Assembly: GCA_003282895.1 (NCBI GenBank)
Contig: QBYI01000004.1
Coordinates: 1 to 38,664 of the forward strand
Length of the DNA: 38,664 bases
Reading direction: 5' to 3'
From: Pelagibacteraceae bacterium AG-325-F15
GTDB taxonomy: Bacteria; Pseudomonadota; Alphaproteobacteria; Pelagibacterales; Pelagibacteraceae
The notes beneath the pieces are model-generated. The model saw only the letters and a program-made list of their open reading frames with translations, ran no database searches and was not told the DNA's origin. Below, piece by piece: positions 1 to 38,664 of the stretch (its first letter is position 1; every line of letters starts with the position of its first letter). The position numbers were made by a program, and so were the translations under genes.

Positions 1-1
1 A

Positions 2-268
2 GTAATTATTTACATGCCTATGATACCAGAGGCAGTGATAGCTATGCTTTCGTGTGCGAGAATTGGAGCAATTCACTCAGTTGTTTTTGGTGGCTTTGCA
101 TCAAATGAACTAGCTAGTAGAATTGATGACAGTAAAGCAAAATTGTTAGTTACAGCATCATGTGGTTTTGAGCCAGGAAGAACAGTTGAATACAAACCTC
201 TAGTGGATGAAGCTGTTAAACTAGCTAATCATAAAATAGAAAAGATGATTTTATTTCAAAGATCGGGT
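2..268 (+). pseudogene. Acetyl/propionyl-CoA synthetase (AMP-binding family) internal fragment, open to left edge, truncated at junction with proteorhodopsin
   Basis: Frame 2 reads VIIYMPMIPEAVIAMLSCARIGAIHSVVFGGFASNELASRIDDSKAKLLVTASCGFEPGRTVEYKPLVDEAVKLANHKIEKMILFQR, typical Acs/PrpE core sequence. Similarity stops at about 260-268, where proteorhodopsin sequence begins in another frame. Confidence 0.8.
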
Positions 269-269
269 C

Positions 270-908
270 ATGTTAGCAGCTACTGCTTTCTTCTTCATGG
301 AAACTGGCAACGTAGCAGCGGGCTGGAGAACTTCAGTTATCGTTGCAGGTCTAGTAACTGGTATTGCATTCATACACTACATGTACATGAGAGAAGTATG
401 GGTGACTACTGGAGACTCGCCAACAGTATACAGATATATTGACTGGTTAATTACTGTACCTCTACAAATGGTTGAATTCTATTTAATTCTATCTGCTGTA
501 GGTAAAGCAAATTCTGGAATGTTCTGGAGATTGTTACTTGGTTCAGTAGTAATGCTAGTAGGTGGATATTTAGGAGAAGCTGGATACATCAACGCTACAC
601 TTGGTTTCATTATCGGTATGGCAGGTTGGGTATACATTCTTTATGAAGTATTCTCTGGTGAAGCAGGTAAAGCTGCAGCAAAAAGTGGAAACAAGGCTCT
701 TGTAACTGCTTTTGGTGCAATGAGAATGATCGTTACAGTAGGTTGGGCAATTTACCCACTAGGTTATGTATTTGGTTACCTAACAGGTGGTGTAGATGCA
801 GAATCACTTAACGTTGTTTATAACTTAGCTGACTTTGTTAACAAAATTGCATTTGGTCTAGTAATTTGGGCTGCTGCAACTAGTTCAAGCGGAAAAAGAG
901 CTAAGTAG
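270..908 (+). CDS. Proteorhodopsin, lacking signal peptide and start of helix A in this window
   Basis: GNVAAGWRTS, FIHYMYMREVW, YRYIDWLITVPLQMVEFYLIL (proton acceptor Asp, tuning residue Gln, donor Glu), ADFVNKIAFGLVIW (retinal Lys). The 5' end is missing relative to the family. Confidence 0.95.
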   Translation: MLAATAFFFMETGNVAAGWRTSVIVAGLVTGIAFIHYMYMREVWVTTGDSPTVYRYIDWLITVPLQMVEFYLILSAVGKANSGMFWRLLLGSVVMLVGGYLGEAGYINATLGFIIGMAGWVYILYEVFSGEAGKAAAKSGNKALVTAFGAMRMIVTVGWAIYPLGYVFGYLTGGVDAESLNVVYNLADFVNKIAFGLVIWAAATSSSGKRAK

Positions 909-933
909 TTTTACTAAGTAAAATATTTAATTA

Positions 934-970
934 GGGCGAGTATGTTTATACATGCTTGCCCTTTTTTTTT
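934..970 (+). terminator. Rho-independent terminator after proteorhodopsin
   Basis: GGGCGAGTATG-tttata-CATGCTTGCCC stem (two G-U pairs) followed by T9. Confidence 0.85.
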
Positions 971-989
971 AAGAGCTTATATCTAATTA

Positions 990-1310
990 ATGGCAAAAAT
1001 AAATTTCATCACGCACGATAAGCAAACACATACAATTGATGTTCAAAATGGACTTACGGTTATGGAGGGTGCAGTTCAAAATGATATTCCTGGTATTGAT
1101 GCAGATTGTGGTGGTGGAATGGCTTGTGCGACATGTCATGTATATGTTAATGACGAATGGTTTGATAAGCTACCACCTAAAGAAGATGGAGAAGAAGATA
1201 TGTTAGATATGGCATTTGAACCAAAACAAAATAGTAGATTAAGTTGTCAATTAACTGTTTCAAATGAATTAGATGGTTTAATAGTTAACATTCCTGAAAA
1301 ACAAGTTTAA
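990..1310 (+). CDS. 2Fe-2S ferredoxin
   Basis: 106 aa with [17 protein letters not shown] and RLSCQL Cys ligands. Confidence 0.92.
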
Positions 1311-2330
1311 ATGAACAAAACAGATGCATTAATAATTGGAGCGGGACCAACTGGTTTGTTCACAGCACATCAATTAAAATTAATTGGTCTTGATTGTGAG
1401 ATAGTAGATAATTTAGATAAAATAGGTGGACAATGCATTGAACTTTATCCAGATAAGCCAATTTATGATATACCAGCTGTTCCTGAATGTACGGGAGAAG
1501 AGTTAACCAATAATTTAATTAATCAATTAAAACCTTTTGATATTAAATTTCATCTCAGTGAAAGAGTAGATGAAGTGAAAAAAGAAAATCAGAGCTGGGT
1601 AGTTAAAACAAATAATGGAAAAACATTTTTAACCCCAAATGTTATAATCGCAGGAGGTGTTGGATCCTTTGAACCTAGAAAATTCCCTGTGAAAGAGTGT
1701 GAAAAATTTGAAAATCAATCGGTTTTTTACTCAATTAGAGATAAAAAAATATTTGAGGGTAAAACCGTAACTATTTTTGGAGGAGGAGATAGTGCCTTGG
1801 ATTGGGCTGTCGAATTATCAAAAAGCTCAAAAGTAAATTTAATTCACAGAAGAGATGATTTTAGAGCCGCACAGGCAACAGTCGATAAAGTACATGAACT
1901 CGCAAAAGAAGGAAAAATTAATCTATATACCAAGTATCAAATGAGTTCTGTTAAAGGTGAAGAGAAATTAGAAAGTATCGACATTAAAAATGACAACAAA
2001 GAAATCAAAACTCTTAATTCAGAATACGTTTTAGGTTTTTTTGGGCTTGTTATGCAGTTAGGACCAATTGCAAATTGGGGATTAAATATTGATAAAAAAA
2101 CTATTGAAGTAGATACAGAGAAATTTGAGACGAATCAAAAAGGTATTTATGCTGTTGGTGATATCTGCTCTTACCCAGGAAAATTAAAGCTTATCTTATC
2201 TGGTTTTCATGAGGGTGCTTTAGCTGCAAGAGCTTGTTTTAAACTGGCAAGACCTGATGAAAAGTATAGATTTGAATTTACTACCTCCTCTAAAACTTTA
2301 AAAGATCGACTAGGCGTTAAAGGTGATTGA
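1311..2330 (+). CDS. Ferredoxin/thioredoxin-reductase-like FAD/NAD(P) oxidoreductase (ferredoxin-NADP reductase type 2)
   Basis: ALIIGAGPTGLFTAHQL, KIGGQCIELYPDKPIYDIPA, TIFGGGDSALDWAVEL, YAVGDI motifs; starts directly after the ferredoxin stop. Confidence 0.9.
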   Translation: MNKTDALIIGAGPTGLFTAHQLKLIGLDCEIVDNLDKIGGQCIELYPDKPIYDIPAVPECTGEELTNNLINQLKPFDIKFHLSERVDEVKKENQSWVVKTNNGKTFLTPNVIIAGGVGSFEPRKFPVKECEKFENQSVFYSIRDKKIFEGKTVTIFGGGDSALDWAVELSKSSKVNLIHRRDDFRAAQATVDKVHELAKEGKINLYTKYQMSSVKGEEKLESIDIKNDNKEIKTLNSEYVLGFFGLVMQLGPIANWGLNIDKKTIEVDTEKFETNQKGIYAVGDICSYPGKLKLILSGFHEGALAARACFKLARPDEKYRFEFTTSSKTLKDRLGVKGD

Positions 2331-2949
2331 ACTCCTTACAGCTGATACACCTAATGGTAAAAAAATTAGTATCATGCTGGAAGAGATTGGTTATCAGTAT
2401 AAATTAACCAAAATAGATATAAGTAATGGCGAACAATTTAAACCTGAGTTCGTAAAATTAAGTCCATTTAGTAAAATTCCAATAATTATTGATCATGATA
2501 AAAATGAGACCATATTCGAGTCCGGGGCAATTTTAATTTATCTTGGAGAAAAGAGTGGGAAATTTTATGACAATGAAGATCGATTAAAAATTAATCAATG
2601 GTTAATGGCTCAAATGGGATATGTGGGTCCTATGATAGGACAACATCATCAATTCCATCATTATAATCCAGGCAAAAGTGAGTTTGGTGAAGAAAGATAT
2701 TTCAAAATTACAAAAAGAATTTATCAAGAATTAGATAATAGACTAAAAGAATCTAAATTTCTTGCAGGAGAAAAATATACAATAGCTGATATTGCAACTT
2801 GGCCTTGGATTGCTAGGCATGAGTGGCATGACATTGGTCTTAAAAATTTTAAAAACTTATCAAGATGGTATTATGAAATTTCCACACGAGAGGCAGTAAT
2901 AAAAGGATATCAATTTATGAATAAGGAAAGTTTGCCTCCTCAAACATAA
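2323..2949 (+). CDS. Glutathione S-transferase family protein (GTG start)
   Basis: 208 aa thioredoxin-fold N-terminus (FSKIPIIID, ESGAILIYLGE) and GST C-terminus (FLAGEKYTIADIATWPW); 8 bp overlap with the upstream ORF. Confidence 0.88.
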   Translation: MIELLTADTPNGKKISIMLEEIGYQYKLTKIDISNGEQFKPEFVKLSPFSKIPIIIDHDKNETIFESGAILIYLGEKSGKFYDNEDRLKINQWLMAQMGYVGPMIGQHHQFHHYNPGKSEFGEERYFKITKRIYQELDNRLKESKFLAGEKYTIADIATWPWIARHEWHDIGLKNFKNLSRWYYEISTREAVIKGYQFMNKESLPPQT

Positions 2950-2950
2950 A

Positions 2951-3046
2951 TTAATTCATCAACTTAAATAAAGAAGTTAAAATACCATTACCTGATAACT
3001 CAATAGCTAAAACAATAACAATAATTAGAATTAACTTACTATTCAT
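2951..3046 (-). CDS. Candidate small single-TM protein, 31 aa (not in ORF track)
   Basis: Reverse strand reads ATG...TAA encoding MNSKLILIIVIVLAIELSGNGILTSLFKLMN, in an otherwise empty ~215 bp gap. Confidence 0.35.
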   Translation of the reverse strand: MNSKLILIIVIVLAIELSGNGILTSLFKLMN

Positions 3047-3166
3047 CTTGTAAACACATATAGTAACAGAATTATCCAAATAATAGGATAGTAAATATAA
3101 ATATATTTTTTTGCAAAAAGAAATGAAATTGAATTTTTGTTTGATTTTTTTCTTTTCATTTTTTAA

Positions 3167-3994
3167 CTATAATTGACCTTTTTTAGGTGCACCTTTATAA
3201 AAAATTTCTTGAAGATTGTCATTTTCCTTTTTTTTTAACTTAAGGTCTTTTTCACTCATTAACAATGAAGTTCTCTCAATTTTTTCGTGATAATTATAAC
3301 TATCCACACCTCTAGCTAATTGCACACTATTTTTACCTATGATTTGTTTAACATTTGCTCCAATATAGCTTTGGATAACAAATCCTATTCTTCGGTCGTC
3401 ACTTTTGTTTAAATCTGAACCATGTACCACAGTTGGATGGTGTAATGACATTTGACCTGCTTTTAATATCAAAGGAGTTGTTTTTTCTTTAGGCACATTA
3501 TTAACAGTCTGACCTCTGGTTAATAAATTTCCTTCATTAAACATCTGATCATGATCTTTTAAACTATCTTTATGAGAACCTGACCACATTCTCATGCAGC
3601 CATTGTGTTCATTAGAATCTGTTATTGCAACCCAAGCAGTCACCCAATTATGAGGCTCCAATCCAATATATTTTGCATCTTGATGATAGCTAACAAAACC
3701 TTTTTCATTAGGATTTTTGATAAAAAGAGTCGTTCCACAAACAAGTATATCCTCACCAATTAAGCTTTGAACAGCATCTAATATTTTAGGATGATGTGTA
3801 ACTTCATCTAATAAAGGTGAAATTAAATGAGCATTATATCTACCTGACTTATCTAATTCACCAGGCATTTCTTTTTCTATTAATTCTATTTCATCTCGAA
3901 TTTCTTTTGCCTTTTCTTTTGAAAAAATATTTATTGGCGAAACAAATCCTTCATCCTCATATTGTTTAAGTTGATTTGAAGAAAGATAAGACAT
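3167..3994 (-). CDS. Phytanoyl-CoA dioxygenase (PhyH) family Fe(II)/2OG oxygenase
   Basis: SYHQDAKYIGLEPHNWVTAWVAITDSNEHNGCMRMWSGSHK (HxD), HHPTVVHGSDLNKSDDRRIGF (distal His/Arg). Confidence 0.88.
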   Translation of the reverse strand: MSYLSSNQLKQYEDEGFVSPINIFSKEKAKEIRDEIELIEKEMPGELDKSGRYNAHLISPLLDEVTHHPKILDAVQSLIGEDILVCGTTLFIKNPNEKGFVSYHQDAKYIGLEPHNWVTAWVAITDSNEHNGCMRMWSGSHKDSLKDHDQMFNEGNLLTRGQTVNNVPKEKTTPLILKAGQMSLHHPTVVHGSDLNKSDDRRIGFVIQSYIGANVKQIIGKNSVQLARGVDSYNYHEKIERTSLLMSEKDLKLKKKENDNLQEIFYKGAPKKGQL

Positions 3995-4013
3995 ATTATT
4001 TTAAAAACATTAC

Positions 4014-4799
4014 ATGAGCGCTACTATTTCTTCAATAAATTACTGTCCAGTTAAATCTGTATCATTTCAGACAATTAAAAATTGTAAAATCAAAAAAGAT
4101 ATTGGAATTGTTAGTGATAGAATTTTTGCATTTGCAAAAGATCTAGATCAAGAACAGGTAAAATTATTTGAAAAAAGCCCTGATGATAGAAAAGGAAAGT
4201 GGAACAAAGTTTTAACATTAAAAAATTCTCCAGTATTAAATAAATATAACTTTATTTATAAAGATGAAAAACTAACCCTTACTTTAAAAGACAAAGAAAT
4301 ATTAACCATTGATGTTAATCAATCAGAAGAACGCGAAACACTATCAAATACAATTTCAGAATTAGAAAGTTCCTTAAAGAAACCAATAACTTTAATGAAA
4401 AATCATGAATTTCCCTTTTTTGATACATCAATTTCTAATAAAGTAAATTTTGTAAACTCAGTCTCGCTAATAAACATTCAAAGTATTAACGATTTTAGAA
4501 AAAAAATTGATAGAAACGTCGAAAGCTCAATATTTAGAGGAAATATTTATATAGATGGAATTGAACCTTGGAAAGAACGTGAATGGATTGGTAAGATTAT
4601 TAAGATTAATAATCTTTCCTTTAAGGTAGAAAAAAATATTCCAAGATGTGTTGCTATTAATCTAAAACCACAAACAGATGACAATTCATTTAACTTACTT
4701 CAATCATTAAAAAAAACTTATAATCATTTTGAAATGGGAATTTATTTAACTGCACTAGATGATGGTGAAATAAATATCGATGATATAATAAATAATTAG
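4014..4799 (+). CDS. MOSC domain protein with N-terminal beta-barrel
   Basis: ISSINYCPVKSVSFQ start, FRGNIYIDGIEPWKEREWIGKIIKI, and late Cys in RCVAINLKPQTDD. Confidence 0.85.
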   Translation: MSATISSINYCPVKSVSFQTIKNCKIKKDIGIVSDRIFAFAKDLDQEQVKLFEKSPDDRKGKWNKVLTLKNSPVLNKYNFIYKDEKLTLTLKDKEILTIDVNQSEERETLSNTISELESSLKKPITLMKNHEFPFFDTSISNKVNFVNSVSLINIQSINDFRKKIDRNVESSIFRGNIYIDGIEPWKEREWIGKIIKINNLSFKVEKNIPRCVAINLKPQTDDNSFNLLQSLKKTYNHFEMGIYLTALDDGEINIDDIINN

Positions 4800-4902
4800 T
4801 CTCAGATTCAATTATAAGTTGATCTTTAAATTCAAGTTTATTTGCATCAAATTAGAAATCTTGTTAACCTTTATTTATTATTAAACAAAGAGGAGAGAGA
4901 TA

Positions 4903-5748
4903 ATGAATAAACTAATTAAATCGATTTCAGTTTTTCTTGTAATTCTTTTTAGTATTTCATCTGTCAATGCTGCAACATTAACTGATAGGTTAAAAGATGG
5001 ACACAAGTTAAGACTGGGTTTTGGTACTGCAGTGCCATGGGCTTACGCTGGTGATAACGGTGAAGCTTTAGGATTTGTTAATATGATTGCTCTAACAGTT
5101 CTTGAAGAAATGGGAATTACTGAGCATGAAACTAAAGTATTTGAATGGTCAGGATTAATTCCAGGAATTAATGCTAATAGATCTGACATGATTACTGGTG
5201 GTATGTACATTCTAAAAAGTAGATGTGCGAACATCAATTTTTCAGACCCCATTGGAGTTTTTGGAGATGCTATGTTAGTACCAAAAGGAAATCCTAAAAA
5301 TATTAACAATTATGCTGATGTAATTAGCACAGGTGCAAAACTTGTAACTGGTGCTGGTTTCAACACAGTAGAAGCTGCTAAGAAATTTGGTGTTCCAGAT
5401 AGTCAAATGTTATTAGTTGAAGGTGAAGTTGGAATTTTAGCTGCTATGAAAGCAGGTAGAGCTGATGTTGCTGTTCAAACTTTCTTTGGTGCTAAAGAGC
5501 ACGAAGAAAAAACAGGTGGTGCATTTGAAGTAACAGATCCTAAGTTAATGCCTATGGAAACTGTAAACGTAGTTGGTATAGGTTTTAGAAAAACTGATAC
5601 TGAGTTTAGAGATAACTTTAATGCTGCTTTAGCAAAAGTTATGGCAAATCCTGCTAAGATGTTAGAAAGAGCTGGTAAATATGGCTATGATAAAGCTCAA
5701 TTACCTCCTCCTGAAATGACTACTGAGTGGGCTTGTTCAACTAAATAA
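4903..5748 (+). CDS. ehuB: ABC transporter substrate-binding protein, EhuB-like (ectoine/hydroxyectoine-type)
   Basis: Signal peptide plus SBP type 3 fold (LRLGFGTAVPWAYAGDNGEALGF; WSGLIPGINANRSDMITGGMYI); first gene of a four-gene SBP/permease/permease/ATPase cluster. Confidence 0.72.
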   Translation: MNKLIKSISVFLVILFSISSVNAATLTDRLKDGHKLRLGFGTAVPWAYAGDNGEALGFVNMIALTVLEEMGITEHETKVFEWSGLIPGINANRSDMITGGMYILKSRCANINFSDPIGVFGDAMLVPKGNPKNINNYADVISTGAKLVTGAGFNTVEAAKKFGVPDSQMLLVEGEVGILAAMKAGRADVAVQTFFGAKEHEEKTGGAFEVTDPKLMPMETVNVVGIGFRKTDTEFRDNFNAALAKVMANPAKMLERAGKYGYDKAQLPPPEMTTEWACSTK

Positions 5749-5769
5749 AAATAATAATTTTTTAATTTA

Positions 5770-5804
5770 TCAGGCGACAATAATTCGTCGCCTGATTTTT
5801 TTTT
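5770..5804 (+). terminator. Intrinsic terminator between ehuB and ehuC
   Basis: TCAGGCGAC-aataattc-GTCGCCTGA followed by a T9 tract. Confidence 0.85.
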
Positions 5805-5822
5805 AATCATAAGGGTTTAATA

Positions 5823-6494
5823 GTGAGCTATTTTGCATTTTTATCCGAACACGGTCCGACCATGTTACTTGGAACAATAACTACTATTAAGGTATTAGTC
5901 TGCTCAACTATTCTTTATGTAATCATTTCACTAATTTTTGGATTAATGCGTTTGTCAAAAAATCCACTTATTCAAGGTACAGCAACAGTTTATATAGAAT
6001 TTTTCAGAGGAACATCTTTATTGGTTCAATTATTTTGGTTTTACTATGTATTGCCCTTTTTCGGACTTACACTAGAAGCATTCACCGCGGGGGTGGTTGC
6101 TATAGGAATGAACTTCGGCGCTTATGGAGCAGAAATTGTAAGAGGTGGAATCTTAGCAGTCCCAAAAGGACAATGGGAAGGTGCGTTTGCACTAAACTTT
6201 ACACCAGCAAAAAGAATGAGGAAAATAATAATACCTCAAATATTTCCAATTATTTTACCACCAGCAGCAAATCTAACCGTAGAACTTTTAAAAGCAACCG
6301 CACTTGTTGCTTTAGTGACAGTAGTTGATTTAACATTTGAAGCAAAACAAATCAACTCTATTACTTGGTTATCTGCTCAGTGTTTTGGAACAGCACTTTT
6401 AATTTATTATATAATTTCAAGATTTTTTCTTGTTCCATTTTTACGTTGGTTGGAAGTTTTAGCAGCAAGAAAAGTTGGAAAGGAAGTAAAATAA
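5823..6494 (+). CDS. ehuC: Amino-acid/ectoine-type ABC transporter permease (GTG start)
   Basis: YIEFFRGTSLLVQLFWFYYVLPFFG and EGAFALNFTPAKRMRKIIIPQIFPIILPP (HisM-type permease EAA loop). Confidence 0.78.
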   Translation: MSYFAFLSEHGPTMLLGTITTIKVLVCSTILYVIISLIFGLMRLSKNPLIQGTATVYIEFFRGTSLLVQLFWFYYVLPFFGLTLEAFTAGVVAIGMNFGAYGAEIVRGGILAVPKGQWEGAFALNFTPAKRMRKIIIPQIFPIILPPAANLTVELLKATALVALVTVVDLTFEAKQINSITWLSAQCFGTALLIYYIISRFFLVPFLRWLEVLAARKVGKEVK

Positions 6495-6495
6495 T

Positions 6496-7182
6496 ATGAA
6501 TGCAGAATGGAGATGGGATTTTGCGATAGAGATATTGCCACAAATGTTATGGGCAACTTTGAACACAATTTTAGCTGCTGGAATTGGCTACGCTATCGCT
6601 GCAGTTGTTGGATTATTATTTTTATTAGGTCAAAGAACCCCAATTAAAATAGTAAATATGATCAATAGAGAAATTGTTGAATTTATTAGATCAACACCTT
6701 TATTAATCCAATTATTCTTTGTCTACTTTGTACTACCTCAATTTGGAATTACATTATCAGCCTGGGTTTGTGGAATGATAACAATTGGTCTTCATTTCGG
6801 AACTTATTTATCAGAGGTGTATAGAGGAGCTTTAGAAGGTGTACCTAAAACACAATGGGAAGCATGTAGAGCCTTAAATTTTTCAACATTTTATACATAT
6901 AGAAAAATAGTTTTGCCTCAAGCGTTTCCAATTGCAATACCAGGCATGGGTAATTACTTAGTTGGTATTTTTAAAGATACACCATTATTATCTACTATTG
7001 GAGTTGCAGAACTATTTCATGCAGCAACTGCTGTTGGAGGATATCACTACCGTTATTTAGAGCCGTATACTATAGTAGGCTTAATATTTTTAACTTTATC
7101 AATTCCTGCAGCAATGTGGATTAGAAAAATTGAAAAAAATGTTAATCTAGCTCAAGGAAAAATAAAAAAAGAACAACTTTAA
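6496..7182 (+). CDS. ehuD: Amino-acid/ectoine-type ABC transporter permease
   Basis: EFIRSTPLLIQLFFVYFVLPQFG and EACRALNFSTFYTYRKIVLPQAFPIAIP. Confidence 0.78.
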   Translation: MNAEWRWDFAIEILPQMLWATLNTILAAGIGYAIAAVVGLLFLLGQRTPIKIVNMINREIVEFIRSTPLLIQLFFVYFVLPQFGITLSAWVCGMITIGLHFGTYLSEVYRGALEGVPKTQWEACRALNFSTFYTYRKIVLPQAFPIAIPGMGNYLVGIFKDTPLLSTIGVAELFHAATAVGGYHYRYLEPYTIVGLIFLTLSIPAAMWIRKIEKNVNLAQGKIKKEQL

Positions 7183-7183
7183 T

Positions 7184-7972
7184 ATGGAAGAAAACTCATC
7201 AGATATCATCGTTAATTTTTCAGATGTAACAAAACAATATGGAGATTTGGTTGTTCTAGATAAATTAAATTTAGAAATTAAAAAAAATGAAATGGTTTCA
7301 ATAATTGGACCTTCTGGATCAGGGAAAACTACAGTTTTGAGAGTACTGATGACTTTAGAGAAAATAAACCAAGGTGTAATTCATTTAGATGGAGAGCCTC
7401 TAACACATATGGACTCTGACGGTAGATTAGTTGAAGCTAGTGAAAAATATTTAAGGGAAAGAAGATCAAAAATTGGAATGGTATTTCAACAATTTAATTT
7501 ATTTCCTCATATGACAGCTTTACAAAACTGTATTGAAGCACCTATTGAAGTTTTGGGTATGAAAAAAGAAGAGGCAGAACAAAGAGCTTTAGATTTATTA
7601 GAATTAGTTGGTTTATCTGATAAAAAAGATGAACACCCAAGTAGACTATCAGGAGGTCAGCAACAACGGGTTGCCATTGCTCGAGCGTTAGCAATGAGAC
7701 CGAAAGTAATGTTGTTAGATGAAATTACATCAGCATTAGATCCCGAAGTTGTAGGAGAAGTTTTGAATGTTATTAGATCTTTAAATAAGGAACATAATTT
7801 AACAATGATTATGGTGACTCACCAAATGGGATTTGCACGAGAAATTTCAGATAGAGTATGTTTTTTTAATGAGGGTAAAATATTTGAGCAAGGTCCACCA
7901 GAACAATTGTTTGGTGATCCACAAAATGAAAGAACTAAACAGTTCTTACATGCAGTTCTTGATGCTAATTGA
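7184..7972 (+). CDS. ehuA: ABC transporter ATP-binding protein, EhuA-like
   Basis: Walker A GPSGSGKTT, LSGGQQQRVAIARALAM, Walker B VMLLDEITSALD. Insert DGEPLTHMDSDGRLVEASEKYLRE resembles EhuA. Confidence 0.8.
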   Translation: MEENSSDIIVNFSDVTKQYGDLVVLDKLNLEIKKNEMVSIIGPSGSGKTTVLRVLMTLEKINQGVIHLDGEPLTHMDSDGRLVEASEKYLRERRSKIGMVFQQFNLFPHMTALQNCIEAPIEVLGMKKEEAEQRALDLLELVGLSDKKDEHPSRLSGGQQQRVAIARALAMRPKVMLLDEITSALDPEVVGEVLNVIRSLNKEHNLTMIMVTHQMGFAREISDRVCFFNEGKIFEQGPPEQLFGDPQNERTKQFLHAVLDAN

Positions 7973-7982
7973 TTAATTGAGA

Positions 7983-8525
7983 TTAATCATCTGCATGAAC
8001 TTTTTCATCTTTTTCATGCTTTTCTTGTGCGGCGATTGTATATTTAGCTACAGGTCTAGCCATTAATCTTTTTAATCCAATTGGTTCAGCAGTATCTAGG
8101 CAATATCCATAAATATCTTCTCGAATTCTTGCTAACGCTTTATCGATTTCTGAAATTAGTTTTATTTGTCTGTTAATAGCTTTCATCTCAACATTTTTAT
8201 CAGTGTATGAACTTGCTTGATCGACAATATCAGCAGAAATGCTGTTATCATCCATGCTACCGTTATAAAGTGCCTCATTATTTGCTTTAACTAATTCTTT
8301 TTTCCATTCTGTCAGTCTCATTCTAAAAAATACCTTATGTTTTTCGCACATATATTTTTCAGTATCTTTTGGAACATAAGTCTTGGAAATTTTTATAGGT
8401 GCTTTAGCAACTATTTTTGGCTTGCTTACTGTTTTAGCTTTTGCTTTAGTAACTTTAGCTTTAACTTTTGAAACTTTAGCTTTAACTTTTGAAACTTTTT
8501 TTTTAACTTTAGTAGTCTTCGGCAT
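7983..8525 (-). CDS. DksA/TraR-family regulator with a lysine/alanine-rich histone-H1-like N-terminal tail
   Basis: C-terminus YGYCLDTAEPIGLKRLMARPVAKYTIAAQEKHE is DksA-like. The N-terminus is KVKKKVSKVKAKVSKVKAKVTKAKAK repeats. Confidence 0.87.
   Translation of the reverse strand: MPKTTKVKKKVSKVKAKVSKVKAKVTKAKAKTVSKPKIVAKAPIKISKTYVPKDTEKYMCEKHKVFFRMRLTEWKKELVKANNEALYNGSMDDNSISADIVDQASSYTDKNVEMKAINRQIKLISEIDKALARIREDIYGYCLDTAEPIGLKRLMARPVAKYTIAAQEKHEKDEKVHADD
8425..8515. repeat. ~21 bp tandem repeats encoding the 7-aa (KVKAKVS) units of the DksA tail
   Basis: Plus strand shows successive ctttagctttaacttttgaaa units (TTTAGCTTTAACTTTTGAAAC repeated); boundaries approximate. Confidence 0.8.
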
Positions 8526-8603
8526 ACTTAAAAATTGAATTTCCGGAGTATATTCAGCAAATTAGGGGTGTCAAGTAAGCTGAATTAATATTAATATTTA
8601 TAA

Positions 8604-9926
8604 ATGACCAATTATACCAAGAATATAAATAATATATTTTACATCTTTGTTTTATCACATCTTTTATTTTGGACATTGGTACCATCTTTAACAAATCATA
8701 ATTTACCACTTGATACTATTGAAGCTTTAGCTTGGGGAAGTAATTTAGACTGGGGATTTAACAAGCATCCACCAATGAGTGCATTTTTTCCAGAAGTTTT
8801 TTTTCAAATTTTTGGTTCACAAGATTGGGCTTACTATTTACTTAGTCAAATTTTTGTAATTATTTCTTTTTATTATGTTTTTAAACTTTCAAAAGAAATT
8901 TTAAAAAATGATTTACTAAGTTTAATTTCAGTTCTACTTTTGGAGAGTATCTATTTTTACAATTTTACAACCCCAGAATTTAATGTAAACGTTTGCCAAC
9001 TCCCATTCTGGTCATTAACAGTTTATTTTTCTTGGAAAATTTATAGTGGAAAAAACATTAAATTTACGGATTGTTTATTAATAGGATTTTTTGCAGCTTT
9101 TGGGTTTTTATCAAAATATTTATTTCTATATCTTTTAGTTTCAATTGATCTTTTATTTTTTTACTTAATTTTTATTAAGAAAAATAAAAAGTTTGATTTT
9201 AAGTATGTAATATCACTTGAAGTCTTTTTGGTTGTTTTAGTCCCTCATTTAATTTGGTTAAACAATAACGATTTTATAACTTTAACTTATGGACTAGCAA
9301 GAACTGGTCTAGAACAATCAAGTTTAGTTGATCATATCAAATTTCCATTAATTTTTATTGCAAAACAAATTGGAATATTAATTCCATTTTTATTTTTAGT
9401 CATGCTGTTAGTTAAAAAAATTAAATTTAAAATAAATTTTAATAACAAAGAACAACTTTTTTTAATTGTAATAAATGTTGTGCCTATCTTTTTAATGTTT
9501 TTAACTTCAGTGATAACTGGCTCAAAAATAAGAACCATGTGGATGACACCTTTTTATTTATTTTTTGGAACTTTTTTTGTTTATTTTCTTAAAACTCAAA
9601 TTAATATTAAAAATCTAAAACCATTCATTTCTGGGTTTCTATTTTTATTTTTTATATCTCCAGTGATTTATTCATACATATCAATTTCAAAAGAAGATAA
9701 GAGAACAGATTACCCAGGTAAAGAAATTGCCATTAAAACTCAATATGCTTGGGATCAGCAATTTAGTTCAACAATAAATGTCGTTTACGGAAATGAATGG
9801 AATGCTGGTAATTTATCTTACCATCTAAAATCAAGACCTGTTTGGGAGGGTATTGTTGAAAGGAATAAACTTGATCAATTGAAAGACTATATGTGTCTTG
9901 ATAATGTTTGTGTTGGATCTAAGTAA
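8604..9926 (+). CDS. Glycosyltransferase family 39/ArnT-like polytopic membrane protein
   Basis: 440 aa multi-TM; N-terminal LPLDTIEALAWGSNLDWGFNKHPPMSAFF with acidic/HPP motif typical of GT39-like dolichyl/undecaprenyl-P-sugar transferases. Confidence 0.8.
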   Translation: MTNYTKNINNIFYIFVLSHLLFWTLVPSLTNHNLPLDTIEALAWGSNLDWGFNKHPPMSAFFPEVFFQIFGSQDWAYYLLSQIFVIISFYYVFKLSKEILKNDLLSLISVLLLESIYFYNFTTPEFNVNVCQLPFWSLTVYFSWKIYSGKNIKFTDCLLIGFFAAFGFLSKYLFLYLLVSIDLLFFYLIFIKKNKKFDFKYVISLEVFLVVLVPHLIWLNNNDFITLTYGLARTGLEQSSLVDHIKFPLIFIAKQIGILIPFLFLVMLLVKKIKFKINFNNKEQLFLIVINVVPIFLMFLTSVITGSKIRTMWMTPFYLFFGTFFVYFLKTQINIKNLKPFISGFLFLFFISPVIYSYISISKEDKRTDYPGKEIAIKTQYAWDQQFSSTINVVYGNEWNAGNLSYHLKSRPVWEGIVERNKLDQLKDYMCLDNVCVGSK

Positions 9927-9928
9927 AG

Positions 9929-10801
9929 ATGAAAAAGTATACAATTTTAATTCCAATTTATAATGACAGAGAATCTTTAACAAAATTAATAGAAAATATA
10001 AATTTCGAAGCAAAAAATCTTACATCTCAGATATCAATAATTGTAGTAAATGATGCTTCATCCCAACAAATTACGGACAATTATTCTAATACTGAAAATA
10101 TAAATAGTATTGAAATTATAAACATGAAAGAAAATAGAGGTCATGCAAGATGTATCGCCTCAGGATTAAAGTATATTTTTGAAAAAAAAGAATTTGATTA
10201 TGTTATTCCAATGGATGGAGATGGGGAGGATAGGCCTGAAGAAATCAAAAGCTTTATTCAACTAGCAGAACAACCCAATGATAAAACTATAGTTGGGGAA
10301 CGAACTAAAAGATCTGAAAATTTATTTTTTAAAACTTGTTATCAATTACATAAACTTTTAACCTTAGGTTTTACTGGTCATTCAATTAAGTTTGGTAATT
10401 TTACCTGTTTATCCAAATCAACTATTGAAAAAATGTTAAATGAAAAAGCTACTTGGAATAGCTTTTCTGGTTCATTAAAAAAAGTAGAAAAAGATTTGTT
10501 AGCCATACCTTCCGTAAGAGGGACAAGATATTTTGGCCCATCTAAAATGAGTTTTTTTAACTTATTAAAACACTCCCTTTCAATTATAAGTGTATTTCGA
10601 AAAACAGTTTTAATTCGCTCGGCTTTATTTATAGTTTTTTATATTCTTCTAATGCAAAGCAATGCATCAATTATCACTTCAGTTCCTTTGGTTTTGTTAC
10701 TGATAATGATTTATTCAATTTCAAGTTTAGCTTTAAGAGAAAATTTAGATGAATTTAATAAGTGTTTGTTAAATATTAATGATATTGAAAAAATAAAATG
10801 A
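9929..10801 (+). CDS. Glycosyltransferase family 2
   Basis: YTILIPIYNDRESLTKLIENI, VVNDASSQ, NRGHARCIASGLKY, VIPMDGDGEDRPEEI; C-terminal TM segments. Confidence 0.88.
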   Translation: MKKYTILIPIYNDRESLTKLIENINFEAKNLTSQISIIVVNDASSQQITDNYSNTENINSIEIINMKENRGHARCIASGLKYIFEKKEFDYVIPMDGDGEDRPEEIKSFIQLAEQPNDKTIVGERTKRSENLFFKTCYQLHKLLTLGFTGHSIKFGNFTCLSKSTIEKMLNEKATWNSFSGSLKKVEKDLLAIPSVRGTRYFGPSKMSFFNLLKHSLSIISVFRKTVLIRSALFIVFYILLMQSNASIITSVPLVLLLIMIYSISSLALRENLDEFNKCLLNINDIEKIK

Positions 10802-11685
10802 TAAAAAAAATTTTTAAAATTTTACTACCAGTTTTAATTCTATTTAATTCAAGTTATGCAGAGCCTATTGTGGTCAAAAAAACAAAATGGCATCATATGG
10901 ATATCAAAAAACATTTTGAAGTAGTAACTGAAAATGTTCGTGCTGGTAAAACTGCGCAAAAATTTGAAATTAGACACGGTGAATGTAAAAAACAAGACTG
11001 TAAGTGGGGTGCACATAGGACTGAAAAACACTTAAAGATTTATCAATTTTCAAAAAAAAAATTTAAAGATCCTGTATTTTATGCTGTAAGCGTTTTTATA
11101 CCTGAAGATTTTGGGTATGATTTTGTAGCTTCAAAGATGTCAATGTTTCAAGCTAAAATGATGGGAGTTGATATGCCACTTTGGATGGTTTCAACTCAAG
11201 GGTCTGGCTTTCAAGTAAGATTAGGTCACTATAAAAGATGTGAAGTGCACTCATTTAAAAAAGGGACCTGGAATGATTTTGTGGTTAAGACAAATTATAG
11301 TAGAGAGAGAGTTAAAGGTGAAAAATATTTTGAATTATGGTGGAATGGAAAAAAAATAGATGAGTGCACACACTATATTCCTTTTATAACGAAAAAACAT
11401 ATTCAAGAATCGAAAAGTCATGGGTGGAGTAGCAATAAACAACAAATTAATATGAGATATGGTATCTACAAATTTAGAGTAGGTGATTACTTATCTCAAA
11501 TAGCTAAGAAAAAACCTAAAAAAATGAAGACCATGACACAACCAAGTGGTATGAAAAATATAATAAATCCTTTTAAATATGATTGGGGCGTTAAAATTCC
11601 AACAACAATAATGTTGTATGATGAAATTAGGATTGGCAAAAGCTTCAATGAAGTAGATATAAAAACAAATGATCCTGTCGATTAA
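10798..11685 (+). CDS. Putative secreted polysaccharide lyase (heparin-lyase-I-like jelly roll)
   Basis: Signal peptide; KFEIRHGECK, FYAVSVFIPEDF, GTWNDFVVKTNYS, FELWWNGKKI, MRYGIYKFR, MLYDEIRIGKSFNEV, consistent with the Polysacc_lyase family. Confidence 0.6.
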   Translation: MIKKIFKILLPVLILFNSSYAEPIVVKKTKWHHMDIKKHFEVVTENVRAGKTAQKFEIRHGECKKQDCKWGAHRTEKHLKIYQFSKKKFKDPVFYAVSVFIPEDFGYDFVASKMSMFQAKMMGVDMPLWMVSTQGSGFQVRLGHYKRCEVHSFKKGTWNDFVVKTNYSRERVKGEKYFELWWNGKKIDECTHYIPFITKKHIQESKSHGWSSNKQQINMRYGIYKFRVGDYLSQIAKKKPKKMKTMTQPSGMKNIINPFKYDWGVKIPTTIMLYDEIRIGKSFNEVDIKTNDPVD

Positions 11686-11690
11686 GATTT

Positions 11691-12836
11691 ATGAAAAAAC
11701 TTTTAATAATTATGTTATCTTTGTTTGTATTTGTACCTGTTCAAGCTAAGGTTAAATCTAAAGATATTAATTTTCCAGGAAAATTTTATACCGATAAAAT
11801 TAAATCTTGTGAAGTATTAGAAGATATTACAATGAGCTCGAGACTCTTTAGTGATATTTTTAGAGTTAAGGGTTTTGTTGGATATGATTGGCATAGTGAT
11901 CATCAAAAAAATAGTACATCACTAACAGTTAAACATGAAAACATTACTGAACCTATTAAAATTTTGATGTTACTGGCTCACAACTCTTTATCAAATAAAG
12001 ATCAATATAATATTAAAGAGGCAAAAGATTTATTAGTTGAAATAGCAAAAGCAGATACGTTGTATGACTCAATTGATCCTGAGGGTCTTAAAAAGAAACC
12101 TAAGTGTTGGAAGAATAGTGATGTGAACGCTCCATGTTGGTATCATGAATATCAATTCGCAAGAGATGTTTTTGGTAATTACATGATTTCTGCGATTTGG
12201 TTAAAATCTGAATTAGACGATAGTGAGTTTAAAATTATAAATACATATATAAAAAAGATGTATAAGAAATTTTTAAAACCAAAAGAGTTTGAACCTACCG
12301 ATAGAGGATTTTATCAAATGGCTAATTCTGGTATACCAACATTAGTTTATGCCTCTTGGTCTAATGATAAAAAACTTGCTGCAAAAGAAATTAATTTCAG
12401 ATTTAAACAAATAGATAAATTATTTTATGATGATGGATACATTAACAATAATTCATTCAGGGGTGTTAGAGCTCAATGGTATCACTCTTATGGCTTAAAT
12501 CCTGCTCTTGCATATGTTTATATTTCAAATTTATGGGGAGCAAAAGTTCCTGAAAAGATTATCAAAAAATTAACTAATGCAGGTCTCGTTGCCAATCTAG
12601 CTTTAAAAGATTATGAGAAATTTAGAAGTCGACCATTTACTGGTGAGTACAATGAAAATATAACTGAGGATCCAAAACACGCAAGAAAGCATACACATCA
12701 AGACGCAATCGGAATCGATGTACTAATGGAATTGGTTACAGGTGTAAAATTAGAAAATGATCCAATTTATCTTCGAAAAAGAAATATAACTGGCATAGAT
12801 GACACTATAGGCTTCAACCCTCATTGTATTAAATGA
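11691..12836 (+). CDS. Putative secreted alginate-lyase-like alpha/alpha-toroid protein
   Basis: Signal peptide; WYHEYQFARDVFGNYMISAIWLK, DRGFYQMANSGIPTLVYASW, DDGYINNNSFRGVRAQWYHSYGLNPALAYVYI, helical-repeat pattern as in alginate lyase domains. Confidence 0.5.
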   Translation: MKKLLIIMLSLFVFVPVQAKVKSKDINFPGKFYTDKIKSCEVLEDITMSSRLFSDIFRVKGFVGYDWHSDHQKNSTSLTVKHENITEPIKILMLLAHNSLSNKDQYNIKEAKDLLVEIAKADTLYDSIDPEGLKKKPKCWKNSDVNAPCWYHEYQFARDVFGNYMISAIWLKSELDDSEFKIINTYIKKMYKKFLKPKEFEPTDRGFYQMANSGIPTLVYASWSNDKKLAAKEINFRFKQIDKLFYDDGYINNNSFRGVRAQWYHSYGLNPALAYVYISNLWGAKVPEKIIKKLTNAGLVANLALKDYEKFRSRPFTGEYNENITEDPKHARKHTHQDAIGIDVLMELVTGVKLENDPIYLRKRNITGIDDTIGFNPHCIK

Positions 12837-12846
12837 AGCAATCTAT

Positions 12847-14127
12847 TTAATTAGTTCTAATCGTTGGTAGTGAATAAAAATCAGCTGTATCTATCTTAGA
12901 AGAATACTCTCTTTTCATATTCCATCTCTTTTGAACGCCAGCGCTTGCAACACTTAAGGTAGATCTTCCGTATCGATGATTAGTATTATCAATAGACCTC
13001 ATTAAATTGCTAATTTTCTCATCTTTTTCAGATGAAAATAGATTAGTTTTATCATTAGCGTTAGACAATCCCGTAAGCATAACACCTGCTTTTTGATATT
13101 GGTAACCATTTTTGAATATACCCTCTAATATTGTAACTGCAGTTTTAACTACTTCGATACTATTGTTTGTTGCAATTGGAAAATCAATTGTCTTTGCATT
13201 TGAATAATATCCGTAGTTTCTTTGAAACGGACTAGTTCTAACAAATACTGTAATTGCTTTTGCAACTAAAGATTCTGATCTAATTTTTTCAGATGCATTC
13301 AAACAATAGCTTGCAACTGCTTCTTTCAATTCTTGAAATTTCTCAATTCGTTTCCCAAATGATCTTGAGACAACACAACTTTTTCTTTTTGTTGTAGTAG
13401 TTTCTAAGTTAATACAAGGAATACCCTTAAGCTCCATTGCAGTTCTAGAACTTAAAACATTAGAAGATTTTTTAATCCAACTATTAGATTTATTCTTAAG
13501 TTGTTTTGCATTATAAATTCCATTCTTTTGATAAAATTTTGTTAACTGTCTACCAACACCCCATACGTCATTAATTTCTACTTTTTCAAGAACAGGATCC
13601 AAGTTATCAATACCAATTAAACTAGTAACCCCTGATTGCTTTTTTTTTGCAATATGGTTTGCAATTTTACTTAGAGTTTTTGTTTTAGCAATTCCGATAC
13701 TAGTTGGAATACCAGTCCATTGTAAAACTGTTTCTCTAATTTCTTTTCCAACTTTTTCTACATCTTGATCTGGAAAATTTGATAAATCTAAAAATGCTTC
13801 ATCAATAGAATAAATTTCTATATCAGAATTAAATCTTTTAAGAGTTCGCATTACTCTTCTAGATAGATCGCCATATAAAGAATAATTAGATGAAAAAACT
13901 TCTACTTTATTTTTAATAATAATATCTTTTGCTTTAAAGTAAGGTTCACCCATTTTAATTCCTAAAGCTTTTGCTTCATTAGATCTTGAAATAATACAAC
14001 CATCATTATTAGATAAAACAACAACAGGTTTTCTTCTTATTTTAGGATTAAATAATCTTTCACAAGAAACGTAAAAAGAATTACAATCAACTAATGCTAT
14101 TTTTTTAGTACGTAGAATGGATGACAT
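12847..14127 (-). CDS. umuC: Y-family DNA polymerase V subunit UmuC
   Basis: IALVDCNSFYVSCERLFNPKIRRKPVVVLSNNDGCIISRSNEAKALGIKMG, EIYSIDEAFLDL, PTSIGIAKTKTLSKIAN. Confidence 0.95.
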   Translation of the reverse strand: MSSILRTKKIALVDCNSFYVSCERLFNPKIRRKPVVVLSNNDGCIISRSNEAKALGIKMGEPYFKAKDIIIKNKVEVFSSNYSLYGDLSRRVMRTLKRFNSDIEIYSIDEAFLDLSNFPDQDVEKVGKEIRETVLQWTGIPTSIGIAKTKTLSKIANHIAKKKQSGVTSLIGIDNLDPVLEKVEINDVWGVGRQLTKFYQKNGIYNAKQLKNKSNSWIKKSSNVLSSRTAMELKGIPCINLETTTTKRKSCVVSRSFGKRIEKFQELKEAVASYCLNASEKIRSESLVAKAITVFVRTSPFQRNYGYYSNAKTIDFPIATNNSIEVVKTAVTILEGIFKNGYQYQKAGVMLTGLSNANDKTNLFSSEKDEKISNLMRSIDNTNHRYGRSTLSVASAGVQKRWNMKREYSSKIDTADFYSLPTIRTN

Positions 14128-14500
14128 AAGTTACAACTCCCCAAATAAAAATATCTTGTTCTTCGTTAATTAAAATTCTGTCAGTAAATTCTTTAGATCC
14201 TGAAGTTAAAAACTTTTTATCTCTTTCTTGAACTAAACTTTTAACCACAAGTTCATCATGAACATTTGCTATTACTGTTGAAAAATTTTTTGGCTTTAAA
14301 CTTTTATCGACAACCAGCAAATCTCCATCATTAATCCCAACATCCACCATTGATTTACCTTGCACCCTGATGATGAAGGTAGCTGGAACGTTTCTTATTA
14401 AATGCATGTTAAGATCAATATCTTCTTCGATATAATCAGTTGCAGGAGATGGAAAACCAGCACCTGCTTTATGTAGATAATATGGGATAGTTAGCTTCAT
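14105..14500 (-). CDS. umuD: UmuD, LexA-like S24 self-cleaving protein
   Basis: AGAGFPSPATDYIEEDIDLN (A-G cleavage site), VQGKSMVDVGINDGDLLVVD (Ser), ELVVKSLV (Lys); 23 bp overlap with umuC. Confidence 0.92.
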   Translation of the reverse strand: MKLTIPYYLHKAGAGFPSPATDYIEEDIDLNMHLIRNVPATFIIRVQGKSMVDVGINDGDLLVVDKSLKPKNFSTVIANVHDELVVKSLVQERDKKFLTSGSKEFTDRILINEEQDIFIWGVVTYVIHSTY

Positions 14501-14515
14501 GTTCTTGTTTTGTTC
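14501..14515 (-). promoter_or_regulatory. Alphaproteobacterial-type LexA/SOS box (GTTC-N7-GTTC)
   Basis: Plus strand GTTCTTGTTTTGTTC; minus strand GAACAAAACAAGAAC, directly abutting the umuD ATG. Confidence 0.82.
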
Positions 14516-14681
14516 TTATTTATAGACTAGTTATACAATGCACGCAAGAGGTTGTATTTTGAGTCTGTAACTGAATCAAAAGTGAATCAAAACGTGAACA
14601 TCGAAACTACATTTTGTGTGCTTGTGGATAACTTTAACCAGAGATAGTTTAAATTGAATATTAATTAGATAAAAAAGGCAA

Positions 14682-15050
14682 ATGAAAACATTAACATGTC
14701 ATTGTGGTGCAGTGGAAATCCAAGTTAATCTTAAAAAGGAAATAGATAAATTAATGAGATGTAATTGTTCAATGTGTAAAAGAAAAGGAACGATGGTTAC
14801 AACAATTAATAAAGAAGATTTAAAAATTGTTAAAGGAGAAGATAAAATAAAAATTTATCAGTTCAATACAAAAGTAGCTAAACATCATTTTTGTTCAGAG
14901 TGCGGAGTTCAAACTCATAATTTAAGAAGAAGTGATCCAAATACTTATGGTATTAATGTAGGGTGCATAGATGAAATAAAACCAAACGAGCTATTTAAAC
15001 TAAAGACCTTTATTAACGATGGTCAAAATCATATAAAAGACAGGAAATAA
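14682..15050 (+). CDS. GFA/CENP-V domain zinc protein, copy 1
   Basis: LTCHCGAVEIQ, RCNCSMCKRKG, HHFCSECGVQTHN Cys ligands. Confidence 0.88.
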   Translation: MKTLTCHCGAVEIQVNLKKEIDKLMRCNCSMCKRKGTMVTTINKEDLKIVKGEDKIKIYQFNTKVAKHHFCSECGVQTHNLRRSDPNTYGINVGCIDEIKPNELFKLKTFINDGQNHIKDRK

Positions 15051-15051
15051 A

Positions 15052-15417
15052 ATGAAAAAATTAACATGTCATTGTGGAGCAGTTGAGGCAGAAATTAATT
15101 TGGATGGAGATTTAGCAAAGGTTATAAAATGTAATTGCTCTATTTGTAAAAGAAGAGGAGCAATAATGTCTATGGTCAAAAATGAGGATTTTAAAATTGT
15201 AAAAGGTGAGGGTAAATTAAAACTTTATCAATTTCACACAAACGTTGCTAAACATTATTTCTGTTCTGAATGTGGAATTTATACTCATCATAATCCGAGA
15301 GTTAATCCAGCAATGACAGGTTTTAATGTTGGTTGCATTGATGAAATAAACACTTTTGACTTAAAAGATGTTCCAGTAAATGATGGTCAGAATCATCCAT
15401 TAGATCAAAAAAAATAA
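15052..15417 (+). CDS. GFA/CENP-V domain zinc protein, copy 2
   Basis: LTCHCGAVEAE, KCNCSICKRRG, HYFCSECGIYTHH; clearly paralogous to the upstream gene. Confidence 0.88.
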   Translation: MKKLTCHCGAVEAEINLDGDLAKVIKCNCSICKRRGAIMSMVKNEDFKIVKGEGKLKLYQFHTNVAKHYFCSECGIYTHHNPRVNPAMTGFNVGCIDEINTFDLKDVPVNDGQNHPLDQKK

Positions 15418-15423
15418 TTTTTA

Positions 15424-16353
15424 ATGAATAAAATAAATAAATGTTTTGATAGAGTAAAAAAAGATTGTTTTAAGTTTATTAAATCTCAAGAAACTGTAAC
15501 AGAAAAATTCAGAAATAAAGATGGAATGCTTAAAACTTTTTTAATTCCAATGTGTTTTTGGATTGCAAACAAGACTATAAATAAAAAACCTTATTTTGTT
15601 GGTTTGGCTGGAGGACAAGGCACTGGTAAAACAACTATCAGTTCAATTGTTAAAATAATATTAGAAAAGCATTTTAAACTAAAAGTATTTAAAATTTCTA
15701 TTGATGATTTTTACAAAACTAGAAAAGAGAGAGAAAACTTATCAAAAAAAATACACCCCATGTTAATGACAAGAGGTGTACCAGGTACTCATGATGTGCA
15801 AATGATGCTTAATTTTTTTAAAAAAGTAAAAAGTAATAATTTTAAAAAAATTGAACTACCAGATTTCAACAAAGCAATTGATGATAGGTCTCCTAAAAAG
15901 TATTGGTATAAGCTTAAAGAAAAACCCGATGTAGTAATATTTGAAGGTTGGTGCGTCGGTGCGAAAGCTGAATTAAATAAGACACTAAAAAAATCAATAA
16001 ACTTACTTGAAAAAACTAACGATCAAGAGCTCTTATGGAGAAACTATGTTAACAAACAATTAAAAACTAAGTACAAAAATTTGTATTCTCAACTTAATTG
16101 TATGATTTATTTAAAAGCACAAAACTTTAGTTTGCTTCAAAAATGGAGATTAAAACAAGAGCATAAACTATGGCTGAAGAGCAAAAAATCATCTAGCCAT
16201 AAGATAATGAATAAGAATGATGTGTTAAAGTTTATGCAAACGTATCAAAGAATTACTGAAAACATGTTCAAAAAAATGCCTAAATATGCTTCTATAGTTT
16301 TAAATTTAAATAGTAACCATCAGATTAAATCTGCAGTATATAAGAAAAAATGA
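15424..16353 (+). CDS. D-glycerate 3-kinase-like P-loop kinase
   Basis: VGLAGGQGTGKTTISSIV, ISIDDFYKTRKERENLS, RGVPGTHDVQM, FEGWCVGA. Confidence 0.85.
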   Translation: MNKINKCFDRVKKDCFKFIKSQETVTEKFRNKDGMLKTFLIPMCFWIANKTINKKPYFVGLAGGQGTGKTTISSIVKIILEKHFKLKVFKISIDDFYKTRKERENLSKKIHPMLMTRGVPGTHDVQMMLNFFKKVKSNNFKKIELPDFNKAIDDRSPKKYWYKLKEKPDVVIFEGWCVGAKAELNKTLKKSINLLEKTNDQELLWRNYVNKQLKTKYKNLYSQLNCMIYLKAQNFSLLQKWRLKQEHKLWLKSKKSSSHKIMNKNDVLKFMQTYQRITENMFKKMPKYASIVLNLNSNHQIKSAVYKKK

Positions 16354-17642
16354 AAAAAACATTAATACTAATCAGTTTAACATTATTTTATTTTGGTAAT
16401 GCATTTGCGATAACCTTGTACGATGCTTTAAATCAAACTTATCAGAATAATATTCAGTTAAATGCAGAAAGAGAAAATATTAAAGCATCTGAGGAGGATA
16501 TTAATATTTCAAAAGCAGATTACAAACCGACTTTAACTTTAAGTGGTTCAAAAAGTATAGAAAATACAAATAAACTTACAAATCAAAGTGGAGGAGATGC
16601 TTCAAGTAGTGATGTTGATCCATTAACAACATCAATTAAATTAGAACAAACAATTCTTGATTATGGAAGAGATTTATCATTTGAGAAAAATTTGATCGGA
16701 TTAGATTTAGCAAAAGCAAAGTTAATTAAAAAAGAGCAAGATATTCTGTACAGTGCAATTGATGTTTTTACTAATTTAATATTAGCCAAAGAAAAATTAT
16801 CCATTAATAGAAAAAATTTAAATTTATTAAATAGGCAGCTTGAAAATGATAAGATAAGATTAGATCGAGGCCAAATTACTATTGCTGATCTAGCTCAAAC
16901 TGAATCTTCGCTTGCAGGTGCTCAAGCCCAATTTACCCAAGCAAAAAGTGATTTAACAATTAGTAAATTAAATTATGAAAATATAATTGGAAAAATTGAT
17001 AATCCAAAATCTCTCAAAAAAAATTCAAACTCAATTGTTAGTATTCCAAAAAGTTTAGATGAAGCGATAAATCTTTCTAAACAAAATAACCCAGATATTA
17101 AAATAGCAAATTTTGATGTAGTACAATCAGAAAAAGATTTAGCAATAGCAGAGACAGATTTAAAACCAACAGCATCATTATCATTAGAGAAATCTTTCGC
17201 TGATGACTTAAGCTCAACTATTGATAGAAAAGATAAAGATATTTTAAAAGCTACAGTCAGTTGGCCATTCTACTCAGGAGGTAAAAAGAAATCAAAAATT
17301 AATAAAAATACAAATTTAACAGTTAGAAAAAGATTATTATTAGATGATGTGATTAGAACAAATGATACTAATGTAGCTAGTGCGTGGTCTAGTTTAGCTT
17401 CATCAAAAAGTTTTCTAAATTCTGTAAAAGTACAAGTAAGAGCAGCAAAAATTGCAAATGAAGGAATTGCAGCAGAATACGAACGAGGTTCTAGAACGAC
17501 ACTTGATGTAATCCAATCAAATTCTTTATTACTCTCTGCCCAAATATCCTTAGCAAATTCTGAAAGAAATTACCTTATGGCTCAATACAATCTGCTTAAA
17601 TCGGTTGGGTTATTAAATAGCCAATATCTAAAACTTAAGTAA
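16350..17642 (+). CDS. TolC-family outer membrane efflux protein
   Basis: Signal peptide, ITLYDALNQTYQNNIQLNAERENIKASEEDI, duplicated helical repeats, YERGSRTTLDVIQSNSLLLSAQISLANSERNYLMAQYNLL. Confidence 0.9.
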   Translation: MKKTLILISLTLFYFGNAFAITLYDALNQTYQNNIQLNAERENIKASEEDINISKADYKPTLTLSGSKSIENTNKLTNQSGGDASSSDVDPLTTSIKLEQTILDYGRDLSFEKNLIGLDLAKAKLIKKEQDILYSAIDVFTNLILAKEKLSINRKNLNLLNRQLENDKIRLDRGQITIADLAQTESSLAGAQAQFTQAKSDLTISKLNYENIIGKIDNPKSLKKNSNSIVSIPKSLDEAINLSKQNNPDIKIANFDVVQSEKDLAIAETDLKPTASLSLEKSFADDLSSTIDRKDKDILKATVSWPFYSGGKKKSKINKNTNLTVRKRLLLDDVIRTNDTNVASAWSSLASSKSFLNSVKVQVRAAKIANEGIAAEYERGSRTTLDVIQSNSLLLSAQISLANSERNYLMAQYNLLKSVGLLNSQYLKLK

Positions 17643-17684
17643 TTATTTGATTTTTTGAGTAAAAAATAAATATATTGCTAATGA

Positions 17685-17699
17685 GAACAAAATGTGTAC
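17685..17699 (+). promoter_or_regulatory. Near-consensus LexA/SOS box upstream of recA
   Basis: GAACAAAATGTGTAC, 50 bp before the recA ATG; matches GAAC-N7-G(A/T)AC and shares GAACAAAA with the umuD box. Confidence 0.6.
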
Positions 17700-17749
17700 A
17701 TTTAATAGCATGATTCGAGTGTTAAAAAAATTAAAAAAAGAGGCTAAAA

Positions 17750-18898
17750 ATGACGAAAAGTAACCTAAAAGTAGTTAAATCTACTAAAGATCAAGAAATG
17801 GACATTAAAGAAAAGAATAAAGCATTAGATGCAGCAATAGCTCAGATAACTGATAATTTTGGAAAAGGTTCGGTAATGAAGCTTGGCCAAAAAAGAGCAA
17901 TGGATATTGAGTCAGTTTCAACAGGGTCTTTAAGTCTTGATTTAGCTTTAGGAATAGGTGGATTGCCAAAAGGTAGAATTGTTGAGGTTTATGGACCAGA
18001 GTCTTCTGGAAAAACAACATTGGCATTACAAGTTGTTGCTGAAGCTCAAAAAGCTGGTGGAATTTGTGCATTTGTTGATGCAGAGCATGCATTAGATCCA
18101 GTTTATGCAAAAAAATTAGGTGTAAATACTGAAGAACTTTTAATTTCTCAGCCAGACGCTGGTGAGCAAGCATTAGAAATAGCAGATACTCTTGTTAAAT
18201 CAGGATCTATTTCAGTTATCGTAATTGACTCAGTTGCAGCACTAACACCAAAAGCTGAAATTGAAGGTGAAATGGGAGATCATCATGTTGGTCTTCAATC
18301 AAGATTAATGAGTCAAGCGTTAAGAAAACTTACAAGTTCAATTTCAAATACAAATACAATGATGATTTTCATTAACCAAATTAGGATGAAAATTGGAGTT
18401 ATGTTTGGAAGCCCAGAAACAACATCGGGTGGAAATGCTTTAAAATTCTATTCATCTGTTAGAATGGATATTAGAAGAATTGGTGCAATTAAAGATAAAG
18501 ATGAAATTATTGGAAACTCAACAAGAGTCAAAGTAGTTAAAAATAAAGTAGCACCACCATTCAAAGTTGTTGAGTTTGACTTAATGTATGGAAAAGGAAT
18601 TAGCAAAATGGGTGAATTAGTCGATCTAGGATCAAAAGCTGATATTATTGAAAAATCAGGTGCATGGTATGCATATAAAGGTGAAAAGATAGGTCAAGGT
18701 AGAGAAAATGCCAAAACTTATCTTGCTCAAAACCCTAAAGTAGCAGCTGAAATAGAATTAGCTATAAGAGAAAAAGCAGGTGTAATTCAAAAAAAGATTG
18801 AAGGAAATCCACTTGACCCTGAAAAAGCTGCAAAAGATCAAATAGAAGATCCAAAAGCAGAAAAGAAAGAGGAAGTAATTCCTACTAAAAAGAATTAG
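17750..18898 (+). CDS. recA: Recombinase RecA
   Basis: [73 protein letters not shown]. Confidence 0.99.
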
Positions 18899-18921
18899 TT
18901 AAAAAGTCATCTTTAATTATT

Positions 18922-18950
18922 AAAAGGCGCTTAAATTAAGCGCCTTTTTT
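18922..18950 (+). terminator. recA intrinsic terminator
   Basis: AAAAGGCGCTTAA/TTAAGCGCCTTTT hairpin with a T tract. Confidence 0.9.
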
Positions 18951-18998
18951 CCCTTACTGTTATCTAGACATAAAATAAAAAAGCTGTATTTTAAAAAT

Positions 18999-21665
18999 AT
19001 GGCTGACAAAACACTTAATGAAATAAGAAATACCTTTCTAAAGTATTTTGAAAAGAACGATCATAAGATTGTCGAGTCTAGTAATTTGGTTCCAAATAAT
19101 GACCCCACTTTAATGTTTGCTAACTCAGGAATGGTTCAGTTTAAAAATGTATTTACTGGGCTTGAGAAAAGAGATTATCAAAGAGCTACTACTTCACAAA
19201 AATGTGTAAGAGCAGGTGGAAAACATAACGATTTAGAAAATGTTGGCTACACTCCAAGGCATCATACATTCTTTGAAATGTTGGGAAATTTTTCATTTGG
19301 AGATTATTTCAAAGAGCAAGCAATCCATTATGCGTGGGATTTAATCACTAAAGATTTTGGAATAGATAAAGATCGTCTATATGTAACAGTTTATCATGAA
19401 GATGATGAAGCATTCAATTTTTGGAAGAAAATAGCGGGTTTTAGCGATGATAGAATAATTAGAATAGCTACCTCAGATAATTTTTGGTCAATGGGTGAGA
19501 CAGGCCCTTGTGGACCGTGTTCTGAAATATTTTTTGACCATGGTGATCATTTACAAGGTGGATTGCCAGGAACCAAAGATGAAGATGGTGATAGGTTTAT
19601 AGAGATTTGGAATTTAGTCTTCATGCAGTTTGAACAAGTTACAAAAGATAAAAGAATAGATCTTCCAAAACCATCCGTGGATACAGGAATGGGGCTTGAG
19701 AGAATTGCAGCTTTGTTACAAGGAACACATGATAATTATGAGACAGATCATTTTAAAAAATTAATTAGTTCTATTTCAGACTTTACAAAAGTTAAACTGA
19801 ATGAAAATAATATTTCAAGTTTTAGGGTTATCGCTGATCACTTAAGAGCAAGCTCATTTCTTTTAGCAGAGGGTGTACTTCCCTCAAATGAAGGCAGAGG
19901 TTACGTGTTAAGAAGAATTATGAGAAGAGGGATGAGACACTCTCACTTATTGGGATCTAAAGAACCAGTTTTTAATAAAATTTTTGATTCACTTAAAGAA
20001 GAAATGAAAAGTAACTATCCTGAGTTACAAAGATCTGAAACATTAATTAAAGAAACTTTAAAAATGGAAGAGGAAAAATTTTTAGTTTTATTAGATAGAG
20101 GAATAAAAATTTTAAATGAAGAAATTTCAAAGATTGATAAAGTTTTACCTGGAGAGGTAGCTTTTAAATTATATGATACGTATGGTTTTCCATTAGATTT
20201 GACAGAGGATATATTGAAAAATAAATCTTTAACAGTTGATCAAAATAAATTTGATGAATTGATGAAAAAAAGTAAAGAACTTGCAAAAAAGAATTGGAAA
20301 GGCTCAGGAGATAGTTCTGAAGAACAAATTTGGTTTGGTGTTAAGGATAAAGTTGGACCAACAGAATTTTTGGGGTATGAATTTAATCAATCAGAAGGAG
20401 TTATCTTATCAATTGTAAAAGATAATAAAGAGACCGAAAAATTATCTGCTAAAGAAGAAGGAGCAATTATAACCAATCAAACACCTTTTTATGGAGAGTC
20501 AGGAGGTCAGCTTGGCGATACAGGAACAATATCAGTAGGAGAATTTATATTTGAAGTAACTGATACACAAAAACAACTCGGTGATTTATTTGTTCATCAT
20601 GGAAAGTTAAAAACTGGAGAAATCAAGATAAATGATATTGTTGAAATGAAAATTGATGAAGAAAGAAGAGGTAATTTAAAGGCTTATCACTCAGCAACAC
20701 ATTTATTACATGAGTCGTTGAGAAGAACATTGGGCAAACATGTTATGCAAAAAGGATCACTTGTTGCTCCAGATCGTTTAAGATTTGATTTTAGTCACAT
20801 GAAACCAATTACAGATGACGAATTATTAGAGATTAATAAAATAGTAAACGAATATGTAAGCAATAGTACTGAAGTTTCTACAAGAATTATGACACCAAAA
20901 GCAGCCATAGAAAAAGGTGCATTAGCTTTTTTCGGGGAAAAGTACGGTGACGAGGTGCGAGTAGTTTCAATGGGCAAAGTGGAAAATACTTATTTTTCTA
21001 CAGAACTTTGTGGAGGAACCCATGTTAAAAATACTGGTGATATTGGTAAATTTAAAACAATTAGCCAATCGTCAATCGCAGCAGGAGTGAGAAGGATAGA
21101 GGCATTAAGAGATAAGCAGCTAGAGGATTATATTAAAAATAAGGAGAAACTATCATCACTATCGGCAGAAAAAGATGAGGAAATGATTAAAGAGCTCTCT
21201 TCTCAAATCATTAAACTAGGTGGAAAGCCAAATCTTGAAAATAAGGATTTAAAGGTATCAATTAAAGATCTTTCAAGACAATTAGAGCAATTAAGTGTGA
21301 AAAATGTTTTAGAGGATAAAACAAAAAATATTATAAGTGATGTAGTTATCAAAGATATAAAAGTTAGACTTCAAAAAGTTCAAGATTTACCCCCTAAAGA
21401 TTTAAGAAAATTAGTAGATAATGGGAAAAAAGAATTGGAAGAAGGAATAATTATTGTGTTTGCTATTAAAGATGACAAGGTTGGAATTGCTGTAGGTGTA
21501 ACTGATACATTAACTAATAAATTTGATGCTGTTAAATTTGTTAAAACAGGTTCTGAAATTATTGGTGGACAGGGTGGTGGTGGAAGAAAAGATTTTGCAC
21601 AAGCTGGTGGTCAGGATAAATCTAAAATTGATGAAGCTTTTGAAAAGCTTAAAAATTTAATTTAA
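18999..21665 (+). CDS. alaS: Alanyl-tRNA synthetase
   Basis: [58 protein letters not shown]. Confidence 0.98.
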
Positions 21666-22871
21666 TTTCTTTTTAAGATTACCATCAATTTCATCTAAAA
21701 ATTGATTAGTAGTTAAATATTTACTTGATGGACCCACGAGTATAGCTAGATCTTTAGTCATTAAACCATTTTCAACACATTCGATACAAACTTTTTCAAT
21801 GGTTTGAGCAAATTTGATTAATTCATCGTTATTATCCAATTTTCCTCTATGAGCCAATCCTCTAGTCCATGCAAAAATAGATGCAATAGGATTTGTAGAA
21901 GTTTCTTTACCTTGCTGGTGCATTCTATAATGTCTAGTAACTGTTCCATGAGCAGCCTCAGCTTCCATTACTTTTCCATCTGGAGTTAACAATGTACTTG
22001 TCATTAAACCCAATGATCCATATCCTTGAGCCATCGTATCTGATTGAACATCACCATCATAATTTTTACAAGCCCAAATATATTTACCACTCCATTTCAT
22101 TGCACATGCAACCATGTCATCAATCAATCGATGCTCATATGTTAAATTATTTTTTTCAAAATCTTCTTTGTATTCGCTGTCAAAAATTTCTTGGAATATA
22201 TCTTTAAATCTTCCGTCGTATTGTTTGAGAATTGTATTTTTTGTAGACATGTACACTGGCCACTTTTTAATTAATCCATAGCTAAAACAAGACCGTGCAA
22301 AATCACTTATTGATTTGTCTAAATTGTACATTGAAAGAGCTACACCAGGGCCAGTAAAATTAAATACCTCATATTTTATCTCATCTTTTCCATCTTCAGA
22401 TATCCATTTGACTTCCATTTTACCTTTTCCAGGCACCTTAAAGTCAGTTGCTCTATATTGATCGCCAAAAGCATGTCTTCCAATTACCACAGGATCTGTC
22501 CATGAAGGCACAAGTTTTGGAATATTTTTGCAAATAATAGGCTCTCTAAAAACGGTACCACCAATAATATTTCTTATGGTGCCATTTGGGGATCTCCACA
22601 TTTTTTTTAAGTCAAACTCCTCAACTCTTGCCTCATCTGGTGTAATAGTTGCACATTTAATACCGACGCCAATTTTTTTTATCGCATTAGCAGAGTCAAT
22701 CGTGATCTGGTCGTCAGTGTTATCACGACTTTTCATACCTAAATCATAGTATTCAATTCCTAAATCAATATAAGGGAGAATGAGTTTGTTTTTTATAAAG
22801 TCCCATATAATTCGAGTCATTTCATCACCATCTAACTCTACAACAGGGTTATTTACCTTGATTTTACTCAT
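21657..22871 (-). CDS. icd: NADP-dependent isocitrate dehydrogenase (eukaryote-like/type II family)
   Basis: [58 protein letters not shown]. Confidence 0.96.
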
Positions 22872-22948
22872 TAAAATAATTTTATCTTATTAATTGAATT
22901 TGATTGGTTTATATACATATTAATCAAAAAATTAGCAATTAGAAGAAT

Positions 22949-23596
22949 ATGTTTAGCAAGATATTTCCACCAATACATACAGAAGGTTATAAGTTTTTAG
23001 TAATTTCTGTAATTGTTACTTTAGTTCTTTTAGCCTTTAGTGGTTTTTTAGGAACTATAGGAATTCTTTTAACAATCTGGGTATATTATTTTTTTAGAGA
23101 CCCTGAAAGAATTATTATTGAAGACGATAACTATTTAGTAAGTCCAGCAGACGGTGAAGTAATTAAAGTTGAAGAAGTAGATGGACCTAAAGAAGTTGGC
23201 TTGGAAAATCAGAAGTTCAAAAAAATAAGTATATTTATGAATGTGTTTGATTGCCATGTAAATAGAATACCATGCTCTGGAACTGTTGAAGAAATTTTAT
23301 ATAAACCTGGAAAATTTCTAAATGCATCATTTGATAAAGCTAGTGAAGATAATGAGAGAAATTATTATAAGATCAAAGATAATGCAGGAAATAATATTAT
23401 TGTTGTTCAAATAGCAGGCTTAATTGCTAGACGAATAGTTTGTGAAACAAATAACGGTCAAACACTAAGTCAAGGAGAAAGAATTGGTATGATAAGGTTT
23501 GGAAGTCGCGCAGATGTTTACTATGAAAACTATGATCCTTTAGTAAAAGTTGGCCAAAAAACTATTTCAGGTGAAACTTTATTAGCTAAAAAATAA
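22949..23596 (+). CDS. psd: Phosphatidylserine decarboxylase
   Basis: PPIHTEGYKFL, YYFFRDPER, VSPADGEVI, CHVNRIPCSGTVE, MIRFGSRADVY (GS processing site). Confidence 0.93.
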   Translation: MFSKIFPPIHTEGYKFLVISVIVTLVLLAFSGFLGTIGILLTIWVYYFFRDPERIIIEDDNYLVSPADGEVIKVEEVDGPKEVGLENQKFKKISIFMNVFDCHVNRIPCSGTVEEILYKPGKFLNASFDKASEDNERNYYKIKDNAGNNIIVVQIAGLIARRIVCETNNGQTLSQGERIGMIRFGSRADVYYENYDPLVKVGQKTISGETLLAKK

Positions 23597-23598
23597 TT

Positions 23599-24402
23599 AT
23601 GGAACAGCCTAAAAATAATCTCAAGGTAATCTCTGAGAAGAAAAATGTAAGAATGATCTTACCAAATATGTTAACTTTAATAGGTGTTTGTATAGGGCTT
23701 ACATCAATCAGATTTTCTTTTAATGGACAGTTTGATCTTGCAATTATTGCAATTATTTTTGCAGCATTAATTGACGGATTAGATGGAAGAATTGCAAGAT
23801 TAATCAAAGGGACATCAAAAGTTGGAAAAGAACTAGATTCTTTAACTGATATGATAAGTTTTGGTGTAGCACCAGCATTTATTATGTATTTTTGGACTTT
23901 AAGTTCTCTTGGAAGATTAGGTTGGTTGATATGTTTAATTTACGTGATTTGTGTGGCTTTAAGATTAGCAAGATTTAATATTAATTCAAATCAGGAACCA
24001 TCTTGGAGAGATAATTTTTTTGAGGGCGTCCCATCTCCAGCTGGAGGAATTTTAGTTTTAACACCATTAGTTATTAGTATGACAAATTTTGACTTGATTA
24101 AAATTGACAATAATATTATTGCTCCAATTTTTTTTATTGTTACATCTTTATTATTGATAAGCAAATTTCCAACATACTCATTTAAAAAAATAGTTATTCA
24201 GAGACAAACAACGATTTTTTTATTGTTTGGAATAGTATTATTTTTTGGATTTATTCTTATCTATCCTTTTGTAGCAATTTCAATAAGTGCTATTCTTTAT
24301 TTACTAATGTTTCCAATAAGTTATTTTCATTACAATAAATTAAAGAAACAAGATGCTGATAAAACCAACATAGAAGATGATGATTTTGAAGACATTTTAT
24401 AA
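23599..24402 (+). CDS. pssA: CDP-diacylglycerol-serine O-phosphatidyltransferase
   Basis: LPNMLTLIGVCIGL; DGLDGRIARLIKGTSKVGKELDSLTDMISFG (CDP-alcohol phosphotransferase motif). Confidence 0.93.
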   Translation: MEQPKNNLKVISEKKNVRMILPNMLTLIGVCIGLTSIRFSFNGQFDLAIIAIIFAALIDGLDGRIARLIKGTSKVGKELDSLTDMISFGVAPAFIMYFWTLSSLGRLGWLICLIYVICVALRLARFNINSNQEPSWRDNFFEGVPSPAGGILVLTPLVISMTNFDLIKIDNNIIAPIFFIVTSLLLISKFPTYSFKKIVIQRQTTIFLLFGIVLFFGFILIYPFVAISISAILYLLMFPISYFHYNKLKKQDADKTNIEDDDFEDIL

Positions 24403-25301
24403 TGAAGGAAAATGTTATTATATCTCTAGCAGACTCAAAATACTTTGAGTTGTTAAATGAATTAGTAGACTCATTAAAACAGTTCAAAGAATGCGAAAAT
24501 ACTGCAATTTGTATTATGGATGCGGGGCTAAATAATGAGCAAAAATCGATTTTGTCATCAAAAGTTGATGAAATAAAACCAGCAGATTGGGACATTGAAG
24601 TTCCAGACTTTAAAGTTAAAGGAAGAGAATGGTTAAAAAGCCAAGTATCTAGAGCTTTTTTACCAAAGTATTTTCCTAATTATAAAAAATATTTATGGAT
24701 TGATGCAGATGCTTGGGTTAACTCCTGGGAAGCAATAGAGTTATATTTTAAAGGTTGTGAAAATCAAAAATTATCAATCTCAACATCAGCTGATAGAGCA
24801 TACAGAAATGTTATAAGGGCTGAATGGTTTTTAGGAGGTTATGCAAGGATTAAATCACAAAATTATAAACATGCAAAATCATCTGGATTTTCAGAAAAAA
24901 TTGCAAGACAAGTTGCTCTTAAACCTCATTTAAATATTGGTGTTTTTGCATTAGAAGAAAATGCACCTCATTGGGAAGTTTGGCAAAAAAATTTAAAAAT
25001 TGCTTTGAAGGCTGGCAAAATTTGGGGGTCAGAACAAATTGCTATGAATATAACAATATATTCAGACAACTTGCCAGTTGAAATATTACCAGCTTATTGT
25101 AACTGGATCCTTGTTGACGGGATAAAATTTGATGAAAAAAGGAATACTTTAGTTGAACCTTACTTACCAAATCATCAAATTGGCATTGTTCATTTTGCTG
25201 GAAAAAATAATGATGCGATCAGAAACAATAAAGATCATATTTCTAAGGTAGAAACTGTAGATGGTAAAATAATAGATATGAAATTAAGATTTAGAAATTA
25301 A
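24402..25301 (+). CDS. Putative glycosyltransferase (GT8/GT-A-like)
   Basis: YLWIDADAWV (DxD-type), LNIGVFAL, WGSEQIAMNI, PAYCNWI. Confidence 0.65.
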   Translation: MKENVIISLADSKYFELLNELVDSLKQFKECENTAICIMDAGLNNEQKSILSSKVDEIKPADWDIEVPDFKVKGREWLKSQVSRAFLPKYFPNYKKYLWIDADAWVNSWEAIELYFKGCENQKLSISTSADRAYRNVIRAEWFLGGYARIKSQNYKHAKSSGFSEKIARQVALKPHLNIGVFALEENAPHWEVWQKNLKIALKAGKIWGSEQIAMNITIYSDNLPVEILPAYCNWILVDGIKFDEKRNTLVEPYLPNHQIGIVHFAGKNNDAIRNNKDHISKVETVDGKIIDMKLRFRN

Positions 25302-25913
25302 TTGAAAAAAAATAAAATTTCAAAAAATTGGGTTAACAAACAAAGAAGAGATACTTATGTTAAACAATCTAAAGTCGATGGATATAGAGCAAGATCGGCT
25401 TATAAGTTAATTGAAATTGATGATAAATTTAAAATATTCAAAGGTGGTATTACGGTAATAGACATTGGAGCAGCTCCTGGAAGCTGGTCTCAATATGCTG
25501 AAAAGGTCACAAAAAGTGGAAGATTGATATCCATTGATCTAAAGAAAATGGAACCAATTGGAAATACTGTTCAAATTCAAGGAGATTTTACACAACAAAT
25601 AATTCAAGATGAAATAAAAAAACATACAGCCACTGAAGTAGATGTTGTCATGTCAGATATGGCAGTAAATACGACTGGAATAAAAAATATAGATTCAATT
25701 CAAACAGGAGAATTATGCAAGGAAGCCATGTTTTTTGCTAAAGATCTGTTAAAAGAGAATGGTTTCTTTATTTCAAAAATTTTTATGGGAGGCACTTTTA
25801 ACGAAATAGTCGCAGAAGGAAAAAAATATTTTAAAGAAGTTAAGGTTTTCAAACCTAAATCTAGCAGAAAAGACTCTAAAGAGAGTTTTATAATATGTAG
25901 AAACCTCAGATAG
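25302..25913 (+). CDS. rlmE: 23S rRNA (uridine-2'-O-)-methyltransferase RlmE/FtsJ (TTG start)
   Basis: RARSAYKLIEID, VIDIGAAPGSWSQYA, ISIDL, VMSDMAVNTTG, KIFMGG. Confidence 0.93.
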   Translation: MKKNKISKNWVNKQRRDTYVKQSKVDGYRARSAYKLIEIDDKFKIFKGGITVIDIGAAPGSWSQYAEKVTKSGRLISIDLKKMEPIGNTVQIQGDFTQQIIQDEIKKHTATEVDVVMSDMAVNTTGIKNIDSIQTGELCKEAMFFAKDLLKENGFFISKIFMGGTFNEIVAEGKKYFKEVKVFKPKSSRKDSKESFIICRNLR

Positions 25914-25944
25914 AGACTTTAAATTTAAAAGGAATCGTATATAA

Positions 25945-27027
25945 ATGATCATGGATCCTATAAAAGAAGCACTTACCTTTGACGACGTTACTTTAGCACC
26001 AAAATACTCGGAAATTCTGCCTTCAGAAGTTAATACTGGTATAGAACTAACAAAATATCTTAAATTAAATATACCTTTACTATCATCAGCCATGGATACC
26101 GTAACAGAGAGCAAAATGGCAATTGCAATAGCAAAAGCTGGAGGAATTGGTGTAATACACAGAAATTTAAATGTTAAAGAGCAAATTATAGAAATTAAAA
26201 AAGTAAAAAAAAAAAAATTATTAGTTGGAGCTGCTGTTGGTGCAGGACCAAACGAATTTACAAGAGCAAAAGCTTTAGTTAATGAAGGTGTAGATTTAAT
26301 AGTTGTTGATACAGCACATGGTCACACAAAAAAAGTTGCTGAAATTATCAAATTTATCAAGAAGATTAAAAATAAAAAAATTGCATTATGTGGGGGTAAT
26401 ATTGCAACACCAGAGGCTGCAAAATTTTTAATTAAACTGGGAGTAGATATAATTAAAGTTGGGATAGGGCCAGGCTCTATTTGCACTACAAGATTAGTTG
26501 CTGGTATTGGTGTACCACAATTGAGTGCAATATTATCAGTTAGAAATGGGATTAAAAATAAAAATATAAAAATCATTTCTGATGGTGGAATTAAATATTC
26601 CGGAGATTTGGCAAAAGCATTTGCAGCAGGAGCCGATGCAGTAATGATAGGTTCATTGTTTGCGGGTACAGATGAAGCGCCAGGAAAAATAATAAAAAAA
26701 AATGGAAAAATTTATAAAAGCTTTAGAGGAATGGGATCTATTGGTGCAATGAACAAAGGATCAGCTGACAGATATTTTCAAAGCAAACAAAAAGACTCAT
26801 CGAAATATGTACCAGAAGGTGTTGAAGGATTTGCAAAGTATAAAGGTGAAGTAGGTAGTATTTTATATAAATTGATAGGAGGACTCAAATCTTCTATGGG
26901 TTATCTTGGATCTAAAAACATTTTAAAACTAAGAGACAAACCTAATTTTGTAAAAATTACTAAAGCAGGTTTTTATGAAAGTATGGTACATAACGTAGAT
27001 GTAATAAAAAACGATAGTAAATATTGA
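25945..27027 (+). CDS. guaB: IMP dehydrogenase lacking the CBS/Bateman module
   Basis: ALTFDDVTLAPKYSEILP, PLLSSAMDTVTESKMAIAIAKAGGIGVIHRN, VKVGIGPGSICTTRLVAGIG (written in ORF as IIKVGIGPGSICTT), SDGGIKYSGD, YKSFRGMGSIGAM; only 360 aa. Confidence 0.93.
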   Translation: MIMDPIKEALTFDDVTLAPKYSEILPSEVNTGIELTKYLKLNIPLLSSAMDTVTESKMAIAIAKAGGIGVIHRNLNVKEQIIEIKKVKKKKLLVGAAVGAGPNEFTRAKALVNEGVDLIVVDTAHGHTKKVAEIIKFIKKIKNKKIALCGGNIATPEAAKFLIKLGVDIIKVGIGPGSICTTRLVAGIGVPQLSAILSVRNGIKNKNIKIISDGGIKYSGDLAKAFAAGADAVMIGSLFAGTDEAPGKIIKKNGKIYKSFRGMGSIGAMNKGSADRYFQSKQKDSSKYVPEGVEGFAKYKGEVGSILYKLIGGLKSSMGYLGSKNILKLRDKPNFVKITKAGFYESMVHNVDVIKNDSKY

Positions 27028-27464
27028 TGCATAAAATTTTAAATATATTAAGTTCAATTATAATAGTCATTACAATTTCAACAGTAGCATTTAGTAAAGA
27101 AAATTTTTTTGATGAAGCATTAAAAAAATATCAAGATGAAAAATATGAAGAAGCAAAATTTATTTTTGAGCGCAATATAGTTTACAATCCAAAGGATGCT
27201 AAAACATATTTGTATTTGGCTAAAATTTATAATCATCAAGACGATCAAAGAAAAGAAGAAAAAAATTTAGAAGCAGCATTATTAATTGACCCAAGTAATG
27301 AAGAAGCATTATTGATGTCAATGAAAGTTGCCTTAAAAAAATCAAATTATTCAAAAGTAAAAACTTTATCTGAAACATTCGTAAAAGTTTGTAATAAGCT
27401 ATGTGATGAAAATGATCATATTCAAGAGTCTCTTAAAAACATAGAACCAAAAAATGAGTCTTGA
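27027..27464 (+). CDS. Secreted/anchored TPR-repeat protein
   Basis: Signal-like N-terminus ([23 protein letters not shown]) and TPR helices ([36 protein letters not shown]); ATG overlaps the guaB stop. Confidence 0.7.
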
Positions 27465-29016
27465 TCAAAATCTTGGCAAAATCTTAATTGTTGATTTTGG
27501 TTCACAATTTACTCAATTAATAGCAAGGAGAGTAAGAGAATTAGGAGTTTTTTCTGAGATTGTAAGTCATAAAAAAATTAAATTAAAAGATATTGATCAG
27601 ACTATTAAAGGAATAATTTTGTCTGGAGGGCCATTAAATGTTTATCAAATAAACAAATATTCATTTGATAAAAAAATTTTACAATTGAACATACCAGTTC
27701 TAGGCATTTGTTTTGGACATCAAATACTTTCAAAATATAATGGTGGCAAAGTTAAACAATCTAAACATCGTGAATTTGGTTTAGCAAATATTTATAAAAA
27801 AGATAATAGTATTTTAATTTCAAATTTTTTTAAAAAGAGCAATACAAAAAAAGTTTGGATGAGTCATGCAGATCAAGTTTCAAAAATTCCAAAAAATTTT
27901 AGAGTAATTGCCTCAAGCACTAATTCTAAATTTGCTATTGTTGAAGATAAGATAAAAAAATTTTATGGAGTTCAGTTCCATCCCGAAGTTACACATACTG
28001 AAAATGGAAAAAAACTAATTAGAAATTTTGTTTTTTTAATTTGTAAAATTAAAAAAAATTGGTCATCAAAAGATCAAAAATTACAATTAATTAAGGATGT
28101 AAGAACTCAAGTAGGATCAAATAAAGTGATTTGCGCTTTATCAGGCGGTGTTGATAGTAGTGTAGTTGCTCAACTTCTGAACAAAGCCATAGGTAAAAAA
28201 TTATATTGTATTTTTGTTAATACTGGTCTTTTAAGAAAAAATGAAGAAATTCAAGTTGTTCAAACTTTTAAGAAACGTTTAAAAATGAATTTGATATATG
28301 TGAATGCTGAAAAAGAATTCTTAAAAAAATTATCTAATGTTTCAGATCCTGAAAAAAAGAGAAAAATTATTGGCAATTTGTTTATTAAAATATTTGAACG
28401 TTATGCCAAAAAGATTAAAAATGTAAAATTTTTAGCTCAAGGAACTCTTTATCCAGATTTAATTGAAAGTAAATCTGTTACAGGAAGTCAAACATCAAAA
28501 ATAAAGTCCCATCATAATGTGGGGGGTTTACCCAAAAGAATGAAATTGAAACTTGTTGAGCCATTAAAGTTTTTGTTCAAAGATGAAGTAAGAAAGCTTG
28601 GTTTAGAATTAAATTTAAGTAATGAAATTATATCAAGGCATCCTTTTCCTGGTCCTGGTCTTGCAATTAGAATGCCTGGAGTAATAACAAATGAAAAAAT
28701 AAAAATTTTAAAAGAAGCTGATCATTTTTTTATTCAAGCATTAAGAGATTATGGACTCTATAATAAAATATGGCAAGCTTATGCAGCCCTATTACCTGTC
28801 AAAACAGTAGGTGTTATGGGAGATAATAGAACTTACGAATATTTATGTTTGTTAAGAGCAATCACTTCCGAGGATGGTATGACAGCTGATTTTTATGAAT
28901 TTAAAAAATCATTTATGCAAACTATCTCAAATAAAATTGTTAATAGCATTAGAGGTATTAATAGAGTGGTTTATGACGTTACTTCTAAGCCACCTAGCAC
29001 TATTGAATTGGAATAA
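27454..29016 (+). CDS. guaA: GMP synthase (glutamine-hydrolysing)
   Basis: [70 protein letters not shown]. Confidence 0.98.
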
Positions 29017-29066
29017 TTTTATAATTATAAACTATTTTAATTAAGTTTTTAAGATCAATTAAAAAA

Positions 29067-29840
29067 ATGAAAAAAAAAATTTTAAATTTTATAAAAAAAA
29101 AAAATAAATCAAAGATAGTGAGTTTAACAGCTTACTCAAAAAATATTGCTTCAATTTTAGATAATTTTTGTGATTTAATTTTAGTAGGTGATTCACTTGG
29201 ATCTGTTTTATATAATTATAAATCTACAAGAGAGGTCACATTAAAGATGATGATTGAACATTCTAAGAGCGTGAGAATGGGGGTTAAAAAAAGCTTAATG
29301 GTTGTTGATATGCCTTACAATACTTACAGAAATACTAAAGAAGCATTAATTAATGCTAAAAAAATTATGAAAAAAACTAAATGTGATGCAGTTAAGTTAG
29401 AAGGTGGAAAAAAAATTTTTAAAATTGTTAAATTATTAGTAAAAAACAATATTCCTGTTATGGGACATCTAGGTGTTTTACCTCAATCGGCAAAAAATTT
29501 TAAATTTAAAGGAAAAAAAATTTCAGAACGCAAAAAAATACTAAATGAAGCAAAATTATTAGAATCTGCTGGAGCATTTTCAATGGTTTTAGAATGTGTA
29601 GAAAGTAGCTTAGCTAAAATTATTACTAAAAATGTGAATATCCCAACAATTGGTATTGGAGCATCTGCAAACTGCGATGGCCAAGTCTTAGTAACAGATG
29701 ATCTTTTAAGTCTTAACCCAATAGATGTTAGATTTGTTAAAAAATATTCTAATATTAGAAAAGAAATTGTTAAAGCTGTTTCAAATTTTTCAAAAGAAGT
29801 AAGAAATAAAAAATTTCCCTCAAAAAAACACTCATATTAA
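29067..29840 (+). CDS. panB: 3-methyl-2-oxobutanoate hydroxymethyltransferase
   Basis: VSLTAYSKNIASILDNFCDLILVGDSLGSVLYNYKST, VVDMPYNTYRN, AVKLEGGKK, GHLGVLPQS, IPTIGIGASANCDGQVLVTDDLL. Confidence 0.95.
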   Translation: MKKKILNFIKKKNKSKIVSLTAYSKNIASILDNFCDLILVGDSLGSVLYNYKSTREVTLKMMIEHSKSVRMGVKKSLMVVDMPYNTYRNTKEALINAKKIMKKTKCDAVKLEGGKKIFKIVKLLVKNNIPVMGHLGVLPQSAKNFKFKGKKISERKKILNEAKLLESAGAFSMVLECVESSLAKIITKNVNIPTIGIGASANCDGQVLVTDDLLSLNPIDVRFVKKYSNIRKEIVKAVSNFSKEVRNKKFPSKKHSY

Positions 29841-30455
29841 TTAAAAATATTTAATAAAGTCCTCATTTATTTTGAGTATTTCTAAGTCAACTAATCCACC
29901 AATAATTAATTGAAACCCAACTATAAGAATGAACACTAAACCAACATAAGCAATCCACATATTTTTTTGAATATAATTTGCCATAATTGTTGCTAATGCT
30001 CCTGTTAAAACGACTGATAAAACTAGTCCAAAAATCATAAAACCAAAATAACCTTTGGCAGCACCAACTACTCCAATCACATTATCGAAACTGATTGTAA
30101 TATCAGCAAATAGCACCTTGTATATACTTTGGATGTAGGATGGTTCTTTACCTTTTTTTACTGGGGTTTTATTTTTGGTTTTCATCTCAACCAAATCTTT
30201 TCTTAAATCATTTACTATCCAAATTAAAAGTAAACCGCCCAGAATTTTAATGAAATAAAATTTAAAAAGATAGGTTGCAAATATTGCAAAAACTACTTTA
30301 AACACTAAAGCACCAGCTACCCCCCATAAAATGATTTGTTTTCTATATTTTGGAACAAAATTAGCTGCTATTAGGCCAATAATTATGGCGTTATCAGCTG
30401 CTAAAATTATATCTATAAAGATAATTTGGAGTAATATTATGGCTTCTTCAATCAA
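29841..30455 (-). CDS. TerC-family integral membrane protein (TTG start)
   Basis: IIFIDIILAADNAIIIGL and ADITISFDNVIGVVGAAKG paired Asp/Asn motifs. Confidence 0.88.
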   Translation of the reverse strand: MIEEAIILLQIIFIDIILAADNAIIIGLIAANFVPKYRKQIILWGVAGALVFKVVFAIFATYLFKFYFIKILGGLLLIWIVNDLRKDLVEMKTKNKTPVKKGKEPSYIQSIYKVLFADITISFDNVIGVVGAAKGYFGFMIFGLVLSVVLTGALATIMANYIQKNMWIAYVGLVFILIVGFQLIIGGLVDLEILKINEDFIKYF

Positions 30456-30577
30456 TGTGTTTTAATAATATTAAAATATTTTAGGAAAGCAATATATTTA
30501 AGATTTAATCATTAACATTTTTTTAAATTGATTTTGAACCAGATTCATAATGAAATAACATTTTTAAAAAAGGAGTA

Positions 30578-31555
30578 TTGATGAAAATAATAAATAAAGT
30601 GTTAACAATTTTCTTTGCATTATTGTTAACTTCAAATTTTGCATCATCTGCAGAGAAATGGGATATGGCACTAGCATATGGTGCATCTAATTTTCATTCT
30701 GCAAATGCTACAGAATTTGCTAAAAATGTATCAGATAAAAGCGGTGGCAAATTAACTATAGTAACTCACCCTGGTGGATCATTATATAAAGGCGGAGAAA
30801 TCTTTAGAGCAGTTCGAACAGGACAAGCACAAATTGGAGAAAGATTTATGTCTGCTCTAGGTAAAGAAGATCCTTTATTAGAAATAGACTCACAACCTTT
30901 CTTAGCTTCATCTTATGATGATGCAATGAAACTATACATGGCTTCAAAGCCAGAAATTGTTAAAGGCTTAGAATCAAAAGGTTTAGTTTTTTTATATGCT
31001 GTACCATGGCCAGCTCAAGGTCTGTATAGTAAAAAAGAAATTAACTCTAAAGAGGATCTTAAAGGTTTAAAGTTTAGAGCTTATAACTCATCTCTAATTA
31101 GATTAGCTGAACTTACAGGAATGGCGCCAACTAAAATTGAAGCGGCAGAAATAAGCCAGGCTTTTTCAACCGGAGCAGTTGAAAGTATGATTACATCACC
31201 TACTACTGGAAAAAATAGTAAAATATGGGAAAATGGTGTGAAGTATTTTTATGATATCGCAGCTTGGTATCCAAAAAATATGATAATTGTAAACAAAGAT
31301 GCTTGGAGCAAGTTGGACTCTGCGACTCAAAAGTTAGTTATGTCAGAAGCTGATATAGCTGAAAAAAAAGGTTGGGCTCTTTCTAAAAAGGGAAATACAG
31401 CTGATAAAAAAGCTTTGGCAGATGCAGGTATGATAGTAGGAAAAGTTAATTCTGCTTTGAACAATCACTTTAAAGAAGTTGGATCAACAATGTCAAAAGA
31501 ATGGGCTAGTAGAGCTGGTTCTAGAGGACAATCAGTTCTAGCTGCCTACAATTAA
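30578..31555 (+). CDS. TRAP transporter substrate-binding protein DctP
   Basis: Signal peptide, FAKNVSDKSGGKLTIVTHPGGSLYKGGEIFRAVRTGQAQIGE, GLKFRAYNSSLIRLAELTGMAPTKIEAAEISQAFSTGAVESMITS. Confidence 0.93.
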   Translation: MMKIINKVLTIFFALLLTSNFASSAEKWDMALAYGASNFHSANATEFAKNVSDKSGGKLTIVTHPGGSLYKGGEIFRAVRTGQAQIGERFMSALGKEDPLLEIDSQPFLASSYDDAMKLYMASKPEIVKGLESKGLVFLYAVPWPAQGLYSKKEINSKEDLKGLKFRAYNSSLIRLAELTGMAPTKIEAAEISQAFSTGAVESMITSPTTGKNSKIWENGVKYFYDIAAWYPKNMIIVNKDAWSKLDSATQKLVMSEADIAEKKGWALSKKGNTADKKALADAGMIVGKVNSALNNHFKEVGSTMSKEWASRAGSRGQSVLAAYN

Positions 31556-31571
31556 AAAGTTATATATTAAT

Positions 31572-31603
31572 AAAGGCCGTTTAAATTAAAACGGCCTTTT
31601 TAT
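31572..31603 (+). terminator. Hairpin/terminator between dctP and dctQ
   Basis: AAAGGCCGTTT-aaatta-AAACGGCCTTT (11 bp perfect stem) with short T tract; the dctQ ATG follows at 31605. Confidence 0.85.
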
Positions 31604-31604
31604 T

Positions 31605-32096
31605 ATGATAAAACAAATTAATAAAAATTTAAGTCTCCTTTATATTGGGTCAGGTTATTTAGCTGCTTTTTTTTTAATAGCAGTACTATTGTTTATAATT
31701 ACAGGTATCTCATCTAGAATTTTTGGTTTTTATATAAGAGGTTTAGCGGAATATTCAGGCTATTCGATGGCTGCATCATCTTTTTTTGCATTGTCATATA
31801 CATTTTATGACAAGGCTCATATCAGAATAACTTTATTTTTAGAGAAACTAAAACCACTAAATAAAAAATTAGCTGAGATTTGGTGCTTATTTATTGCAAC
31901 AATTTTTTCAGGGTTTTTAGCATTTTATTTTACTAAAATGACTTATATCTCTATTAAATTTGAAGAGCGTAGCGAGGGAGCAGATGAGATTTTAATCTGG
32001 ATACCTCAATCTTCTGTAGCACTTGGTTCTATTATTTTTTTTATATGTGTATTTCATCATTTAATTAATTCAGTTTTAGGTAAAAAAATTAAATAG
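31605..32096 (+). CDS. TRAP transporter small permease DctQ
   Basis: 4-TM protein; LAEYSGYSMAASSFFALSYTFYDKAHIRITLFLEKL. Confidence 0.88.
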   Translation: MIKQINKNLSLLYIGSGYLAAFFLIAVLLFIITGISSRIFGFYIRGLAEYSGYSMAASSFFALSYTFYDKAHIRITLFLEKLKPLNKKLAEIWCLFIATIFSGFLAFYFTKMTYISIKFEERSEGADEILIWIPQSSVALGSIIFFICVFHHLINSVLGKKIK

Positions 32097-32098
32097 TT

Positions 32099-33415
32099 AT
32101 GAATGAGGTTTTTTTAACAATCTTCTTTATATCTTTACTATTATTTTTACTTGGATCAGGAGTTTGGGTTGCTTTAAGTATGATTGCTGTTTCAGCAATT
32201 GGCATGATGCTTTTCACAACTAGACCAGTTGGAGATGCTATGGCAACTACCATTTGGGGGACAAGCTCATCATGGACTTTAACTGCATTACCTTTATTTG
32301 TTTGGATGGGAGAAATTTTATTTAGGACAAAACTCTCAGAAAATTTATTTAAAGGTCTGTCTCCATGGTTATCAAAATTACCTGGAGGATTAATTCATGT
32401 TAATGTTGTTGGTTGCGGATTATTTGCTGCTATTTCAGGATCTTCAGCGGCAACTGTTGCAACAGTTGGTAAAATGTCAATACCAGAATTAAGAAAAAGA
32501 AAATACCCAGAAAAAATCCTACTTGGAAGTTTAGCTGGCTCAGGAACTTTAGGATTATTAATTCCACCATCAATAATATTGATAATCTATGGAGTTACAA
32601 TTGAAGACTCTATAGCTAAACTATTTATGGCTGGAATTCTTCCAGGAATAATGCTTGCAGTTATCTTTATGCTTTATGTTGTTATTTGGTCAACAATTAA
32701 CAAAAAGCAGATGCCTACAATCTCTGAAAATTTCTCTTTTTTAGAAAAAATTAAAAAATCAAAACAATTATTACCAGTTGTTTTGCTAATAACTGCAGTT
32801 ATTGGATCAATTTATACCGGTATAGCAACCGCAACAGAGGCAGCATCACTAGGTGTTGTTGGTGCATTAATTTTATCTTTATTTCAAGGAACTCTAAATA
32901 AAAACTCATTTAAATTATCTTTGTTAGGAGCAACAAAAACATCATGTATGATTGCATTTATTTTAGCTGGTTCTACTTTTCTTTCATTAGCAATGGGCTT
33001 TACAGGTTTGCCTAGAAATCTTGCAATTTGGATACAAGAATTAAACCTATCCCCTTATATGTTAATTTTTATTTTGACTATTTTTTATATTATTCTTGGA
33101 ATGTTTTTGGATGGAATATCTGCTGTAGTTTTAACAATGGCAATCATAGAGCCTATGATTAGACAAGCTGGTTTTGATATGATTTGGTTTGGAATCTATC
33201 TAGTTATCGTTGTTGAGATGGCACAGATCACACCTCCCGTAGGTTTTAATTTATTTGTACTACAAGGAATGGCAAATAAAGATATGTCGTTTATTGCAAA
33301 AAGTGCTTTTCCACTCTTTTTGCTAATGATCTTAGCAGTCATAATTATTATTATTTTTCCTGAAATAGCTTTATGGCTGCCAGATCAAATGTCTCAGAAT
33401 ATTAATAAAAATTAA
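32099..33415 (+). CDS. TRAP transporter large permease DctM
   Basis: LPLFVWMGEILFRTKLSENLF, AAISGSSAATVATVGKMSIPEL, LGLLIPPSIILIIYG, ATEAASLGVVGAL. Confidence 0.94.
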   Translation: MNEVFLTIFFISLLLFLLGSGVWVALSMIAVSAIGMMLFTTRPVGDAMATTIWGTSSSWTLTALPLFVWMGEILFRTKLSENLFKGLSPWLSKLPGGLIHVNVVGCGLFAAISGSSAATVATVGKMSIPELRKRKYPEKILLGSLAGSGTLGLLIPPSIILIIYGVTIEDSIAKLFMAGILPGIMLAVIFMLYVVIWSTINKKQMPTISENFSFLEKIKKSKQLLPVVLLITAVIGSIYTGIATATEAASLGVVGALILSLFQGTLNKNSFKLSLLGATKTSCMIAFILAGSTFLSLAMGFTGLPRNLAIWIQELNLSPYMLIFILTIFYIILGMFLDGISAVVLTMAIIEPMIRQAGFDMIWFGIYLVIVVEMAQITPPVGFNLFVLQGMANKDMSFIAKSAFPLFLLMILAVIIIIIFPEIALWLPDQMSQNINKN

Positions 33416-33903
33416 TATTTAGATGTTTTCTTTCCTTCAATTACATCTTTGAGTTCATCAAACTCTTTACAATTACAATTCTGTAAAATAGCAAGACGCT
33501 CTTTAGCTAAATCTATTCTATTTGTGACTACATATAATTCACCTAAGTATTCGTTAATACCAACGTGGTTTGGTTCAATTTGCAAACCTTGCAAATAATA
33601 CATTTCACCACCCTTGTAATCCCCAAGTTTTCTTGTTGTGAAACCAAGATAATTTAGTGTATCTGCTTTATTAGGTTTTTTGCTATTAGATGTTAATAAT
33701 AGTTTTTGAGCTTCTTCGTATCTTTTCTTTGCTTTTTCTTTTTTATCTTTTTTTTCATATTTTTGTGCTGACTTAATAAGTTTAACTGCCTTATCATAAT
33801 CAGATTTTACTTTACTAGAACTATCGCTACTAGTACCTGCTGAATATGAACTAACACTAAGCAAGGTAAGTATTGAGAAAGTGAGTAATATTTTTTTAAT
33901 CAT
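33412..33903 (-). CDS. Secreted TPR-repeat protein
   Basis: Signal peptide; NKADTLNYLGFTTRKLGDYKGGEMYYLQGLQIEPNHVGINEYLGELYV. Confidence 0.72.
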   Translation of the reverse strand: MIKKILLTFSILTLLSVSSYSAGTSSDSSSKVKSDYDKAVKLIKSAQKYEKKDKKEKAKKRYEEAQKLLLTSNSKKPNKADTLNYLGFTTRKLGDYKGGEMYYLQGLQIEPNHVGINEYLGELYVVTNRIDLAKERLAILQNCNCKEFDELKDVIEGKKTSKY

Positions 33904-34675
33904 TTAAAAATTTCTCCATTAAATTTAAAGGTTTTAAAATAAGTCCATTTTCCACTAAATTATCTCTTATTGATTTAGCAGTAGCTAATGAACTTTCATT
34001 GTCTCCATGTATGCATACAGAGTCGATTTCACAAGGTATCTGCTTTCCACTGTGACAATTAAGTGCCTGATTTTTTACCATATTTAACACATGTTTTTTA
34101 GCTTGTTCTGGATCCGTTATTAGTGCGTGAGGTTTTTTTCTCGAAACTAAGTTTCCATCATCCTCATAATTTCTATCAGCAAAAATTTCACAGGCTATTT
34201 TCATTTTTAATTTTTTTGCTGCCTCTTCCATTTTTGATCCTGTTGGTACTAGATAAATCAAATCTTTACTTATTTCATTGATAGCTTTAGCTAAAGTAGT
34301 TGCTAGCTCGATATCTTCGCATGCCATATTATTTAATGCACCATGTGGTTTGATATGAGTAACCTTTTCCCCATGATTTTCAGATATTTTTTGTAAAATT
34401 TCGTATTGATCAATAATTAATTTACGGATCTCAGCTGCAGATAGATTCATTCTCTGTCTTCCAAAATTTTCTGGATCATTAAATGATGGATGGGCTCCAA
34501 TACTAACGCTATTTTTTTTTGATATTTCCACTACTTGATTCATTGACTCGTTATCACCAGCATGAAAACCACAGGCGATATTAGCTGAATTTACTATTTC
34601 AAGTAAATCAGGATCATACTTATTAGAATGATGTTTAGATTTTTCACCTAAATCACAATTTATATTAATTTCCAT
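33896..34675 (-). CDS. pxpA: 5-oxoprolinase subunit A (LamB/YcsF family), start trimmed to ATG at 34675
   Basis: MEININCDLGEKSKHH, IANIACGFHAGD-type motif (SANIACGFHAGDNESM), SIGAHPSFNDPENFGRQRM, HIKPHGALNN, CIHGD. The longer ORF-track start adds unrelated sequence. Confidence 0.93.
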   Translation of the reverse strand: MEININCDLGEKSKHHSNKYDPDLLEIVNSANIACGFHAGDNESMNQVVEISKKNSVSIGAHPSFNDPENFGRQRMNLSAAEIRKLIIDQYEILQKISENHGEKVTHIKPHGALNNMACEDIELATTLAKAINEISKDLIYLVPTGSKMEEAAKKLKMKIACEIFADRNYEDDGNLVSRKKPHALITDPEQAKKHVLNMVKNQALNCHSGKQIPCEIDSVCIHGDNESSLATAKSIRDNLVENGLILKPLNLMEKFLND

Positions 34676-34703
34676 AGTCTTAATTGTTGAAGTATAACAT
34701 GAC

Positions 34704-35378
34704 ATGATAAAAAATATATCAAATCTTGGTGACGCAGCATTATACTGTGATTTTGGTACTGAGGTTAACAAAGATATTAATTCCAAAGTAATTAAATTTT
34801 TTGAAACTATTAGAGAGAAAAATATAGAAGGAATAAATAACCTTACCCCTTCTTATAATAAATTAATTATTTCCTTTGATCTTAAAATAACAAATTTTAA
34901 AAAAATTAAAGAAATAGTTGAGAATATTGAAATTAAGGAAACTCAAAAGTTAAATAGTAAAAAAATAGAAATTCCTGTTTGTTGTGACTCATCATTTTCT
35001 TTAGATATTGAAAGATTAGAAAAAAAATTAAATTTAGATAGAGAGCAAATTTTAGAGGTTTTTTTTAAAAAAGAATTTTTTTGTTATATGACTGGATTTA
35101 TTGCTGGTATGCCATTTTTAGGAGATTTAGAGGAAAAAATGAGGGTACAACGTTTAGAAACTCCTAGAGTAAAAGTACCAAAAGGATCAATAGGACTTAC
35201 AGAACAATTTGCAAATATTTATACTTTTGAAAGCCCTGGTGGTTGGAACATTATTGGCAATACTCCATTAAATGTATTCGATATTACAAAAGAAAAACAA
35301 CCCAATCTCATCAATCCTGGAGACAAAGTAAAATTTAAAAGAATATCAATGGAAGAGTATAAAGATTTACATGGATAA
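34704..35378 (+). CDS. pxpB: 5-oxoprolinase subunit B (KipI-like)
   Basis: ISNLGDAALYCDFG, FFCYMTGFIAGMPFLGDL, RLETPRVKVPKGSIGLTEQFANIYTFESPGGWNIIGNTPL. Confidence 0.92.
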   Translation: MIKNISNLGDAALYCDFGTEVNKDINSKVIKFFETIREKNIEGINNLTPSYNKLIISFDLKITNFKKIKEIVENIEIKETQKLNSKKIEIPVCCDSSFSLDIERLEKKLNLDREQILEVFFKKEFFCYMTGFIAGMPFLGDLEEKMRVQRLETPRVKVPKGSIGLTEQFANIYTFESPGGWNIIGNTPLNVFDITKEKQPNLINPGDKVKFKRISMEEYKDLHG

Positions 35379-36315
35379 TAATTATTTTGAAATAAAAAGG
35401 GCAGGTATAAATACAACTTTTCAAGACAAAGGAAGAAATAATTTATACCACATAGGAATTCCTTTTAGTGGAGCTATGGACAATAGAAATTTTCTTTTAG
35501 CAAATAAATTAGTTGGGAATAAATTGGACTCACCAGTAATTGAATTTGCATATCAGGGACCTTTATTGAAGTTCAATGGTGACAAGATAACAATTACTGT
35601 TACTGGAGATGTTATTTTTAAATTAAATAAAAAAAATAATGAAATAGAGGGAAGATGTTATGAAACCTATCAACTAGAAAATGGTGATGAGATTAATATT
35701 TTATCAACCAATAAATCTGTATATGGTTATTTAGCAATTAGTGGAGAAATTGATTTAAAATTTCAATGGGGAAGCTGTTCTATAAATACCAAAGCTAATA
35801 TTGGATCAAATGATGGAAAAAAACTTACCAATAAACAAAAAATAAATATCCGTAAAATAAATTTTGATCAAAAAAATAAGAAAATTGACTATTTAAACTC
35901 AAAGATAGAAAATATTAGAGTTATTAAAGGTACCAATTTTGATTATTTTTCAGAAGAGGGAAAAAAAATTTTTTTTGAAAAAGAATTCATAGTATCAAAA
36001 TTATCTGACAGAATGGGTATGAGATTAGATGGTCCCAAAATTGAAAATATAATAAATACGAATATTAAATCAGAGGGTTTATTAAAAGGAGTGATACAGG
36101 TACCAGCTGATGGAAATCCAATTATTATGTTATCAGACCATGGGACAATTGGGGGATATCCAAAAATTGGAGTAGTTGCCAGTGTTGATTATGATAGATT
36201 GGTTCAAATTTCACCTGGATCAAAAATAAAGTTCAAAGAAATAGATTTATCTGATGCAGAAACTTTATTTAAGCTGTATGAAATGGAAACTCAAAATTTA
36301 ATTTCACAAATTTAA
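35371..36315 (+). CDS. pxpC: 5-oxoprolinase subunit C (KipA-like)
   Basis: INTTFQDKGRNNLYHIGIPFSGAMDNRNFLLAN, LSDRMGMRLDGP, VIQVPADGNPIIMLSDHGTIGGYPKIGVV. Confidence 0.93.
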   Translation: MDNNYFEIKRAGINTTFQDKGRNNLYHIGIPFSGAMDNRNFLLANKLVGNKLDSPVIEFAYQGPLLKFNGDKITITVTGDVIFKLNKKNNEIEGRCYETYQLENGDEINILSTNKSVYGYLAISGEIDLKFQWGSCSINTKANIGSNDGKKLTNKQKINIRKINFDQKNKKIDYLNSKIENIRVIKGTNFDYFSEEGKKIFFEKEFIVSKLSDRMGMRLDGPKIENIINTNIKSEGLLKGVIQVPADGNPIIMLSDHGTIGGYPKIGVVASVDYDRLVQISPGSKIKFKEIDLSDAETLFKLYEMETQNLISQI

Positions 36316-37193
36316 TGAATTTAATAACAAAATTACCAGGGCCTTTTTTAATTTTTTTAGGAGCTTTTAGTCTTAGTTTTGGTGGTTTGATTGTTAAGTC
36401 ATTCGAAGGGGCAACTTTATGGCAAATTTTATTTTGGAGATCTTTATTTTTCTCACTTACAGTTCTGACTTTTCTTTTAATAAGTTATAAAAAGAAAACA
36501 TTTAAAGCATTTAAAGAATCTGGACTTCCAGGTTTTTTTGGTGGAATTATTTTATCTTTTGGTTTCTGCGGATATGTTTTTGCCATGTACAATACTACAG
36601 TGGCTAACACAAATTTTATTATTTCACTTCAAATTTTATTTCTAGCAATATTTGGATATTTTTTTTTAAAAGAGAAGATTTCAGCTATTACATTAACATC
36701 AATTATTTTAGCAATGACAGGAGTTTTGCTAATGGTTGGAAATTCATTAACACCAGGTGAATTATCAGGAAATTTAGCTGCTTTTACAATGCCAATCACT
36801 TTTGCAGTGTTAATTATAATAGTCAGAAAATTTCCAACAGTGGATATGGTTCCAGCACAATTTGTTGCAGGTATTTGTTCTTGCTTAATAGGTTATTTAC
36901 TTTCATCAAAGATAATGATTTCACCACATGATATTTTTTTAGGTTTTGTTGCTGGTTGTTTTCAAGTTGGTCTTGGATTTATATTTATAACAACTGGAGC
37001 TAGAACAACTCCTTCAGCAATGGTAGGAATAATCATGTTGTCAGAGTCTGTTTTAGGACCCCTTTGGGCTTTTTTATTTGTAAGTGAAAGACCTTCATTA
37101 TTTGGATTAATTGGGGGAGCTATCATTTTATTTGCCGTACTGATACAGTTTTACTCACTTTTGCTTAAGAGCAAAAAAAGCGTCTCTCACTAA
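36315..37193 (+). CDS. EamA/DMT-superfamily permease
   Basis: 10-TM-like pattern; IFGYFFLKEKISAITLTSIILAMTGVLLMV; SESVLGPLWAFLFVSERPSLFGLIGGAIIL. Confidence 0.9.
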   Translation: MNLITKLPGPFLIFLGAFSLSFGGLIVKSFEGATLWQILFWRSLFFSLTVLTFLLISYKKKTFKAFKESGLPGFFGGIILSFGFCGYVFAMYNTTVANTNFIISLQILFLAIFGYFFLKEKISAITLTSIILAMTGVLLMVGNSLTPGELSGNLAAFTMPITFAVLIIIVRKFPTVDMVPAQFVAGICSCLIGYLLSSKIMISPHDIFLGFVAGCFQVGLGFIFITTGARTTPSAMVGIIMLSESVLGPLWAFLFVSERPSLFGLIGGAIILFAVLIQFYSLLLKSKKSVSH

Positions 37194-37200
37194 ACTGAAA

Positions 37201-37224
37201 TAAATTAATCTTTAGATTAATTTA
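37201..37224. repeat. Perfect 10-bp inverted repeat (AT-rich hairpin)
   Basis: TAAATTAATC-ttta-GATTAATTTA just after the DMT permease stop. Confidence 0.7.
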
Positions 37225-37324
37225 AACAAAATCTTTCACGTGTTTAATAATAAACATTCCGCTATCGACTCAATTGTAAATTTGGATTACTATACTCAAA
37301 ATATTTAGACAATGTTTAATTTAA

Positions 37325-38380
37325 TTGAAAGGATATAACATGATTGCTAAAAAATTTTGTAAGACACTACTGAAAGTGTTTGCAATTGCTTTCTTTGCTC
37401 AAGCCGCCTATGCAGAGGTAACTCTTAAGCTTGGGACTACTGGTAGATTAGGTATGCCAATTGGTGATGCAATTGATCAAGCATTAATACCAGCTTTGGC
37501 AAAAGCCTCTGGTGGTAAGATGAAAATTGAACCGCATTATCAAAAAAGCTTATGTGCTGAACAGAAATGTGGCGAACAAGCCAATCAAGGGCTTATAGCT
37601 TTATGGACTAGTTCAACTGCAAACTATGGTAATTTTGGACCAGAGTTAGCAATTTTCGATTTGCCGTTTATTTTCAAATCACTAGAAGATGCGAAAAGAA
37701 TATCAGATGAATGGTTAGCTGAAAGGCAGTGTAAACTTGCTCTTGAAAACGCTGGTCATATTTGTCTCTCTGTGTATTCAAGTGGTGGATTTAGACAGCT
37801 TGGAAATGCAACTAAACCAGTTCATGTTCCAGATGATATGAAGGGATTGAAATGGCGTACTACAAAGAGTCCAGTTGAGTTCATGCTAGTTAAAAATTGG
37901 GGTGCAACTCCAACTCCTTATGACTGGAGCCAGTTATATTCAGGCCTACAGTCAGGTGTAGTTGAAGGTCAGTATGTTGCTAGTCCATGGCAGCACGTAG
38001 CAAAACTTCATGAAGTAGCAAAGTATTTCACTGAAATTGGAGGAATGTGGTCAGGAAACATTTTAGCGATGGATGCAAAACAGTACAATGCATTGTCTGA
38101 TCAGCAGAGAAAATGGTTACACAAAGCAGCTGATGCTTATGGAGAAAAAGTAAATGAGTTGGATAACGCTTGGATTAAGAATGGTGAAGATGCAATTAAA
38201 GCGTCTGCAAAAGAGTGGTATGTACCAACCGAAGCTGAAATGTCTAAGTGGAGAGCAGGTGCAATCGGTGCTTGGTTAGACGCTAAAGGTACTTTTGAAC
38301 CAGAGGTAGCTAAAAGAGTGCTTCTAGAACAAGGAATGGATGGATTTGTAGCTCAGTTAGAGAAAGCTGGGGCTCTGTAA
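37325..38380 (+). CDS. TRAP transporter substrate-binding protein DctP (start possibly ATG at 37340)
   Basis: Signal peptide; VTLKLGTTGRLGMPIGDAIDQALIPALAKASGGKMKIEPHYQ, DMKGLKWRTTKSPVEFMLVKNWGATPTPYDWSQLYSGLQSGVVEGQ. Confidence 0.9.
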   Translation: MKGYNMIAKKFCKTLLKVFAIAFFAQAAYAEVTLKLGTTGRLGMPIGDAIDQALIPALAKASGGKMKIEPHYQKSLCAEQKCGEQANQGLIALWTSSTANYGNFGPELAIFDLPFIFKSLEDAKRISDEWLAERQCKLALENAGHICLSVYSSGGFRQLGNATKPVHVPDDMKGLKWRTTKSPVEFMLVKNWGATPTPYDWSQLYSGLQSGVVEGQYVASPWQHVAKLHEVAKYFTEIGGMWSGNILAMDAKQYNALSDQQRKWLHKAADAYGEKVNELDNAWIKNGEDAIKASAKEWYVPTEAEMSKWRAGAIGAWLDAKGTFEPEVAKRVLLEQGMDGFVAQLEKAGAL

Positions 38381-38400
38381 ATCGTTCGAAGAAAAACTGT

Positions 38401-38443
38401 GTAAAGATCATTTAGCTCGATTTAAGAGTTAGATGATCTTTAC
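38401..38443 (+). other. Long hairpin (18-bp stem, 7-nt loop) downstream of dctP, without a clear T tract
   Basis: GTAAAGATCATTTAGCTC-gatttaa-GAGTTAGATGATCTTTAC; two positions are G-U in RNA, the rest Watson-Crick. Confidence 0.85.
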
Positions 38444-38472
38444 CTTAAACAATTCATAACATATAAGTATCT

Positions 38473-38664
38473 ATGGAAAGCATCATTCTACTCGTAGTAC
38501 TCCTTTTTCTAATCTTATTAGGTGCTCCTATTGGATTCATATTAATTCTTATACCATTTGTTTATATTCTATTTACCGACGCTGTACCGCTTGTTTTGAT
38601 CCCTAGTCAAATGTTTAACGCTATCGACTCGGTTCCATTAACTGCAATTGCATTCTTTATGTTA
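38473..38664 (+). CDS. TRAP transporter large permease DctM, truncated by window end
   Basis: Own translation: MESIILLVVLLFLILLGAPIGFILILIPFVYILFTDAVPLVLIPSQMFNAIDSVPLTAIAFFML. Confidence 0.85.
   Translation, partial: MESIILLVVLLFLILLGAPIGFILILIPFVYILFTDAVPLVLIPSQMFNAIDSVPLTAIAFFML

Follow-up and report, generated by a model that had tools for sequence, protein, structure and literature searches.

We describe a polymorphic site in SAR11 genomes at which a constant pair of glycosyltransferase genes is followed by exchangeable cargo, including genes for secreted proteins that resemble polysaccharide lyases. Judged by gene content across relatives, the interval dksA-GT39-GT2-[cargo]-umuCD is a flexible genomic island, with conserved flanks, differing content, and empty sites. 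By the same comparison, the four genes found there in the genome studied here are not one unit; they combine the constant pair with exchangeable lyase-like cargo. We lean, with modest confidence, toward a role in which the pair glycosylates the envelope and the lyase cargo acts on a surface glycan, belonging to the cell itself or to its kin, rather than on food. SAR11 bacteria are abundant in the ocean, have small genomes, and are treated as users of small molecules that ignore polysaccharides. Secreted enzymes resembling acidic-polysaccharide lyases are unexpected in cells thought to live in this way, and the site makes gene shuffling in streamlined genomes open to testing.

The window, that is, the whole stretch of DNA analyzed, comprises 38,664 nt of contig QBYI01000004.1 (assembly GCA_003282895.1) from the SAR11 member Pelagibacteraceae bacterium AG-325-F15. 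Positions 8604 to 12836 hold four ORFs, all on the + strand, separated by 2 bp, a 4-bp ATGA overlap (-4), and 5 bp. Upstream and divergent across a 78-bp intergenic region (8526 to 8603) lies dksA (7983 to 8525, - strand; PF21157/PF01258, TIGR02420), the left flank in nearly all GT39-bearing loci. The right flank is formed by umuC (12847 to 14127, - strand; family models and locus comparison), which converges on the quartet 10 bp downstream, and umuD (14105 to 14500, - strand; family models). Because homologues of all four ORFs occur in other genomes without internal stops, we regard them as genes. The first two encode a polytopic GT39/PMT_2 glycosyltransferase of the ArnT-like class (8604 to 9926, + strand; PF13231, 98.6 bits) and an ArnC-like GT2 polyprenyl-phosphate sugar transferase (9929 to 10801, + strand; PF00535, 60.6 bits) with hydrophobic C-terminal segments and a DxD-like motif, PMDGDGEDRPEE. 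The third and fourth encode a PF14099 polysaccharide-lyase-like protein (PL_A; 10798 to 11685, + strand) and an AlgL-like alpha/alpha-toroid protein (PL_B; 11691 to 12836, + strand), each with a Sec-type signal peptide read from the sequence (...NSSYA/EPI and ...VPVQA/KVK, respectively). The preliminary description had recognized this compact same-strand arrangement between dksA and umuC, with a GT39-like enzyme, a GT2 bearing C-terminal transmembrane segments, and a secreted lyase-like third product, and all of this is borne out. The segment MKKLLGIVVLG, considered as a shared signal-peptide feature of the window genes, was rejected, as it is absent from the window.

GT39 was counted in 61 same-genus and 40 sister-family genomes, and the interval was surveyed in 30 relatives that carry it whole on one contig and were picked for having GT39. 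Among these GT39-selected relatives, 10 have no cargo after GT2, 12 have CAZyme-like cargo there, and 8 have cargo of other kinds; the presence of the GT pair in 30/30 intervals was discarded as evidence, since GT39 had been the basis of selection. At the sequence level, cargo is inserted gene-precisely after GT2, and in nine empty sites the stop codons of GT2 and umuC lie -7 to +7 bp apart. The CAZyme-like cargo comprises PF14099 proteins of several subfamilies, PF05426 alginate lyases (the neighboring cargo c50 matches this model at 109 bits), GH10-like proteins, and PL_B, some of them as arrays. Elsewhere the site is occupied by genes for DUF1800/DUF1501 proteins, urease, PEP carboxylase, an ammonium transporter, or aromatic degradation, and because such plainly metabolic cargo is also found, what sits there may have no link to the GT pair. 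The site is highly variable between close relatives, and the exact four-gene order was seen in this window only. With cargo that differs among the 30 relatives and with empty sites present, the earlier suggestion that the dksA-umuC interval may be a swappable island holds.

SAR11 genomes are known to contain hypervariable regions HVR1-4, with gene ranges given for HTCC1062 (PMC2217521), and an O-chain cluster located in the split rRNA operon, HVR2 (PMC11898729). The dksA-umuC site resembles these in its conserved flanks, replaceable content, and surface-related genes. The O-chain cluster differs in its position within a split rRNA operon, and the HTCC1062 ranges of HVR1-4 exclude the neighborhood of recA (SAR11_0641), a comparison made by recA position only. 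A literature search, with most subscription journals outside its coverage, returned no earlier description of SAR11 lyase islands.

On present counts, the GT pair that forms the constant part is near-core in the genus: GT39 occurs in 48 of the 61 same-genus genomes and 0 of the 40 sister-family genomes, and GT2 adjoins it in relatives. As in the ArnC/ArnT undecaprenyl-phosphate sugar pathway, a homologue of ArnC (E about 1e-15 to 2e-15 against structures 9hwj/9bhc) adjoins a PMT_2 partner, and both window enzymes have membrane segments. Unlike in that pathway, GT2 falls far below the cutoff of the curated ArnC model (NF007986; 73.5 bits against 529), and other arn genes are absent beside the window pair. 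Going by these families, GT2 would load a sugar onto undecaprenyl phosphate at the cytoplasmic side, and GT39 would pass it to an envelope acceptor at the periplasmic side, as in ArnC/ArnT.

PL_A, with close homologues in 4 of 101 relatives, scores 54.9 bits against the PF14099 cutoff of 29.9, and its family profile matches glucuronan lyase 2zzj (E 1e-13); a direct phmmer search of PDB gave no match. Its Q118 and Y224 align with Gln91 and Tyr200 of TrGL (PL20 positions), which we take to be the catalytic residues of that enzyme, and PL_A is predicted to keep catalytic Gln118 and Tyr224. It shares with the PF14099 lyases (PL20 glucuronan lyase 2zzj, PL13 heparin lyase I 3imn) the family match and, tentatively, a predicted jelly roll, and with 2zzj the Gln/Tyr pair, but its identity to PL20 and PL13 enzymes is remote only, and SAR11 has tandem paralogues. 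The AF2 model is beta-rich and weak (pLDDT 67.8), with PL7, PL28, and PL13 among its best folds along with unrelated jelly rolls. PL_A may act by PL20-like Gln/Tyr beta-elimination.

PL_B, present in 7 of 101 relatives, matched neither PF05426 nor any other model in a Pfam search at E 0.01, and no PDB sequence in a direct phmmer search. Its AF2 model (pLDDT 87.9, pTM 0.88) has an alpha/alpha-toroid fold like that of AlgL: the best 50 Foldseek matches are all polysaccharide lyases, with periplasmic alginate lyase AlgL (7sa8/4ozv) and A1-III (1qaz) as best folds and TM values of 0.58/0.65 (probability 1.00) against 4ozw. The PL_B profile reaches PL5 once PF05426 relatives are added, while without them E is ~0.2. 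The initial reading of gene 4 as a secreted, alginate-lyase-like protein is therefore upheld by profile and fold comparison and finds no support in the Pfam and direct PDB searches. PL_B is like PL5 enzymes (AlgL 4ozv, 7sa8; A1-III 1qaz; Smlt1473 7fhu) in its toroid, its export signal, and the alignment of R257/Y264 with the active-site Arg/Tyr, presumably R239/Y246 in A1-III numbering. It is unlike them in having no PF05426 match, in an identity of ~12-15%, in its N- and C-terminal parts, and in the Asn-His pair, presumably N191/H192: the aligned positions are N-H in PF05426 relatives and 7fhz and are not Asn-His in any PL_B (alignment A2). Because this catalytic pair is absent, we rejected PL_B as a member of PL5, though the Arg/Tyr pair is kept. 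The preliminary description would count structural models lacking lyase catalytic sites against itself, and this applies halfway: PL_B is without the PL5 Asn-His, and PL_A keeps the predicted Gln/Tyr.

The replacement of Asn-His in all PL_B would also fit a protein that is no longer a lyase, its AlgL-like scaffold having taken on binding or a different reaction. We find this rather doubtful, as R257, Y264, H265, H336, and C149 are invariant in 17 diverse PL_B sequences (R257 and Y264 likewise in 22 aligned sequences), which suggests a conserved active site. If PL_B is a lyase, its AlgL-like barrel would work through Tyr264/Arg257 with a rearranged neutralizing residue. For enzymology, PL_B represents a divergent family of AlgL-like proteins in which the active site has changed.

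For the site as a whole, we infer and favor surface-glycan remodeling. Sec would export PL_A and PL_B, both would cleave a uronate-containing polysaccharide, as their families indicate, and, with lower confidence, the target may be a glycan of the own or kindred cell surface, remodeled per lineage. Counting against this explanation, the lyase action of PL_A and PL_B is a prediction, PL_B is without the PL5 Asn-His pair and its profile needs the PF05426 relatives to reach PL5, confidence in the modeled PL_A structure is low (pLDDT 68), and the site also accepts metabolic cargo. A competing and, to us, unlikely reading is scavenging, with algal or dissolved acidic oligosaccharides coming in via porins, being cut by the secreted lyases, and serving as food once cleaved. 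Other nutrient cargo at the site (urease, ammonium transporter) is in keeping with this, and arrays of PF14099, PF05426, and GH10-like genes, some with sulfatase genes, resemble a small degradation locus. However, the uronate catabolism check, which consisted of KDPG aldolase and GH88, found them in 0/61 and 1/61 genomes; the absence of KDPG aldolase makes catabolic use less likely. In addition, no sugar importer or TonB receptor was recognized in the lyase arrays, and PL_B frequently stands alone (his operon, tRNA-Leu islands).

PL_B has about seven insertion contexts. Besides the dksA-umuC site, copies occur within the his operon and mini-islands at tRNA-Leu, as well as in SAR116, a gammaproteobacterium, and viral contigs. 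In the PL_B tree (row L182_6655, a long-branch outlier that is probably mis-clustered, was ignored), the dksA-site copies are polyphyletic, and the window copy groups with that of L079, near gammaproteobacterial and viral copies. On this evidence PL_B is horizontally mobile; the case rests on tree and synteny because the lyase-like genes do not stand out as foreign by GC content (0.300 and 0.296; whole window, 0.300). The PL_B mini-islands, 1.5 to 2.7 kb long, are bounded by a truncated 39-nt 5' half and an intact copy of tRNA-Leu, carry 11-bp direct repeats that are specific to each element and match at the two ends, and contain only PL_B, c39 plus PL_B, or single genes. There is no tyrosine recombinase inside them, and the Xer-like match, one in most genus genomes, does not lie beside NAD kinase/tRNA-Leu where both could be placed. 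A bordering tRNA gene is shared with tycheposons, which have been described together with tRNA-anchored additive islands (PMC10872708); unlike these, the mini-islands are small, hold one or two genes, and are recombinase-less, and the window's own dksA-umuC site has no tRNA at its edges.

Relatives of PL_B and PL_A with export signals also occur in viral contigs bearing phage-type genes (only 4 and 1, respectively; the scan left out A3 as too divergent), and such carriers were counted in favor of an own-surface target. Tentatively, SAR11 may sustain a cassette traffic in secreted glycan lyases, in which single genes or pairs travel via recombinase-less tRNA-Leu mini-islands and phages and are reinserted start-to-stop, both behind the GT pair and inside core operons (his, for example), yielding a lineage-specific glycan-cutting repertoire. 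One site holding none to several secreted CAZyme-like genes, some of whose families extend from SAR11 to SAR116, a gammaproteobacterium, and viruses, would point to strong local selection on surface-glycan variation or acidic-polymer access in this very abundant marine group. The same contigs, the high variability of the site among close relatives, and the many glycosyltransferases that SAR11 myophages reportedly carry, believed to act on host surfaces (PMC7029224), would also accord with an origin of these genes in phages, their products changing the host surface (by excluding superinfection or removing the receptor) and cells keeping them as a defense. The small number of viral contigs, the absence of hits among 50,697 named phage records, and the cargo itself, most of which was not found in phage, make this improbable.

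A dedicated four-gene minimal system for making and trimming a glycan, proposed in the preliminary description by analogy with alginate secretion and AlgL, accords with the operon-like spacing, the AlgL-like fold of PL_B, and the ArnC-like GT2 adjoining GT39, but it is very improbable and largely refuted by the relatives' gene content, because the quartet fails to occur together (GT39 in 48/61 genomes, PL_B in 7/101, close PL_A homologues in 4/101), an outcome that the preliminary description had itself named as refuting, PL_B also lies far from these glycosyltransferases, and ArnC/ArnT-type enzymes add single sugars and make no polymer. No processive synthase or polymerase, copolymerase, exporter, or outer-membrane porin is encoded among the four genes or their immediate neighbors, and by gene content this region is not an alginate-type synthase-dependent export system.

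In favor of an own-surface target, along with the KDPG aldolase and GH88 counts, UDP-glucose dehydrogenase-like matches occur in 50 of 61 genomes, this genome included, and PL_B directly follows galU-ugd in L139 and L140. Against it, galU-ugd is a single context among the roughly seven into which PL_B has inserted, and Ugd is in any case close to core.

The interval between dksA and umuC is a polymorphic site, and the four genes found there in the window are one sample of it, not a self-contained system. All four ORFs lie on the + strand between a divergent dksA and a convergent umuC, at the positions given in the preliminary description: GT39 (8604-9926), GT2 (9929-10801), and two genes for lyase-like proteins, PL_A (10798-11685) and PL_B (11691-12836). 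GT2 starts 2 bp after GT39 and overlaps PL_A by 4 bp, and 5 bp lie between PL_A and PL_B. The GT39 and GT2 calls agree with Pfam matches (PMT_2 and GT2). The window's genome (1.0 Mb, ∼70% complete, 75 contigs) falls within the Pelagibacteraceae (SAR11) and shares its genus with several of the relatives searched. The interval was read in 40 relatives, nearly all picked for having GT39, and in single-cell genomes located through PL_B. Of the 30 relatives whose dksA and umuC share a contig, where GT39 presence is a result of selection, 10 have nothing between GT2 and umuC, 12 have CAZyme-like cargo there, and 8 have cargo of other kinds, which bears out an earlier suggestion of a swappable island. 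Nine empty sites place the umuC stop −7 to +7 bp from the GT2 stop; the tenth (L194) has a 67-bp gap holding an apparent signal-peptide relic. Among the cargo are PF14099 (several subfamilies) and PF05426 members, a GH10-like protein, an amidohydrolase, FG-GAP proteins, DUF1800 with DUF1501, and, identified by eye, urease genes and PEP carboxylase. DUF1800/DUF1501 pairs are reportedly linked to bacterial chitin synthases (PMC5122149). The window's closest relative at the site, L079, carries DUF1800, DUF1501, PL_B (84% identity), and urease genes, with PL_A absent. Across the intervals read, the exact order GT39-GT2-PL_A-PL_B occurs only in the window and cargo differs between relatives, contrary to the proposal that the four genes form one glycan making and trimming system. 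No earlier description of the site was found in the literature searched, and lyase cargo there is unexpected for SAR11. Adjoining umuD is a tandem pair of GFA-family (PF04828) genes (window 14682-15050 and 15052-15417).

A GT39 gene was found in 48 of the 61 genomes from this genus, the majority of which are incomplete, and no GT39 turned up in the 40 genomes from the sister family; GT2 adjoins GT39 in relatives. The closest solved relatives of GT2 are ArnC structures (E ∼1e-15), yet its score is well under the curated ArnC cutoff. Polyprenyl-phosphate sugars are the donors used by the class to which the GT39 protein belongs. Judging from family and by analogy with ArnC/ArnT, the pair may load a sugar on undecaprenyl phosphate and then transfer it to an envelope acceptor.

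The description of two secreted lyase-like proteins holds for the Sec-type N-terminal signal peptides of both, for PF14099 in PL_A, and for the predicted lyase fold of PL_B, but PL_B has no Pfam match. Against solved structures, the SAR11 PF14099 profile gave one match, glucuronan lyase 2zzj (E 1e-13). Counted along the profile alignment, PL_A Q118 and Y224 align with its catalytic residues Gln91 and Tyr200; Y224 is invariant in 16 sequences, and Gln is replaced by Asp in one PF14099 subfamily (the 334- to 336-aa group). The AF2 model of PL_A is beta-rich and of low confidence, with PL7, PL28, and PL13 lyases amid other jelly rolls as its best folds. The AF2 model of PL_B (22 sequences; pLDDT 87.9, pTM 0.88) is AlgL-like in fold: AlgL and A1-III are its best PDB folds, and all 50 among the matches listed are polysaccharide lyases. 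With PF05426 cargo added, the PL_B profile matched lyases of the alginate lyase family PL5 at E 1e-19; without it, PL5 appeared only at E ∼0.2, though in register. R257 and Y264 are invariant and coincide with the PL5 Arg/Tyr, whereas the defining PL5 Asn-His pair is absent in every PL_B aligned; membership was therefore rejected, and PL_B is not filed under PL5.

PL_B recurs in other places. In 14 loci (L112, L115, L117-L123, L125, L126, L129, L138, and L086) it sits inside the his operon, in the hisH-hisA gap and in the operon's direction; in two more, galU-ugd-PL_B is operon-like (L139:359-3742 and L140:7616-11008; gaps of 0 to 9 bp). Others lie in tRNA-Leu islands, a gammaproteobacterium, SAR116, and viral contigs. 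In the PL_B tree, which was built by a quick search, rooted at the midpoint, and left with many forks open, his-operon copies form a single clade, the dksA-site copies require 8 changes, of which supported branches force at least 3, and the window copy pairs with that of L079, close to gammaproteobacterial and viral copies. One- or two-gene blocks with 97.5 to 99% DNA identity are common to the dksA-umuC and tRNA-Leu sites, extending from ∼17 bp 5′ of the ATG to ∼10 bp past the stop. PL_A relatives occur ∼7 kb upstream of tRNA-Leu in genome G004 (L257) and adjoining the same tRNA-Leu region in L258. Thymidylate synthase is also encoded on the viral contigs, along with a phage-family ATPase and further phage-family genes; a phage-related role for the lyase cargo is a live alternative to the role that we favor, surface-glycan remodeling.

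We favor surface-glycan remodeling because KDPG aldolase had no match among the 61 genomes (positive controls were found in 8 of 14 reference genomes), GH88 is rare (1/61), UDP-glucose-dehydrogenase-like matches occur in 50/61, the window's genome included, and galU-ugd-PL_B exists. The dehydrogenase-like matches speak for a self-made uronate glycan, as does, weakly, the galU-ugd context, one of ∼7 for PL_B. Scavenging, with the lyases serving to obtain food, is likewise a live rival, but the KDPG aldolase and GH88 counts argue against it.

Tandem mini-islands lie in tRNA-Leu(TAA) at L110:763-960 and 3429-3626; L104:5569, 8620, and 11286; L092:9790, 11286, and 14138; and L098:6974, 8620, and 11286. 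Each starts with the 39-nt 5′ half of tRNA-Leu, continues with three AGTCY repeats (period, 11 bp), and is closed by an 11-bp direct repeat ahead of the next copy or the intact tRNA-Leu. They carry one gene or two (PL_B by itself, an amidohydrolase with PL_B, or an 831-aa secreted protein), with no recombinase within those listed. The window's own genome has one too (L259:340-2690; G000:C21), in which a half tRNA-Leu (L259:444) and an intact tRNA-Leu (L259:2652) flank a sole gene for a 622-aa secreted protein (L259:651-2519); its 11-bp repeat half-site, CCAGTACC, is identical at both ends and differs from that of the upstream island, CTAGTACC. Secreted proteins that are otherwise unrelated share one DNA segment at their head, ATGAAAAAACTTTTAGGGATCGTGGTTCTGGG, which encodes the signal peptide MKKLLGIVVLG; stop-truncated relics of it stand at island ends. 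Copies of the segment lie at L090:11131, L110:767, L145:8901, L147:9740, L229:1501 on the − strand, and L235:1501; it gave 29 matches in 21/61 genomes, and the reversed control gave none. Elsewhere in the window's genome, five pilin-like genes in tandem (L259:3524-6027; FTLIELLVVVAIIGILAAVGVVAYSGYTSGAK) adjoin the NAD kinase gene.
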